Below, piece after piece: positions 1 through 34,587 of a DNA stretch of 34,587 nt (positions are counted from its first letter, which is position 1; every line of letters begins with the position of its first letter). The position numbers and the translations under genes are program-made. The DNA is from Actinomycetales bacterium (GTDB lineage: Bacteria > Actinomycetota > Actinomycetes > Actinomycetales > Kineosporiaceae). The stretch is taken from positions 1 through 34,587 of the forward strand of contig JAAYAH010000246.1 in NCBI GenBank assembly GCA_012719445.1, written 5' to 3'. Under the pieces are notes generated by a model. The model made no database searches, had not been told where the DNA came from, and saw nothing but the letters and a program-made list of their open reading frames with translations.

Positions 1-1095
1 CAGCGCGTCAACCGGAACCTCCTGGTGTTCCTGGCACCGGACTCCAAACGGGCGGAGGAGCTGCTGGAGGCTACCCGGCACTACCTGGCCTGGACGTGGG
101 TCAACGATCGCCGAGAGGAGTTGAACCTGCCTCCGGAGCAGGTTCGGGCGGTAGTGGACAACCGAAACCGCAACGATCAGGCGGTCACCGCCCGGCTCTC
201 CCAGGCCTACCACTGGGTGCTGGTACCGGACCAGCCCGACCCGAAGCGACCGCCGGTGATGACGGTGGAGAAGGCCGACGGCGCCACCGATCGGCTGGCC
301 GAGCGGGTCACCGACAAGCTGACCCGCTCCGGGCTGCTCGCCACGGTCGTGGCAGCCCGCACCATTCGGCTGGACCTGGACCAGAAGCTGCCCGAGGTGT
401 GGGGTCGCGGGCATCTGAGCGTGGGGGAGCTGTGGGGTTACTACCGCCGCTATCCCTACCTGACCCGGCTGCGGGATCGGAGCGTCTTTGAGGACGCCGT
501 CTCATCGGTCCTCGCGACGATCACCTGGGAGCTCGACGGGTTCGCGCTGGCCACCGGGTTCGACCAGGCTGTTGGTCGATACCAGGGCCTGACCCTGCCC
601 GGCGGTGATGCCCGCTTCGGGCAGATCACCGACAGCACGCTGCTGGTGACCCCAGCTGTGGCCAGGGCCCAACACGACGCCGAGGTGGCCGCGGCCAGAG
701 CCGCTGTCGGTGCCCCGGAAGAGACAAGCGGTGCTGCGCCTGGCGGGCCGTTCACCACCGCCGGCGCGATAGTCCCTGGTGGAACCTTCTCGGAGCACCA
801 GAGCGCACTGGAACCGGCGGCCGGGGCGACCCCTGGAGAGTCCAGTCGATCGGGCCCGGAGAACACCCGGTTCTTCGGGGTGTACCGGCTCGACCCCGAG
901 CGCTACGGCCGCGATCTGACCCGACTGAGCCAGGAGATTCTGCAGCAGCTGGCAGCCACGGACGGGGTGCAGCTGGACATCACCGTCGAGGTGCATGCCC
1001 GGCGGGCCGCAGGGTTCCCCCCTGACCGGGTCCGGGTGGTGTTGGAGAACGCCAGCACCCTCAAGTTCGAGCAGGCCGGCTTTGAGCAGGACTGA
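1..1095 (+). CDS. DUF499-family ATPase, C-terminal part (5' end outside window)
   Basis: The reading frame is open from base 1 and ends at TGA 1093-1095, giving 364 residues of a longer protein. It begins with QRVNRNLLVFLAPD, which resembles the late part of the ATPase core in DUF499 proteins, where a 'R-N-x-L-x-F-L-A-P-D' strand is followed by a long helical region. Residues about 9-140 look like that core; residues about 225-285 are a low-complexity Ala/Gly/Pro/Ser linker; the last 80 residues form a compact alpha/beta tail. DUF499 proteins are large P-loop ATPases that recur in anti-phage islands with DUF1156 methylases and SNF2 helicases. A SNF2 gene follows after 27 bases, which fits. 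The Walker motifs would lie upstream and cannot be checked. The family call comes from this conserved strand and from context; the defence role is inferred. Confidence 0.75.
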   Translation, partial: QRVNRNLLVFLAPDSKRAEELLEATRHYLAWTWVNDRREELNLPPEQVRAVVDNRNRNDQAVTARLSQAYHWVLVPDQPDPKRPPVMTVEKADGATDRLAERVTDKLTRSGLLATVVAARTIRLDLDQKLPEVWGRGHLSVGELWGYYRRYPYLTRLRDRSVFEDAVSSVLATITWELDGFALATGFDQAVGRYQGLTLPGGDARFGQITDSTLLVTPAVARAQHDAEVAAARAAVGAPEETSGAAPGGPFTTAGAIVPGGTFSEHQSALEPAAGATPGESSRSGPENTRFFGVYRLDPERYGRDLTRLSQEILQQLAATDGVQLDITVEVHARRAAGFPPDRVRVVLENASTLKFEQAGFEQD

Positions 1096-1122
1096 CCCTC
1101 CACTGCCCGTGAACGAGGGATC

Positions 1123-3402
1123 ATGATCACTTCGCAGGACAGAGCTCCCACCGCCGCTCCGGCTACCACCGCCGGGTCCACCCCGTGGACCCGGGACCAG
1201 GCACGGGCGGTGCTGGACCGGGCCCATGACCTGCAGGCCCGGGTCGCCACCGTCAGCGCGGGCCGGGTAGCGACGGTGACGGCGGTGCGGGACCGGTTCG
1301 CGGCGGTCCGCCAGGACATGCTGGTTCGCGAGCTCGTCAACATCCCGGTGACCCGACTACGCGAAGCCACCGACGGCCGGCTGCGACTCGGGGTACTGGA
1401 GAAAGCCGGATACCGGAGCGTCCACGACGTCTACATGGCAACCCCCGCTGCCCTGGAGCAGATTCCCGGGGTCGGCTCACAGACAGCGACCCAGGCTGTG
1501 GCCGCCGCCCGGCAGGTCGCCGACGCCGTGAAGGACGGGCTGAAGGTCCGAATCGATCTGGACCCGGGCAATACCGCGAGCACGGCCCTGCTGCAGGCCG
1601 TTCACCACCAGGACCAGGTCGAGCGGGTCTGCCAACCCCTGGATCCGCACCTGCATCAGCTGAGCAGCGGCCTCGCGGCGTGCCTGAGGACCGCGGTGCC
1701 GGCCCGCAGCAAGGTACGGATGTTCTTCACCGGGACAGCTCGCAAGGTCGAGATCCGGGCGGCCCTGACCCAGCTCCACCAGTGGACCACCTGGGCGGCC
1801 ACCACCGGGTACCGGCAGCGACTGGACCAGGCGACGACCGAGCTGCGACAGCCGGAGGCGTCGTCAGCCGTGGTGTGGGCGGACTTCCAGCGTCGTTCAC
1901 CCGAGTACTACGGCGTGCTGGAGCGCGTCGCCGGCCTGCAGCCGGAGCTGGCCGCCGCGGAAGGCTTCCTCCCGACAGAGATCGCAGAGCGGGTTCGACA
2001 CCAGCAACTGGACGAGGCTTTCCGACGCGTCTCCCTGCGCGGTTACCAGGCCTTCGGTGCTCGGTTCGCCCTCGCCCAACGTAAGGTGATCATCGGTGAC
2101 GAGATGGGACTGGGCAAGACGATCCAGGCCATCGCCGCGCTCGCCCATCTCAAGGCGCAGGGCAGAACGCACTTCCTCGTCGTATGCCCGGCCAGTGTCC
2201 TGATCAACTGGACCCGCGAACTCACCGGGCGCAGTCGCCTGGCCGCCTACCGACTCCACGGACCGGAGCGAGCAGCTGAGTTCAGCCGGTGGGTGAAGCG
2301 GGGGGACGTCGCGGTCACCACCTACGAGTCGCTGCGCCAGCTGCCGGCTGTTCCGCCCGAGATACGGCTCGGGATGCTCGTGGTCGACGAGGCCCACTAC
2401 GTGAAGAATCCCGAGACCCAGCGCGCCCGCGTCGTGGTGGCGACCATCGCCCGTGCCGAACGAGTGCTGTTCCTCACCGGCACGCCGATGGAGAACCGGG
2501 CAGAGGAGTTCAGGAACCTCGTCGGCTACCTTCAACCCCAGCTGGCCGGGCGGTTGCAGGGCAGCCAGGGAATCGCCGGAGCTGCCACGTTCCGACAGGC
2601 GGTCGCCCCGGTGTACCTGCGACGCAACCAGGAAGACGTTCTCACCGAACTGCCCGACCTCGTCCAGGCCGATACCTGGATCGAGTTCACCTCCTCCGAC
2701 CTGACCGCCTACCGGCGAGCGGTGCAGGCGGGCGACTTCGCCGCCATGCGTCGTGCCGCGTTCGCCACTGGAAATCCTCGCACCAGCGCCAAGCTCCAGC
2801 TGCTCCTCGACCTGGTCGCAGAGGCCAAGGACAACGGCCGCAAGGTTGTGGTCTTCTCCTACTTCCGCGACGTCCTGAGCACGGTGCACACCGCGCTGGG
2901 TCCTGAGGCCATCGGCCCGCTCACCGGCAGCACCCCTCCCGCGAAGCGACAGGCCCTCGTCGACGCCTTCACCGCGGTTGACGGACACGCCGTCCTCGTC
3001 AGCCAGATCGTCGCCGGCGGGGTCGGTCTCAACCTGCAGGCAGCCTCGGTAGTGGTCCTGTGCGAACCCCAGGTCAAACCCACCACGGAGTCCCAGGCAG
3101 TCGCTCGCGCCCACCGGATGGGGCAGGTCAACACCGTCCGGGTGTACCGGCTCCTGGCCGCCGACAGCGTCGACCAACGGATGCTGGAGATCCTCGACAC
3201 CAAGGCCCGGTTGTTCGACGAGTACGCCCGCCGCAGCGTGGTCGCCGATAGCACCCCCGAGGCAATGGACATCTCCGAGACCGAGCTGGCCCGCAAGGTG
3301 GTGCAGCTCGAGCAGGAGCGACTGGCGCGCGAGCTGGCTGTTGCCTTCAACTCCATCGACGACTCCATCGGCGACTCGGTCGAAGACAACGGAGCCGCGT
3401 GA
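1123..3402 (+). CDS. SNF2-family DNA helicase/translocase with N-terminal helix-hairpin-helix
   Basis: This 759-residue protein is an ATP-driven double-stranded DNA translocase of superfamily 2. Residues about 85-130 contain a helix-hairpin-helix pair (LEQIPGVGSQTA), a non-specific DNA-binding fold. The SNF2 core follows: motif I GDEMGLGKT near residue 326, motif II DEAH near 422, motif III LTGTPMEN near 450, and in the second RecA lobe SQIVAGGVGLNL (motif V) and ARAHRMGQ (motif VI) near 660. All catalytic motifs are intact. The ATG at 1123 has a purine-rich site (gaggga) just upstream. The gene lies 27 bases after the DUF499 gene and its TGA overlaps the GTG of the next gene, so the three are probably one operon. 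SNF2 proteins paired with DUF499 partners are typical of DNA-modification or DNA-degrading phage defence. The exact target is unknown. Confidence 0.93.
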   Translation: MITSQDRAPTAAPATTAGSTPWTRDQARAVLDRAHDLQARVATVSAGRVATVTAVRDRFAAVRQDMLVRELVNIPVTRLREATDGRLRLGVLEKAGYRSVHDVYMATPAALEQIPGVGSQTATQAVAAARQVADAVKDGLKVRIDLDPGNTASTALLQAVHHQDQVERVCQPLDPHLHQLSSGLAACLRTAVPARSKVRMFFTGTARKVEIRAALTQLHQWTTWAATTGYRQRLDQATTELRQPEASSAVVWADFQRRSPEYYGVLERVAGLQPELAAAEGFLPTEIAERVRHQQLDEAFRRVSLRGYQAFGARFALAQRKVIIGDEMGLGKTIQAIAALAHLKAQGRTHFLVVCPASVLINWTRELTGRSRLAAYRLHGPERAAEFSRWVKRGDVAVTTYESLRQLPAVPPEIRLGMLVVDEAHYVKNPETQRARVVVATIARAERVLFLTGTPMENRAEEFRNLVGYLQPQLAGRLQGSQGIAGAATFRQAVAPVYLRRNQEDVLTELPDLVQADTWIEFTSSDLTAYRRAVQAGDFAAMRRAAFATGNPRTSAKLQLLLDLVAEAKDNGRKVVVFSYFRDVLSTVHTALGPEAIGPLTGSTPPAKRQALVDAFTAVDGHAVLVSQIVAGGVGLNLQAASVVVLCEPQVKPTTESQAVARAHRMGQVNTVRVYRLLAADSVDQRMLEILDTKARLFDEYARRSVVADSTPEAMDISETELARKVVQLEQERLARELAVAFNSIDDSIGDSVEDNGAA

Positions 3403-3941
3403 TCAAGATTCCACAGACCACGAACTCGGGGCACGCACCGGCCGAGCACCTATTGGCCATCCTGTGCAACCCCCCGCTGCGCTCACCCGAGACCACGACG
3501 TCGTGGAAGAACCTCACCGTCCTCCAGCAGGTCCTGGGAGCTGCCACATTCGACATCCTCAACGTGATCGATCAGCCCACCCGATCGACCACCGAGCTGG
3601 AGGTGACCGACGGCCAGCTCGACCTATACCTACTGGAAAGCCGAGTCCGAGCCGCCGCCCAGGGAGCGGGAACGATCGTGGCAGCCTGGGGCACCAGAGC
3701 TCCGGGGCGATGGCCGCGGTATGCCTGGCAAGACCTGATCCAGGCCACAGGGCAGGGACTACAGGCAGCCGGGCACTCTCGGCTGCTCCACGTCGGTCCG
3801 ACACCCCGTCATCCTTCTCGTTGGCGTCAACACACCAGTCCTGTCCACTGCCGATACCCAGGGGACACCTTCGAGCAGCGGCTGCTGGCAGCCCTCCACG
3901 ACAGCTCAGTGGCCGCCCTGACCGGCAACCGCGCCCTGTAG
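3399..3941 (+). CDS. DUF1643-like protein
   Basis: This 180-residue cytoplasmic protein starts at GTG 3399, which overlaps the helicase stop (GTGA), indicating translational coupling. DUF1643 features are visible: an opening HLLAILCNPP (family 'L-x-x-x-L-N-P'), a central TIVAAWGTRAPG (the 'A-W-G' signature), and a late TPRHPSRWRQH ('G-x-P-R-H-P' signature). DUF1643 has no established enzymatic activity but is frequent in mobile and defence-linked gene sets of actinobacteria and proteobacteria. Its place at the end of a DUF499-SNF2 operon suggests an accessory role in the same system. No membrane segment or signal peptide is present. The family call is fairly secure; the role is unknown. Confidence 0.8.
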   Translation: MIKIPQTTNSGHAPAEHLLAILCNPPLRSPETTTSWKNLTVLQQVLGAATFDILNVIDQPTRSTTELEVTDGQLDLYLLESRVRAAAQGAGTIVAAWGTRAPGRWPRYAWQDLIQATGQGLQAAGHSRLLHVGPTPRHPSRWRQHTSPVHCRYPGDTFEQRLLAALHDSSVAALTGNRAL

Positions 3942-4732
3942 CCCTCTCAGGCAGTTCTGTGATCTTCCCGGCGGTATCGGCTCGCCGGTCGAAGGAGAGA
4001 CACTCGCCCTTCGTGGTCCCTTGCCATACCGTCACCTGCAGTCGACCCCACAGCTTTGCCCGACCTTCGCGCTGCATCTCCGGTTGAGGCTCTCCGTCAA
4101 ACGCTGGTCAGCTGATGACATGTCGGGGCCCGCGGGTGGGAAGAGCGAGCGGGAGTTTGCCAGACCCGCCGATCCCGGGTGATGCCTTCGGGCAGCTGTT
4201 GCTCGCCTGCCGGCAGGCCGGCGCTGCACCGGGACGCGTCTTTGAGATCGTCCTCCGCCGCCGGGGATCCGCCCAGCCCTGCTTCCGATCGCACCAGGCC
4301 AGCGGGCCCCCACAAGACCCCGGCCTAAGGCGAAGGATCGCGCTGCCCGCGAGCGGAGCGAGCCCTCGGGCATAGGTCGTCGTCGTGCTGATGCTGTCGC
4401 ACCTCGACACTGCGGCGTCGTCGGGGACATCCAGCTCAACCCACCCGAGGTGGCCCCACTCAGTGAGGAGGACCACCGAACGGCCATCACGGTCCTGGGA
4501 TCCATGATCGCTCGCTGGCTTGCCCAGCACCCTTCCGGCAGCTCCGTGTGACCCACCACCTCCGATCGGAGGCGACCTTCCGAGGCCGAGTGTCCACCGG
4601 ATTGAGGCCGGCCTCAGGCCGACCGCATTCGGTGACAGTGGACAATGGTCGGGCTCGACCCAGCGGCGCCGCGCCAACGACGCAGTGTGGCCGGAGATTG
4701 TGACGGTGAGATCGATCAGGAGGATCCTCAGC
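3942..4732 (+). other. Gene-poor gap with decayed coding fragments and the argS leader
   Basis: No intact gene can be supported in these 791 bases. Bases 3942-4110 show nothing recognisable. Bases 4115-4551 carry two short stretches with actinobacterial codon bias in different frames (see the separate pseudogene entry). Bases 4346-4371 contain an imperfect GC-rich inverted repeat (gcccgcgag...ctcgggc). The last 180 bases are the leader of the arginyl-tRNA synthetase gene and end in a strong ribosome-binding site, AGGAGG at 4718-4723. I could not place a convincing promoter by eye. Confidence 0.5.
4115..4551 (+). pseudogene. Possible remnants of one or two unrecognised genes
   Basis: Two fragments look coding. 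In the frame of base 4115, residues such as DAFGQLLLACRQAGAAPG and VFEIV have GC-rich third positions, resembling the opening of some actinobacterial methyltransferase-like proteins, but the frame degenerates after about 50 residues. In the frame ending at TGA 4549-4551, the last 45 residues (LNPPEVAPLSEEDHRTAITV and then GSMIARWLAQHP) look like a genuine protein C-terminus with good codon bias, but no start or upstream domain is visible. The two may be parts of one gene broken by a frameshift or deletion near 4243-4380, or unrelated relics. I do not recognise either family. Confidence 0.28.
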
Positions 4733-6511
4733 GTGGGTGAAGGTGTTCAAGGGCTTCGGATGGTGGTCGAGGCCGCCGTGTCTGGGGCTCTGGATCGGGT
4801 GGTCCCGGCGGAGTTCGCAGGTGCGGATCCCGTCGTGCGACGATCCGAGCACGCCGACTTCCAGGCCAACGCGGCCCTGGCCCAGGCCAAGCGGATCGGA
4901 TCCTCCCCACGCGAGCTGGCCGGACAGCTCTTGGCGGCCATGGATGCTCCCGAGATGTTCGCGGATGCGGCGGTGTCCGGTCCGGGGTTCGTCAACCTCA
5001 CCCTGGCCGATGCCGCGATCTGGGGTCAGGTGGCCGAACGGGCCGGTGACGCGCGGCTGGGAGCGGGGCTTCCGGAGGCGGGCCGCCGTACGGTGATCGA
5101 CTACTCGGCGCCGAACATCGCCAAGGAGATGCACGTCGGGCACCTGCGCACCACGATCATCGGCGACGCTCTGGCCCGCATCCTCGGGTTCCTCGGTGCC
5201 GATGTGATCCGCCAGAACCACCTCGGGGACTGGGGAACCCAGTTCGGCATGCTCATCCAGTACCTCGACGAGCACCCCGAGGCCCACTGGCGCCAACAGG
5301 AACTGTCCGGGCAGGACGCTACGGCGTCCATGTCCACTCTGGACACCCTGTACCGCGCAGCGCGCGCTCAGTTCGACACCGATGAGGGGTTCGTCGAGAG
5401 GGCCCGATCCCGGGTGGTGGCCCTGCAGGCCGGGGACACGGCGACCCTGGCCACCTGGCGGGAACTGGTCGCGCAGTCCCAGCAGGCGTTCCAGGCCATC
5501 TACTCCCGCCTCGGGGTGCTGCTCGCACCCGAGGACGCCGCCGGGGAGTCCACCTACAACCCCTACCTGGCCGAGGTGGTCGAGGAGCTGCTGGCCACCG
5601 GAGTGGCGGTGGAGAGCGATGGGGCGGTGTGCGTGTTCTTCGACGACATCATCGGCCCGCATGGTGCCCCGGTGCCGTTGATCGTGCGCAAGAGCGACGG
5701 CGGGTACGGGTACGCCACCACCGACCTGGCCACCATCCGGTACCGGGTGAGGGAGTTGAAGGCCGAGCGGATTCTGTACGTGGTCGACGCTCGGCAGGCC
5801 CAGCACTTCCAGATGGTCTTCGCCACCGCCCGTCGCGCCGGCTGGCTCGGCGAGGACGTCGAGGCCGTGCACGTGCCGTTCGGGACGGTCCTCGGTCCGG
5901 ACGGACGGCCGTTCAAGACCCGCTCGGGGGGCACCGTGCGCCTGGGTGACCTGCTGGACGCCGCGGTCGACCGCGCCCGGGCAGTGGTGACCGAGAAGGA
6001 CCCCGACCTGGACCCGCAGGTCCTGGACCAGGTAGTGCAGGCCGCCGGGATCGGGGCGGTGAAGTACGCCGACCTGTCCAACTCCCGGATCAAGGATTAC
6101 GTCTTCGACGTCGAGCGGATGGTCTCCTTCACCGGCGACACCGGGGTGTACCTGCAGTATGCCCACACCCGGATACGGTCCATCCTGCGCCGCCTTCCCG
6201 CCGAGCAGGTCGAGCACGCCACGGTCGACGTCACCGTGGCATTGCGACCGGCCGAGCGGGCCCTGGCGTTGCTGCTGGACGAGTTCGCCCAGGTCCTGGC
6301 CGAGGTCGCGGCGACGTTGGAGCCGCACCGGCTGTGCACCTACCTGTTCGCTCTGGCCAAGGCGTTCACCGACTTCTACGACACCTGCCCCGTGGTCAAG
6401 GCCGACACCGACAGCGAGCGCGGTAACCGCATCGTGCTGTGCCGTCTGGCCGGGGACACCCTCGCCCAGGGCCTAGGGCTGCTCGGCATCACCGCCCCTG
6501 CTCGCATGTGA
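4733..6511 (+). CDS. argS: Arginyl-tRNA synthetase, complete (HVGH type)
   Basis: Class I arginyl-tRNA synthetase, which charges tRNA-Arg with arginine using ATP. GTG 4733 is chosen because AGGAGG (4718-4723) lies 9 bases upstream, giving 592 residues, a normal family length. An N-terminal ArgRS domain (about 1-110) is followed by the catalytic core with YSAPNIAKEMHVGHLRTT; HVGH (residues 134-137) is the HIGH signature. FKTRSG (394-399) stands in the KMSKS position; many bacterial ArgRS lack the canonical lysine. The C-terminal helical DALR tRNA-binding domain includes YLQYAHTRIRS and FTDFYDTCPV. Many actinobacterial housekeeping ArgRS instead carry an 'ANPTGPxHxGG'-type signature, so this form, in an accessory neighbourhood, is likely a second copy (inference). 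It is monocistronic with its own terminator and lies beside an operon that encodes another ArgRS-like protein. Confidence 0.95.
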   Translation: MGEGVQGLRMVVEAAVSGALDRVVPAEFAGADPVVRRSEHADFQANAALAQAKRIGSSPRELAGQLLAAMDAPEMFADAAVSGPGFVNLTLADAAIWGQVAERAGDARLGAGLPEAGRRTVIDYSAPNIAKEMHVGHLRTTIIGDALARILGFLGADVIRQNHLGDWGTQFGMLIQYLDEHPEAHWRQQELSGQDATASMSTLDTLYRAARAQFDTDEGFVERARSRVVALQAGDTATLATWRELVAQSQQAFQAIYSRLGVLLAPEDAAGESTYNPYLAEVVEELLATGVAVESDGAVCVFFDDIIGPHGAPVPLIVRKSDGGYGYATTDLATIRYRVRELKAERILYVVDARQAQHFQMVFATARRAGWLGEDVEAVHVPFGTVLGPDGRPFKTRSGGTVRLGDLLDAAVDRARAVVTEKDPDLDPQVLDQVVQAAGIGAVKYADLSNSRIKDYVFDVERMVSFTGDTGVYLQYAHTRIRSILRRLPAEQVEHATVDVTVALRPAERALALLLDEFAQVLAEVAATLEPHRLCTYLFALAKAFTDFYDTCPVVKADTDSERGNRIVLCRLAGDTLAQGLGLLGITAPARM

Positions 6512-6516
6512 CACCC

Positions 6517-6563
6517 GTGGGGTGGGCCCGATCGCCGGTTCGCCGACTTCGGGCCCACCCCAT
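6517..6563 (+). terminator. Intrinsic terminator-like hairpin after argS
   Basis: A 12-bp perfect stem, GGGGTGGGCCCG (6519-6530) with CGGGCCCACCCC (6550-6561), extends by a T-A pair and a G-T wobble outward. The loop is 19 bases. It begins six bases after the argS stop. There is no T-tract, as is common for terminators in GC-rich actinobacteria. It lies between convergent genes and may serve both. Confidence 0.8.
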
Positions 6564-6649
6564 GATTGGGAATCAGCCGGCAGGGCTCCTGGAGATCCAC
6601 GGCTGGCTGACGTGGGTGATGCCACTCCCCTCCGGCATCGTGCTCCGGG

Positions 6650-8182
6650 TCATCCGACCGCGGTGTTGAGCTGTTCCAGCAGGGTTCGCGCCGGGCCAGC
6701 TTCGGCGTGGGGAGCCAGGCTCGCCTTCAGCTCCTTCAGGGCCTGGGTGGTGCGCAGGGAGTCCACGTCCCGGGCGAGGAGAACGGCCTGGGTTCCTGCG
6801 GCGCAGGCGCCGTCCAGTTCACACTGGGCGAGGTGGGCCTGGGCCAGGGCGACGCTGCTCAGTGCCCCACGGCGGGCGCGCTTCTGGGCGAGGCTGGAGT
6901 CGATGGACTGCTTCGCGAAGTCGATCGCCCGGGTGGTGTCGCCGAGCTGGACCAGGGTGTTCGCGATCTCCCCGGCGACGTAGGCGTGGTCGATGAACCG
7001 CATCTCGGGTGGTTCGTCGTCGGTGACGACCGAGCGCAGCGCGGTCTCGGCGCGGTGGATCGCGTGGGCCGAGGCGCGGGCATCGCCGGTGACGGCGAGG
7101 GAGCGGGCTTCAAGGACGGCCAGGTCGGCGAGCATCGCGTTGGAGGCTCCTCGCAGGGCGGCCTGCCCGGTCCGGGCCAGTTGGACGCCCTCGTCAGAGT
7201 GCCCCAGGGTCGTGGCGAGATGGCTCAGGGTGGCCAGGGTGTGGGCACCCAGGACCGGGTTCGCGGACTCCTTACTGAAGTTGAGCGCCTGGATCAGGTA
7301 CCTCTCGGCGAGCCCGTACTCGCCGACGTCGTAACTCATCCATCCCAGGAGTTGGGACTGTTCGCCAGCCAGGTCGAACAACGCCCGGCGGGTGGTCTCA
7401 TCTGTCTGGGTGCGCAGCAGCGGCAGGACGGTGCTGCTGAGGTACTGCGCCAGCGCCTGGCGGCCGTGGCCGCCGCCGAGTTGTGCGTCGGCCTCGGCGA
7501 ACATGTTCACCACGTTGCGGATCTGTTCGAGGTTCGCCTTGCTCACGTGGCCGCCTCCCTTGGCAGGGCCGGGGCCGTCCAGGGCCGCCAGCAGCCAGTC
7601 CCGGGTCGGGCCGTGCAGCATGGCGACCATGAACGGCAGGGTCGTCACCAGGTCTCGTCGGTACACGTCGTCCTCCACCATGTCACCGAAGACGTCGAGA
7701 GTGGCCGGGACCGACGCCGCGTCCGCCGGCGAGGTCCCGTCCGAGGTCGAGTTCGCCACGGGGCGTCTGTGATCCGTGGGGATTGAGCTCGGGGCGAGCG
7801 GGATGGGCGCAAGAGCACCGGTGGGCTCCGGTGGGCTGGCCTCGTTCGAGGCTACGACGAGGTGCCGGTGGTCGTCGTCCAGTCCCCTGGCCGGGTCACG
7901 GGGGGCGATGCCCAGGCGGATGCGGGCCGTGTCGGGCAGGTTGAGACCGTCGGCGACTCGGTGCAGAACATCGATGTTGGTGACGCGGGTGGAGCTGTTC
8001 ATCAGAGTGCTGATGCGGCTCTGGGCAATGCCGGTCGCGGCAGCCAACCGGTTCTGGCTCGCTCCGGCATAGCGTCTGGCCAGGCGAAACATGGCGCCGA
8101 CGTCCCTGGCGGCGAGCACGGCGGCGTTCTGTTCCCACACCTGGTCTGGCAGGCGGATCTGCTCGAACGCCGAGCCACTCAT
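6650..8182 (-). CDS. XRE-family transcriptional regulator with C-terminal TPR-like repeats
   Basis: This 510-residue cytoplasmic regulator has an N-terminal helix-turn-helix of the XRE type (about residues 28-85; SQNRLAAATGIAQSRISTLM is the HTH core), a Pro/Ala/Ser-rich linker (about 95-160), and a long alpha-helical array (about 180-505) with TPR-like spacing (GEYGLAERYLIQAL, LAVTGDARASAHAIHRAE, LGDTTRAIDFAKQSI). The ATG at 8182 has GAGGAGG six to seven bases upstream. Such large XRE-TPR proteins in streptomycetes and relatives are usually local regulators of specialised metabolism; TPR arrays often bind a peptide or small ligand. It is divergent from the five-gene operon starting at 8531 and shares a 348-base control region with it, so that operon is its most likely target. 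No motif links it to a named regulator. Confidence 0.9.
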   Translation of the reverse strand: MSGSAFEQIRLPDQVWEQNAAVLAARDVGAMFRLARRYAGASQNRLAAATGIAQSRISTLMNSSTRVTNIDVLHRVADGLNLPDTARIRLGIAPRDPARGLDDDHRHLVVASNEASPPEPTGALAPIPLAPSSIPTDHRRPVANSTSDGTSPADAASVPATLDVFGDMVEDDVYRRDLVTTLPFMVAMLHGPTRDWLLAALDGPGPAKGGGHVSKANLEQIRNVVNMFAEADAQLGGGHGRQALAQYLSSTVLPLLRTQTDETTRRALFDLAGEQSQLLGWMSYDVGEYGLAERYLIQALNFSKESANPVLGAHTLATLSHLATTLGHSDEGVQLARTGQAALRGASNAMLADLAVLEARSLAVTGDARASAHAIHRAETALRSVVTDDEPPEMRFIDHAYVAGEIANTLVQLGDTTRAIDFAKQSIDSSLAQKRARRGALSSVALAQAHLAQCELDGACAAGTQAVLLARDVDSLRTTQALKELKASLAPHAEAGPARTLLEQLNTAVG

Positions 8183-8530
8183 GGTCTGCCTCCTCGCCAG
8201 CGCCCCCTCGGAGGGTCACTCCCGGGCCGTCCACCGGTGGGTCCCTCCAAAGCGTGCGGATGCCCGGTGTGGGGGGACCTGCACCGTTCTTCCTTCGAGT
8301 CTAGGTGCGACGCACCGTTACCGGCTTTGATCATCCGGATGGGTCAGGAAGGAATACATCCCCTGTATTCATCCGCGTTATGCCGCCACGGAATCGAGAT
8401 CACACCCTGGCACCCGAGATCGTCGAGGCAGAGATCCTCGATCACGTCGCCGTCCCGTGTGTCCTGGTGGGTTCACCGACGAGCGCCGTGATCGCGAGAT
8501 CGGTCTGTTGATCATCGGGGAGGTCGTTCC
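8183..8530. promoter_or_regulatory. Divergent control region between regulator and five-gene operon
   Basis: These 348 bases separate two divergent genes. They include the ribosome-binding sites of both (GAGGAGG before the regulator; GGGGAGG at 8517-8523 before the operon) and an AT-rich perfect inverted repeat at 8352-8370, which stands out against the GC-rich background. No convincing -35/-10 pair can be called by eye. A 43-codon frame starting at ATG 8380 and ending at TGA 8509-8511 could be a leader ORF, but its codon bias is only moderate. Confidence 0.5.
8352..8370. promoter_or_regulatory. Candidate operator: perfect 7-bp inverted repeat
   Basis: GAATACA (8352-8358) and TGTATTC (8364-8370) are exact reverse complements separated by tcccc. 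Two-fold symmetric AT-rich half-sites with a short spacer are what an XRE dimer would bind. The position, about 160 bases before the operon start and 170 before the regulator start, suits an operator acting on both promoters. Binding is inferred. Confidence 0.4.
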
Positions 8531-9676
8531 GTGAATTCGATGGTGTCACGGCTGGACGGGCTGGCGGAGGTGGTTCGTCAGCACCGCACGGAGCTGGTGG
8601 AGTGCCTGACGACAGTGGAGACGCGTTCCACCGCGGAGGTCGAGGTGACCTGGTTGTCCTCCGCCCTCGCGCCGCAGGAGCGGGCGGTGACGTGGATGGA
8701 CAGACGACGAGGCGTCGGCACGGTCTATTCCGCTCTGCCGGCGACCCTGCCCGTGTACTCGTTCCTGTTGTTCGCCCTCGCGCCCGCTCTGGTGGGCAAC
8801 CGCGTGGTCGCACGACCGGCGTCGGCATCGCGGCATTGTGTGGAGTTGCTGGCGGCGCTCGGTGCCCGGAGTGGGCTCGCCGTGCAGCTGGTGGAGGGAC
8901 CGTGGGCGTCCTTCGTCGACGGCGCCCGGAACGAGGCCGACGCAGTGGTCTTCTGCGGCAGTCGTGAACACGGTCAGGCGCTCGACGCCCTGCTCCCGGA
9001 ACAGGTGCGACTGGTCACCCAGGGCCCCGGAGTGTGCGCCTTGGTGGTCGCTGCCGATGCCGACGTCGTGTGTGCCGCCGAGGTGGCCGTGGCCACTCGG
9101 CTGTTCAACAGCTCGCAGGACTGCCTCGCCACCGAGCGGGTCTACGTTGCCGAGGAGATCGCGGGACCGTTCGTCGACGCCCTGGTGACCGTCGCCGCCC
9201 ACCTCAAGGTCGGCCCGAACGAGCGTGCTGATACCCGGGTCGGTCCGCTGCTGCTGCCCGAGGTCGCACCCCGGTGGATGGGGAGTCTGGAGAAGTACGG
9301 CGACGTCCTTCGCCCCGGTGTCCGGCACGCCGTGGACCTCTACGACCTGGCGGTGGTGCGGACCACCGCAGAGTCCCCGGTGGTCCTGGAGGAGACCTAC
9401 TGCCCGGTGTTGCCGCTCGTGGTGTACCGAAGCGATTCGCAACTGCGGGAGATGCTCGCGCTGGGGGACTTTGCCCTCGGCCTGACCGTCTTCGGATCCC
9501 CGCCCGCCTTCGGGACGCTGGACTTCGCCCACGTCGCGATCGGCCGACCCCTGTACGCCTTCGAGAACGCCTGGGCACCGTTCGGCGGCCACCGGTTCAC
9601 CACGTTGGTGCGCACCCCGACGACCCGACGATCCGGTCCGGTCCTGGTCCCCTACGTCCTGTCGGACCCGGCATGA
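8531..9676 (+). CDS. Aldehyde dehydrogenase-superfamily protein (short, atypical)
   Basis: This 381-residue protein is shorter than the usual 450-500 residues of NAD(P)-dependent aldehyde dehydrogenases. It keeps the catalytic thiol motif FNSSQDCLATERVYV, with Cys198 as nucleophile, the EETYCPVLP motif, and the late 'PFGG' segment (APFGGHRF). The general-base motif, normally 'E-L-G-G', reads TQGPG at 163-167, so the usual glutamate is missing. Enzymes without this base often act as acyl or aldehyde reductases or CoA-acylating forms, so the direction is uncertain; it could reduce an activated carboxyl group to an aldehyde for the next gene's dehydrogenase. GTG 8531 is preceded by GGGGAGG at 7 bases. 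The TGA overlaps the ATG of the following gene (ATGA). It is the first gene of the operon, presumably under the XRE regulator. Confidence 0.87.
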   Translation: MNSMVSRLDGLAEVVRQHRTELVECLTTVETRSTAEVEVTWLSSALAPQERAVTWMDRRRGVGTVYSALPATLPVYSFLLFALAPALVGNRVVARPASASRHCVELLAALGARSGLAVQLVEGPWASFVDGARNEADAVVFCGSREHGQALDALLPEQVRLVTQGPGVCALVVAADADVVCAAEVAVATRLFNSSQDCLATERVYVAEEIAGPFVDALVTVAAHLKVGPNERADTRVGPLLLPEVAPRWMGSLEKYGDVLRPGVRHAVDLYDLAVVRTTAESPVVLEETYCPVLPLVVYRSDSQLREMLALGDFALGLTVFGSPPAFGTLDFAHVAIGRPLYAFENAWAPFGGHRFTTLVRTPTTRRSGPVLVPYVLSDPA

Positions 9677-10650
9677 GAGCCACAACCCCCGAGGTCACCT
9701 GGACCACCGCAGTCCCGTCGTTGCTCGGCGCGACGGCCCTGGTCGTGACCTCCCCGCAGGCCCGCACGGCCGCCGAGACCGCCGGGATGCGTCTGGGCAC
9801 ACACCGGATCACCAACGTCGCCGGCGCCTCGACGGCTGACCTGTCGGGAGTCCAGCAGGTGGTGGCGGTCGGCGGCGGGGCGGTCACCGACGCGGCGAAG
9901 ATTGTCGCCTTCGACGCGGGACTGCCGTTGACCGTCGTCCCCACCGTGCTGTCGACCGACGCGCCGTTCTCCACCGTGGCCGCCGTCCGACGGGGCGACG
10001 TCGTGACCTACGTCGACACCGGCGCCGCCGACCAGGTGCAGCTGTGCTCGCAGGTGCTCCGGCACGCCCCCTGGGTCTCGCACCTGTACGGGCTGGGCGA
10101 TCTCCTCGCGATCGAGTCCGCCACCCGCGACTGGCGCGCACGGCTCCCAGACGGCATCTCGGCGGTGCGTGAAGCGGCGCGAGCCCTCGTCACCACGGCG
10201 TTGGACCAGGCCGCCTTGTGGCGGGAGCCCTCCCAGCCCGGGTGTGAACTGCTGGTGGAACTGCTGCGCGCCAAGGTCGCCCTCGGCCTGACGGCCGGCC
10301 ACCCGTGGGCAGAGGAAGGCACCGAGCACTACCTGGCCTACCTCCTGGAACCCCTACTACCCCGTCCCGTCTGGCACGGACAACTGCTGCTGGCTTGCCT
10401 TCCGGTGTGCGCGGTCCTGCAGGACTGGGACACCCGCACCGTGGGGTCCTTCCGTCGCTTCCTGAGCACCCTGCCGGGACTCGCCCCCGCCGGTGTCGAC
10501 CTGCTGCCGCCCCCGACCCTGCGCACAGCCCTGGCCCGGCTGCCGAAGTACTGCCGCCGGCACCACCTGGACAACACCCTCTTGGACGACGCGCACCTCA
10601 CCAACGAGCTACTCCAGCACGCCACGGACGCCTGGGAGCGTGGCTGGTGA
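9673..10650 (+). CDS. Iron-containing/glycerol-1-phosphate dehydrogenase-like oxidoreductase
   Basis: This 325-residue protein belongs to the dehydroquinate synthase/Fe-ADH/G1PDH fold. VVAVGGGAVTDAAK (64-76) is the glycine-rich NAD-binding motif. The metal ligands of the G1PDH type are all present: Asp143 in GLGDLLAIESA, His219 in EEGTEHYLAYLLE, and His235 in VWHGQLLL. It should reduce a ketone or aldehyde, or oxidise the alcohol, with NAD(P)H. The start ATG 9673 overlaps the aldehyde dehydrogenase stop and its own TGA overlaps the GTG of the ArgRS-like gene, so all are coupled. With the upstream aldehyde dehydrogenase it would interconvert acid, aldehyde and alcohol. A lipid (ether-lipid glycerol phosphate) role is possible from the family but not supported by any neighbour. 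Confidence 0.88.
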   Translation: MRATTPEVTWTTAVPSLLGATALVVTSPQARTAAETAGMRLGTHRITNVAGASTADLSGVQQVVAVGGGAVTDAAKIVAFDAGLPLTVVPTVLSTDAPFSTVAAVRRGDVVTYVDTGAADQVQLCSQVLRHAPWVSHLYGLGDLLAIESATRDWRARLPDGISAVREAARALVTTALDQAALWREPSQPGCELLVELLRAKVALGLTAGHPWAEEGTEHYLAYLLEPLLPRPVWHGQLLLACLPVCAVLQDWDTRTVGSFRRFLSTLPGLAPAGVDLLPPPTLRTALARLPKYCRRHHLDNTLLDDAHLTNELLQHATDAWERGW

Positions 10651-12137
10651 CCCTCAGCGCCCGCGATCACTCGATGTCGTTCAACCCCTTCCTCCAGGAT
10701 CTCCACCTGCCGATCCCCGGGCCGGTGTACTGGGCACCCGGCCGCCACCTGCTCTGGTACGACCCCCACGGGCACCGCTCGACCCGTCGGCTGGATCCCG
10801 CGGAGGTGTCCTCCTGGTGCGCCGACCGGGATCCGAGCGTGCTGTGGGAGCAGTGGTCCCAGCTGCTGGCCGGGCACCGGTTCCTGGTGGAACACACCAG
10901 CGTCAACCCCGTCCACCCCCTGCACGCCGGATCCCTGCGCGGGACGGTGCTGGGCGGCGCCATCACCGGGCTACTGCGCTCCGCCGGAGCCGACGTGGAC
11001 GTCCGCTACTTCGTCAACGACCAGGGCCGCCAGGTCACCTACCTACGCCGCATCCTCCCCGAGGTCGACTGGCACACCATCCCCACCGGCCTTCGACCCG
11101 ACGAGGCCGTCGGCATCCTGTACGCCCTGGCGAACATGCGCGAAGCCGCCCGTCACACCGACATCGCCCGGCTCGTGGGCGAACACCCCTGGCTCCGCTC
11201 CGCCGTGGCCACCAGCGCGCCCTTACCGACCACAGTCCCGGAAGACGACCTGGGGGTGGTCAAGACCATGGTCGACTGCGCCGCCCAGGATCTGCACCTA
11301 CTCGGGGCCGATGCCGACTCCTACGACTACGAGAGCCAGCTGCCCGACGACACCGGCGCGCTGGTGCTGGAGCTGGCCCATCGCTTCGCCACCGTCGCCG
11401 TCAACGGCACCCGGTGCCTGAACCGCACTGACGGACTGGTCCCGCTCCAACGCCCCGACGGGACGAGCCTGTACTTCACCCGGGACGTGGCCAACACCCG
11501 CGCCCGCCTGTACACCGGACGTCGGCTCCTGCACGTCATCGGCGACGACCAGGTACTCCTCCAACGGGCCCTTCGGGACACGGTGCCCGAGGCCGACCTC
11601 GAACACATCGCCTTCGGTGTCGTCACCCACCAGGGTCGGAAGTTCTCCGCCCGACAGCACCGGCTCCTGACCATCCCCGACATCCAGCACCACCAGGGCC
11701 CGGCTGGGGTCTGGGCCCTCGCCCTGGCGATCCTCCTGCGGCGCCGTACGGTCCCGATCGAGTTGACCGTTCTCGACACCGCTCATCCGCTGGACATCGT
11801 GCTCACCGCGCGCACCACCGCGCAGTCCGCCCTGGAGAGACTTCCCACGCTCCAACCGACCGACCCCGCCTGGTGGCCTCTGGTCCAGGCGATGCTCCAG
11901 GCTCCCGGCATTCTCCAGCGGGCGCTGCGGTCCCGGACTCCGCATGCCAGCGCCGGACTGCTGGTCGAGCTGTCCGTGCGCTACCTGCGTGCCGCCCGTC
12001 ACCACGACCTCCCGCAGTGGCTGCGCACCTGGTTCCTGGGCACCCAGTCTCGTCTCGCGGCCGTCCACGGACTGCGACCGGATGCCCACCTCGACCTCTC
12101 ACCAGATCTCACCCGATCGAACCGGAGAACGGCATGA
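10647..12137 (+). CDS. Divergent arginyl-tRNA synthetase-like protein
   Basis: This 496-residue class I synthetase paralogue shows an ArgRS core resembling the archaeal-type form: VEHTSVNPVHPLHAGSLRG (81-99), then YFVNDQGRQVTYL. The HIGH signature reads HAGS (93-96): first His and Gly kept, last His replaced by Ser. KFSAR (332-336) keeps a lysine at the KMSKS position, in GRKFSARQH. A helical DALR-like C-terminus (about 395-480) is present. The N-terminal about 75 residues do not look like the canonical ArgRS tRNA-recognition domain. It may adenylate arginine or a related acid and pass it to a non-tRNA acceptor, or deliver it from tRNA; this is inference. GTG 10647 overlaps the previous stop (GTGA), with a gggag site 10 bases upstream; ATG 10674 is an alternative. 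The stop overlaps the next ATG. Confidence 0.88.
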   Translation: MTLSARDHSMSFNPFLQDLHLPIPGPVYWAPGRHLLWYDPHGHRSTRRLDPAEVSSWCADRDPSVLWEQWSQLLAGHRFLVEHTSVNPVHPLHAGSLRGTVLGGAITGLLRSAGADVDVRYFVNDQGRQVTYLRRILPEVDWHTIPTGLRPDEAVGILYALANMREAARHTDIARLVGEHPWLRSAVATSAPLPTTVPEDDLGVVKTMVDCAAQDLHLLGADADSYDYESQLPDDTGALVLELAHRFATVAVNGTRCLNRTDGLVPLQRPDGTSLYFTRDVANTRARLYTGRRLLHVIGDDQVLLQRALRDTVPEADLEHIAFGVVTHQGRKFSARQHRLLTIPDIQHHQGPAGVWALALAILLRRRTVPIELTVLDTAHPLDIVLTARTTAQSALERLPTLQPTDPAWWPLVQAMLQAPGILQRALRSRTPHASAGLLVELSVRYLRAARHHDLPQWLRTWFLGTQSRLAAVHGLRPDAHLDLSPDLTRSNRRTA

Positions 12138-13054
12138 ACACCTTCGTCGTCCCCTTCAACATCGGCTACCTGTCCGCCGAGACCTATGAGCAGATGCTTC
12201 CTGCGCACTACTACGGCGGGATCGAGGACATCGACCTCGTGAGGGATCTCCTCGTTCGCACCCTGGGCGAGCCTCCCGCTACCCCGTCACTGCGGGTCCT
12301 GGATCTCGGCTGCGGAGCAGGTCGCATCACCCGAGTCCTGGCCCCCTACGCCCGCCAACTCCACGGCACCGACAAGAGCCCCGGGATGATCGATCGGTTC
12401 CGGACCGAGTTTCCCCACGCTCATGCTCTGTGCGCCGACACCGAGACGGTCCTGGCCGACCACCACGCCCGCGGCGAACGGTACGACCTCATCGGCTCGT
12501 TCTGGTCCATGAGCTATCCACTGCTGGAGTGCTTCGAGGACACCACCGCCAACGGCGTCACCGTCACCAACGATCTCGGCACCGGGACCGACCGCGCCAG
12601 GCGCATCGTGCGTAACCTCGTGGAACTCCTCGCCCCCGGCGGTCACCTCGTCATGCTCTTCTTCGACGCCTACAGCACCGAGCAACAGCTCGTGACCCGC
12701 CTGTGGGAACGCGTCCGCCCCTTCCCCGGAACCGGACGCGACCACACCTGGAACCTGCTGCTGTCTGGACTCCGCGACGCCGAACTCCAGGGCCACGGAT
12801 CCTTGACCACCCAGCGACTGCCAGGCGTGGCCGTAGCCGATGATCCCGAAGCGGTCCGTCGGTGGTTCCTCATCGGTCACCTCAACGCCCTGCCCCGATT
12901 CCTCCACGACACCGACGTGATCGCCGAGATCGACGCCTTCGCCGCGCAGCACACCGCGCCTGACGGCCGAGTCCTGTTGCCCAGCGGGGTCAACGTGGTC
13001 CACTTCCACGCCACGACCGACGCCACCCGGCACCTCCCCGCTGCCCGGCCGTGA
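12134..13054 (+). CDS. Class I SAM-dependent methyltransferase
   Basis: This 306-residue enzyme has the Rossmann-fold methyltransferase core: motif I VLDLGCGAGRI (55-65), then an acidic second strand (LHGTDKSPGMI), and the post-motif strand LLAPGGHLVMLFFDAY near residue 170. The C-terminal 100 residues are family-unspecific and probably set substrate choice. It uses S-adenosylmethionine to methylate a small molecule (target unknown). ATG 12134 overlaps the ArgRS-like stop and its TGA overlaps the next GTG, so it is coupled to both. Within this operon it is most simply a tailoring enzyme. No membrane segment is present and nothing marks it as a DNA or rRNA methylase. Confidence 0.9.
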   Translation: MNTFVVPFNIGYLSAETYEQMLPAHYYGGIEDIDLVRDLLVRTLGEPPATPSLRVLDLGCGAGRITRVLAPYARQLHGTDKSPGMIDRFRTEFPHAHALCADTETVLADHHARGERYDLIGSFWSMSYPLLECFEDTTANGVTVTNDLGTGTDRARRIVRNLVELLAPGGHLVMLFFDAYSTEQQLVTRLWERVRPFPGTGRDHTWNLLLSGLRDAELQGHGSLTTQRLPGVAVADDPEAVRRWFLIGHLNALPRFLHDTDVIAEIDAFAAQHTAPDGRVLLPSGVNVVHFHATTDATRHLPAARP

Positions 13055-13866
13055 CCGTGCTCGACTCCGGACTGCTCACCGACGCGACGACGGTCGTGAA
13101 GGACAGCTTCGACGGGAAGGAATCCTTCTCCTGCCTGACCGGAGGCATCGTCTCCGGCACGGCCACCGGGACCAGCGACATCGACCTCGTCGTGGTCCTG
13201 CCCGCCCACATACCTCTGGCCGAGGCAATGAGATTTCGCGAGGCCTTCACCCGTCACTATGTCGACCTGCACCGACGCCACCACCGAACCCCCGACCTCG
13301 ATTGGCCCGGCGAAGTCCTCTACACCACCGACCTTGCCGCTGCCCTGGACGGTGCCGTCTTCCTCGACCACAGACCCGAGACGCCCTTGTCGCTGTGTCC
13401 ACCGGACCAGCCGTACCGGTACTGGATCAGCATGATCGCCACAGGTGTGGCGCTCACCCACCCCGCAGCCTTCGAGGACGCCGCCATCCGATGCGCCGCT
13501 GCTATCGCCAACCACCTCCTGACCCAGCTGGTGACCGGCTCCACATTCCGGACCTCGGTCCCGGGCCACGCCACCGCCTCACGCCGCTCGGTCATCGACG
13601 GACTCCTCCAGCGGGACTGGGGCCTGGCGTCGTCCCCTCCGCACCCGTCCAGGCTCGCGGTGGTCCACAGGCAGGTCCACGCCGCCGTTGTTCGCCTCGC
13701 CCACCAGGGGTCCGGTCACCTCACCCAATGGCGTGGCCAGCTATGCCCGGCCACGACCGTCCCGGCGTTGGAGCAATGCGCAGCGAACTGGCGCCGGATC
13801 GCCAGGAAGGCCATCGCCGAGCGAGCCCATGCACCCGAGCACTATGCGTCGACATCACCGCGATGA
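13051..13866 (+). CDS. Nucleotidyltransferase-fold protein
   Basis: This 271-residue protein carries the pol-beta-type nucleotidyltransferase signature GGIVSGTATGTSDIDLVVVL (31-50), with the metal-binding pair Asp43 and Asp45. A third acidic residue should lie near DLDWPGEVLY (about 88-97). The rest is helical, with late basic segments. Such enzymes transfer AMP or another NMP to a hydroxyl or amine; small-molecule (aminoglycoside-type) and protein targets are both known in the family. GTG 13051 overlaps the methyltransferase stop. It is the last gene of the five-gene chain and is followed by a strong hairpin at 14030-14072. It could add a nucleotidyl group as a biosynthetic or self-protecting step, or act on the ArgRS-like protein's substrate; the sequence alone does not decide. 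Confidence 0.86.
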   Translation: MTVLDSGLLTDATTVVKDSFDGKESFSCLTGGIVSGTATGTSDIDLVVVLPAHIPLAEAMRFREAFTRHYVDLHRRHHRTPDLDWPGEVLYTTDLAAALDGAVFLDHRPETPLSLCPPDQPYRYWISMIATGVALTHPAAFEDAAIRCAAAIANHLLTQLVTGSTFRTSVPGHATASRRSVIDGLLQRDWGLASSPPHPSRLAVVHRQVHAAVVRLAHQGSGHLTQWRGQLCPATTVPALEQCAANWRRIARKAIAERAHAPEHYASTSPR

Positions 13867-14029
13867 ATACGCCGGCGTGATCGAAGTCCGCCCCTCGCCA
13901 GGCCATCGTGGTGGAAGAACAGGCCATCACCTGCCTCGGTGAGGCGTTCCGCGGTTCCCATCGCACCAGTCGCTACCTGTCTCCACTCCTGCGACGACAC
14001 ACCCCTCAGTGATGCCGTTCTCACCAGCT

Positions 14030-14072
14030 GGCGGGACCGGCGGCGCGGCTCAGACCCGCCGTCGGTCCCGCC
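14030..14072 (+). terminator. Strong hairpin downstream of the five-gene operon
   Basis: GGCGGGACCGGCGGCG (14030-14045) pairs with CGCCGTCGGTCCCGCC (14057-14072) over 16 positions, one being a G-T wobble, with an 11-base loop. It lies 164 bases after the nucleotidyltransferase stop and 66 bases before the next ATG. There is no clear T-tract. A terminator is the simplest reading; regulation of the downstream ATPase gene by the leader is an alternative. Bases 13867-14029 contain no supported gene. Confidence 0.7.
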
Positions 14073-14137
14073 CTCCAGCCCTCGCATTGACCACCGCCGG
14101 AACCGTCGCCGCGCTCACCCGAAGGAACTTCGGAGTC

Positions 14138-14719
14138 ATGACAGATCCGTCGCCCAGGAACGAGATCGGTCGCCATCTGCCGCCTGCGTTGTCTGCGATC
14201 CCCCCGGATCCCCAAGCGGATCTCGTGATCTCCAACCGTCCTGAGTCGGTACCGAGAGCCCGGGCCCACGTGAGATCGCTGCTTCGCCGGTGGGGTGTTC
14301 ACGACCACACCGTCGACGACGCCGAACTGCTCGTCAGCGAACTTGTGACCAACTCGGTTCATCACGCTCGCGGGCCGTTCATCACCGTCCGGGTGACCTA
14401 CGACGACAGCCGCGTGCGGTGCCAGGTCCGTGATAACGATCCCACCTCCCCCGACGAGCCTCACCTGCCGGAGCACGACCAGGAGACCGGAAGGGGCCTA
14501 TACCTGGTGCAGGCCATCGCCACCGCCTGGGGCACGCACCTCGACAGCGATGGCACGGTGGGGTACAAGGTGATCTGGTTCGATCTCGTCGATCCCTTCC
14601 AGGTCACCCCCTTACCCCGCCGCACCCGTCGTTGTTCCCCTCCCAGCCCCAGTTCGGCAGCGATCCCTGTCGATCCAGCGCTGCTGCATCGCGTCCTTGC
14701 CGGGTTGCGCCGCTCGTGA
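14138..14719 (+). CDS. RsbW-like ATP-binding regulatory protein
   Basis: This 193-residue protein has a histidine kinase-like ATPase (HATPase_c_2) fold as in RsbW/SpoIIAB anti-sigma factors. The N box reads ELLVSELVTNSVHHA (about 66-80); the G box is GRGLYLVQAIATAWG. Upstream, VPRARAHVRSLLRRWGV is the usual family opening helix. The C-terminal 30 residues are Pro/Ser/Arg-rich and disordered. ATG 14138 is chosen because the frame upstream has no family similarity and a gaagga site lies 11 bases before. These proteins are widespread in streptomycetes, where most bind partner regulators through ATP-dependent phosphorylation, but many have unknown targets. No anti-sigma antagonist or sigma-factor gene is adjacent. 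Confidence 0.87.
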   Translation: MTDPSPRNEIGRHLPPALSAIPPDPQADLVISNRPESVPRARAHVRSLLRRWGVHDHTVDDAELLVSELVTNSVHHARGPFITVRVTYDDSRVRCQVRDNDPTSPDEPHLPEHDQETGRGLYLVQAIATAWGTHLDSDGTVGYKVIWFDLVDPFQVTPLPRRTRRCSPPSPSSAAIPVDPALLHRVLAGLRRS

Positions 14720-14832
14720 CCGGCTACGGTGCGCACCGGGTCCCTTCACAGCGGGTCCGCCCGGACCTGCCGGTTGGCAGGCATCGTCCCCCCATCCCCG
14801 CGCCCTTCATCACCGTGACCAGGGAGCCCTCG

Positions 14833-15309
14833 ATGATGCTCGTCCCGCTTCGGTCGGAGCTGATCCCGCGGGTCATGGATCTCATGGCCCTCGGAGAGCC
14901 GTACATCACCATGCGCACCGCCTCGGACTACTGGCTCTACGCCACTCTGTTCTCCTCCACCTGCCCAGTGGCCGTGAACGAGGGTCGGGTGGTGGGCGCG
15001 ATTGTGGCCTTCCGCAGCCAGGACCACCCCGAACAGGTGTACATCCAGGACGTCGTGATCCACCCAGACCATCGCCGGAGGGGCCTGACCCGGGTACTGG
15101 TCACCGCTCTGCGCCACAGAGTCGAGGCGTGGGGGTGTACCCAGGTGTCTCTGACCTCCGAGCCGGACAACACCGCCGCCCACGCCACCTGGCTCACACT
15201 CGGGTTCACCAACCGGCCCGGCGACTTCATGGTCGACGACGTGCAGGTCATCAGCGACTACAAGGGGCCGGGCAAGGACCGCGCCGTCTACGACCTGCTC
15301 CTGGAGTGA
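14833..15309 (+). CDS. GNAT-family N-acetyltransferase
   Basis: This 158-residue protein is a GCN5-related acetyltransferase. The acetyl-CoA site is IQDVVIHPDHRRRGLTRVLV (residues about 74-93), matching 'Q/R-x-x-G-x-G/A' in a weakened form (RRRGLTR). Later QVSLTSEPDNTAAHATW is the family's beta5-alpha segment. The opening resembles diaminobutyrate/ectoine-type acetyltransferases, but the substrate is unknown. The second codon is also ATG; ATG 14833 has agggag 6 bases upstream. The gene is 113 bases after the RsbW-like gene. In a cluster built around a synthetase paralogue, an acetyltransferase could acetylate the product or protect the producer; this is inference. Confidence 0.88.
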   Translation: MMLVPLRSELIPRVMDLMALGEPYITMRTASDYWLYATLFSSTCPVAVNEGRVVGAIVAFRSQDHPEQVYIQDVVIHPDHRRRGLTRVLVTALRHRVEAWGCTQVSLTSEPDNTAAHATWLTLGFTNRPGDFMVDDVQVISDYKGPGKDRAVYDLLLE

Positions 15310-15320
15310 ACAGTGAGGAT

Positions 15321-15417
15321 GTGCGTGTGCCCCGCACCGGCCGTCCTGACCCTTGGAGTGACTGACTTCGGGTCTTGAACGGGACCTGTCGGTCGGTTCG
15401 GTGCGGGGCACGTGCAC
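15321..15417. repeat. Long-armed inverted repeat beside the IS element
   Basis: GTGCGTGTGCCCCGCACCG (15321-15339) and CGGTGCGGGGCACGTGCAC (15399-15417) are reverse complements at 17 of 19 positions. The spacer is 59 bases and has no gene. It begins 11 bases after the GNAT stop, so it may act as a terminator, but its long loop is unusual. It lies 24 bases before the apparent left end of the IS110 element and might be part of, or a preferred target for, that element. Confidence 0.6.
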
Positions 15418-15449
15418 TCACCAGTCGTGGCGGTGTGACCTCATAGGAG

Positions 15450-15633
15450 CCTGCGTCACCAGGCGCCCATCACTGTCTTGTCCGTCCGCCCGGCGGGTGC
15501 GTGCCGCCCTGCCCTGTCGAGAGTGAAGGACGGCTTGACCACGATGGCACGCTCCACGCGCCCCGGCACACCTACCTGCAGAAGGACCAGCTCCACCAGC
15601 CCGGTGGTCCCGACGGGACCGAGGAGCCCGGCC
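15450..15633 (+). ncRNA. Candidate bridge-RNA region of the IS110 element
   Basis: Recently studied IS110 elements express a structured RNA from their non-coding end that pairs with donor and target DNA. The left non-coding segment here contains GCCTG/CAGGC (15449-15464, 6-base loop) and GGTCCC/GGGACC (15606-15620, 3-base loop), plus a GC-rich palindromic stretch near 15487-15500. The RNA itself, its promoter and its boundaries are not proved; the call rests on position and hairpins. If the transposase starts at 15544 instead, the RNA would overlap the gene. Confidence 0.3.
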
Positions 15634-16710
15634 GTGGTCGCTGACCTGGCCGAGGAGCGGCAGGTCGTCGGCGGCGTCGACACGCACAAGGACACCCACA
15701 CCGCCGCGGTGATCGATGCCGCGGGCAGGATGCTGGGCCACGAGACCTTCCCCGCGACCGGGGCCGGCTATGCCCGGCTGCTGGAGTGGATGTGCGGGTT
15801 GGGGCGGGTGCTGCTGGTCGGGATCGAGGGCAGCGGCGTGTACGGGTCCGGGCTGGCCGCTCACCTGCGGGCCCAGGGTGTGGAGATGGTCGAGGTCGAC
15901 CGGCCCGACCGCAAGGCCCGCCGCTGGCAGGGCAAGTCCGACCCCCTCGACGCCGAGGCCGCCGCCCGGGCCGCGCTGGCCGCCCGCGCCACGGGCACCC
16001 CCAAGGACCGCGACGGCGCGGTGGAAGCGGTGCGGGTGCTGCGGGTGGCCCACCGCAGCGGCGTCGGCCAGCGCGCCGAGGCCCAGCGCCAGATCAAGGC
16101 CCTGATCGTCACCGCCCCCGAGGTGCTGCGCCAGCGACTGCGCGGCCTGAGCACCACGCAGCTGCTGGCCACCTGCGCCCGGCTGCGCCCCGACACCGAC
16201 CGCCTGCACGAGCCAGCCGAGGCCACCAAGCACGCCCTGCGCAGCCTGGCCCAGCGCCACGCCCAGCTCACCGAGGAGATCACCGCCCTGGACACCCGGC
16301 TCGCCGTGTTGGTCGAACAGATCAACCCGGCCCTGCTGCAGCTCAACGGCGTCGGGACCGACGTCGCCGGACAGCTGCTGGTCACCGCCGGAGGCAACCC
16401 CGAACGGGTCCGCTCCGAACCCGCGTTCGCGATGCTGTGCGGCGTCGCCCCGCTACCGGCCTCCTCCGGCAAGACCCGACGCCACCGCCTCAACCGCGGC
16501 GGCGACCGACAGGCCAACGCCGCCCTCTACCGGATCGTGCTCTGCCGGCTGCGCTGGGACCCCCGCACCCGCGCCTACGCCGCACGCCGCACCGGCGAAG
16601 GCCTGTCCAAGAAAGAGATCATTCGCTGCCTGAAACGTCTGATCGCCCGCGAGATCTACCACGTCCTGCAAGCCACAACGATCACCACGCCAGCTACCCA
16701 AGCCGCTTGA
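15634..16710 (+). CDS. IS110-family transposase
   Basis: GTG 15634 with GAGGAG (15621-15626) 7 bases upstream gives 358 residues; ATG 15544 would add 30. The RuvC-like DEDD half has GGVDTHKDTH (first Asp), GIEGSGVYG (Glu), and GKSDPLDAEAAAR (last Asp pair). The C-terminal Transposase_20 half has QLNGVGTDVAGQLLVTAGG, then PASSGKTRRH with the catalytic serine, and a late NAALYRIVLCRLRWD helix. All active-site residues are present and no frameshift is seen, so the enzyme is probably functional. It recombines element ends with short target sites, guided in this family by the element's RNA. The gene is alone on its element. Codon bias matches its neighbours. Confidence 0.95.
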   Translation: MVADLAEERQVVGGVDTHKDTHTAAVIDAAGRMLGHETFPATGAGYARLLEWMCGLGRVLLVGIEGSGVYGSGLAAHLRAQGVEMVEVDRPDRKARRWQGKSDPLDAEAAARAALAARATGTPKDRDGAVEAVRVLRVAHRSGVGQRAEAQRQIKALIVTAPEVLRQRLRGLSTTQLLATCARLRPDTDRLHEPAEATKHALRSLAQRHAQLTEEITALDTRLAVLVEQINPALLQLNGVGTDVAGQLLVTAGGNPERVRSEPAFAMLCGVAPLPASSGKTRRHRLNRGGDRQANAALYRIVLCRLRWDPRTRAYAARRTGEGLSKKEIIRCLKRLIAREIYHVLQATTITTPATQAA

Positions 16711-16724
16711 CAATCCATAGGAGC

Positions 16725-17067
16725 GTCCCTGCTGGTCTGTGATCTTGATCCGGCGACAGACGAGCACCGGATGCTGCACCCACTGCCCTGAGCGATGAAG
16801 GATGGAGAACCGGGGTCAGACGTCGAGCACATGCGCACCAAGGTGATCAGCGGAGCCGCGCGGGTAGGGCCGATCAACAAGTCGCCTCATTTGGGACGCC
16901 TGCCCCGATATGAGGGGGTATAGCCTCGGTGCTAATACCAACATGACAAGTCATCAATAGATCAATCGGGCAAAACTCCTCGCGTGACGGAGATCACTGA
17001 GGCATACTTCATGGTCCACATCGGGACGAGCCGGGTCGGACCGGCCTCCGCGAGTGGGGGGATAACC
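16725..17067 (+). promoter_or_regulatory. Intergenic region with AT-rich candidate promoter/operator
   Basis: No gene is supported. The stretch 16885-16980 is clearly more AT-rich than its surroundings. It contains tatagc near 16919-16924, a possible -10, and the palindrome ATGAC-aa-GTCAT at 16943-16954. This is upstream of the lipoprotein gene that opens the Tad region, so it is the likeliest promoter area for that part of the locus. The fit to a -35/-10 pair is poor. Confidence 0.35.
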
Positions 17068-17718
17068 ATGACATGGACGGATCGGGTGTCCGTCTGGAGC
17101 GGACAGAGGTGTAGCGGCGACAGGAAGAGCCTGCCGGCCGTGACCGGACTGACCTTCGTAACGGTGGCGGCGGTCAGCATGGGCGGCTGCACGGGAGACC
17201 CCACACCTGCCCAGTCGACACCCTTGACGACATCATCGCTGTCCTTGTCGACGGGCACCTCGCAGGCGTTGTCGCCGTCCTTCGTGCCCTCTCCCGGTCC
17301 CTCCGCCGACGCTGCGAAGGCAGCCCTGAGGGTGTACCAGAAGTACTGGGATGCCCAGATCGAAGCCCAGGCCGATCCCCAGAAGGCGATCGGCCCATCA
17401 CTGAAGAGGTACTCGACCGGATCGGCCCGCACCGACATCGAGGCCACAGTGCTGTTGTTCCGGCAGCAGGGCATCGAGATGCGCGGTCGGCCGGTCCTGG
17501 CCCCGCGGGTCACTGCTGTCCGTCTCGGAGACCGTCCACAGGTGTCGATCACTGACTGCGTCGACTCCTCCAACTGGAGGCCGGTCTACGCCCGCAACGG
17601 CAAGTCCGCGCTGGCTCCGGACCAGTCGCCACGCGTTGTGATGGACTCCGTCGCGATCGTGTCCAACGGTCGATGGCTCATCGAGACCTCCTCCGCGCAT
17701 CGGGACCGGACATGTTGA
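17068..17718 (+). CDS. Putative lipoprotein, function unknown
   Basis: This 216-residue protein has a hydrophobic stretch (about 23-38) ending in SMGGC, a weak lipobox with Cys41 as lipid anchor (canonical 'L-A-G-C' is relaxed). Ser/Thr/Pro-rich residues to about 85 form a linker. A compact domain follows: AAKAALRVYQKYWDAQ at its start and DCVDSSNW in the middle, like small extracytoplasmic actinobacterial proteins with a nuclear-transport-factor-type fold. ATG 17068 is used because GGGGGGAT lies 7 bases before; ATG 17074 and an upstream GTG are alternatives. The stop overlaps the next gene's ATG. It probably works outside the membrane with the next secreted protein; a role in the pilus locus is inferred from position only. 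Confidence 0.75.
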   Translation: MTWTDRVSVWSGQRCSGDRKSLPAVTGLTFVTVAAVSMGGCTGDPTPAQSTPLTTSSLSLSTGTSQALSPSFVPSPGPSADAAKAALRVYQKYWDAQIEAQADPQKAIGPSLKRYSTGSARTDIEATVLLFRQQGIEMRGRPVLAPRVTAVRLGDRPQVSITDCVDSSNWRPVYARNGKSALAPDQSPRVVMDSVAIVSNGRWLIETSSAHRDRTC

Positions 17719-18638
17719 CCGCCCGGGCGAGCGGGGTCCTGGTGGTCGTTCTCATTCTTGAGATCCCCCTGGCCACCAACACGGCCGCAGCCGAGGAGAA
17801 CGTGAGTTGCCCTCCCGGTCGTCCGGCGTGCGTGATCGTCGCGGACGCGCCGGGATCACCGGGCACCACCGCCAACTCCCCGGACGAAGCCGACACCGCC
17901 AAGTCCTCGTGCCGCATCCCGGACACCCTCATCGGAGCGGGGAAGCCGATGGCGTGCACGAGCGAGTTCGGGGTGTGGAGTAACACCGACGGGTGCTACT
18001 ACGAGCTGCTGGATCCGCAGCCGCCGGCCTCGGATCCGGTGTGGGAGGGTCACTACCCGGATGGGGCGATCTACCACTGGGTGTGTTTCGGCTATCAGGG
18101 CACCGGTGGTGGTACCGGGTGGCGGGCGACGCCACCGACTGGCCTCGCGGGCCCCATGGTCTCCCCGGCGCAGTTGGCGCAGCGGGCGGTGGAGTTGCTG
18201 CGTCTGGAGGGCCCGGAGATCGGGATGGCTCCGCAGGCGGGCAGAACCGGGTTGGTGGGGCTGCCGGTGTGGTTGTGGACGGCGGCGCGCCCGAGGACGT
18301 GGGGGCCGGTGTCGGCGACGGCGAGCGTGCCGGGGGTGTCGGTGACGGCCACGGGGCGGGCGCAGCGGGTCGTGTGGTCGATGGGTGACGGTCATTCGGT
18401 GACGTGCACGGGGCCGGGGACTCCGTATCGGGAGGCGTTGGGGAACCGGCGGTCTCCGGATTGCGGGTACGTCTACACCCAGCCCTCGGTCACCGAGCCC
18501 GGCGGAAGGTACCGGGTGACGGCCACGACGACGTGGCGGGTGACCTGGGCCGGCGGCGGGGACTCCGGGGTGATCACGTTGACGCGTTCGTCGAGCACGA
18601 CGGCGGAGATCGGTGAGCTGCAGGTCCTGATCTCCTGA
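17712..18638 (+). CDS. Secreted protein of unknown function, beta-rich
   Basis: This 308-residue protein starts at ATG 17712 overlapping the lipoprotein stop (ATGTTGA). Residues 1-27 are a Sec-type signal peptide (RASGVLVVVLILEIPLATNT, with AAA near the cleavage point). The mature part has Cys pairs (CPPGRPACV; SCRIP; ACTSEFG; DGCYYELLDPQPP), then a beta-sandwich-like tail: VVWSMGDGHSVTCTGPGTPY and YRVTATTTWRVTW, the 'W-x-x-G-D-G' pattern recalling PKD-type Ig folds. Similar proteins are common near Tad-like genes of actinobacteria, but no biochemical role is established. With the lipoprotein it may form an extracytoplasmic pair. Bases 18639-18899, between this gene and the next, contain no supported gene. 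Confidence 0.75.
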   Translation: MLTARASGVLVVVLILEIPLATNTAAAEENVSCPPGRPACVIVADAPGSPGTTANSPDEADTAKSSCRIPDTLIGAGKPMACTSEFGVWSNTDGCYYELLDPQPPASDPVWEGHYPDGAIYHWVCFGYQGTGGGTGWRATPPTGLAGPMVSPAQLAQRAVELLRLEGPEIGMAPQAGRTGLVGLPVWLWTAARPRTWGPVSATASVPGVSVTATGRAQRVVWSMGDGHSVTCTGPGTPYREALGNRRSPDCGYVYTQPSVTEPGGRYRVTATTTWRVTWAGGGDSGVITLTRSSSTTAEIGELQVLIS

Positions 18639-18899
18639 GTGGCCCCGTTGCCGGCGCCGGTCCGGCGACGGATCGCCGACAGGCACGTGTCCCACGGGCG
18701 ACACGGCTGGGCCGTGGTCACCCGGGGCGGCGCTCAACCACAACTGGATCACAGCATCCGCGGAGTCGATGCGCGGCCGGCCTGAGCGGTCGGTGGTGCG
18801 GCGTCGGGGACCTCAGGCCTTCGCGGGGCCTGGGGTCAGCGCTCGCCGTTGCGTCGACTCCCAGACATCACGAGACGGGCCTGTAGAGGGGTGTAGGCG

Positions 18900-19604
18900 A
18901 TGGCACGGACTGCGGACCTGGCGCGGACAGCGACCCGAGGTTCACAGGCGGCGGGCGCCTCGCCGGTGGTGGTGCCGGTGGCGGCGCGGGTGAGTCTGCC
19001 GCGGGGCCGGCACCGCCCGGTGTTGTGGGTGGTGGGCGTGGCGTTGTTGGCGGCGGGGACCCTGAGCGTGGTGTGGCTGGTCGACTACCTCGGTCACACG
19101 GTGCCGGTGGTGGTGGCGGCCCGGGACATCCCCGCCGGGACGGCGATCACCGAGGCGGACCTGGCCATCGCGCAGGTCGCGGCGGCCCCGGGGGTGGCCA
19201 CGATCCCCGCCGTGCACCGCGACGCGCTGGTGGGGCGGATGGCGAGCGGGGACGTCCCGGCCGGCGCGGTGCTCGCGCAGCGGCAGTTCACCGAGTTCGG
19301 GCCCCCGGCGGCCGGGCAGGTGCTGGTCCCGCTGTCCCTTCCGGTCTCGCGGGTGCCGCTGGAGCCGTTGCGCGCTGGGGACCGGGTGCTGGTGGTGGAC
19401 ACCCCACCGGCCGACGCCGACCCCCCGACCGCCCTGCCGGGCAGCATCGCCGCCGAGATCGAACACGTCGGCCGACCGGACGTCAACGGTGTCGTGGTGA
19501 TCGATGTGTCGGTGGCCGCCGGGGACGGACCGGCTCTGGCGGCCCGTTCGGCCACCGGGCGTATCGCGCTGGTCCTGCAACCCCGGGCCCGGGCGGCGGG
19601 GTGA
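18900..19604 (+). CDS. SAF-domain membrane protein, CpaB-like
   Basis: This 234-residue protein has one transmembrane helix (about residues 41-62, VLWVVGVALLAAGTLSVVWL), then an extracytoplasmic SAF domain: VPVVVAARDIPAGTAITEADL is the CpaB/FlgA-type opening, and MASGDVPAGAVLAQRQF its second half. CpaB/RcpC in Gram-negatives helps the secretin; Gram-positive homologues may bind the wall or pilus base. The ATG at 18900 has AGAGGGG upstream. TadZ follows after 7 bases, so this begins the pilus assembly operon. There is no secretin here, as expected for a one-membrane organism. Confidence 0.88.
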   Translation: MARTADLARTATRGSQAAGASPVVVPVAARVSLPRGRHRPVLWVVGVALLAAGTLSVVWLVDYLGHTVPVVVAARDIPAGTAITEADLAIAQVAAAPGVATIPAVHRDALVGRMASGDVPAGAVLAQRQFTEFGPPAAGQVLVPLSLPVSRVPLEPLRAGDRVLVVDTPPADADPPTALPGSIAAEIEHVGRPDVNGVVVIDVSVAAGDGPALAARSATGRIALVLQPRARAAG

Positions 19605-19611
19605 TCGGGGT

Positions 19612-20562
19612 ATGGCGGTCATCGGATTGACGTCGGCGAAGGGCTCGCCGGGGGTCACGACGGCGGCGCTGGCGCTGGGCTGGGTGTGGCCGGCGGTGCA
19701 CCCGGGGCGGCGGGTGTTGGTGGTCGACGCCGACCCGGCCGGCACCGGGACGAGCGCGGGGTTCCTGCGCGGGACGGTCCCCGAGGGCGCGGGGGTGGTG
19801 GAGTGGGCCGCGGGCCTGACCGCGGCGAGTCGCACCGGGATCGGCGGGGCGGGCCCTGATGCGCGTCGCGGCCTGTGGGACCACCTGGTCACCCTGGACG
19901 AGGACGGCAGGCGGTTGCTGCTGCCCGGGGTGGGTGATCCCGGCCAGGCCCGGGCGCTGGCCGGCGGCTGGGAGGTGCTGGCCCGGGTCCTGACCGAGGT
20001 GGGCACCGGCGAGGTCGGGCCGTTCCCGGACCGCCTGGACGTCCTGGTCGACCTGGGCCGCGCCGGCGGCACCGCCGACCAGCGGGCGTTGTGGCGGGGG
20101 TGCGCCGTACTGGCGGTCCTGACCCGCTCCACCCTGGCCCAGGTCTCGGCCGCGGCGGGTCTGGTCCACCGCCTCCAGGACAGCCACGTCGGGGCGCGGG
20201 TGGCGGTGGTGCTGGTCGGGCAGAACACCCCCTACCGGGCCGGGGAGATCGCCGCCGCGCTGAAGGTGCCGGTGACCGGGGTCCTGGCGGTGGACCGTGC
20301 CGCCGCGGCGGTGTTCTCCGACGGAACCGGTCGGCCCCGGGGCTTTGAGTCCTCGGCGCTGGTGCGCTCGGCCCGCGCGCTCGCGGCGTCCCTGGGCGCG
20401 CAGGCTTCCCCGACCGCGCCGCCACCAGCGGGCGGGAACGACGCCAGCCCGGCAGGACCTGCCGCCACCCGGCCAGGAACCGGCATGCACCCGCGGGCCG
20501 AGGGCGTTCGGTCGACAGTGGCGCAGGCTGGCGAGGACACCTGGGGTGGTCGACGTGGCTGA
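19612..20562 (+). CDS. tadZ: ParA/MinD-type ATPase, TadZ/CpaE-like
   Basis: This 316-residue protein resembles the MinD/ParA family: LTSAKGSPGVTTAALALG is the deviant Walker A region, VLVVDADPAGTGTSAGF the A' strand. Walker A keeps the signature lysine, but the second lysine of 'K-G-G-x-G-K-T' is Val, so ATP hydrolysis may be weak or lost, as in several TadZ/CpaE proteins that only localise. The Walker B-like strand is DRLDVLVDLGRAGG. The last about 60 residues are Pro/Ala-rich. Position directly before TadA supports TadZ, the polar localisation factor of Tad pili. The start ATG 19612 is seven bases after the SAF gene stop. Its end overlaps the TadA start by 17 bases. Confidence 0.82.
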   Translation: MAVIGLTSAKGSPGVTTAALALGWVWPAVHPGRRVLVVDADPAGTGTSAGFLRGTVPEGAGVVEWAAGLTAASRTGIGGAGPDARRGLWDHLVTLDEDGRRLLLPGVGDPGQARALAGGWEVLARVLTEVGTGEVGPFPDRLDVLVDLGRAGGTADQRALWRGCAVLAVLTRSTLAQVSAAAGLVHRLQDSHVGARVAVVLVGQNTPYRAGEIAAALKVPVTGVLAVDRAAAAVFSDGTGRPRGFESSALVRSARALAASLGAQASPTAPPPAGGNDASPAGPAATRPGTGMHPRAEGVRSTVAQAGEDTWGGRRG

Positions 20563-21979
20563 GCGGACCTCCTTCCCGGGGCTGGTCAGGGCCTCGGCCG
20601 CGACGGTGGCCGGCGGGGTGGATCACGATCTGGTGCGGGAGCTGCGTGAGCAGGTCGCCCGGCGTCTGGCCCCGCAGTTGCAGGCCAGTCCCGCCCTCGA
20701 CGCGGGGACCCGGCGGGAGTTGTGCCGGTCCCTGCTGGCCGAGGCGTTGGCGCAGCGTGCCCGGGAACGTGCCCGCGCCGGGCTTCCGGCCTGGGATGTG
20801 GCCACGGAGTTCGCCGTGGCCGAGGCGGTGATGGCCGCGGTGTTCGGCCTGGGGCGTCTGCAGCCCCTGGTGGATGACCCGGGGATCGAGAACATCGAGG
20901 TCAACGGCTGTGATCAGGTGTGGCTGTCGTATGCCGATGGGCGCACCGTGCCCGGCCCGCCGGTCGCCGACTCCGACACCGAGCTGATCGAGCACCTGCA
21001 GCAGCTCGCGGCGCGGGCCTCGACCTCGGAGCGCACGTTCTCCACCGCCCACCCCAGGTTGCACCTGCGCCTGGACGACGGCTCGCGCCTGGCAGCGATG
21101 GCCTGGACCACACCCCGCCCCCAGGTGGTGATCCGCCGCCACCGGGTCCGAGACGTCGACCTCGACGACCTCATCACGCTCGGCACCCTGGATGCGGTGC
21201 TGGTCGCGTTCCTGCGCGCGGCGCTGGCGGCGGGCAAGAACATCGTGGTCTCGGGGTTGCAGAACGCCGGCAAGACCACCCTGATCCGCGCTCTGGCCAA
21301 TGAGTTCCACCCCGCCGAACGGTTCGCCACGATCGAGCGGGAGTACGAGCTGCACCTGCACGAACTGCCCGAGCGCCATGCCCGGGTGGTGGCGATGGAG
21401 GCGAGGGAGGGCTCGGCGGAACTCGACGCGACCGGACGGCGCGCCGGGGAGGTCACCCTCTCGGAGCTGGTGACCGACGCCCTGCGGTTGAACCTGCGGC
21501 GGATCATCGTCGGGGAGGTCCGCGGTGGTGAGGTCCTGCCGATGTTGGAGGCCATGGCCACCGGCGACGGATCGCTGTGCACGATCCACGCCCGCACCGC
21601 CGGTCGGGTCATCGACCGGATCGTGACCCTGTGCATGGCCGCCGGCGTGGGGATCACCGAGGGCTTCGCCTACCGGCTCATCGCCGGGTCGGTGGACCTC
21701 GTCGTCCACCTGCACCTGCTGGACGAGACCCACCTGGCGGGTGGCCGTCGGCACCGCTACGTCTCCCACGTCCTCGAACTCGGGCCCGTGGCCGAGACCA
21801 GCCGCCCGAGCGTGACCACCGTGTTCGCCCCGGGTCCGGACGGGCGCGCAGTGCCCACGCACCGACCCGCCTGCCTGACCGAGCTGATCGCCGCAGGGCT
21901 GGACCCCGGCCTGTTGGACCAGCGGGCCGGGCTGTGGCCACGACCCCTGCGCCGAGTCGGGGGTGAGGCCTCGTGGTGA
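20546..21979 (+). CDS. tadA: TadA/CpaF-type secretion ATPase
   Basis: A 477-residue type II/IV secretion (VirB11-like) ATPase that powers pilus extension. The N-terminal region (about 60-200) has LVDDPGIENIEVNGCDQVW, the family's 'D-P-x-I-x-E-I-x-V-N' segment. Walker A is GLQNAGKTT (237-245); the Asp box, TIEREYELHL; Walker B-like LNLRRIIVGEVRGGEVLPML; the His box, GSLCTIHARTA. All are intact. GTG 20546 has GAGG at about 9 bases, with GTG 20555 as alternative. The TGA overlaps the next start. It is the motor of the locus; homologues in actinobacteria have also been called conjugation-associated, and this cannot be excluded. Confidence 0.95.
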   Translation: MVDVAERTSFPGLVRASAATVAGGVDHDLVRELREQVARRLAPQLQASPALDAGTRRELCRSLLAEALAQRARERARAGLPAWDVATEFAVAEAVMAAVFGLGRLQPLVDDPGIENIEVNGCDQVWLSYADGRTVPGPPVADSDTELIEHLQQLAARASTSERTFSTAHPRLHLRLDDGSRLAAMAWTTPRPQVVIRRHRVRDVDLDDLITLGTLDAVLVAFLRAALAAGKNIVVSGLQNAGKTTLIRALANEFHPAERFATIEREYELHLHELPERHARVVAMEAREGSAELDATGRRAGEVTLSELVTDALRLNLRRIIVGEVRGGEVLPMLEAMATGDGSLCTIHARTAGRVIDRIVTLCMAAGVGITEGFAYRLIAGSVDLVVHLHLLDETHLAGGRRHRYVSHVLELGPVAETSRPSVTTVFAPGPDGRAVPTHRPACLTELIAAGLDPGLLDQRAGLWPRPLRRVGGEASW

Positions 21980-22953
21980 CCGACCTCGTGGCCGCCGCGG
22001 CGGGGGCGGCGATCGTCGCCGGCCTGATGTGCATCACCGCGGGGTTCCGGCGGGTCCCTCCCCGCACCGGCCCGAGTCCCTGGGCGCGGCTACGGACCTG
22101 GCTCCTGCCGACCCTCGCGACGTCCCGGGACACCACCGGGACCGGTGCCGGTGGCGTCGACCGCGCCCGGGTGGGGTGGTCGACGGTGTGGTCCCGGTGG
22201 CGCTGGCCCATAGCCGCCGCGGTGGGGGTGGTGGCGTGGCTGGTCACCGCCTGGCCAGTGGCCGCCGCGATCGCGGTCCTCGTGGTCATCGGGGTGCCGG
22301 TCCTGCTGTCCACCCCGGCGGTGGCCGCCGCAGGCATCGACCGGATCGAGGCCGTCGAGGAATGGACCCGGCGCCTGGCCGACGTCCTGGTCACCGGGGT
22401 CGGCCTGGAACAGGCCATCACCGCCACCGCCGCCACCTGCCCCGCCCGCCTCCAGCGCGAGGTGGGTGCCCTGGTCGCCCGGCTACAGGCCCGGTGGGAC
22501 GTCGAGACCGCGCTGCGGGCCTTCGCCGCCGACCTGGACGACGCCACCGCCGACCTCGTCGTCGCCACGTTGATCCTGGGGGCCAGACGTCGGGGCCCGG
22601 GCCTGGCGCGGGTGCTGGCGGCGGTGGCCGACTCGGTGGCCGCGGAGGTCGCCATGCGCCGCGGGGTGGAGGCCGAACGCGCCCGTCCACGGGCCACAGC
22701 CCGCGCCGTCACCCTCATCACCCTCGCCGTGATCGCCTTCGGCGCCTTGAACACCACCTACACCCGCCCCTACGGCACCCCGACCGGGCAACTGGCCCTC
22801 GCGGTGATCACCGCGGGGTTCGCCGGGGCCCTGTGGTGGATGCGGGCGATGACCCTGCCGGCCCGAGGCTTCCGATTGCTCGACGACCCGCTCACGCCCA
22901 CCGACCCGGACACCCAGTCCGGCGCCGAGACGCGGGAGGTGAGCCGGTCGTGA
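21976..22953 (+). CDS. tadB: TadB-like type II secretion F-domain membrane protein
   Basis: This 325-residue protein has an N-terminal segment (about 3-22), two close transmembrane helices near 77-115 (PIAAAVGVVAWLVTAWPVAA...), a cytoplasmic T2SSF domain (about 125-235: EEWTRRLADVLVTGVGLEQAI, ARRRGPGLARVLAAVADSV), and two more helices near 240-258 and 275-291. T2SSF proteins form the inner platform on which TadA turns. GTG 21976 gives the GTGA overlap with tadA; GTG 21973 is one codon earlier. The stop overlaps the next GTG. Pairing with the next gene as TadB/TadC is standard. Confidence 0.88.
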   Translation: MTDLVAAAAGAAIVAGLMCITAGFRRVPPRTGPSPWARLRTWLLPTLATSRDTTGTGAGGVDRARVGWSTVWSRWRWPIAAAVGVVAWLVTAWPVAAAIAVLVVIGVPVLLSTPAVAAAGIDRIEAVEEWTRRLADVLVTGVGLEQAITATAATCPARLQREVGALVARLQARWDVETALRAFAADLDDATADLVVATLILGARRRGPGLARVLAAVADSVAAEVAMRRGVEAERARPRATARAVTLITLAVIAFGALNTTYTRPYGTPTGQLALAVITAGFAGALWWMRAMTLPARGFRLLDDPLTPTDPDTQSGAETREVSRS

Positions 22954-23855
22954 TGCTCAACGTGGCAGCGATCGCCGCGGGCGCGGCGATCGGCGGTGGG
23001 CTCGCGTTGTGTGTCGCGGGGTGCTTCCCGCGGGTACCAGACCTGGTCCAGACCCTGGCCCGCGCCCGGGACGGCACACCCGCCGACGGGTTCACCGGTG
23101 ACGGATCACCTGAGCGGCCCGAGCCGGCCTGGTTGTCGCGGTTCCTGCCGCCACGGGTGGTGGAGGTCCTGGCCGGTGGCCGCCACGCGGTGGAGTTGGA
23201 GGTGACCGGGCAGAGTCGGCAGGCCTTCGCCGCGACCCGGCTGGCGTGTGTGGCGCTCGGGCTGGTGTTCCCCCCGGCGCTGGTGGGGGCCATGGCCGCC
23301 GTCGGGTTGGCGCTGCCGTGGAGCGTGCCGGTGGTGGCCTCGCTGGTGCTGGCCGGGGTGTTGTTCGTGGTGGCGGAGGTGGACCTGCGTCGCCGCGCCG
23401 AGGCCGCCCGGCACCAGCTGCGGCTGGCGACCTGCGCCTACACCGAGCTCGTCGCCCTGGAACGCGCCGGGGACGCCGGGGTCGTCGAGGCCCTGGAACG
23501 CGCCGCCACCATCAGCACCAGCGACGCGTTCACCCGCATCCACGACGCCCTGGTCCGCGCCGAACTCGCCGGGCACCCGCCATGGCAGGGCCTTGCCGAC
23601 CTCGCAACCCGCACCGGCGTGGCCGAACTGGCCGACGTCGCCGACATCATGGCCACCTCCGGACGTGACGGCGCCGCCGTCTACACCACCCTGCGGGCCC
23701 GGGCCGCCGCGTTGCGCACCCACCTGCTCACCAGCGCCGCCGCGAAGGCCAACGCCACCAGTGAGCACCTCATCGTCCCCGTCGCAGGCCTCGGCATCGC
23801 GTTCATGGCCCTGGTCGGCTACCCCGCCTTCGCGCGCATCGTGGGGGTCGGATGA
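22950..23855 (+). CDS. tadC: TadC-like type II secretion F-domain membrane protein
   Basis: This 301-residue protein starts with a hydrophobic segment (about 4-24), has a double helix near 98-142 (ALVGAMAAVGLALPW and VVASLVLAGVLFVV), a cytoplasmic T2SSF domain (about 150-265: YTELVALERAGDAGVVEAL, LADVADIMATSGRDGAAVY), and a closing helix near 273-296. It is the second platform subunit. GTG 22950 overlaps the tadB stop; ATG 22953 is an alternative. It ends the core machinery block: the next gene, the pilin, comes after 124 bases with a hairpin. Confidence 0.88.
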   Translation: MMLNVAAIAAGAAIGGGLALCVAGCFPRVPDLVQTLARARDGTPADGFTGDGSPERPEPAWLSRFLPPRVVEVLAGGRHAVELEVTGQSRQAFAATRLACVALGLVFPPALVGAMAAVGLALPWSVPVVASLVLAGVLFVVAEVDLRRRAEAARHQLRLATCAYTELVALERAGDAGVVEALERAATISTSDAFTRIHDALVRAELAGHPPWQGLADLATRTGVAELADVADIMATSGRDGAAVYTTLRARAAALRTHLLTSAAAKANATSEHLIVPVAGLGIAFMALVGYPAFARIVGVG

Positions 23856-23919
23856 CACGCCCACGGGTTCGCGATCACCGACAGCCCCACAGCCTGCTCA
23901 CCGGCCACGGCGTCCGCCC

Positions 23920-23950
23920 CGGCACGGCGGAGCGACCGAGTGCCGTGCCG
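23920..23950 (+). terminator. Hairpin between machinery genes and pilin genes
   Basis: CGGCACGGC (23920-23928) and GCCGTGCCG (23942-23950) form a perfect 9-bp stem with a 13-base loop. No T-tract follows. It lies 65 bases after tadC and 29 before the pilin ATG. It may be a partial terminator or a processing site that separates pilin expression from machinery expression, a common need because pilin is required in excess. Confidence 0.45.
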
Positions 23951-23979
23951 AGTCTCACCCCAACTCCTGGGAGGCCACC

Positions 23980-24204
23980 ATGACCCCTGTCCTGTTGACC
24001 GTGGCCCGGGCCCACGCCCAGGTCCTGGCCCACGCCCTGCGTGTCCGCCGCTCAGCCCGGTCCCCGGTCGGGACCCGCGGCAAGGACGCGGGGGTCTCGA
24101 CCCTCGAAATGGTAATCATCGCGTTGGGGTTGATGGCGATCGCCGCGCTGCTGGTCGCCGGGCTGACCGCCGCGGTGCGCTCCCGCGTCAACCAACTCCA
24201 ATGA
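23980..24204 (+). CDS. flp: Flp-type pilin
   Basis: A 74-residue prepilin, the probable pilus subunit. The type IV prepilin signature is clear: a basic leader ends in RGKDAG, with cleavage expected after Gly38, then VSTLEMVIIALGLMAIAALL with Glu43 at position +5 of the mature protein, and a hydrophobic helix to about residue 65. The predicted mature part is only about 36 residues, at the short end for Flp pilins. GGGAGG sits 5 bases before ATG 23980, the strongest ribosome-binding site of the locus, suiting high expression. The stop overlaps, by an ATGA junction, the next gene. No prepilin peptidase gene is present in the window. Confidence 0.78.
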   Translation: MTPVLLTVARAHAQVLAHALRVRRSARSPVGTRGKDAGVSTLEMVIIALGLMAIAALLVAGLTAAVRSRVNQLQ

Positions 24205-24680
24205 GAACCCGGTCATCCAAGCGACGCCCGGGCCGCCCTGTGCCCGGGTCGGGGCAGCCGGGCGTGGGACGGTCCCACGCCGAGCGCACCTCGGGGTGGG
24301 ATCGGGGGTCGGTGACGGTGGAGCTGGCGGTCCTGGGCCCGGCGCTGCTGCTGGCGGTCTTCGCGGTGGTCCAGGGCGGGCTGGTCTTCCACGCCCGGTC
24401 CCTGGCGCTGGCCGCGGCGACCGAGGGCGTGACCGCCGCCCGCGCCCACGGCGCCACCCAGGACGCGGGCACGCAACGGGCGCGGTCCTTCCTGGATCGC
24501 ACCGCCGGCGACACCCTCACCGACCTTCACCTCAGTACTGCCGGGTCGGGTCCCACCCGGGTGCGTGTCCAGGTCACCGGCCGGGTCATCTCGATCCTGC
24601 CCGGCGTGCCGGGACTGCGGGTGTCCCAGGCCGCCCAGGCGGAGCGAGAACGGTTCACCACCGCCGGGAGCCTGCCGTGA
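24201..24680 (+). CDS. tadE: TadE-like pseudopilin
   Basis: This 159-residue protein has a basic leader of 36 residues, then the TadE motif RGSVTVELAVLGPALLLAVF: cleavage is expected after Gly36 with Glu41 at +5, followed by a hydrophobic helix to about 63. The extracytoplasmic domain is small and ends with VRVQVTGRVISILPGVPGL, the typical TadE/F closing. TadE proteins are minor pilins required for assembly. ATG 24201 overlaps the pilin stop, and its own TGA overlaps the next GTG. Confidence 0.86.
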   Translation: MRTRSSKRRPGRPVPGSGQPGVGRSHAERTSGWDRGSVTVELAVLGPALLLAVFAVVQGGLVFHARSLALAAATEGVTAARAHGATQDAGTQRARSFLDRTAGDTLTDLHLSTAGSGPTRVRVQVTGRVISILPGVPGLRVSQAAQAERERFTTAGSLP

Positions 24681-25252
24681 GGACCGGGACAGGGCAGCGA
24701 CGCTGCACCGAACGACGTGACCATCGCGCTCATCCGGGCCGGGGACACCGTCACCGCCGGCGGGTCACCACCCGACGCGCCGTCGGGCCCACCACTGGGT
24801 CCATCACCACTGAGGTTCGGCACGGGCGCGGCGATCGGGGCAGTCTCACCCTGGAGATCGCCGTCCTGGCACCGGCCCTGCTCGTCGTCATCTCTTTGGT
24901 GATCGTGGCCGGGCGGTTGCAGGTCGCCTCCGCGGCCGTGGAACACGCCGCCGCCGCGGCCGCCCGGGCGGCGTCCCTGGCCCGAGCCCCCGGACCGGCC
25001 CGCCAGGCCGCGACCACCGTGGCCCGCAGCGAACTCGATGACCGCGACCTGCACTGCACGAACCTGGTGGTCTCGGTGGACGCCTCCGGGTTCGCCGTCC
25101 CGGTCGGACAACCCGCCCAGGTGCGTGCCCGGGTGCAGTGCACGGTGCCGTTGGCCGGGTTGGGCCCACTGCCCGGGCTGGGTGCCTCGCGCACCGTCAC
25201 CGCCCAGGCGGTCAGCGTCCTGGACTCCTACCGTTCGAGGACCACACGATGA
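24677..25252 (+). CDS. Second TadE-like pseudopilin
   Basis: This 191-residue protein begins at GTG 24677 overlapping the previous stop. The first 54 residues are unusually Arg/His/Thr-rich, possibly a non-native or mis-called leader. The TadE motif follows: RGDRGSLTLEIAVLAPALL with Glu60 at +5 after Gly55, then a helix to about 78. The mature domain has two Cys (in HCTNLV and VQCTVPL) that could form a disulfide. It closes like other TadE/F proteins (LPGLGASRTVTAQAVS). It is probably TadF in a TadE-TadF pair. The stop overlaps the next ATG. Confidence 0.82.
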   Translation: MRTGTGQRRCTERRDHRAHPGRGHRHRRRVTTRRAVGPTTGSITTEVRHGRGDRGSLTLEIAVLAPALLVVISLVIVAGRLQVASAAVEHAAAAAARAASLARAPGPARQAATTVARSELDDRDLHCTNLVVSVDASGFAVPVGQPAQVRARVQCTVPLAGLGPLPGLGASRTVTAQAVSVLDSYRSRTTR

Positions 25253-25845
25253 TCAATCACGCCGCCGTCACACCACCGACTCGACTCTCCCGCCCAGGAG
25301 CCTCCTCCAGCTCCCACCCGCCGCGAGCCTCCACCCGTCCCGCAGGCGCCAGCGGGGATAGGGGGTCGGCGAGCCTGTTCCTGGTCATCTCCATGCTCGG
25401 GCTGCTGGTCCTGGTCGGCCTGGTCGTCGACGGCGGGGCCAAGGTCCGCGCGATCGCCCGCGCCGACGCCCTGGCCGGTGAGGCCGCCCGCGCCGCCGGA
25501 CAGGCCATCGACGTTCCCGCGGCCATCGCCGGCCGGGAACGCACCGTGGATGCCCGCGCCGCGGTGGCCGCCGCGCAGGCGTTCCTGCGCGCCAACCGCG
25601 TCACCAGCACCGCGACGGTGGTCGACGGCGGCCACGCCGTGGAGGTTCGGGTGCGCATCAGCACCGACACGGTGTTCCTCGGACTGATCGGCATCCACCG
25701 CATGAGCGTTGAGGGGCAGGCCACCGCCGACCTGGTCACCACCGACACCCCACAGGCCCTGACGCACCAGACCCGGGTCCTGCCGACCCCAGACCTCGAC
25801 GGCACCACCACCACCGTCACGGCGCGACGAGGGAGCCACGCATGA
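25249..25845 (+). CDS. TadG-like pilus protein (N-terminal pseudopilin-type helix)
   Basis: This 198-residue protein has a Ser/Pro/Arg-rich 38-residue leader and then RGSASLFLVISMLGLLVLVGLV, a TadG/Tad_N-type helix (about 40-62) lacking the +5 Glu. After it comes DGGAKVRAIARADALAGEAARAAGQA, a repeat-like Ala-rich helix seen in TadG/TadE relatives. No VWA domain is present, so this is a short TadG. The stop overlaps the next ATG. It should sit in the membrane with most of its length outside. Confidence 0.8.
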   Translation: MINHAAVTPPTRLSRPGASSSSHPPRASTRPAGASGDRGSASLFLVISMLGLLVLVGLVVDGGAKVRAIARADALAGEAARAAGQAIDVPAAIAGRERTVDARAAVAAAQAFLRANRVTSTATVVDGGHAVEVRVRISTDTVFLGLIGIHRMSVEGQATADLVTTDTPQALTHQTRVLPTPDLDGTTTTVTARRGSHA

Positions 25846-28800
25846 ACCAGCGACGCACCCGCCCTCGGATCCAGCCCGGGCAGCGCACCAGCCGGGACGT
25901 CGCCACCGGGATCGCGGCCCTGATCGCCCTGATCACGCTGGTGGTCGGGCTCCCACTGCTGCTGTCGATCGTGGCCCCACTGCACCTGCCCGCCCAGGTG
26001 CCCACCATCGAACAGCTCCGGGACACCCTGGCGGGCCCCGACGACGGGACCCTGTTCCTGGGGTTCCTGACGGTCATCGCCTGGACAGGGTGGGCCTGGC
26101 TGCTCCTGGCCGTCCTGGTCGAGGTCACCGCGGCGGTCCGAGGGCTGCCGGCGCGCCGGCACGCCGGGCTGTCCCTGGCCCAACCCGTGGCCGCGTCCCT
26201 GGTCACCGCGGTCACCCTCCTGCTGTCCACCTCTGCCGGCCAGGCCGGTGCACCCGCCCCGGCCACCCGAGCCGTGGCCACGACCCTGCACGAGGTCCCC
26301 GCCGCCTTCACCACCCCCCTGACCGCCCCGGCCCCCGCACCCGATCCCAGTCCCCGACCACCGGCGGGCGCCACGACCCCACCAGGCACCACCGGTGCCT
26401 CCCGACCTGCCGCCTCACAGTCCTCCGGGCCGGTGCTGGAGGTCACGGTGCGCCGCGGGGACACCCTGTGGTCCCTGGCCGAGACCCACCTCGGAGACGG
26501 CACCCGCTACCGCCAGATCGCCCAGGCCAACTACGGCCGACCCCAGGGCGACGGGCGGTCCCTGACCGACGCCCACTGGATCTACCCCGGATGGGTCCTG
26601 CGCATCCCCGGCGCCACCACCGACACCCCCGCGACCGAACCCACCCGACCCCGGTCCCCCGACCAGGAGCCTGCGGACTCCTCCGAGACCACGTATGTCG
26701 TCCGGTCCGGGGACACCCTGTGGGACATCGCCGCCGAACACCTCGGCGACCCCGCCGAGTACCCGCGGATCGCCCGCGCCAGCCGCGACATCGTCCAGGA
26801 CGACGGCACCCGGCTGCGCGACCCGGACCTGATCCGCCCCGACTGGCGTCTGCGTATCCCCGGCGACCCCGCCGGCTCCGGGCAGGACCCTGCACGGGAA
26901 CACCCAGCACACCACGACGAACAGGAACGCCCGGGCCGACCCGACGAACAGACCCCGCAGCCCACGCCGGCGCCGTCGCCGGGCCCATCGGGACAGCCGC
27001 ACGCCTCGTCTCCCGCGGGCCTACCGGTACCCACCATCGCGCCGCCCACGGCGATCCCCCCTGCGGCGCAGCCGATCCCGTCGCCTCCGGCACCCACACC
27101 TCCGGCACCCTCCGGTGCAGCCGGGGGCGCGGCGGGCGTGCCGGTGCTGCCGTTGACGGCCCCCACGCCGCAGGTTCCACCCGACCCGGGTGGGCCCGGC
27201 CCGGCCGAGCCCGAGCACCCCGACGCGCAGGTGCGTTCGGGGGTCGACGTGCCCGGGGGGTGGATGGACTACCCCCTGGCCGCAGCCCTGGTGAGCCTCA
27301 TCGCGTTGGTGTGGGCCCGGCGGCGTCACCGCCACGCCTACACCCCCACCGATCTGCTGACCCCGCCCGGTGAGGGCGACGACGACCTGGCCGAACTCCC
27401 CGACGTGCTCACCCGGTCCCGCTCGGTGGTCCGCGCCCACGCCCCCGCTCTGCTCGAAGAGGTCGAGCCCGGGCCCACGGTCGCCGAGTACCTCGGCGCC
27501 AAGCGCGCCGGGGCCGAGGGCGTCTCGACCGGGGATCCGGGGTGGGTGTTGTCCCCGCCCGGACCCCACGGGCTGGACCTGGCTGGGCTGTCCTCCCACG
27601 ACGACTGCGGGATCGGCCTGGTCGGGCCGGGTGCCGTCGACGCCGCGCGGGCGCTGGTCGTGGCCGCCCTGGCCGCCGGCGGCGCCGAGGACGTGTGGGC
27701 CTGGACGCACCTGGTCATCCCCACCGCTCTGGCCACCGGCCTGCTGACCCCCACGCCCGCCCGCAACGACGACACCGACCCGGTCGACGCCGAGGTGGCG
27801 GACGCCGTGGGCTCCCCGACCGATGGCCACCGCCCGCCGGTAGTCCCCGAGGTGCTCGACGGCATCGAGCGCGTGGAACTGGTCGAGGACCTGACAGCGG
27901 CACTGGACCACCTCGAACGGGAGGCTGCCGAGCGCCGCGCGACCCTGGCGTTCTACCAGGTCGGGGACCGGGAGGCTCTGATCGAGGCCGACCCGTTGGC
28001 CGAGTTCCTGCCACCGCTGGTCCTGCTCACCCAGGCCCCGCCGCCGGGCCTGGTCCAACGCCTGGCCGCCGTGGCCGCCCAGGGCGCGCCGGTGGGGATC
28101 AGCGTCGTGGTCCTGGGCCCGTGGGCCCCGGGGGTCACCTGGGACATCGACACCGACGGACACCTCGCCGGCCAGAACCACCCGCGCCAGGACGCCGACC
28201 CGCAGGTGCCGGATGCTCCCGGGCACACCGAGTCGCCCGTGCGGGTGGCCGTCCTGGACCTCGACGCCGCCCGCGATGCCCTGTCGGTGGTCCGCGAGGC
28301 CCACACCGGCGTCCCGGCCTCGGACCCGTCGGGCCCGGACACGGGAGCGGGCAGGGACCACGTCGCCGCGATACGCGGGCTCGCCCCACCCGCACCCTCC
28401 AGCACCGACCACGCCGCGCCGGTCCCCGCCACGGCATCGGCCCCCGGGCAGGCAACCCAGCCCGGCGCCGACCAGCCCGCTCCCGGCACCACCGCGGAGG
28501 ATCAGCGCGTACAGGTACGGGTCCTGGGCCCACCGGTGATCCTGGACCGCGACGGCACACCGGTGGCCAGGGTGCGCTCGGGGGCGATCGAACTACTGGT
28601 GCTGCTCGCGGTCCACCGCTCCGGACTGCCGTTACGCGAGGTGAAGGCGGCCCTGTGGCCCACTGCGAGCGTGAAGCAGGCCGACAAGCGCCTGTCCACC
28701 GAGGCCGCCAGCTTGCGCGGAGCGATCCGCCGGGTCATCGACGACCAGGACGCACAACCGGTGATCAACACCGGCGGCCACTACCACCTGGACCCCGACC

Positions 28801-29339
28801 TGGTACGGGTGGACCTGTGGGAGTTCACCGACACCCTGCGGCAGGCCACCACCCCCACCCGCGCCGAACACCCCGACCCCACCACCGGTCCCGCGACCAC
28901 AGACCCTGCGGCCACCGATCCCGCCGGGCAACGCGCCCAGCGGATCGCCGTGCTACGACGAGCCCTGGACATCGCCGCGGGCCAGACCCTGGCCGCCGAC
29001 ACGACGTACGAGTGGATCACCCCGGCCCGCGAACACCTGCGGCGCCTGCTGCTACGCGCCCACCTGCACCTGGTCGACCAGCTCACCCGCGACGACCAAC
29101 GCGTCGAGGCCGCCGAGGTCGCGCTGGCCGCCGTCGACCTGGACCCCACCAACGAGGACATCACCCGCACCGCCATGACGGCCCTGGCCGGTGCCGGCAG
29201 ACACGCCGAGATCCCCGCCCTGCTCCAACGCCTCCACGCCGCCCTGGACGAACTCGACCTCGAACCCGACGAGGAGACCACCACCCTGGCCCAACAACTC
29301 CGCCAACCACCGCCGGCCGGGAACCTGCGGGCCGTATGA
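25842..29339 (+). CDS. Large membrane protein joining two LysM-like repeats and a C-terminal BTAD domain
   Basis: This 1165-residue protein has two N-terminal hydrophobic pairs (about 20-50 and 72-132), a Pro/Ala-rich stretch, then two LysM-type repeats: VTVRRGDTLWSLAETHLGDG (about 200-255) and TTYVVRSGDTLWDIAAEHLG (about 283-345), which bind peptidoglycan in other proteins. A long Pro/Gly-rich linker leads to another transmembrane helix (about 474-492: PLAAALVSLIALVWARRRH). The intracellular half has a central unknown domain (about 520-810) and ends in a winged-helix/BTAD region (about 889-1160: VQVRVLGPPVILDRDG, KQADKRLSTEAASLRGAIRR, WITPAREHLRRLLLRAHL). Similar LysM-BTAD proteins often close actinobacterial Tad loci. 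It could sense wall or pilus assembly outside and signal inside. ATG 25842 has GGGAG at 8 bases. Bases 29340-29450 hold nothing supportable. Confidence 0.88.
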   Translation: MNQRRTRPRIQPGQRTSRDVATGIAALIALITLVVGLPLLLSIVAPLHLPAQVPTIEQLRDTLAGPDDGTLFLGFLTVIAWTGWAWLLLAVLVEVTAAVRGLPARRHAGLSLAQPVAASLVTAVTLLLSTSAGQAGAPAPATRAVATTLHEVPAAFTTPLTAPAPAPDPSPRPPAGATTPPGTTGASRPAASQSSGPVLEVTVRRGDTLWSLAETHLGDGTRYRQIAQANYGRPQGDGRSLTDAHWIYPGWVLRIPGATTDTPATEPTRPRSPDQEPADSSETTYVVRSGDTLWDIAAEHLGDPAEYPRIARASRDIVQDDGTRLRDPDLIRPDWRLRIPGDPAGSGQDPAREHPAHHDEQERPGRPDEQTPQPTPAPSPGPSGQPHASSPAGLPVPTIAPPTAIPPAAQPIPSPPAPTPPAPSGAAGGAAGVPVLPLTAPTPQVPPDPGGPGPAEPEHPDAQVRSGVDVPGGWMDYPLAAALVSLIALVWARRRHRHAYTPTDLLTPPGEGDDDLAELPDVLTRSRSVVRAHAPALLEEVEPGPTVAEYLGAKRAGAEGVSTGDPGWVLSPPGPHGLDLAGLSSHDDCGIGLVGPGAVDAARALVVAALAAGGAEDVWAWTHLVIPTALATGLLTPTPARNDDTDPVDAEVADAVGSPTDGHRPPVVPEVLDGIERVELVEDLTAALDHLEREAAERRATLAFYQVGDREALIEADPLAEFLPPLVLLTQAPPPGLVQRLAAVAAQGAPVGISVVVLGPWAPGVTWDIDTDGHLAGQNHPRQDADPQVPDAPGHTESPVRVAVLDLDAARDALSVVREAHTGVPASDPSGPDTGAGRDHVAAIRGLAPPAPSSTDHAAPVPATASAPGQATQPGADQPAPGTTAEDQRVQVRVLGPPVILDRDGTPVARVRSGAIELLVLLAVHRSGLPLREVKAALWPTASVKQADKRLSTEAASLRGAIRRVIDDQDAQPVINTGGHYHLDPDLVRVDLWEFTDTLRQATTPTRAEHPDPTTGPATTDPAATDPAGQRAQRIAVLRRALDIAAGQTLAADTTYEWITPAREHLRRLLLRAHLHLVDQLTRDDQRVEAAEVALAAVDLDPTNEDITRTAMTALAGAGRHAEIPALLQRLHAALDELDLEPDEETTTLAQQLRQPPPAGNLRAV

Positions 29340-29450
29340 CGCAGGAACGCCCGCGCAGACACCCGGGGGCACGAACCAGGCACCCCTCGATGGCCGGTTC
29401 TCGCTGAGCGGGTGTCCTTCGGGCAATGACGGGCTGTCACCCTGGGGGGC

Positions 29451-30451
29451 GTGGAGTTGTTGATCGCCCGTAACCCCGATCCGGACTCCCGGTTGCCGTA
29501 CCTGCTGAGGCTGCCCCTGGACGGCGGGATGGTGTTCCGCACCTCCGGGACGTGGCCGCGCACCACCGCTCTGTACTGCCATCCGGTCCCGACCGAGCAG
29601 TGGCCGGCGGACCCGGAGCTGGTCGAGGTGTGCCGGGTACGTTCCTGCGTGCGCCGCGGCGCGGCGATCGACCTGGTGCAGGACCGTGGGCGGGAGAACC
29701 GTTCCCAGATCGTGTTCACCACCGCCCGGGGCCGTGAGGCGGTGTTCTGGCAGTCCCCGCGCACCCGTAAGCAGGCCCGCCCGAAGGTGAGCACCCCCAC
29801 CGCGCGGGCCGCTGGCTGCGCCGAGTTGGAGATCGTGGTGGACACCCGGGAGAAGTACGCCTACCGGTTCGCCACCCAACAGGTCACCCTCACCCGCCGG
29901 GCGCTGCCGTGCGGGGACTACTGGCCGAAGACCGGCTGTTGGCGTCGGTGGAACGCAAGTCCCTGCCCGACCTGATCGCGGGCCTCGTCGGTGGGAAGCT
30001 GCGCTACGCCCTGGCCGAACTGGCCGCCCTGCCCCGCGCCGCGGTGGTGGTCGAGGACCACTACTCCCAGGTCTTCGCCCTGGAGCACGTGCGGCCAGCG
30101 GTGGTCGCCGACACCCTGGCCGAGGTGCAGGTCCGCTGGCCCGGGGTGCCGATCGTGTTCTGCGAGACCCGCAAACTGGCCGAGGAGTGGACCTAACGGT
30201 TCCTGGCCGCCGCCAGTACCTGGACCGGAGCCGAACCAGCCGCCCCGTACCCCGACACCACCGTGACCACCGACACCACCGTGGGTGAGGCAGGGCCGGC
30301 CGGGGAAGTGGCCGGCTCGCCCGGTCTCCCGCAGCTGTCCACCGCCGAGGTCCGCACCTGGGCCCGCCGCACCGGGCTGGAGGTGCCCGACCGCGGCCGG
30401 CTGCGCCCGGGGATCTGGGACGCCTGGCGCGCAGCCCCCCGGAGTACCTGA
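29451..30451 (+). pseudogene. Broken ERCC4-domain nuclease with C-terminal Lsr2-like domain
   Basis: GTG 29451 opens a frame whose first part is family-unspecific (MELLIARNPDPDSRLPYLLR) and then enters an ERCC4/XPF nuclease domain: LEIVVDTREKYAYRF and LPCGDY. At about 29922 the frame is lost by one missing base: GDY is followed two bases later, in another frame, by AEDRLLASVERKSLPDLI, the rest of the active site (ERK). That frame meets TAA at 30194-30196 where family logic (EEWT-Y-RFLAAA) expects TAC, then stays open to 30451 with STAEVRTWARRTGLEVPDRG, an Lsr2-type DNA-binding C-terminus. Two independent lesions make a functional product unlikely unless a sequencing error is present. The intact gene would be an about 330-residue DNA-structure nuclease; its role by the Tad locus is unknown. 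Confidence 0.82.
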
Positions 30452-30536
30452 GCGAGACGTCCCGCTCCCCGACCGACACCGCCCCGCACGAGGGACGATC
30501 ACCTGCACGCCGTGGAGCCCGGCGGTCCCCGCTCGC

Positions 30537-31562
30537 TCACCCGACCACGCGGCGGATCGCGGCGATCTGCCCGGACCAGTCGCTGATCCTGGCCAGGCGG
30601 ACCTGCTGACCGGTGCCGGGTGCGTGCACGATCAGGCCGTCGCCGATCGCCAGTCCCAGGTGACGGGGGGAGGCCATGGTGCCCTGGGAGCCGGGGATGA
30701 ACACCAGGTCACCGGCGCGAAGGCGGGACGGGTCGATGACGGCGCGGCCAGCGTGGACCTGGCCGAGGGTGGTGCGCGGCAGGTCTATCTCCGCGGCGGA
30801 ATAGGCGCGCATCGTCAGGCTGGAGCAGTCGCAGCGCCGCGCGGGATCCCCTGAGCGTGCCGCGGTGCAGTCCCCGCCGTAGGAGTACCAGGTCCCCAGC
30901 TGCGCCAGCGCCCACGTCACCGCGGCGACCACCTGGGGTGAGGTGCCCGGCGGCAGGGTGAAGCCCTCGGGGAGTTCGACGGCGCCGGCCTCGGGTAGTC
31001 CGTCGCCGTCGGGGACGCATGCGACGCCCACGAGGGCCTGCGCGGTGGCCTCGTGGGCGGCGTAGCGGTGCGGGAAGGCGCTGCGTTGCACGGCCTGGGC
31101 GGCTTGGGCCAGGGGCAGGGTCTCCCAGTCGGGGATGTCGACCAGCCCGGGCTGGCCCCCGCGTCCGCCGGTCAGGAACAGCTCGGCCGCGCCGACGGGG
31201 TCCATGCGCACGCTCTCGGGTCCCCAGGGGGCGCGTTGTTGGAACAGGCCGCGGGAGTCCGGCCCGGCGGCATCACCGTGGGCGACGTTACGCAGGCTGG
31301 ACTCGGTGATCGCGGTGGCGACGGCGATGACTGCGGCGCGGCGGGGCAGGCCCAGCCGGGTGGCCACGCCGGTGATCGCGGCGGCATTGGTGATCTGCTC
31401 GGCATCGAAACCTCCCACCACACCTGCCCCGCCGGTGGTGGCAGCGGCGGCGGGGGCGCAGGACGGCGGGGTGGCGCCGGTCAGAGCGGCGATGCCGGTG
31501 ACGAAGGCCAGAACCACGGTGATGACTGCGGCGGCGATGGCGCCCAGACCCGATCCGCTCAC
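30537..31562 (-). CDS. Wall hydrolase with lysozyme-like and NlpC/P60 domains
   Basis: A 341-residue cell-wall hydrolase. GTG 31562 is chosen because its SD (gaggggg) has good spacing; GTG 31565 is one codon earlier. Residues 5-30 are a membrane anchor or signal segment. About residues 52-180 form a lysozyme-like/transglycosylase-type domain with candidate catalytic Glu87 (AITESSLRN; then GDAAGPDSRGLFQQR). About residues 205-341 are NlpC/P60: Cys246 in CDCSSLTMRAYS, His301 in SPRHLGLAIGDG, and LRAGDLVFIPG. These enzymes cut peptidoglycan glycan strands and peptide stems and are usual companions of wall-crossing secretion and conjugation machines, so help in pilus exit is a good guess. It faces, and ends 85 bases from, the pseudogene. 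Confidence 0.91.
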   Translation of the reverse strand: MSGSGLGAIAAAVITVVLAFVTGIAALTGATPPSCAPAAAATTGGAGVVGGFDAEQITNAAAITGVATRLGLPRRAAVIAVATAITESSLRNVAHGDAAGPDSRGLFQQRAPWGPESVRMDPVGAAELFLTGGRGGQPGLVDIPDWETLPLAQAAQAVQRSAFPHRYAAHEATAQALVGVACVPDGDGLPEAGAVELPEGFTLPPGTSPQVVAAVTWALAQLGTWYSYGGDCTAARSGDPARRCDCSSLTMRAYSAAEIDLPRTTLGQVHAGRAVIDPSRLRAGDLVFIPGSQGTMASPRHLGLAIGDGLIVHAPGTGQQVRLARISDWSGQIAAIRRVVG

Positions 31563-31657
31563 CACGGCCCCCTCGGTAGAGCGGTAATGGTGCCGGTGGC
31601 CCGAAGGGGGCGGAGGATGAGGGCGGGACAGGTGGTGTGAGGACGAGTAGTTCTCAT
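31559..31657 (-). CDS. Possible 32-residue leader ORF before the wall hydrolase
   Basis: ATG 31657 opens a 32-residue frame (MRTTRPHTTCPALILRPLRA...) whose TGA 31561-31559 overlaps the hydrolase GTG (GTGA junction), as in the other coupled genes here. A GGAG site lies about 9 bases upstream. It could be a small translated leader that couples or tunes hydrolase translation. The composition is Arg/Thr/Pro-rich and has no recognisable domain, and short overlapping frames are common by chance, so confidence is low. Confidence 0.3.
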   Translation of the reverse strand: MRTTRPHTTCPALILRPLRATGTITALPRGPW

Positions 31658-31680
31658 GAAAGGGACTCCAAACGACGAAA

Positions 31681-31759
31681 GGGACGCCTCGTGCGTCCCG
31701 GAGACGGGTTCGTGGGGGTGGAAGACAGCACACCGGCTGCCGCGACCGGTGTGGTCGCG
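31681..31759. promoter_or_regulatory. Hairpin cluster between hydrolase and NACHT gene
   Basis: Two perfect 7-bp stems with 5-base loops are present: GGGACGC/GCGTCCC (31681-31699) and CGCGACC/GGTCGCG (31741-31759). A third, CACACCGG/CCGGTGTG (31729-31736 with 31746-31753), overlaps the second, so the two cannot form together. A 9-base direct repeat, GAAAGGGAC, starts at 31658 and 31677. The region holds the divergent promoters; the second stem ends 15 bases before the NACHT ATG, where the ribosome-binding site should be. On the minus strand the first stem precedes TTTCGTCGTTT, which could terminate or attenuate hydrolase transcription. Confidence 0.45.
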
Positions 31760-31773
31760 TCTGCTGGTCGGCG

Positions 31774-34587
31774 ATGATGTCTGTCGTGGTGGGGTTGGCG
31801 AACTCTGGGGACCGGTCGGCGCTGGCGGGGTCGATGGCCACGATCGCGATCGCATGCCTGGGCGGGCCGATCGCGGGGGGCAGCGCAGCGCTGGGTGAGC
31901 TGGTGAAACTGGCCCAGGCCCGGTACCAGCGGAACAGTCCGGCGAGGGAGCTGCATCGGCAGGTGACAGCCGGGATCCAGGTGTGGGCGGCCAGCCAGAG
32001 GCTGGGCCCTGAGGTCGACCTGGGGCTGGACTTGGCCGTGTCCACCATCGCTGAGCACGGCATGGACACTGCGGGGATCGCCGAGGCCCTGTTCGACCCG
32101 GCCACGGTGACCCGTTGCGTCGTCGCATCGGCGAAGGCAACAGATCCCCTCTGGGGGACAGAGGCCCACTATGCGGTGGCCGAACGGGCCATCGCCGAGA
32201 CCTACGCGCATCTGGTGGAGCACCTGCGGGATCAGGAACCGGTGATGATTCCGGTCATCCAGGAGCTGCGGGACGCTCTGGACCATCGATTGACCACGCT
32301 GGCAGGTGAGGCGAAGCGCACGCGAAGCGATCTGGGGGATCTGGCCGGGGCCATGACCGCGCCGGCGGCGGTCACGGAGGTGATGGCCTACCTGAAGGCG
32401 CGGATCGAGGACTGGGATGTCTCGGTGTGGCGCTCTGGCCCCGCCCCGTCGACGGTGGAACGGCGTCTGCTGGTGCGTCAGGCCGGGCAACACCCATCCA
32501 CCGCCCCCGCGCAGAGACCAGCCGCGACCGAGCATGTGCCCTCCTCAGGGGGGCGTGTTGGGGAGGTGGTGACGGCGGAGGAAGCGTTGTCGGGGCAGCG
32601 GATGCTCGTCGTGCTGGGCGGTCCGGGATCGGGCAAGACCTGGCTGGCCCGCCGCTATGCCCGCGAGGCTGCCCGGTACGCGTTGGACCGGTTGACCGAC
32701 AGCGCGGAACTGGACTGGGTGGAGCTGCCGCTGCTGACCACGTGGGATCAGTGGACCAGGACCTCTGGTGACCTGGATCCGGTCGGCGCGCTGATCGCCG
32801 CGTCGTTCGCCTCCGGTCAGGGCTACCACGGGTGGGATCCCCAGACCGTGGACCGGCTGCGGCGTACCTTCGCCGAACCGGGGCGGCGCGTGTTGCTGGT
32901 CGTGGACTCCCTGGACGAGGCCGCCGACCGCGTCGGCCAGGCCGGCCGGGTCCGGGAACTGGGTTCCCTTCCTGCCGGGTGGCGGGTGGTGGTCACCAGT
33001 CGGCCGGCCGCATGGGAGCAGACCGCGCACACCCCAGTGGCCGCGACTGATGGTCCGCGGGTGGTGGACGTGCAGGACCTGCGGTACCCGCAAGACGTGG
33101 AAGCGTTCGTCCAGAAATGGTTCGCCGCTGACCCGCACCGTGGTGATGCCCTGGTCGAACAGCTCCGAGCCCGGCCCGAGCTGTCCCGCCCCGCGGTGAT
33201 CCCGCTGCTGCTGACGTTCTACTGCCTGCTCACCGAGAAGGCCGACGATCCGAAGCGGCCGTTGCCTGCCCGGCGCCGAGATCTCTACCGTGACCTGATC
33301 CGCATGATGCTGGGGTCTGGGTGGGCTGATCCTGCGCCGGGCGCTGACGCCGGCCCCGACATCGAGGCCTGCGAGACCCGGCTGCGGCAGTGGGCCTGGC
33401 ACGCCGTCCGGGACCGCGTCACGCCCTGCGGCCTGGGGAACTGGGGCGAGACCTTCACCCCCGTGTCCAGGCCCGGGCCGGCCGAGGCTCGCGCACTGGA
33501 TCACGTGACGCCCAAGGTGAGCAAGGACGTCCGAGCAGTGGTGACCCGCCGGTTCGTGCACCGGACCGTGCACGAGCACCTGGTCGCCGAGTACCTCGCC
33601 GCCCTCCCCGCGGCCGAGGCTGCTGATGTTCTCCTGACGCACCTGTGGTTCGACCCGGACTGGCAGGTCACCGCTCCCGCCTCGATCGCCGCCCACAACC
33701 ACGACGACCCGTCCAGGCAGGGCCTCCTCCTTCAACTGCTCCTGGACCGGTGCCTTCCCGCCGGAAGGGACCCTGCCCGCGAGGCTGGCCGCGAGGAGAT
33801 CGACCGGCTCCTGCTGGCCATCGCATCCGAGTCCGACCCCGAGGATTGGCCACCGACTCATCGAAACCGCATCCACGACGCGCGTGTCAGGAACGCGACA
33901 CGCAAGCCAACCCAGATCGCCCGCACCGCGCACTGGACGCAATCCAACCCGCAGGCCCGTACCGCGGTCCTGGCCGCCTTGCCCACCGCCCACCCGCGGC
34001 AGGTCGAGTCCCTGGTGACGATGCTGACCGCACTGGATCCCACGGACGCCGATCGGGAACAGGCCCGTACCGCGGTCCTGGCCGCCCTGCCCACCGCCCA
34101 CCCGTGGGACGTCAGGGCCTTGGTGGAGGCGTTGACCGCGCTGGATCCCACGGACTCCGACCGGGAGCAGATGCGCTCTGCGGTCCTGGCCGCCCTACCC
34201 CCCACCGGCCCGGGGGATGTCGGGGCCTTGGTGGAGGCGTTGACCGCGCTGGTGGTTACGGACGCCGATCGGGAACAGGCCCGTACCGCGGTCCTGGCCG
34301 CCCTGCCCCCCACCGGCCCGGGGGGTGTCGGGGCCTTGGTGGAGGCGCTGTTCGCGCTGGATCCCACGGACTCCGACCGGGAGCAGATGCGCTCTGCGGT
34401 CCTGGCCGCCCTGCCCACCGCCGACCTGGGGGATGTCGGGGCCTTGGTGGAGGCGCTGACCGCGCTGGATCCCACGGACTCCGACCGGGAACAGGCCCGT
34501 ACCGCGGTCCTGGCCGCCCTGCCCACCGCCGACCCGTGGTGGGACGGGTCCCTGGTGGAGGCGTTGACCGCGCTGGTGGTTACGGAC
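31774..34587 (+). CDS. NACHT-type STAND ATPase with helical repeat tail (3' end outside window)
   Basis: At least 938 residues, open to the window edge. ATG 31774 is the first start after the upstream stop at 31648-31650; no clear SD precedes it. Residues about 1-200 are helical, with a hydrophobic segment (MATIAIACLGGPIAGG), resembling NACHT N-terminal helical domains. The NACHT core follows: Walker A GGPGSGKT (282-289), Walker B LLVVDSLDEA with DSLDEA at 378-383, RVVVTSRPAAW (sensor), LRYPQDVEAFVQKWF, and LLLTFYCLLTEK. A winged-helix-like region follows, ending with RFVHRTVHEHLVAEYLAA. From residue 726 come 36-residue repeats. NACHT STAND proteins oligomerise on sensing a ligand and trigger an effector; many bacterial ones are anti-phage. 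The N-terminus shows no recognisable nuclease or TIR effector, so its output is unclear. Confidence 0.88.
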   Translation, partial: MMSVVVGLANSGDRSALAGSMATIAIACLGGPIAGGSAALGELVKLAQARYQRNSPARELHRQVTAGIQVWAASQRLGPEVDLGLDLAVSTIAEHGMDTAGIAEALFDPATVTRCVVASAKATDPLWGTEAHYAVAERAIAETYAHLVEHLRDQEPVMIPVIQELRDALDHRLTTLAGEAKRTRSDLGDLAGAMTAPAAVTEVMAYLKARIEDWDVSVWRSGPAPSTVERRLLVRQAGQHPSTAPAQRPAATEHVPSSGGRVGEVVTAEEALSGQRMLVVLGGPGSGKTWLARRYAREAARYALDRLTDSAELDWVELPLLTTWDQWTRTSGDLDPVGALIAASFASGQGYHGWDPQTVDRLRRTFAEPGRRVLLVVDSLDEAADRVGQAGRVRELGSLPAGWRVVVTSRPAAWEQTAHTPVAATDGPRVVDVQDLRYPQDVEAFVQKWFAADPHRGDALVEQLRARPELSRPAVIPLLLTFYCLLTEKADDPKRPLPARRRDLYRDLIRMMLGSGWADPAPGADAGPDIEACETRLRQWAWHAVRDRVTPCGLGNWGETFTPVSRPGPAEARALDHVTPKVSKDVRAVVTRRFVHRTVHEHLVAEYLAALPAAEAADVLLTHLWFDPDWQVTAPASIAAHNHDDPSRQGLLLQLLLDRCLPAGRDPAREAGREEIDRLLLAIASESDPEDWPPTHRNRIHDARVRNATRKPTQIARTAHWTQSNPQARTAVLAALPTAHPRQVESLVTMLTALDPTDADREQARTAVLAALPTAHPWDVRALVEALTALDPTDSDREQMRSAVLAALPPTGPGDVGALVEALTALVVTDADREQARTAVLAALPPTGPGGVGALVEALFALDPTDSDREQMRSAVLAALPTADLGDVGALVEALTALDPTDSDREQARTAVLAALPTADPWWDGSLVEALTALVVTD
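33949..34587 (+). repeat. Six tandem 108-bp repeats inside the NACHT gene
   Basis: Unit starts are 33949, 34057, 34165, 34273, 34381 and 34489; the sixth is cut by the window edge. Each encodes 36 residues of the pattern EQARTAVLAALP-(8-9 variable)-LVEALTALDPTDSDR. The frame is exact and units are nearly identical in DNA except in the middle (residues about 13-20: TAHPWDVR, PTGPGDVG, PTGPGGVG, TADLGDVG, TADPWWDG). Units 2, 4 and 6 begin EQAR and units 3 and 5 begin EQMR, suggesting a two-unit higher-order duplication. The predicted shape is a pair of helices per unit. Confidence 0.95.

What the first reader, a model, noticed from the sequence alone, without database searches (positions are those of the whole stretch)
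8531..13866. Five-gene coupled operon built around an ArgRS paralogue: candidate new small-molecule pathway
Aldehyde dehydrogenase-like, G1PDH-like, ArgRS-like, methyltransferase and nucleotidyltransferase genes are chained by four consecutive 4-base start-stop overlaps (9673, 10647, 12134, 13051). Such strict coupling means the products work together. A synthetase paralogue with redox, methyl and nucleotidyl tailoring enzymes does not match a pathway I can name. The simplest model: the paralogue activates arginine or a similar acid, the redox pair changes its carboxyl or side chain, and the others tailor it.
Basis: partly seen in the sequence, partly recalled or inferred. Interest (0 to 1): 0.87.

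Follow-up and report, generated by a model that had tools for sequence, protein, structure and literature searches.

The report
Probable ArgRS-inhibitor biosynthesis gene cluster
Five tightly joined genes, together with a spare copy of the enzyme that loads arginine onto tRNA, look like a small cluster making an arginine-derived compound that may poison that same enzyme, with the spare copy as the maker's own protection.

Summary
In detail: five genes (8531-13866) joined by four 4-base overlaps. Amycolatopsis palatopharyngis has all five with all four overlaps; three loci of the genus Nocardia have the set without the G1PDH-like gene.

All 21 distinct actinobacterial methyltransferase loci that I fetched also carry this nucleotidyltransferase and ArgRS type close by. 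They take two forms: ALDH + ArgRS paralogue (5 loci, window included) or one PLP decarboxylase in their place (16 loci).

The paralogue is a separate clade that keeps the arginine-pocket residues. The ALDH keeps its catalytic Cys but has Gln for the catalytic Glu in 5 of 5, as in acyl-reducing ALDHs (recalled). Best model: arginine is activated by the paralogue, reduced, then tailored; the product inhibits ArgRS; ArgRS2 is immunity. The chemistry is inferred. This ArgRS type is also common without the cluster (123 of 394 genomes), which weakens the immunity argument. Literature searches in open-licence PMC found no such pathway.

The parts
4760..6511 (+). argS2: complete second arginyl-tRNA synthetase (start uncertain, GTG 4733 or ATG 4760); proposed immunity copy and possible arginyl donor
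   Evidence: TIGR00456 6.9e-141 and the three ArgRS Pfam domains. Own genome has another ArgRS type on contig C114, 30% identical. Close by in 21 of 21 distinct fetched cluster loci.
6650..8182 (-). HTH + TPR regulator of the NsdA family between argS2 and the operon; membership in the cluster likely but not shown
   Evidence: NCBIfam NsdA_fam_reg 1.1e-88; HTH regulators lie beside some decarboxylase-form loci, e.g. L129, L137, L146, L165.
8531..9676 (+). ALDH-like protein, proposed acyl reductase; catalytic Cys198 kept, catalytic Glu replaced by Gln164
   Evidence: Aldedh 1.4e-28, profile match starting at position 104; alignment to 4v6h; C198 and Q164 identical in 5 of 5 loci.
9673..10650 (+). 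G1PDH/glycerol-dehydrogenase-like alcohol dehydrogenase, accessory (2 of 5 loci)
   Evidence: Fe-ADH_2 6e-11, PRK00843 4.5e-17, 3ce9 1.2e-10; found in window and L135 only.
10647..12137 (+). ArgRS paralogue; arginine-pocket residues and a KMSK-like stretch kept
   Evidence: PRK01611.3-3 2.4e-35, 122 bits against a cut-off of 399; residues and tree.
12134..13054 (+). Class I SAM-dependent methyltransferase, probably small-molecule
   Evidence: Methyltransf_25 5.4e-11; model mean pLDDT 75, VIA Z up to 16.4.
13051..13866 (+). Pol-beta-type nucleotidyltransferase with SDxD motif, proposed to attach a nucleotide
   Evidence: NTP_transf_2 3.7e-5; S42, D43, D45, D82 and E88 invariant in the four sequences aligned.

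Best explanation
A compact biosynthetic cluster for a small arginine-derived, probably nucleotidylated compound whose likely target is arginyl-tRNA synthetase. Proposed course: (1) the ArgRS paralogue binds arginine (supported by kept residues) and makes Arg-AMP (inferred). (2) The arginyl group passes to Cys198 of the ALDH-like protein, which lacks the usual catalytic Glu, and is reduced to the aldehyde rather than hydrolysed (inferred, by analogy with LuxE/LuxC and other acyl-reducing ALDHs, recalled). (3) Where present, the G1PDH-like enzyme reduces the aldehyde to argininol (inferred). (4) The methyltransferase and nucleotidyltransferase tailor it; with AMP as the group added, the product would resemble an aminoalkyl analogue of arginyl-adenylate (speculative). 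(5) The second ArgRS is the insensitive copy protecting the producer, and may also supply arginyl groups (inferred from precedents). In the sister form a PLP decarboxylase stands in place of steps 1-3, so both modules may serve to remove or reduce a carboxyl group before the same two tailoring steps (inferred).
For: Two forms share ArgRS2 + methyltransferase + nucleotidyltransferase in 21 of 21 distinct fetched loci; ALDH + paralogue (5 loci) and the decarboxylase (16 loci) occur together in none of these loci. E82, N87, H93, Y276, D280 and Q302, aligned to yeast ArgRS E148, N153, H159, Y347, D351 and Q375 (alignment; that these contact arginine is recalled), are identical in 5 of 5 paralogues; of the KMSK-like stretch, R336 is kept and position 332 is K or R. 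Ser in place of the second His of HxGH also occurs in 51 of the 117 other pattern loci (53 of 119 with the two paralogue loci), though the scan preselected S/T/R/C/W there. ALDH Cys/Gln pattern in 5 of 5. 10 of 11 cluster hosts tested have another ArgRS type elsewhere. Precedents for a second synthetase as immunity plus supply: ascamycin AcmD, albomycin AbmK (passages read).
Against: The same ArgRS type is in 123 of 394 class genomes, own included; 18 such loci picked away from the cluster show none of the other cluster genes in the stretches fetched. In G380, a cluster host, it seems to be the only ArgRS. Most loci were found through the methyltransferase or the paralogue, and L129 through ArgRS2, so those presences are partly by construction. 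None of the 20 window ORFs scanned with Pfam is a transporter (not every ORF was scanned). The top solved relatives of one decarboxylase are cysteine-sulfinate/acidic amino acid decarboxylases, and NCBIfam puts diaminobutyrate decarboxylase first for the two tested, not arginine. The nucleotidyltransferase model was unusable (mean pLDDT 40). The nucleotide, acceptor and product are unknown.
Confidence: 0.45

Rival explanations
1. The paralogue is an arginyl transferase: ArgRS2 makes Arg-tRNA and the paralogue moves the arginyl group onto an amine or nucleoside, as AcmF does with Ala-tRNA in ascamycin. The ALDH/ADH act on a different substrate.
For: A full synthetase plus a paralogue in one cluster matches AcmD/AcmF and AbmK/AbmF (passages read). 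A sub-threshold DALR (anticodon-binding) match remains in the paralogue (14.6 bits against 22.3).
Against: AcmF lost most residues for ATP binding and alanine activation, whereas the paralogue keeps the arginine pocket and a KMSK-like stretch. ALDH and paralogue travel together in 5 of 5 loci.
Confidence: 0.25
2. The cluster makes an arginine-derived compound for another purpose (signal, chelator or cofactor-like) and the second ArgRS only supplies charged or activated arginine.
For: Constant presence of ArgRS2 in 21 of 21 fetched loci fits a supply role too; AbmK has both roles. ArgRS2 is widespread without the cluster.
Against: The decarboxylase form keeps ArgRS2 although no enzyme recognised in it is known to use Arg-tRNA (inference). 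Sporadic distribution (methyltransferase in 5 of 394 class genomes, own included) fits a specialised metabolite.
Confidence: 0.2
3. A defence or tRNA-centred stress system: ArgRS2, a TadA-like protein and a nucleotidyltransferase replace or repair tRNA-Arg functions under attack.
For: A TadA-like gene lies beside the cluster in 4 of 5 window-form and 2 of 16 decarboxylase-form loci; TadA model E 2.1e-32 and 1.6e-32 for the two tested, below its cut-off (112 bits against 150).
Against: Of four TadA-like proteins read, three (L136, L144, L145) lack the His/Cys residues that bind zinc in TadA (role recalled); L135 keeps them. The window has no such gene beside the cluster. PADLOC gives no hit for seven of eight proteins and a partial match of the methyltransferase to mad2. 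Decarboxylase, ALDH and ADH are small-molecule enzymes.
Confidence: 0.07

Closest known systems
Ascamycin cluster (AcmD AlaRS + AcmF AlaRS-like transferase); passages of PMC12945691 read
   Same: Complete extra synthetase and a paralogue for the same amino acid in one cluster; the extra copy gives self-resistance and supply
   Different: AcmF lost ATP/activation residues, the ArgRS paralogue keeps its pocket; here ALDH/ADH, methyltransferase and nucleotidyltransferase; amino acid is arginine
Albomycin (AbmK SerRS2 + AbmF); passages of PMC9032320 read
   Same: Divergent second synthetase in the cluster, housekeeping copy elsewhere; the warhead resembles an aminoacyl-adenylate
   Different: Target SerRS; thionucleoside chemistry; siderophore carrier, of which no sign was seen here
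Microcin C (MccB/MccD/MccE); passages of PMC10491745 and PMC12250964 read
   Same: PLP decarboxylase + SAM enzyme + nucleotide transfer with a synthetase as target: the nearest set of parts to the decarboxylase form
   Different: No ThiF-type adenylyltransferase among the cluster proteins; a precursor peptide was not looked for; the nucleotidyltransferase is of another family
LuxC/LuxE fatty acid reductase and ProA-type acyl-reducing ALDHs (recalled)
   Same: Activating enzyme plus ALDH-fold reductase with nucleophilic Cys and no catalytic Glu
   Different: Activator here would be a tRNA-synthetase paralogue; the LuxC Pfam model gives only E 0.079
Bona fide ArgRS, nearest sequence family of the paralogue
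   Same: Catalytic region, arginine-pocket residues, KMSK-like stretch
   Different: Separate long-branch clade; 496-513 aa against 548 and 584 for the two ArgRS of the own genome; anticodon-domain match below threshold

Membership tests
Synthetase-inhibitor cluster with resistant second synthetase (albomycin/ascamycin kind) | A second, divergent synthetase gene inside or beside the cluster | tested here: met
   21 of 21 distinct fetched loci; 30% identity to the own C114 ArgRS. The same type is also common away from the cluster
Synthetase-inhibitor cluster with resistant second synthetase (albomycin/ascamycin kind) | Another (housekeeping) synthetase elsewhere in the genome | tested here: met
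   Met in the own genome and in 10 of 11 cluster hosts tested; G380 lacks a match; the other cluster hosts were not tested
Synthetase-inhibitor cluster with resistant second synthetase (albomycin/ascamycin kind) | Product inhibits the synthetase and the second copy is insensitive | not testable with these tools
   Needs purified product and enzymes
AcmF-type synthetase-like aminoacyl transferase | Loss of residues for ATP binding and amino acid activation | tested here: not met
   Arginine pocket identical in 5 of 5 and KMSK-like stretch kept; only these positions were checked
Microcin C family | ThiF-type adenylyltransferase (MccB) | tested here: not met
   No ThiF hit among the five proteins and ArgRS2
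Microcin C family | MccD-like aminocarboxypropyl transferase | tested here: inconclusive
   Sequence and fold comparisons of the methyltransferase neither show nor exclude it
Acyl-reducing (non-hydrolytic) ALDH | Catalytic Cys kept, catalytic Glu absent | tested here: met
   C198 and Q164 in 5 of 5, alignment; meaning of the pattern is recalled
Daptide-type RiPP | Daptide methyltransferase/dehydrogenase models above cut-off | tested here: not met
   41.4 bits against 175 and 16.5 against 300
ArgRS (translation enzyme) for the paralogue | ArgRS model above curated cut-off | tested here: not met
   122 bits against 399, 84.6 against 261.65, 57.9 against 460

The most novel reading that the evidence does not exclude
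A tRNA-synthetase paralogue and an ALDH-fold enzyme form a stand-alone amino acid reductase (Arg to argininal/argininol), whose product is nucleotidylated to a stable arginyl-adenylate mimic: the first natural inhibitor aimed at ArgRS. A decarboxylase-based sister pathway feeds the same tailoring enzymes, and the spread of this ArgRS type through Actinomycetes partly reflects resistance to such compounds.
Probability: 0.25. Interest if true: 0.88.

Novelty: new variant of a known kind. Interest (0 to 1): 0.7.

Why it matters
If right, it gives a small, clonable cluster for a compound against a synthetase for which no natural inhibitor turned up in the searches made here (open-licence PMC only), a new way to reduce an amino acid carboxyl group using a synthetase paralogue, and a pair of exchangeable modules in front of the same tailoring enzymes. 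It also makes testable why a second ArgRS type is scattered through Actinomycetes. Each step can be assayed with purified enzymes.

Tried and rejected
The peptide-pattern scan with the paralogue alone found no relative; since it also missed the Amycolatopsis and Nocardia operons found later, it is a weak negative. Plasmid and phage tblastn with the paralogue gave 31 and 10 records, none covering 80% of the query; the two plasmid hits read as ORFs, L004 and L005, are ordinary ArgRS. Apart from the own genome the paralogue was absent from samples of 13 family, 297 order and 394 class genomes (sets overlap, and the two larger searches scored only 5 and 3 candidates a genome); apart from A. palatopharyngis it was absent from 80 genomes of that genus and 235 of that family.

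I first took ArgRS2 to be specific to the cluster because it was in only 3 of 13 family genomes, one of which (G011) showed no cluster genes nearby; the class search then showed it to be widespread. The microcin C idea for methyltransferase + decarboxylase was not confirmed: MccD (5FCD) is not among the 19 PDB sequence hits of the methyltransferase profile nor in the 50 rows each of the two fold comparisons, which does not exclude it. Fold matches of the methyltransferase are broad (1117 Foldseek matches at E <= 0.001) and the top rows are tied. The daptide idea was dropped. A defence reading was checked with PADLOC. The nucleotidyltransferase model is unusable and was not searched. A GNAT gene at the right (ORF 14632-15309) was considered as an immunity acetyltransferase; it has no match in the 21 other fetched records searched, 20 of them distinct, so it was left out.
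Full report
What is there. Labels hold at family level: ALDH, iron-type alcohol dehydrogenase of the G1PDH/glycerol dehydrogenase group, ArgRS catalytic domain, class I methyltransferase, Pol-beta nucleotidyltransferase. Upstream, at about 4760-6511, lies a complete ArgRS (TIGR00456 6.9e-141), followed by an NsdA-family regulator on the other strand at 6650-8182. The own genome has a different ArgRS on contig C114.

Conservation. A direct peptide-pattern search found no relative, and apart from the own genome the paralogue was missing from the family, order and class samples. A degenerate motif scan, stopped at 119 rows, followed by tblastn, found two homologous operons: Amycolatopsis palatopharyngis DSM 44832 (L028, L135) and Nocardia sp. 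alder85J (L125, L136). The Amycolatopsis operon has all five genes and all four overlaps; the Nocardia one lacks the G1PDH-like gene. In both, this second ArgRS type lies directly before the ALDH gene; in the window the regulator lies between them.

Two forms. A methyltransferase profile matched 5 of 394 class genomes, own included, and 14 of 148 genomes of the genus of Nocardia sp. alder85J, that strain included. Tblastn of the plasmid collection gave two records, Nocardia farcinica NCTC11134 and a distant Exiguobacterium plasmid hit; the latter has no ArgRS2 or nucleotidyltransferase match in the stretch fetched and is not counted below. I fetched every other match, 22 loci with the window; L137 and L166 are the same N. 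farcinica record, so 21 are distinct. All 21 carry ArgRS2, methyltransferase and nucleotidyltransferase. Most were found through the methyltransferase, two through the paralogue and L129 through ArgRS2, so those presences are partly by construction; that of the nucleotidyltransferase is not. Five are the window form (window, L135, L136, L162, L163), with ALDH and paralogue in all five and the G1PDH-like gene in two. Sixteen have a Pyridoxal_deC protein instead (two tested with Pfam; the rest by tblastn). L164 has an intact-looking decarboxylase form beside short remnants resembling the nucleotidyltransferase and TadA-like genes of the window form. L144 and L147 look damaged in parts.

The ArgRS paralogue. 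In a FastTree of 41 sequences (midpoint root, supports not shown), 30 of them drawn at random from the pattern loci, the five paralogues form a separate long-branch clade. E82, N87, H93, Y276, D280 and Q302 are identical in all five and align with yeast ArgRS E148, N153, H159, Y347, D351 and Q375; that these yeast residues contact arginine is recalled. Ser replaces the second His of HxGH; Ser is also there in 51 of the 117 other pattern loci, but the scan preselected S, T, R, C or W at that codon. The protein scores far below the ArgRS cut-offs. The kept pocket argues for arginine or a close analogue as substrate.

The ALDH-like protein. Catalytic Cys198 is kept and the catalytic Glu of hydrolytic ALDHs is Gln164 in 5 of 5. 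ALDH-fold enzymes that reduce or transfer acyl groups rather than hydrolyse thioesters lack that Glu (recalled). With a probable arginine-activating partner always next to it, the simplest reading is carboxyl reduction of arginine.

The second ArgRS. It is close by in every fetched cluster locus, and 10 of 11 cluster hosts tested have another ArgRS elsewhere (G380 is the exception). In albomycin and ascamycin producers a second synthetase in the cluster gives self-resistance and supplies the aminoacyl group (passages read). Against a simple reading: this ArgRS type occurs in 123 of 394 class genomes, own included; 18 such loci picked from that list lack the other cluster genes in the stretches fetched; and in seven of 25 genomes tested no C114-type ArgRS was found. 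So ArgRS2 alone does not show that the product hits ArgRS.

The tailoring enzymes. The methyltransferase model (mean pLDDT 75) resembles many small-molecule methyltransferases: histamine methyltransferase Z 16.4 (rmsd 4.0, 251 aligned), HvrF Z 15.6 (4.0, 243), juvenile hormone acid methyltransferase Z 15.3 (3.9, 237); these are close to tied and show fold, not function. The nucleotidyltransferase keeps S42, D43, D45, D82 and E88 in the four sequences aligned; its model was unusable.

Mechanism and rivals. I favour activation of Arg by the paralogue, reduction by the ALDH-like protein, optional reduction to the alcohol, then methyl and nucleotidyl tailoring to a compound that could mimic arginyl-adenylate, with ArgRS2 as immunity. 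Steps after arginine recognition are inferred. The main rival is an AcmF-like arginyl transferase; the kept pocket and KMSK-like stretch speak against it, since AcmF lost most of its activation residues, but do not exclude it. The decarboxylase form is the best internal test: if its enzyme acts on arginine, both forms modify the arginine carboxyl; but its top relatives handle acidic amino acids and diaminobutyrate, which leaves this open.

Literature. Ten searches of open-licence PMC, six of them naming ArgRS and four on neighbouring topics, listed no description of such a cluster or of an ArgRS-directed natural product. I read passages of four papers: PMC10491745, PMC12250964, PMC12945691, PMC9032320; other listings were seen by title and abstract start only. 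Most subscription papers were not searchable, so novelty is provisional.

Noticed in passing
L135 8467-9096 (-), L136 17353-17877, L162 4533-5054 (-), L163 4883-5404 (-), L144 13926-14684, L145 12479-12973: A TadA-like gene (family of the tRNA-Arg A34 deaminase, recalled) lies beside the cluster in 6 of 21 loci, next to ArgRS2 in four and next to the decarboxylase end in L144 and L145; of four read, L136, L144 and L145 lack the zinc-ligand residues and L135 keeps them.
   Followed up: partly
L136 17867-19000, L162 3407-4513, L163 3674-4744: A phosphotriesterase-family gene (PF02126, 2e-45 for L136) sits next to the TadA-like gene in the three Nocardia-genus window-form loci.
   Followed up: no
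class sample of 394 genomes: Two divergent ArgRS types are scattered in Actinomycetes; in 7 of 25 genomes tested only the window's second type was found, suggesting replacement.
   Followed up: partly
L138 4736-8861 (Exiguobacterium alkaliphilum pE73): A distant relative of the methyltransferase (26%) is in a row with a ThiF adenylyltransferase, an AAA ATPase and an MFS transporter, a layout that recalls microcin C-type clusters.
   Followed up: partly
L164 14978-15403: Short remnants resembling the window-form nucleotidyltransferase and TadA-like genes beside a decarboxylase-form cluster, as if one form replaced the other.
   Followed up: no
window 15478-16710: IS110-family transposase to the right of the cluster (NF033542 3.7e-49), consistent with a mobile neighbourhood.
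   Followed up: no
window 12134-13054: The methyltransferase matches PADLOC mad2 over residues 26-185 (1.2e-16); probably generic methyltransferase similarity.
   Followed up: no
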